Positions 1-16,183 of a stretch of DNA of 16,183 nt are shown piece after piece. Within the stretch, counting starts at the first letter, position 1; the number at the start of each line of letters is the position of its first letter. Under the pieces are notes generated by a model. It was not told the origin of the DNA. It searched no databases and was given only the letters and a program-made list of their open reading frames with translations. Source of the stretch: Rhodobacterales bacterium UBA3089 (GTDB lineage: Bacteria; Pseudomonadota; Alphaproteobacteria; Rhodobacterales; Rhodobacteraceae); assembly GCA_002367255.1 (NCBI GenBank), contig DFBD01000087.1, positions 5,852 through 22,034 of the forward strand. The letters are read 5' to 3'. The position numbers were made by a program, and so were the translations under genes.

Positions 1-1433
1 ACCGTCATCCCCATCCCCAGAACGAAACTGGTAACCGCGCCGGCAAGCAGCATCAACGGCACATTGCCATCCGCATAGAGCAGCAACTCGCGCGAGAATG
101 CGCCCGCCACACCTGTGTAAGACAGCCCGCCAACAACCAGCCCGATACCGGCCAGAACGGCAACCAGTTTGGCCACATTGATGGCAATATCCATCAGCAG
201 AAGTTGTGCGCGCGCCAGCGTGAGGCGGCTATCCTTGCGGAACGATGTCGCGACCAGCATCACGACCGAAGCATAGTAAGGTGACCGCGACTCAAGTCGA
301 AGCACCATCAATACATAAATGAGAACGGCGAGGCTCAGCAGATAGGGCCAACCTCTTAACAGAACCGGCCAGACTTTTGGGATCTCGGAACGGGACAGAC
401 CTTGCAGCCCTTTGCGCGCCGCGAACATGTCAACCTGCAACAGCAATGCGACATAAAACATCAGCGCCGGAATGATCGCAGCCACCACGATTGTCGAGTA
501 TTGTACGCCCAGGAATGAGGCCATGACAAAAGCAACAGTCCCCATCACCGGCGGCATCAACGTAGCCCCCGTCGAGGCACAGGCCTCGACCGCGGCGGCA
601 TAGCTTGCCGGATATCCGACACGGCGCATGGTTGGAACTGAAAACGGGGCGGATGTAAGGATATTCGAGATCACGCTCCCCGACAGGGACCCCAAAATAC
701 CCGATCCCAGAACGGCAACCTTGGCAGGCCCCCCCCTGCGATGGCCCAGCAGCGCGGCCGCCAGATCCATGAAAAATTCGCTGCCCTTGGTCACAACAAG
801 GACCGAGCCGAAAATGACAAAGCCGATCACGAGCTCGGCCACAACCTGCATCGGAATTCCGACGACGCTCTCGACCCCAAGAACATGGGCCCGTACGGTC
901 TCCAGGGCTGAAAACTGTGTGCCCCAAAGGAAGCCTGGCATGTGTCCGGCATAAAGCGGGAATGTCCCGAACAACAGTGCGGTTATAAGCAACACAGTAC
1001 CGCCAGCACGCCGTATACCTTCCAGAACCAGCACCAGCAGAATGGCGGCCATGATATCAGCGATCAGGGGGGCATCATATTCCCACCCTCGCTGGATGAT
1101 GTCCAAACCGTGATTGCCAAGCCACCCCGCGCTGACAAGCGCAAGCGCAGCTAAGCCGAGACTCAGCCAGATAGGCCCCTTTGATGGGCCGGACCTCATA
1201 GGAACCGACAGAAACGCAACCGCAAGAAAAATTCCGATCAGGTAATACAGGTATGCATTCCCAAGCGGCTGGAACCCGAAAATATTCAGCAAAAACTGTT
1301 GATTTACTGCCAGTAGAACGCCGGACGCGCCCAACAACATGATAAGCCAGCGCAGCGGGCCTGATGGCCCTACTGCGACAACAGGTTCGCCTTGCGCGTG
1401 TTTGTCCACGTCCAGTGTGCCTTTGTTGGTCAT
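1..1433 (-). CDS. TRAP transporter fused permease (DctQ-DctM type, TAXI-associated), 3' end cut by window
   Basis: Inner-membrane permease of a TRAP transporter, driving solute uptake with an ion gradient in partnership with the adjacent TAXI binding protein. The reading frame is open from the ATG at 1433 to the left edge, giving 477 residues without a stop; the family usually runs to 600-850, so the C-terminal part is missing. Hydrophobic segments start near residue 28 and continue throughout. The DctM core shows the family's characteristic ACASTGATLMPPVMG stretch at about 280-294, followed by PALMFYVALLLQVD, and PLMLLAGAVTSFVLGMGM at the visible end. An AGGA ribosome site lies about 7 nt upstream of the ATG. 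It follows the binding-protein gene after 76 nt and is probably co-transcribed with it. The family call is secure. The substrate cannot be read from sequence; a carboxylate is likely from the neighbouring CoA ligases, but that is inference. Confidence 0.92.
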   Translation of the reverse strand, partial: MTNKGTLDVDKHAQGEPVVAVGPSGPLRWLIMLLGASGVLLAVNQQFLLNIFGFQPLGNAYLYYLIGIFLAVAFLSVPMRSGPSKGPIWLSLGLAALALVSAGWLGNHGLDIIQRGWEYDAPLIADIMAAILLVLVLEGIRRAGGTVLLITALLFGTFPLYAGHMPGFLWGTQFSALETVRAHVLGVESVVGIPMQVVAELVIGFVIFGSVLVVTKGSEFFMDLAAALLGHRRGGPAKVAVLGSGILGSLSGSVISNILTSAPFSVPTMRRVGYPASYAAAVEACASTGATLMPPVMGTVAFVMASFLGVQYSTIVVAAIIPALMFYVALLLQVDMFAARKGLQGLSRSEIPKVWPVLLRGWPYLLSLAVLIYVLMVLRLESRSPYYASVVMLVATSFRKDSRLTLARAQLLLMDIAINVAKLVAVLAGIGLVVGGLSYTGVAGAFSRELLLYADGNVPLMLLAGAVTSFVLGMGMT

Positions 1434-1461
1434 AGGTCCGTCCTGAAATGCATGTGTAGAA

Positions 1462-1490
1462 GCCCCCCGGCGCGCATGGCGCCAGGGGGC
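1462..1490 (-). terminator. Intergenic stem-loop between binding protein and permease
   Basis: Twelve-base arms (1462-1473 and 1479-1490) pair with one mismatch around a five-base loop. No run of T follows on the minus strand, so it is not a canonical intrinsic terminator. In transporter operons such a hairpin just after the binding-protein gene often stabilises or partly terminates the message, so that more binding protein than permease is made. That role is inferred here. Confidence 0.5.
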
Positions 1491-1509
1491 GGAAGCTGTC
1501 ATCGACAGA

Positions 1510-2637
1510 TCAATTAAGTGCGGCGACGACCTCAGCGCGACGCGCCATCCACGCTTTGGAAAAGTCTTCCTCGGCCAGTCCGGCGTTAGCGTCGAGGAAC
1601 TCGGCCCACGCGCTTACCAGCGCATCCATGCGCGCGGTGCGTTTCACGTTCCACGCTTCATCCTCATCGGTCCAGATGCCGATCTCGCGCAGATAGCGCA
1701 CGGCACCCTCATGGAACGGTACATCAATCGCCGGACGGCCCGACCGATCCAACGACCAGCGGGTCATTGTCGCCGTGCCATTTTTATAGAGGTCATAGGT
1801 TTCATCCAAAGCCTTGATGAAAGCATAGACCTCGTCGGCGGATTTTTCGTTCGTCGTCGTGATCACGGGATAGCGATAGGCGGCCATCTTTGCGGTTTCA
1901 CCTTCGGGCAAGCCTGCGGCCACATCTTCATCCGAGGGGCTCATGATAGGCAACACCTCGAGCAGCTTGTCCCAGCCCTCTTTGTTGTCTGGCTCAAGTG
2001 GCGCATAAAAAATGCCGCGCGGGCTTTCGGCCAGCTCATAGAGGTGGCTTGTTGTTGGTGTTGTGCAGGTCGCGTCAGACTCGTTGCGCGTCATCGAGGA
2101 CATCGCCGCGCCATAGGTCGGGAACATGACGACCTCAACATCATCAAGGGTCAGACCACCAAACGCGAGGATCGCTTCGCATTTTACATTCACCGACGGG
2201 TTGCCCGCCACAAAAGCGATCCGCTTTCCCCTCGCATCCGCAACGGTTTTGATCCCTGCGTCACCCGCAGCGACCAGCGTGATACCCGCAGGACGCCCGG
2301 CAACAGCGCGCAACTGGCGCGGACCCCAATCTGCTGTGGCAAAATCATACGCGCCTTCGCCAAGAAAGAAGGCTTCGGTCGCCAGAAACGCGTAATCGGC
2401 ACGTCCTTGCAGCAACGGCTGCAAACGACCAATGCCGCTGCCCGAAGGCTGAATCCGAACGCGCGTGCCAAACGACTTCCCAAAGGCGTCCGCGATGGCC
2501 GACGCTTCGGCATAGCCAGCCGAGCCGACATCATACGAGGTCCATACCATCGTTTCCGGCAGCTCCTGGCTGATTGCCGGCAATGCAACACAGGTTGCCA
2601 ACACGCCCAGTGCAGACCGCAAGTTGAAATATTTCAT
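1510..2637 (-). CDS. TAXI-family TRAP transporter solute-binding protein
   Basis: Periplasmic receptor that delivers substrate to the fused TRAP permease encoded downstream. About 375 residues, slightly longer than the family's usual 320-350. It begins with a signal peptide: MKYF, a basic residue, then a hydrophobic stretch ending in ALPAIS before the mature ELPETMVW. The early motif GSAGYAEASAIADAF, the PSGSGIGRLQPLLQGRADYAF region and the YRYPVITTTNEKSADEVYAF region are arranged as in TAXI proteins (TRAP-associated extracytoplasmic immunogenic). Two ATG codons are adjacent (2640 and 2637). The ribosome site AGGGAGG ends 3 nt from the first and 6 nt from the second, which favours 2637. The LysR gene is divergent, 197 nt away, and probably regulates it. 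The substrate is unknown. Confidence 0.93.
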   Translation of the reverse strand: MKYFNLRSALGVLATCVALPAISQELPETMVWTSYDVGSAGYAEASAIADAFGKSFGTRVRIQPSGSGIGRLQPLLQGRADYAFLATEAFFLGEGAYDFATADWGPRQLRAVAGRPAGITLVAAGDAGIKTVADARGKRIAFVAGNPSVNVKCEAILAFGGLTLDDVEVVMFPTYGAAMSSMTRNESDATCTTPTTSHLYELAESPRGIFYAPLEPDNKEGWDKLLEVLPIMSPSDEDVAAGLPEGETAKMAAYRYPVITTTNEKSADEVYAFIKALDETYDLYKNGTATMTRWSLDRSGRPAIDVPFHEGAVRYLREIGIWTDEDEAWNVKRTARMDALVSAWAEFLDANAGLAEEDFSKAWMARRAEVVAALN

Positions 2638-2756
2638 CATTTTCCTCCCTAATGCGAAGACCCGAACCTTTGCACCACTCCTGCCGTCCGGGTTTTGCCC
2701 GATACAGCAGATTTACCAGCGCTAAAGCCTATCAATACGACAAGCAGGCGAGCCTC

Positions 2757-2771
2757 CATTCGAATGATCAT
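2757..2771. promoter_or_regulatory. Overlapping palindromes in the divergent LysR/TAXI promoter region
   Basis: CATTCGAATG (2757-2766) is a perfect 10-bp palindrome and overlaps ATGATCAT (2764-2771), a perfect 8-bp one. Both lie between the two divergent genes, about 65-120 nt from each start. A regulatory role is suggested by position only. Confidence 0.25.
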
Positions 2772-2794
2772 GAGATACTTGTTCACATAGCACA

Positions 2795-2811
2795 AATGCA
2801 TTATGCGCATT
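2795..2811. promoter_or_regulatory. Candidate LysR-type operator (T-N11-A)
   Basis: AATGC (2795-2799) and GCATT (2807-2811) are inverted arms around 7 nt and contain the T-N11-A pattern (T2797, A2809) typical of LysR-type regulator sites. It lies 23-40 nt upstream of the LysR start, where an autoregulatory site that also acts on the divergent TAXI gene would be expected. Short motifs of this kind also arise by chance. Confidence 0.4.
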
Positions 2812-2834
2812 ACAGAAATAGAAAATGGGTATAT

Positions 2835-3755
2835 ATGGAAGTCCGCCTTCTCAGTAATTTCAGCGTGATTGTCGAACTGAGCAGCATAACAGCTGCGGCG
2901 GAGCGCCTTAGTATTGCCCAACCCGCCTTAAGCCGTCAGGTTAAAATTCTGGAAAAGGAATTTGGTGTCCCGCTGCTTCATCGACATGGGCGGGGTGTCA
3001 CGCCGACAGAGGAGGGCTTACGGCTTGTTTCCCGTGCAAAGCTGATCCTGGAAGATATGAAAAACCTTCAGACCGATGTGAAGGGCGATCCCAAATCGCT
3101 GTCTGGCACGCTCACGCTTGGACTACCGCCTACTGTTGCCGAAGTCTTGGCCACCCATCTCATTATACGCACCATGGAGAAATTTCCGGACGTCAATCTG
3201 CGGATCGTCTCCGGCTTCAGCGGCCATGTGCAGGAATGGCTGACCCGTGGAAAAATTGATCTGGGCGTTGCGTATGAAGGGCAGAAATCAAAATTCATTA
3301 AGTCACGGCCAATTCTTCTGGAAAATCTCTTCCTGATTCAGCCCGCCCAGCCCACCTGTGACGACATGCCGATCACCGCCCAAGACGCCCTGCGTCAGCC
3401 GCTGATCTTGCCAAATTCGGAACACGGCCTGCGCAGCAGGATTGAACACATCGCCCAAACTGCCAAGATCGACCTGAACGTCGTTCTTGAAGTCGACATT
3501 CTGCCGACAATGCTGTCATGCGTCGATCGCGGATTGGGGAGTACCATCCTGCCTTTGGTCAGCGTCATTCATCATATCCGTTCGGGACAATTAGTCGCCC
3601 GCCCGATTGTGCGGCACCCGATCGACCGAACGCTGGTTCTGATGACCCCCCTCAACCGTCCGATCTCCCGGTTGTCGGAAAAATTTTCAGAGTTTATGAT
3701 TTCAGAAGTCCATCATCTGGTGAGCTCGGGCGAGTGGTCCGGCACGACGCTATAG
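2835..3755 (+). CDS. LysR-type transcriptional regulator
   Basis: DNA-binding regulator of 306 residues, the usual LysR length. Residues 1-60 form the winged helix-turn-helix: MEVRLLSNFSVIVE, then ITAAAERLSIAQPALSRQ and LEKEFGVPLLHR, closely following the family pattern. The effector-binding domain begins near residue 92 (GTLTLGLPPTVAE) and continues to the end. The frame is open back to 2652, but the upstream codons do not look like LysR sequence, and the ATG at 2835 gives the canonical N-terminus; the ribosome site is weak. The gene is divergent from the TAXI/TRAP genes, the standard arrangement for a LysR regulator and its target. The co-inducer is probably the transported compound or a metabolite of it, by inference. 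Confidence 0.93.
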   Translation: MEVRLLSNFSVIVELSSITAAAERLSIAQPALSRQVKILEKEFGVPLLHRHGRGVTPTEEGLRLVSRAKLILEDMKNLQTDVKGDPKSLSGTLTLGLPPTVAEVLATHLIIRTMEKFPDVNLRIVSGFSGHVQEWLTRGKIDLGVAYEGQKSKFIKSRPILLENLFLIQPAQPTCDDMPITAQDALRQPLILPNSEHGLRSRIEHIAQTAKIDLNVVLEVDILPTMLSCVDRGLGSTILPLVSVIHHIRSGQLVARPIVRHPIDRTLVLMTPLNRPISRLSEKFSEFMISEVHHLVSSGEWSGTTL

Positions 3756-3936
3756 GCTCCGCAGAGCAAAACAAGCCCGGACAAAACTGGGCTGGGTTCA
3801 AATAAATTGGGCGCAGCGATCGCTATGGCACGTTTCAGCCCGCCTATACTGGCGCGCTGAGATTGGAGAGAACGCGCAGACCGCCCTGAGACAGCAAAGC
3901 GAGGCGGCCCGGATATTCCAGCCCATGATAAATATT
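3756..3936. other. Intergenic region between two converging genes
   Basis: About 180 bp separate the 3' ends of the LysR gene and the transporter gene. A short hairpin (AGCCC 3774-3778 with GGGCT 3789-3793) follows the LysR stop, and the perfect palindrome AGCGATCGCT lies at 3815-3824. CCGCC/GGCGG arms flank about 3882-3908. None is followed by a T run on the relevant strand, so no intrinsic terminator can be called. I see no gene. Confidence 0.5.
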
Positions 3937-5370
3937 TCAGATCGCACCGCTAAGCATCAATCCCATCAATAACGCGCCCCAGAACAGCAGCAATACTGCG
4001 CAATAGGTGCCGTTCCAAACTGGCCCTATCAGCCCGGCCGGTCGATCAATGATCGACGCGCACAGTGCGATCGTCGTGATGAAAGGCGACAGGCCGATGA
4101 CGGCCGTCCAGCCGCCAATGATTGCGAGCGCGATGGTCAGGTCATTCAGGCCAGGCAGCGCCAATTGCGAGGCAATGGCACCGAACACCGATGCGGTCAC
4201 GATCGGGTTCACGCCGACAAAGGCCAAAACCACGACGGACATCATAAGCCCCAGCGCCAATGTAACCGGCCCAAGGGATAAATCCGAGAAAAAGTCCCGC
4301 AATCCATCCACAGGAATGATGGCGATCAAAACCACGGACAGGAACCCTGCGGCCGCGAACACGCCCACCTCACCCGCCGTGGCAGGCATCCGGCGCCAGC
4401 TGTCCAGGAGTGTCGCATTGATTGTCTTCCATGGCCCGCCCGTTAATTTTCGCGACGATAGCGCTGACCAGAAGATCGCGTAGCATGGCGCTAGCACCAG
4501 CAGGGATTCCTGAAATGTCAGTGGCGACACTTCGTGCATGATGACAATCGACAAACCCAATATCACCACATGCCCCACCAATAGCGCCGCCCCTCTCCAG
4601 CTGGTCACCTGTGGCCGCCGCCCTGTCACGGCTCGCTGCGACAGTCGCCGGTTCTGCACACGATCAAGGCTCCAACCAATCGCAATGAAGACAAAACTTA
4701 TGGCAAACCCGAATGGTCCGAAGTCAAAATAGGACAGGCTGGGCAATGTAATGAGCACAACATTTGTGGCAAACCCAAATGGCGACCAAAGCGAGATCAG
4801 ACTGAACCCCCGGATAATGGCAAGCGTCATCCGGCGTAACCTTGCCTCCTGCAAATCAGGGGGCAACTGCATCGTTGACGGCTCCGCGAGCGCGCGTTTG
4901 GCCAGATCAAGCAGAATGACCAAGCCGCCAAAGTTGATCAGGACCCCGAATAAATGCCCACCAAACGACAGCGCCAGATAGCGCCGTGAGGGCGGTTGCC
5001 CTGTCAAATAGACACCTGCCTCGCCGACTTCTGGCGCCATCATCGCTGCGGATCGCAGCGTGCCCAGAAGAATGATCAGGGCCCCCAAGAACAATGAGCG
5101 CCCTATTGCATCCATCAAGACCTCTGAGGGAATATCACGCCAGAGCGCGACAATCAGCGCGCAGACGGACAACAGCACGGCAACCCAGGTGGCGATGCTG
5201 AACAGGCGCCAGCCAAGCGCCAGGAATAGGCCCAATGCCATCCCTGCCGTGAGAATAAGCCACGGTGCGTCCACAAAAATCAGCCCGACGGCAGCGGCCA
5301 AAACAAACGTCAGCAGACCGCTGCGCAACCGGCGGACACCGCCATTGACTGGGGTTGGGGCTCCTGGCAT
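3937..5370 (-). CDS. Unrecognised multi-pass membrane transporter (ion-transporter-superfamily-like)
   Basis: Integral membrane protein of 477 residues with roughly ten to twelve hydrophobic segments. I do not recognise the exact family. Two halves each carry a re-entrant-loop-like stretch: SLWSPFGFATNVV (about 193-205) and AFVGVNPIVTASVFGA (about 383-398), the second followed by GLSPFITTIAL (426-436). Paired NP or SP loops in an inverted-repeat layout are typical of the ion transporter (IT) superfamily of carboxylate carriers, so a carboxylate importer or exporter is plausible but unproven. The frame is open to 5493, but the upstream part overlaps the crotonase gene in another frame. The ATG at 5370 is 7 nt after the crotonase stop, with GAGAG upstream, and is the likely start. 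It is the last gene of the operon and probably moves the pathway substrate or product. Confidence 0.75.
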   Translation of the reverse strand: MPGAPTPVNGGVRRLRSGLLTFVLAAAVGLIFVDAPWLILTAGMALGLFLALGWRLFSIATWVAVLLSVCALIVALWRDIPSEVLMDAIGRSLFLGALIILLGTLRSAAMMAPEVGEAGVYLTGQPPSRRYLALSFGGHLFGVLINFGGLVILLDLAKRALAEPSTMQLPPDLQEARLRRMTLAIIRGFSLISLWSPFGFATNVVLITLPSLSYFDFGPFGFAISFVFIAIGWSLDRVQNRRLSQRAVTGRRPQVTSWRGAALLVGHVVILGLSIVIMHEVSPLTFQESLLVLAPCYAIFWSALSSRKLTGGPWKTINATLLDSWRRMPATAGEVGVFAAAGFLSVVLIAIIPVDGLRDFFSDLSLGPVTLALGLMMSVVVLAFVGVNPIVTASVFGAIASQLALPGLNDLTIALAIIGGWTAVIGLSPFITTIALCASIIDRPAGLIGPVWNGTYCAVLLLFWGALLMGLMLSGAI

Positions 5371-5377
5371 CCGACTC

Positions 5378-6139
5378 TCAACACCCTTTGAAATGGGGCG
5401 TGCGTTTCTCGAAAAACGCGGATCTTCCTTCGGCAGCATCAGCACTGTTAAGCAATATCGGCTGAAGCTGGCGTTCATATTCAAGCGCGGCATCCACGTC
5501 GCGGGCGAACCAGTCGGCGATGTACTGTCGTGGCAAAGGGGCTACTTCTGCTTCTTCCAGCGCCAGTGCACAGGCCATTTCCACCGCCTGCCCTTCGTCA
5601 GCAAGCGCGTCAACAAGACCGCTGGCAAGCGCTTCATCAGCCGTGATCTTGCGATTGCTCATGATGATCCTGCGTGCTTTTGCGGGTCCAACCCGTGCGG
5701 GTAACGTGGCAAGTAAACCCATGTCGGGGATCACACCGACCCTGGTGAAACCCGCCACAAACATCGCGCCCCGCGAGGCAACAACCAGCGGGCAAGCCAT
5801 CGCCAGCCCAAAGCCGGCCCCCGCCGCCCAACCTTCGACCGCCACCACCAGAGGTTTGGGAAACCGAACCATTCGTCCGATCATGTCCTTCACCGTGGCA
5901 AAGCGTTCCCGCTGTTGGGCAATGCTACACATACCCTGGTCGCGGATATCACCCCCGGACGAAAAATGACCACCCTTCCCCGTTAATACCACGGCGCGCA
6001 CGTCAACATCTCTCTCGGCTTGTGACAGGATCTGAACCAGTTCCTGACGCACCGGATGACCCACCGGGTTGCGGCGGCCCGGCTCGTTCAGGCTGATCAC
6101 CAGCAGACCGCCACCGCGTGTTTCGAGATCAATAGACAT
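5378..6139 (-). CDS. Enoyl-CoA hydratase/isomerase (crotonase) family protein
   Basis: Crotonase-fold enzyme of 253 residues acting on an acyl-CoA in the cytoplasm. The first oxyanion-hole segment is HFSSGGD (58-64) and the second is EGWAAGAGFGLAMAC (102-116). The helix after it reads VGVIPDMGLLATLPARVG (134-151), the PD...LP pattern of PaaG-like and isomerase-type members. Neither catalytic glutamate of classical enoyl-CoA hydratase (rat Glu144 and Glu164) is present: by my alignment these positions are Gly111 and Phe131, while Asp139 is available as an acid/base. An isomerase, hydrolase or related reaction is therefore more likely than simple hydration. The start overlaps the MaoC stop by 1 nt (TGATG), indicating coupled translation; the permease follows 7 nt after its stop. 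Confidence 0.9.
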   Translation of the reverse strand: MSIDLETRGGGLLVISLNEPGRRNPVGHPVRQELVQILSQAERDVDVRAVVLTGKGGHFSSGGDIRDQGMCSIAQQRERFATVKDMIGRMVRFPKPLVVAVEGWAAGAGFGLAMACPLVVASRGAMFVAGFTRVGVIPDMGLLATLPARVGPAKARRIIMSNRKITADEALASGLVDALADEGQAVEMACALALEEAEVAPLPRQYIADWFARDVDAALEYERQLQPILLNSADAAEGRSAFFEKRTPHFKGC

Positions 6140-6999
6140 CAGGCCTCACTGTATTGGAACTTGCCGTTCCCAATCACGACCTTGTCCCGCTCCACCGCGC
6201 AAGTCCGGAACGACCCGTCCTGCCAGATCTCAGTGCGCAGCGTCTCGCCGGGAAACACATGGGCGGTGAACCGTGCATCCATCGCACCAAAACGCGCAGC
6301 GTCGTAATCACACAGCGTCGCAAGCAGCGCATGTGCGGCGCAACCGAAGGTGCAAAGACCATGCAGGATCGGTCGCTCAAAGCCGGCCCCTTTTGCCACG
6401 CGCGGGTCAAGGTGCAGCGGATTGGTGTCGCCATTCCAGCGATAGATCAGCGCCTGCTCGGGTCGCGTGCTGGTTTCAACGACATGGTCCGGCGCGGTGT
6501 CGGGAAGCTGGTGAACCGGCTTGGCCGTGTCCGATGGTCCCCCGAACCCGCCGTCCCCGCGCAAGAACGTCGTTCCGCGGCAGGTCGCAAGATGCGTGCC
6601 CGTCGCGTCGTCAAAGATTTCTTTCTCCGAGTAAAGCAACGCGCCCCGGCCCTCGCCCTTGTCAATCAGCCCGGTTACGCGCGTTTTGGCGCGGATCGTC
6701 GCCGCAACCGGAATGGGCGCATGAACCGTCATTCCCTGTTCGCCATGGACCAGACGCAGAGCATCAACACCCGTTGCCGGATCGGACAGCCAAAATCCGG
6801 GGTGACCAAGGACATTCGCAATTGCGGGCATCACACGGATATCATCTTGCAGCCCCCCAACATACGACAGTTGGGGCATATCCATCGGGTCCTGCCCCAT
6901 GCCGATAGACAGCGCATATTGCGCAACATCCCGCGGCCCATAGCTTTGGCGGACTTCGGGAATGTTGAAATTCATCAGATGATTGCGGTCAATTGCCAT
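6139..6999 (-). CDS. MaoC/hydratase-2 family (R)-specific enoyl-CoA hydratase, double hotdog
   Basis: Cytoplasmic 2-enoyl-CoA hydratase (or 3-hydroxyacyl-CoA dehydratase) of 286 residues, the length of the two-hotdog type found in peroxisomal MFE-2 and actinobacterial steroid hydratases. The N-terminal hotdog (about 1-150) holds a degenerate copy. The C-terminal one carries the hydratase-2 motif YRWNGDTNPLHLDP (186-199) with the catalytic Asp191 and His196, followed by AGFERPILHGLCTFG (205-219). This family adds water to trans-2-enoyl-CoAs to give (R)-3-hydroxyacyl-CoAs and often accepts bulky or branched substrates. The start is 1 nt after the synthetase stop, and the stop overlaps the crotonase start. 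With both a MaoC and a crotonase protein in one operon, this one is the better candidate for the hydration step. Confidence 0.93.
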   Translation of the reverse strand: MAIDRNHLMNFNIPEVRQSYGPRDVAQYALSIGMGQDPMDMPQLSYVGGLQDDIRVMPAIANVLGHPGFWLSDPATGVDALRLVHGEQGMTVHAPIPVAATIRAKTRVTGLIDKGEGRGALLYSEKEIFDDATGTHLATCRGTTFLRGDGGFGGPSDTAKPVHQLPDTAPDHVVETSTRPEQALIYRWNGDTNPLHLDPRVAKGAGFERPILHGLCTFGCAAHALLATLCDYDAARFGAMDARFTAHVFPGETLRTEIWQDGSFRTCAVERDKVVIGNGKFQYSEA

Positions 7000-7000
7000 A

Positions 7001-9106
7001 TCAGATTGCCCCTTCGTTCAGTTCGATTACAGCATCAAGGGCATAGGCCCCTTGCCCCTGCGGCAGAGCCAAAACGGGGTTCAGATCAATCGAGAGCAAA
7101 CGCTCTCCCGCCGCTGCTGCAAAAATCGACAGCTTCGACAGCATCTGCGCCAACGCATCTATGTCGGAGGCCTCCTGTCCTCTGGCACCTTTGAGGATGG
7201 GCGCACCACGAATGGACAGGATCATGTCCCGCGCCGTCGCCACATCAAACGGACATGTCCGCAGGGCCACGTCATCCAGAAGCTCTACGAAAATGCCACC
7301 CAGACCGAAGACAGCCACCGGACCGAATGTCGGGTCGCGGTTAATCCCCATCAGGCACTCGACCCCGCCCGTGAGTTGCTTGGCCACCAAAATCCCGCCG
7401 ATTGCAGCGTCAGGAACGTGGGTTTTGGCCGCCTGCATGATTTCATCAAAAGCCCGCCGCACATCTTCAGCCGAGCCGAGGTTCAACTTTACCGCGCCAA
7501 TGTCGGATTTGTGAATAATATCGGGCGACAGGATTTTCATGACAACAGGATAGCCCAACGCCTCAGCTGCGGTGACGGCCTCTTCTACGTCCTTGGTTCT
7601 GGTCTCGGGCGCACAGGCGATGCCCGCTTTTGTCAGGATATTCTTGGCCTCCGCCTCATCCGGTGCGCAGTCCGGCAGAGCAATCTTGTCGGGGGTCGGC
7701 ATCTTGGCAGGTCGGTCACCCGCCCGCGCCGCGCCCGCTTCACAGATTGCGTGGATGGCCCGCGTTGCCCGGCACGGGTCATTGAACACCAATATGCCTT
7801 CGTCGTCATAGCGCTCAAGCACCTCTGGCGCACCAAGCGCGCAAAACGCAATAATCCGGTCCGGGTAGGCCGCGCGCAGCGGTTTCATTGCCGCCAGGAT
7901 TGTATCCGAGACTGCGGGGCTGCCTGCGACATAGGTCAAAAAACACAAAACCGCGCCATAGCCGCCGTCCTCTAGCGCGGCGCGCGTGAAGGATTCAAGC
8001 AAGGATGGATCATTGAGCGCCTGTGCCGTGCAGTCCAGCGGGTTGACCGGCGAGGCATAAGGAAGAAGGGCCTTGAGCCGCGCCTGCGCCGCATCCGGCA
8101 TCGCGGGCATGGGCAGGCCGATGCGCTCGGCCTCGTCGCTGATCACAATGCCTGCGCCGCCACTGACCGTAATAACACCCAGTGAATGCACCGAAGGGAG
8201 CACCTTTTTCGAGGCGGCATAGGCGATATCCATCATAGTTTCAGGATCACGCACGATGATAACGCCATGATCGTGAAGCACCGCGTCAGCGACAACGGCA
8301 TCACCTGTCAACGACGCAGTATGCGAGGCCGCAGCCTGCGCGCCCACGGCCGAACGGCCCGCCTTCAGTGCGATGACCGGCTTGCCCGCATCGCGCGCAG
8401 CATCCAGCGCAGCAAGCAAGCTGACCGGATCGGTCACCGCTTCCATATAGGCGCAAATGACGTCGATACCGTCGCGCTGCGCCATCCAGTGAATCGCATC
8501 GGCAACGGTAATGTCGGCCTCATTGCCCGTCGTGAAAAGCACGGACGCCCCAAGTGCGCGATCCCGGGACAATGCCCCCAAATGCGCGCCGAATGCACCT
8601 GACTGGCTGGCGATGCCAATATTGCCGGGCCGGGGATGGCCCGTATCCAAAGACGACGAAAACGTGCCGTAGTAGCCAATATCGACATTGTAGACGCCCA
8701 GCGTATTTGGCCCCAGAAGGCGGATGCCGTGCTTGTTCGCCAGCGCCACCAGCTCCGTTTGCGCGGCAAGGCCTTCTTCGCCCACTTCCGCAAAGCCCGC
8801 CGAGAACAAAGTCGCAGCCTTGCAACCTTTGCGTCCCAGTGCCTCAATCGTTTCAGGCACCATGCGCGCAGGAACCGCAATCAGCGCCGCATCCGGTGCT
8901 TCGGGCAGATCATCGACGCTGGCATAACATTTCAGCCCTTGCACGGTCTCGCGCTTGGGGTTCACCGGAAGAATGCGCCCTGTGTATCCCGCTTTCAGCA
9001 TTGCGGCGATCGGACGCCCACCAATACGCGTAACGTCTTCGGAGGCCCCGATCACCGCGATCGAACGCGGCGCCAGCAAACCATCAATATGACTCAGGTC
9101 CTTCAT
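7001..9106 (-). CDS. ADP-forming acyl-CoA synthetase (acetate-CoA ligase family, fused alpha-beta)
   Basis: NDP-forming acyl-CoA synthetase that makes an acyl-CoA from a carboxylic acid, CoA and ATP through an acyl phosphate and a phosphohistidine, releasing ADP and phosphate. The product has 701 residues, normal for the fused form. The CoA-binding Rossmann domain starts with LAPRSIAVIGASED (11-24). The ligase domain has GNIGIASQSGAFG (161-173) and the SHTASLTGD segment with the phosphorylated His262. The ATP-grasp beta part (about 480-701) shows GYPVVMKILSPDIIHKSDIG (518-537) and SIDLNPV (672-678). The frame extends to 9187, but the ATG at 9106 has GGAGG 7 nt upstream, overlaps the thiolase stop as ATGA and gives the family N-terminus. 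It probably activates the operon's substrate; the acid itself is unknown. Confidence 0.93.
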   Translation of the reverse strand: MKDLSHIDGLLAPRSIAVIGASEDVTRIGGRPIAAMLKAGYTGRILPVNPKRETVQGLKCYASVDDLPEAPDAALIAVPARMVPETIEALGRKGCKAATLFSAGFAEVGEEGLAAQTELVALANKHGIRLLGPNTLGVYNVDIGYYGTFSSSLDTGHPRPGNIGIASQSGAFGAHLGALSRDRALGASVLFTTGNEADITVADAIHWMAQRDGIDVICAYMEAVTDPVSLLAALDAARDAGKPVIALKAGRSAVGAQAAASHTASLTGDAVVADAVLHDHGVIIVRDPETMMDIAYAASKKVLPSVHSLGVITVSGGAGIVISDEAERIGLPMPAMPDAAQARLKALLPYASPVNPLDCTAQALNDPSLLESFTRAALEDGGYGAVLCFLTYVAGSPAVSDTILAAMKPLRAAYPDRIIAFCALGAPEVLERYDDEGILVFNDPCRATRAIHAICEAGAARAGDRPAKMPTPDKIALPDCAPDEAEAKNILTKAGIACAPETRTKDVEEAVTAAEALGYPVVMKILSPDIIHKSDIGAVKLNLGSAEDVRRAFDEIMQAAKTHVPDAAIGGILVAKQLTGGVECLMGINRDPTFGPVAVFGLGGIFVELLDDVALRTCPFDVATARDMILSIRGAPILKGARGQEASDIDALAQMLSKLSIFAAAAGERLLSIDLNPVLALPQGQGAYALDAVIELNEGAI

Positions 9107-10257
9107 AGTGTGGCCTCCGATCCAAGGATTGCCGTGCACTGGCTGGACAGGGTGCCCCCATTGCCGTGACATAACGCAAGGTCGCAATTCTCAATTTGGC
9201 GCTCGCCGGTCCCGCCACGGATTTGCGCCACGGCCTCTGCAATCAAGAACAAGCCGTACATGCCCGGATGGACGCAGGACAACCCGCCGCCATTGGTGTT
9301 GACCGCCAGTTCTCCGCCCGGTGCGATGCGCCCGTCCTCGACAAACGCGCCGCCCTCGCCTTTGGCACAAAACCCCAGATCTTCGAGGAACAGGATCGTG
9401 TTGATCGTGAACGCATCATAGAGCATCACCAGATCAAGATCCTTGCGCGTGATGCCAGCCATTTCCAATGCTCTGGGGCCACTATCGGCCGCAGCCGTGG
9501 TCGCCAGATCAGGCATGGCAACAATAGAGCGGTGATAGTTCGCAGCCCCAGCACCCAGAAAATATACCGGCTTGGCATGGAGATCCTTCGCGCGGTCCGC
9601 GCGGGTCAGAACACAGGCCGCAGCACCGTCCGTCACGAGGCAGCAATCTGCCTTGGTCAACGGGTCTGAAATCATGCGCGACGACAGAATTTCGTCTTTT
9701 GTCAGAGGGCCGCGCGCAAAAGCGTCGGGATTGAGGTTTGCCCAGCCCCGCGCCGCCAGCGCCACATCGGCCAACTGTTCGCGGGTCGTGCCATAGGCAT
9801 GCATGTGCCTGCTGGCCGCAAGACCATAAGCGGTGATCGGGTGGCGCGGATTATAGGGCGTTTCGTGCCACTGCGGTTCGCTCATCGAGACAAGCCGCCC
9901 ACCCGCCGTCCGCTGGTTCGATCCATAGCAAACCAGCGCCGCATCACACAGCCCCGCCTCAAGCGCGAGGGTTGCCTGAAGCAAGTGCAGCTCGAAGCTG
10001 GACCCGCCCACATTGGTGCTGTCGAAATAGCGAGGCCTTAGGCCCAGATGCTCCACCACGCTCATTGTTGGAAAAGCGTGCGCGCTGGTCGCGGCAAAAA
10101 CGCCGTCAATATCCTGCATTCGCAGGCCAGCATCCGCAACGGCCGCAACGGCCGCCTGACCCAGCAGCTCCATCGCCGAAAACCCGGGGGCCTCGCCTAT
10201 GCCGGCTGTCGCCATGCCCACAATTGCGGATTTTCCGCGAATATCTTGCGCGCTCAT
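9103..10257 (-). CDS. Thiolase-fold protein lacking the nucleophilic cysteine (SCP-x/Ltp2-like)
   Basis: Member of the SCP-2/lipid-transfer thiolase group, 384 residues. The C-terminal half carries the group's hallmarks: YDAFTINTILFLEDLGFC (280-297), then NTNGGGLSCVHPG (320-332) with His330 retained, and CHGNGGTLSSQ near the end. Where ordinary thiolases have the acyl-accepting cysteine, this protein reads NVGGSSFEL (82-90): my alignment puts Gly85 at the cysteine position. Proteins of this kind that sit next to a DUF35 gene include the steroid side-chain aldolase Ltp2 (with ChsH2) and the BbsAB pair of benzylsuccinate degradation, where C-C bond cleavage occurs in a two-protein complex. Here the DUF35 gene is immediately upstream with an ATGA overlap. 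A retro-aldol or CoA-dependent cleavage at the end of the pathway is the best inference. Confidence 0.9.
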   Translation of the reverse strand: MSAQDIRGKSAIVGMATAGIGEAPGFSAMELLGQAAVAAVADAGLRMQDIDGVFAATSAHAFPTMSVVEHLGLRPRYFDSTNVGGSSFELHLLQATLALEAGLCDAALVCYGSNQRTAGGRLVSMSEPQWHETPYNPRHPITAYGLAASRHMHAYGTTREQLADVALAARGWANLNPDAFARGPLTKDEILSSRMISDPLTKADCCLVTDGAAACVLTRADRAKDLHAKPVYFLGAGAANYHRSIVAMPDLATTAAADSGPRALEMAGITRKDLDLVMLYDAFTINTILFLEDLGFCAKGEGGAFVEDGRIAPGGELAVNTNGGGLSCVHPGMYGLFLIAEAVAQIRGGTGERQIENCDLALCHGNGGTLSSQCTAILGSEATL

Positions 10258-10634
10258 GCCGCCTCTCCTTCTAGCATATCAAAGACCACGCGATTGCCGC
10301 CTTCGGCCTCTTCAATCCGCGCAATAACGCGCGCTCCAATCGGGGCGGTTTCAACATCGGGCAGCGTGGACATCATCCGCACCCCTTCATCCAGCTCGAT
10401 CAGGGCCACATTTGTGGACCCCGAACGCCCGCGATTGACGGTAATCGCATAGACAGTTCCTGTTCCCGCGGCTTGCACCCATTCAAAATCTGTCGCGCCC
10501 GTTGGTGTAATGGCGCGGGGAAAGAACACGTATTCCCCTGTGCTTTTTGCCCGCTGGATCATGAACTTTCCTTGTTCCAGATAATGTTCATAGGTCGCCT
10601 GCGGCCCCGCCTTTATTGCATTGGTGTGTGTCAC
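10254..10634 (-). CDS. DUF35 OB-fold protein, zinc-ribbon cysteines absent
   Basis: Small partner protein of thiolase-fold enzymes, 126 residues, GTG start preceded by AGGA at 6 nt. The layout follows DUF35: an N-terminal helix (TYEHYLEQGKFMIQRA), a rubredoxin-like segment ending in FFPRAITPTG, then an OB-fold starting at about WVQAAGTGTVYAITV and running through VALIELDEGVRMMSTL and GARVIARIE. Typical members bind zinc through four cysteines in the N-terminal segment; this protein contains no cysteine at all, so it cannot form the zinc ribbon. It overlaps the thiolase-fold gene by 4 nt, and in characterised systems such pairs form an obligate complex. It most likely stabilises or completes the active site of its neighbour. 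Confidence 0.88.
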   Translation of the reverse strand: MTHTNAIKAGPQATYEHYLEQGKFMIQRAKSTGEYVFFPRAITPTGATDFEWVQAAGTGTVYAITVNRGRSGSTNVALIELDEGVRMMSTLPDVETAPIGARVIARIEEAEGGNRVVFDMLEGEAA

Positions 10635-10664
10635 GGATTTTCCTTTTTTTCGCTTTGCGTCCGG

Positions 10665-11090
10665 TCACTTGGACCAGTCGAGAATCATATGTGTCTGGGT
10701 TGTGACAGCCGCAGTTTTTCCGTCGCCGCGTGTCATGGTGATCTGAAGAACCATTAACGTACGGCCGACCTGCAACGCCTCGCAACGCGCGGTCACTATG
10801 TCTCCGACATGCACGCCGCGCAAAAAATTCGTCTTGCTTTCAATGGTGGTGTTCGTTTTGTCCGCAGGCAGATTGATGAATGCCAACGTCCCTGCCACAT
10901 TATCGGCAAGCGTCATCAAAGCTCCGCCGTGCAGCACCCCGTTGCGGTTGGCCAGGGCATCGGTCACTTTCATGCTGCACACGGCGCAATCAAGCGCGAC
11001 CGACACGATATCGATTCCGGTCAGCTCGGCATAATTCGATTGCGGCGGCATCTGATCCAGCCCTCGCGTTGCATCGGTCTTTTTTGTCAT
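10665..11090 (-). CDS. PaaI-like hotdog acyl-CoA thioesterase
   Basis: Hotdog-fold thioesterase of 141 residues, typical PaaI/YdiI length. The signature NRNGVLHGGALMTLADNVAG (about 48-67) contains the HGG turn and the acidic residue (D of LADN) that activates water in this group. The second strand, TIESKTNFLRGVHVGD, is also typical. Such enzymes hydrolyse stalled or dead-end CoA esters and free CoA; in aromatic and alicyclic acid operons they act as housekeeping thioesterases. The ATG overlaps the stop of the small upstream ORF (ATGA), and 30 nt separate it from the DUF35 gene, the largest gap inside the operon. The substrate is not predictable. Confidence 0.9.
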   Translation of the reverse strand: MTKKTDATRGLDQMPPQSNYAELTGIDIVSVALDCAVCSMKVTDALANRNGVLHGGALMTLADNVAGTLAFINLPADKTNTTIESKTNFLRGVHVGDIVTARCEALQVGRTLMVLQITMTRGDGKTAAVTTQTHMILDWSK

Positions 11091-11440
11091 GCTGTCTGCC
11101 CCATCAGAGTGCGCGCCCCAGTGGCCATCAGACGGGCGACCTGAGCCAGGCGCGGAAAATTCACATCACAGTACAGGCGTTCAATGTCGTGTTCTGGCGC
11201 ATGGCCCGTACCTAACTTTCGACCCGGATGCGCCATCGTCATACCAACCATCCCCTCTTCCTTTTTCTCTTTGGTGCCGATCATCGATTGGAAGCTCAAC
11301 GCGCCATAGCAGAGCGCCCCGATCCGGGCAGTGCCATCCTGTTCGCTCTGGCGGTCTGAGCCGGCCCCGGACGACCCGCTCAGCAGCCCGTACAAACAGC
11401 TCAACACCCCTACGTCGCTACCTACAGTCATGTTTTCCAT
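11087..11440 (-). CDS. Unrecognised small ORF at the head of the operon, possibly a gene remnant
   Basis: I do not recognise this protein. From the ATG at 11440 it has 117 residues; the frame is open to 11488, and an ATG at 11431 is another option. No good ribosome site is seen before any of these. The last 50 or so residues, from AHPGRKLGTGHAPEHDIERL to ARLMATGARTLMGQTA, look like ordinary coding sequence, and the stop overlaps the thioesterase ATG as ATGA, as at genuine junctions elsewhere in this operon. The first half is rich in Gly and Ser and less convincing. It could be a real small protein, or the 3' remnant of a longer operon gene whose 5' part was deleted. Confidence 0.45.
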   Translation of the reverse strand: MENMTVGSDVGVLSCLYGLLSGSSGAGSDRQSEQDGTARIGALCYGALSFQSMIGTKEKKEEGMVGMTMAHPGRKLGTGHAPEHDIERLYCDVNFPRLAQVARLMATGARTLMGQTA

Positions 11441-11506
11441 CCCATTTTCGGGTGTGCATCTCTGCAATGTTTGCGTCCAGCACAGCATTCACTATACCGA
11501 AGCAAA

Positions 11507-11520
11507 TTCGCCATAGCGAA
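11507..11520. promoter_or_regulatory. Candidate repressor operator at the operon promoter
   Basis: TTCGC (11507-11511) and GCGAA (11516-11520) are perfect inverted arms around four bases. On the minus strand the palindrome overlaps the last bases of a predicted -10 element (11523-11518), the usual place for a TetR-type repressor site. The double TetR gene next door is the natural candidate to bind it; this is inference from position. Confidence 0.4.
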
Positions 11521-11546
11521 ATAGCATGATCAATAAGAGACGTCAA
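11518..11546 (-). promoter_or_regulatory. Candidate sigma70-like promoter P1 of the acyl-CoA operon
   Basis: On the minus strand TTGACG (11546-11541) is followed after 17 nt by TATTTC (11523-11518). The -35 is strong and the -10 poor. Transcription would start about 70 nt before the first likely start codon, inside or next to the operator palindrome. Confidence 0.4.
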
Positions 11547-11547
11547 A

Positions 11548-11575
11548 AAGATAAGTCCGGCATCAAACAGGTCAA
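11548..11575 (-). promoter_or_regulatory. Candidate sigma70-like promoter P2 of the acyl-CoA operon
   Basis: On the minus strand TTGACC (11575-11570) is followed after 16 nt by TATCTT (11553-11548). It lies just upstream of P1, so the two may be alternatives or one may be fortuitous. The whole region between the TetR stop and the operon holds no other gene. Confidence 0.4.
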
Positions 11576-11578
11576 CGG

Positions 11579-11645
11579 CCCGCCGGAAAGCCTGGGGCTT
11601 CTCAGGAAGTCTCAGATCAAAGCCTGCGGCAGGCCTTCTGGCGGG
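11579..11645. repeat. Long imperfect inverted repeat with nested hairpins
   Basis: The 16-base arms 11579-11594 and 11630-11645 are complementary at 14 positions, the exceptions being one G-T type pair and one mismatch. The 35-base interior holds competing smaller hairpins, including CTTC/GAAG (11599-11610) and GCCTG/CAGGC (11622-11634), the latter using part of the right arm. No T run follows on the minus strand after the TetR stop, so it is not a canonical terminator, although it lies where the TetR message should end. It may be a terminator of another kind, an RNA switch, or a small dispersed repeat. Confidence 0.6.
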
Positions 11646-11662
11646 CGGATGACCACCTGACC

Positions 11663-12964
11663 TTACTTCGACAGCCCATCAAGAAGCAGTTTTTGCAGAA
11701 TTTCCACAAGTTCGGCCAAAGAGATATTCCCCTCTAGCCCTGCCTTTTTTGGATCAAACCATTCAACGGTCCAGTTCAATGCGCCCAACATGACCTGCCT
11801 TAAGGGGACGATCCTGATATCGGAACGCAAACAACCAGAGTCCTGCGCATCTTTCAGGATGTGGTCCCAAAGCTGTGCATATTCATGGCGCACAGGCCAA
11901 TGGCGAGCACCCACATCACTGGGCAGTTGTCCATAGATTCGAATATTCGCCGAAGTGAATTCACTGGCCTGAAACAGACACTCCATATGGGTCTCGATCG
12001 CTGCAGATATTCTGCTCAGGTCGTCAGGAAACTTTTCCCGATCAGAAACGGTCCTGGCCACACCCTCCAACAGATCGCGCAGCCCCAAATCCAGCACTTC
12101 ATCCAAAATGTCCTCTTTTGACCCGAAATGGTAGTAGATGCTGCCGGCCTCGATCCCAGCCTCGGTCGAAATGGCCCGCATTGTTGCCGCTTTATAGCCA
12201 CGGTCTCGGATGATCCGCGCGGCCGCCGATAGCACTTGCATACGGGTACGTGCTGCCTTGTTGGTATCGGCTTTCGGTTCAATAATCTGCCGGTCGCCAT
12301 GCCGGGGGACAAGAACCAGAGCGTGCTCTTTTGTGGCCATCCCATCCAGCAACAGCTTTGTAACGCGCTCGGACAGTGTTGCGACGGGAAAACGCTCCGC
12401 GTCATACCATTCAACCGTCCAGTTAAGCGCGCCGAGCACGAACTGGCGTACAGGTCTGATCGCGATATCGGTGCGAACACAGCCATTCTGCTGGGCTTCA
12501 GCCAAAAAATCGTTCCACAGGTCGGAATATGCGCGTCGCAGCGGCCGGTGTTTTTGGCGTAACTCTTCGGATAGCGTCGGAAAGTTGCGAATATTGGCGG
12601 ATGTAAAATCGCTTTCAGACAAAAGAAAGGTCAGGTGTGTATCGACCATCTCTGACAGGACCTGTCGGAAATCCTTGCCCTGCGCCTTAGCCTCGGCCAG
12701 AACCCGCGACGCCTCGACATAAAGGCGGCGCAACCCAAGCTCCAGAACCTCACCCAGAATGTCTTCTTTGGACGAAAAGTGGTAGTAGATGCTGCCGGCT
12801 TCCATATTTGCAACTTTGGCGATCTTGCGCATGGTCGCGGCATTGTACCCTTCCTTGCGGAAAAACTGTGCGGCCGCTGCGAGGATCGTCTCTCGCGTCT
12901 GCTCGGACTTACTTGGCTGTCCGTCATGCAGCACAGCGTTTTGGGATTTGGGCGTCATATTCAT
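11663..12964 (-). CDS. Tandem (double) TetR-family regulator, KstR2-like halves
   Basis: Transcriptional regulator of 433 residues, about twice the normal TetR length, because it contains two complete TetR units. Unit 1 covers about 19-212 and unit 2 about 236-433, joined by a linker of about 20 residues. The helix-turn-helix cores (ATMR...EAGSIYYHF.SKEDIL.EVL.LGLR) lie at 43-80 and 260-297 and share 28 of 38 residues. The ligand domains also match: FTSANIR occurs twice, as do LGALNWTVEW and KLLLDG. The GALNWTVEWYD region recalls the KstR2-type C-terminal domain, whose members bind CoA thioesters of ring or side-chain intermediates. The start at 12964 has AGAGG 9 nt upstream; an ATG at 12958 is possible. 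The gene lies between the operon and the divergent SDR gene and probably represses one or both. Confidence 0.93.
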   Translation of the reverse strand: MNMTPKSQNAVLHDGQPSKSEQTRETILAAAAQFFRKEGYNAATMRKIAKVANMEAGSIYYHFSSKEDILGEVLELGLRRLYVEASRVLAEAKAQGKDFRQVLSEMVDTHLTFLLSESDFTSANIRNFPTLSEELRQKHRPLRRAYSDLWNDFLAEAQQNGCVRTDIAIRPVRQFVLGALNWTVEWYDAERFPVATLSERVTKLLLDGMATKEHALVLVPRHGDRQIIEPKADTNKAARTRMQVLSAAARIIRDRGYKAATMRAISTEAGIEAGSIYYHFGSKEDILDEVLDLGLRDLLEGVARTVSDREKFPDDLSRISAAIETHMECLFQASEFTSANIRIYGQLPSDVGARHWPVRHEYAQLWDHILKDAQDSGCLRSDIRIVPLRQVMLGALNWTVEWFDPKKAGLEGNISLAELVEILQKLLLDGLSK

Positions 12965-13008
12965 GGGTAAATACCTCTGGACACACCGATATCAAGCGGA
13001 TAAATTCA

Positions 13009-13018
13009 AACAGATGTT
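13009..13018. promoter_or_regulatory. Candidate operator between TetR and SDR genes
   Basis: AACA/TGTT arms around two bases lie at the centre of a looser AT-rich symmetry (AAAT at 13002-13005, ATTT at 13021-13024). The site is 45 nt before the TetR start and 53 nt before the SDR start, a fitting place for autoregulation. It does not resemble the palindrome at 11507-11520, which weakens the case that one protein domain binds both. Confidence 0.25.
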
Positions 13019-13070
13019 AGATTTTAGCCCGTGCACAACCAAACAGCAAGGGCCCAGGAGGAGTTTCAGG

Positions 13071-13832
13071 ATGCGTGGACTGCAAGGCAAAAGAGTGATC
13101 GTCACAGGTGGCGGCAGCGGAATCGGACGCGAAGTGTGCAAGCGTTTCGCCGAAGAAGGGTCCGAAGTTGCGGTGTTTGATCTCAATGCGGAAGGCGCTG
13201 CCGAAACAGTATCACTTATCGAGGCGAATGGCGGGAAGGCCAGCGCCCACACGGTTGATATTGCGGATCGCGCTGCTGTCGATGCTGCCGTCGCGGCGTT
13301 TGAAGCGGGTGGCCCTGTTGATGTTCTGGTCAACAATGCGGGTTGGGATCTTATCAAACCCTTCCTCGATACCGACATGGATCTGTGGAAGAAAGTGATC
13401 GACATCAACCTTTATGGCCCGCTGAACATGCATCACGCGGTCCTGCCAGGTATGGTCAAGAACGGCGGTGGTCGCGTGGTGAACATCAGTTCGGATGCCG
13501 GTCGTGTCGGATCATCGGGCGAGGCGGTTTATTCTGCCTGCAAAGGTGGCATCATTTCCTTCACCAAGACTGTAGCCCGCGAGCTTGCGCGCAAGGGAAT
13601 CCAGTTGAACGCCGTTGCACCCGGACCAACCGACACGCCGCTTTTTGCCGAAGTGGCCAAGGGTGAGGCGGGCGAAAAGATCGCCGAAGGTCTGAAGCGG
13701 GCCATTCCAATGAAGCGGCTGGGTCAGCCCACCGATTATCCGGGCATCATTTGCTTCCTTTCGTCAGATGACGCCGGGTTCATCACAGGTCAGGTCATTT
13801 CCGTATCCGGGGGCCTGTCGATGCACGGCTAG
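13071..13832 (+). CDS. Short-chain dehydrogenase, BadH-like (2-hydroxycyclohexanecarboxyl-CoA dehydrogenase type)
   Basis: NAD-dependent SDR of 253 residues. The cofactor motif TGGGSGIG is at 12-19, and Asp37 at the end of the second strand (VFDLN) favours NAD over NADP. NNAG is at 88-91, and the catalytic set is Ser141, Tyr154 and Lys158 with Asn112. Long stretches (MRGL start, LVNNAGWD, NMHHAVLPGMV, GRVGSSGEAVYSACKGG, SDDAGFITGQV) read like BadH of Rhodopseudomonas palustris as I recall it, which oxidises 2-hydroxycyclohexanecarboxyl-CoA in alicyclic acid degradation. General 3-hydroxyacyl-CoA dehydrogenation is an equally acceptable description. GGAGGAG lies 8 nt before the ATG, which fixes the start; the frame is open further upstream inside tetR, but that is not coding. 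It is the only alcohol dehydrogenase in the window for the hydrated intermediate. Confidence 0.92.
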   Translation: MRGLQGKRVIVTGGGSGIGREVCKRFAEEGSEVAVFDLNAEGAAETVSLIEANGGKASAHTVDIADRAAVDAAVAAFEAGGPVDVLVNNAGWDLIKPFLDTDMDLWKKVIDINLYGPLNMHHAVLPGMVKNGGGRVVNISSDAGRVGSSGEAVYSACKGGIISFTKTVARELARKGIQLNAVAPGPTDTPLFAEVAKGEAGEKIAEGLKRAIPMKRLGQPTDYPGIICFLSSDDAGFITGQVISVSGGLSMHG

Positions 13833-13843
13833 GCATTTCAGTC

Positions 13844-13857
13844 GGGCGCGTGCGCCC
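13844..13857 (+). other. GC-rich palindrome after the SDR gene
   Basis: GGGCGC and GCGCCC are separated by GT, able to form a short hairpin 11 nt after the SDR stop. There is no T run. It may protect the 3' end or act together with the stronger terminator 37 nt downstream. Confidence 0.35.
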
Positions 13858-13893
13858 TCTGGAAGGGGAATAAGCAGAACTACCTCCTCAACT

Positions 13894-13918
13894 GGCCGCG
13901 CTACGGCGCGGCCTTTTT
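13894..13918 (+). terminator. Intrinsic terminator of the SDR gene
   Basis: A perfect 8-bp GC stem (GGCCGCGC 13894-13901 with GCGCGGCC 13906-13913) is closed by a TACG tetraloop flanked by C and G, the stable UNCG-type loop, and followed at once by five T. This is a textbook Rho-independent terminator for plus-strand transcription. It ends only 13 nt before the ATG of the ligase gene. Confidence 0.85.
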
Positions 13919-13931
13919 CACAAGGTCCGAC

Positions 13932-15869
13932 ATGTTTGATCCCGCCGATGATATCCGTAAAAACAGCAATCTCACCGGTTTTCAGAACCATTGCGGCGCG
14001 GATACATACGAAGACCTGCTTGAACGGTCCAACGCCAACCCCGATTGGTTTTGGTCTCAGATTATTGATCTTGCCGGCATCCGGTTCTCGCATCCCTTTC
14101 ATACACTGCGTGACATCACCGACGGTCCCGAGAATATCCGCTGGGCCACCGGTGCCACGCTTAACCTGACACAAACATGTCTCGACGCACGAATTGACCT
14201 TGGACTTGGCGGCAAGACCGCGATTGACTGGGTGGCCGAAGACGGAACCACCCGCTGTTGGAGCTACACCGATCTGGCCGGGCACAGCGCCCGTGTCGCC
14301 AGCGCTCTGGCCGCCCGGGGCATCGGCGCGGGCGATGCGGTTGGCATCTATATGCCAATGATCCCTGAAATTGCGGCCGCGTTTCTGGGCATTGCCCGGC
14401 TGGGAGCCATTGCTGTGCCGTTGTTTTCCGGTTTTTCCGCTCCCGCAATCACCGCACGGCTGAGCGACAGCAACGCCCGGGCGGTGCTGACAGTTGATGC
14501 GTCACCGCGCCGGGGCAAGCCGGTGGAGATGGAGCGGACATTAATCAGCGCGATTGACGACCTTCCGTTGGTGCAAACTGTCATCAGCCTGCGCCGATAC
14601 GGGGGAACATCCGCCGATCCGGCCCGCGATCTGGATTGGCATGACACAATGGCAGCGGCCGATCCGACCTTCCCCGCCGCCCCCCTAGACGCCGCCGATC
14701 CATTGATGATCGCCTATACTTCGGGCACAACCGGCCAGCCCAAAGGTGTGGTACACACGCATCTGGGGGTTCAGGCCAAAGCAACGACTGACTTCCTTCT
14801 GTGTCTCGACCTTCAGCGCGATGACCGGCATCTGTGGATGACAGATATGGGCTGGGTGATGGGGCCGCTGACGCTGATTTCGGTTCTTCTGGCTGGTGCT
14901 ACGCTGGTGCTTGCCGAAGGTGCCCCGTCAACGCCAGACGACCCGTTTCGCCTGTTGCGCGTTGCCGCCGAAAAGCAGGTGACCCACATGGGCGTGGCAC
15001 CCACGCTGGTGCGCCAGTTTATGGTCCAGGACCCTGCCCCGCTGGCCGGATACGACCTGTCGCCACTGCGTATCGTCGGATCAACCGGAGAGCCCTGGAC
15101 CGACGATGCCTGGCTATGGCAACTGGCGCATATCTGCCGCCACCGCGCCGCGCCGTTGAACATTTCCGGTGGCACCGAATTGTTCGGCGCGATCCTGACC
15201 TCAACGGTGTTGCACCGCTTGTCGCCGGGCGGGTTCTCGACGCAAGCGTTGGGGGTTGGCGCCAAGGTTCTGCGCCCGGATGGGTCAGAGGCTGATTTGG
15301 GCGAGGTCGGTGAGTTGGTGGTGACCCACCCCCCCATGGGGCTGACGCCGACAATCTGGCAGGACAAGGCGCGGTATCTGGAAACCTATTGGTCCACCTT
15401 CCCCGGCGTCTGGTGTCACGGCGACTGGGTGCGTCACGATGCTGATGGCACATGGTATATTCTGGGCCGGTCCGATGACACTCTCAACATCGCCGGAAAA
15501 CGCATCGGTCCGCCCGAAATCGAGGCGGCCATGACCCTGACCGGCAAAGTCATCGACGCCGCCGCCATCGCTGCGCCAGATGCGTTGAAAGGTGTCGCCG
15601 TTGTCGTTGTCTGCGTCGCAGCCCCCGGCGTGACCCCCGGCGCGGCATTGGTCGACTTTCTGAAAGACGCAGTCGGCACCGCGGTCTCAAAACCGTTCCG
15701 CCCGCGCGAAATTCATTTCGTCGAGGCCTTGCCAAAGACCCGAACGACGAAAACCATGCGCCGCATTGTCCGGGCGGCATTTTTGGGCGAGGATCCGGGT
15801 GACCTGTCATCGGTGCAGAACCCGGAAACCATCGCCCCCATCGAAACCTTGCAAGGAACACAGACATGA
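13932..15869 (+). CDS. AMP-forming acyl-CoA synthetase (acetyl/acetoacetyl-CoA synthetase-like)
   Basis: ANL-superfamily ligase of 645 residues that activates a carboxylic acid through an acyl-adenylate. An acetyl-CoA-synthetase-type N-terminal region (about 25-90, with WFWSQIIDLAGIRF) precedes the core. Key motifs are the P-loop YTSGTTGQPKG (262-272), ISGGTE (411-416), HGDWV with Asp498, the hinge GRSDDTLNIAGKRIGPPEIE (512-531), and the C-terminal catalytic Lys607 in KTRTTKTMRR, where the usual acetyl-CoA synthetase text is TRSGK. The N-terminal region points to the Acs/PrpE/acetoacetyl-CoA synthetase branch rather than the long-chain ligases. The ribosome site is modest (AGG 6 nt before the ATG). 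The stop overlaps the next gene as ATGA. Because a strong terminator ends 13 nt upstream, how the gene is expressed is not obvious. Confidence 0.92.
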   Translation: MFDPADDIRKNSNLTGFQNHCGADTYEDLLERSNANPDWFWSQIIDLAGIRFSHPFHTLRDITDGPENIRWATGATLNLTQTCLDARIDLGLGGKTAIDWVAEDGTTRCWSYTDLAGHSARVASALAARGIGAGDAVGIYMPMIPEIAAAFLGIARLGAIAVPLFSGFSAPAITARLSDSNARAVLTVDASPRRGKPVEMERTLISAIDDLPLVQTVISLRRYGGTSADPARDLDWHDTMAAADPTFPAAPLDAADPLMIAYTSGTTGQPKGVVHTHLGVQAKATTDFLLCLDLQRDDRHLWMTDMGWVMGPLTLISVLLAGATLVLAEGAPSTPDDPFRLLRVAAEKQVTHMGVAPTLVRQFMVQDPAPLAGYDLSPLRIVGSTGEPWTDDAWLWQLAHICRHRAAPLNISGGTELFGAILTSTVLHRLSPGGFSTQALGVGAKVLRPDGSEADLGEVGELVVTHPPMGLTPTIWQDKARYLETYWSTFPGVWCHGDWVRHDADGTWYILGRSDDTLNIAGKRIGPPEIEAAMTLTGKVIDAAAIAAPDALKGVAVVVVCVAAPGVTPGAALVDFLKDAVGTAVSKPFRPREIHFVEALPKTRTTKTMRRIVRAAFLGEDPGDLSSVQNPETIAPIETLQGTQT

Positions 15870-16183
15870 TCGTTATTTTCGGCGCCACAGGCACGATTGG
15901 CACCCCCCTTATCACCACGCTTTTGGCCAAAGGCATCGCCCTGCGCGCCGTGACCAGCGATGCCGCGCGGATTGCGGCGCTAAAGGCGCAGGGTTGCGAG
16001 GCCGTGGTGGCTGATTTCGACGATCCTGCCGCGCTGGCGCGGGCCTGCAAGGGGGCGCAAAAGGTATTTCTTGTCACGCCCGCACATCAGGAAATGGGGC
16101 GTTGGAAGGCCAATGTGATCCGCGCGGCGGCAGACGCTGGCGTGCAGCACATGGTCATGTCGACCGGGCTGGGGGCCTCGCCC
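15866..16183 (+). CDS. NmrA-like NAD(P)-binding protein, 3' end cut by window
   Basis: The first 106 residues of an atypical short-chain dehydrogenase of the NmrA/HSCARG or quinone oxidoreductase type. The N-terminus IVIFGATGTIGTPL has the GxxGxxG nucleotide-binding turn. The pattern continues with LRAVTSDAARIAAL, EAVVADFDDPAALARAC and KVFLVTP, then HMVMSTGLGASP, as in this family. Usual length is 280-300 residues, so about two thirds is missing. The ATG overlaps the ligase stop (ATGA) with AAGGA 8 nt upstream, so it is co-transcribed with the ligase. Members are redox sensors or NAD(P)H-dependent reductases; nothing here decides between these. Confidence 0.88.
   Translation, partial: MIVIFGATGTIGTPLITTLLAKGIALRAVTSDAARIAALKAQGCEAVVADFDDPAALARACKGAQKVFLVTPAHQEMGRWKANVIRAAADAGVQHMVMSTGLGASP

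Follow-up and report, generated by a model that had tools for sequence, protein, structure and literature searches.

The window, that is, the whole stretch of 16,183 nucleotides analysed from Rhodobacterales bacterium UBA3089 (a marine bacterium whose genome comprises 281 contigs and is 72% complete), carries on its minus strand a gene for a double TetR repressor of 433 amino acids (11663..12964). The assignment rests on a reading frame open from ATG to stop, on Pfam, on the relatives of the protein and on a structure model, and GAGG is found 9 bases 5' of the ATG. As stated in the initial annotation, two complete TetR units are present in one polypeptide, in which Pfam recognizes TetR_N twice and TetR_C_24 twice. 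TetR_N reaches a total of 114 bits over its two stretches against a cut-off of 24, and the helix-turn-helices (HTHs) taken singly score 64.4 and 62.7 bits against the same cut-off in the genome search. On the minus strand, with coordinates converted from residue numbers, the N-terminal unit (about residues 18-212) occupies 12329..12913 with its TetR_N HTH at about 12761-12901, and the C-terminal unit (about residues 233-432) occupies 11669..12268 with its TetR_N HTH at about 12095-12232. The linker between them (residues 210-235; 12260..12337, minus strand) is modelled with low confidence, and its length is 24-33 residues in 97 relatives. TetR_N above the cut-off together with an all-helical C-terminal ligand domain places the protein in the TetR family, and it has the two complete TFR units per chain of the Mce3R-type architecture. 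The ScbR-type profile NF041196 is matched at 161.4 bits versus 150, a score which is the sum of two matched stretches on a 191-position profile.

Divergent from the repressor gene, with a gap of 106 bp between the two starts, lies a gene for a BadH-like SDR dehydrogenase (13071..13832, plus strand), followed by a gene for an AMP-forming acyl-CoA ligase (13932..15869, plus strand); both are predicted targets of the repressor. The SDR scores 367 bits, below the BadH equivalog cut-off of 431 (TIGR03206), and the ligase is acetate/acetoacetate--CoA ligase-like, below the cut-offs of those enzymes. This part of the neighbourhood is shared by the relatives, the SDR being divergent from the double TetR gene in 74 of the 76 loci that extend far enough, with the ligase coming next after the SDR in 61 of 67. 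The shared neighbourhood asked about in the initial annotation does not extend to the other neighbours in the window; when its nine remaining proteins were used as queries, a match at ≥60% identity was obtained for the thiolase alone, and in a single locus out of 80. Control by the double TetR of the minus-strand thioesterase-OB-thiolase-ACD-MaoC-ECH genes of the window is not supported, as the palindrome described below has one place in the window at ≤3 mismatches. Close to the minus-strand acyl-CoA operon, a gene for a TAXI-type TRAP solute-binding protein is divergent from that of a LysR regulator (1510-3755). A hydrophobic ORF of 518 amino acids (3937-5493) has no Pfam match at E 0.001; its annotated start overlaps an enoyl-CoA hydratase ORF (5378-6139), and translation hence probably begins at a more internal position.

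The two halves of the repressor are 47% identical (93/199 residues; BLASTP, E 5e-64); their DNA-binding regions agree at 61% and their ligand regions at 45%. The HTH core shares 28 of 38 residues by hand count on the BLASTP alignment of the halves, and the 20 bases at 12129-12148 are identical to those at 12780-12799, 651 bp apart, within the recognition-helix codons; both observations of the initial annotation are thereby reproduced. The recognition-helix residues are the same in the N and C units of at least 87 of 97 proteins, and HTH residues outside this helix differ between the halves, for example K47 versus A264.

A protein search, in which 7996 candidates were scored, found 443 relatives at E ≤1e-3, and among the 120 listed 119 are 400-486 amino acids long and one is 298. 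A search for proteins of about this length had been suggested in the initial annotation. A GTDB genome scan gave 378 relatives, and the 80 best loci among them were used. The fused frame is present in all 80, complete in 78 and truncated by contig ends in two (L019 and L029), and a stop or frameshift between the units, the first doubt raised about the fusion, occurs in none of them. Since all 80 related loci carry the fused frame, the fusion is not an artefact, and sequencing error or frameshift as its origin is excluded. Within the genus, the double TetR is found in 4 of 13 genomes; a phylum-wide search of 398 genomes, weak on absence with four candidates scored per genome, found only the window's own. 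Several assemblies, all of them MAGs, hold two or three double TetR loci each (L013/L037, L014/L076, L015/L059/L082 and L016/L029), which are either paralogues or mixed bins. In Sulfitobacter, the double TetR of L009 is directly followed on its downstream side by a single TetR with TetR_C_24 (9492-10145), and similar single units likewise lie 3' of it in L011, L017, L020 and L021.

A second doubt was that the C unit might be translated separately from an internal start. Such additional translation is highly improbable. Codon 209 is an ATG with a weak purine-rich stretch 5' of it, which leaves room for minor internal initiation, but it sits in a conserved LLLDGM helix end, and because the C unit repeats this helix end the conservation of the codon needs no start function. 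Codons 242 and 262 have no Shine-Dalgarno-like stretch upstream, and internal initiation within the gene looks poor on these signals.

A maximum-likelihood tree was built from 26 N-halves, 26 C-halves and 46 single TetRs (from 112 listed of suitable length). Twenty-five N-halves form one clade and 25 C-halves another, each supported at 100/99, and the two clades are sisters with a support of only 70/90. The separation of the halves into two clades points to one old in-frame duplication, of the kind proposed initially, from which the alphaproteobacterial double TetR family stems. The 26th protein, P0099 (401 amino acids), also has two full units, and both its halves group among single TetRs. 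A single origin of all double proteins is rejected with P0099 included (AU p 0.0016), and a constraint that groups its N-half alone with the remaining N-halves survives (p 0.21). By this tree, there is at least one further TetR doubling, that of P0099, apart from the main family.

Prediction of the full chain, as advised in the initial annotation, gave a confident single-chain AlphaFold model (pTM 0.86, mean pLDDT 88), and in this monomer model the N unit is packed against the C unit. The first PDB match of the model is Mce3R, which spans both halves and is the only listed match with more than 200 aligned residues. Many TetR structures match one unit of the model, such as the solved FadR, AibR and KstR2, which have one unit per chain and dimerise; in the PDB listing FadR is found with stearoyl-CoA and AibR with isovaleryl-CoA. 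Judging from the model, both units of one chain probably pack as one TetR-like dimer. The built-in pseudo-dimer of the initial annotation thus gains credit from the confident model and the Mce3R match across both halves, but it belongs to a kind already known.

The gap between the divergent genes contains a predicted operator palindrome, TCTAACAnnTGTTNGA in the window (TCTAACATCTGTTTGA on the minus strand), at 13006-13021 with A/T flanks extending to 13004-13023. A total of 76 intergenic gaps was compared, from 75 loci and the window (in the five remaining loci no SDR match could be used), of which 53 are distinct. The pattern TCNAAC[AG]nn[TC]GTTNGA is found in 52 of the 53, the sole exception being a decayed copy (L081), and the commonest core is the perfect palindrome TCTAACAnnTGTTAGA. 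The palindrome stands upstream of the double TetR gene in 78 of 79 loci, L029 being left out as it has no upstream sequence. A sigma-70-like promoter candidate for the SDR gene (12978..13006, plus strand) abuts the operator; it has 9 of 12 consensus matches, and this match (one observed versus 0.1 expected in shuffles) is a consensus match only.

The initial annotation had further suggested that the two units differ in their half-site preference and read an asymmetric operator, a mode of binding that is described for Mce3R. This reading is contradicted, because the recognition helices are the same and the gap holds a palindrome, and it is now very improbable. In its favour, one half-site is imperfect (TGTTTGA or TGTTCGA) in the window as well as in close orthologues, the HTHs differ outside the recognition helix as noted above, and the conservation of the gap continues beyond the palindrome on one side, that of the repressor gene. 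The one-sided conservation is read as promoter and ribosome-site sequence, and could hold an asymmetric contact. However, the commonest core is fully symmetric, and the further sites in the seven genomes described below have, by eye, only the palindrome and its A/T flanks in common.

The association of the palindrome with the protein was also observed across genomes. In a family sample of 198 genomes, a double TetR was called at E ≤1e-60, with up to eight candidates scored per genome, in seven. The exact pattern TCTAACANNTGTTNGA is found in 7/7 double-TetR genomes versus 7/191 others (Fisher 1.6e-9), and in 6/7 versus 7/191 when the site beside the gene is not counted (Fisher 1.5e-7), figures to be read with the small genome samples in mind and with the pattern drawn from the same loci family as that tested. 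Only the genome of the window, incomplete at the figure given above, has the double TetR but no second exact site. A reversed control pattern is present in 8 of the 198, all of them outside the seven. Among the 13 genomes of the genus the strict symmetric pattern is found in G012, which has the protein, and in none of the 12 others.

The palindrome could instead be the site of another regulator, with the double TetR binding elsewhere. In two of the seven genomes with the pattern and without the double TetR (L092 and L111, both at 1501-1516), a TetR of another kind, with TetR_C_33, adjoins the perfect palindrome TCTAACATATGTTAGA and faces a divergent gene across it, in L092 one of HlyD type; another TetR type may thus use the same operator. 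As an account of the double TetR loci themselves this is quite improbable, since the palindrome lies in the upstream region of the double TetR gene itself and co-occurs with the protein at the genome level. In one more of the seven exceptions (L105), the site adjoins relatives of the acyl-CoA dehydrogenase and hydratase of the regulon described next.

Twenty-five sites were examined in the seven double-TetR genomes (5, 5, 4, 4, 4, 2 and 1 per genome), one of which is the site beside the repressor gene. All 25 have a relative of acyl-CoA catabolism proteins nearby, within 70 bp in 16 cases. An AliB-like acyl-CoA dehydrogenase (524 versus the cut-off of 575 for the cyclohexanecarboxylate enzyme) is found at five sites, an OB-fold protein opposite a CaiB CoA-transferase at six (C100:3488 in the genome of the window among them) and an AtuA/hydratase/acyl-CoA dehydrogenase set at four, with SDR or CaiB at others. 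Five sites have the 3' side of a CaiB gene as their nearest match, and in L123, as at a comparable site in L094, a transglutaminase-like ORF is the gene that begins there; owing to these positions and ORFs they are weaker cases. The reference proteins came from the window and from two of the seven genomes (G189 and G072), and hence the other genomes are the fairer test of the regulon. The SDR and the AliB-like protein both score below what is required of cyclohexanecarboxylate enzymes, and the biotin carboxylase, HMG-CoA-lyase-like and AtuA-like proteins that adjoin sites in G189 would be compatible with a branched or isoprenoid acid as substrate too. The window's genome has the exact pattern only once; with one mismatch there are two further places (C100 and C70) versus three control matches, and so no enrichment in this genome alone. 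The C100 place adjoins CaiB and OB-fold/thiolase genes, and the C70 place a transposase gene.

Five of the seven double-TetR genomes have 4-5 further sites besides the gene's own, several of them on one contig. Such an arrangement would suit a chain-swapped or higher assembly, with N-N' and C-C' pairing or with single-chain dimers associated with each other, in which four HTHs would bind or loop two operators; Mce3R is described as a homodimer of single-chain units joined via helix 15, for which looping is suggested (PMC11667970). Further association of chains in the double TetR is nevertheless unlikely, as the monomer model packs N on C with the confidence given above, and two HTHs suffice for one palindrome of 16-20 bp per promoter.

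The double TetR is likely to be a natural single-chain TetR dimer that represses its own gene and an acyl-CoA degradation regulon through the palindrome. The N and C units would pair within the chain as the protomers of a TetR dimer do, and one chain would offer two HTHs with the same recognition helix; with a symmetric operator, these two could do the work of the two HTHs of a homodimer. The protein would bind TCTAACAnnTGTTNGA in the gap that separates its gene from the divergent SDR-ligase operon and, as both share one site, would repress both. In the relatives, it would repress further acyl-CoA catabolism operons bearing the same site. The likely inducer would be an acyl-CoA of the pathway (or the free acid), as suggested by the target genes and by the acyl-CoA ligands of the solved relatives FadR and AibR. 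A tentative, rather doubtful extension is that the DNA-binding halves are kept alike by the palindromic operator and the ligand domains have diverged so as to sense two different acyl-CoAs, giving a two-input decision at several promoters. If true, duplication and fusion would be a route to a second input that leaves the operator of a symmetric repressor unchanged. Other candidate gains from fusion include a high effective concentration and freedom from cross-dimerisation with the cell's remaining TetRs.

Double TFRs as a class are well recognised, if infrequent. Mce3R of Mycobacterium tuberculosis (PDB 9b7y) is described as the first double-TFR structure, with an asymmetric operator, in a paper that cites 204 predicted double TFRs in actinomycetes (PMC11667970). 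A similar joined repressor is thus already known from another bacterial group, and the present case is a well-supported variant. The units of Mce3R are reported to come from distinct TetR subgroups (PMC11667970), whereas the halves here are similar and fall in neighbouring clades, and the predicted site here is palindromic. The sequence match is also non-collinear, the N unit here matching the second Mce3R unit (residues 220-347), and orthology with Mce3R is rejected on these three grounds. AtuR/RdmA of Pseudomonas are described as TetR repressors that control acyl-CoA type catabolic clusters and use inverted-repeat operators (PMC9973270), and AtuA-like genes occur in the predicted regulon of the double TetR; unlike the latter, RdmA is given as a single unit of 206 amino acids with the operator AGCAAGCGCTTGG (PMC9973270). 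Likewise, BadR of Rhodopseudomonas and Aromatoleum is reported to repress BadH and AliB type genes with a CoA-thioester effector, but it belongs to the MarR family and its operator is CAATnnATTG (PMC9795900). AtuR and BadR were hence rejected as namesakes. Literature searches, with most subscription journals outside their scope, found no paper on the alphaproteobacterial family, and among the matches listed for double, tandem, duplicated or fused TetR only the Mce3R work and the engineered sc-rtTA concern two TetR units per chain. In the single-chain Tet transactivators (sc-rtTA), two linked TetR units likewise act as a dimer, engineered from Tn10 TetR for activation (PMC1797012), whereas the double TetR is natural and has its own predicted operator; it is a natural counterpart of these engineered switches. 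The present case adds an alphaproteobacterial double TetR family of separate origin, with a palindromic predicted operator and a predicted regulon, and hence a double TetR that keeps its symmetry can be compared with one, Mce3R, that has lost it.
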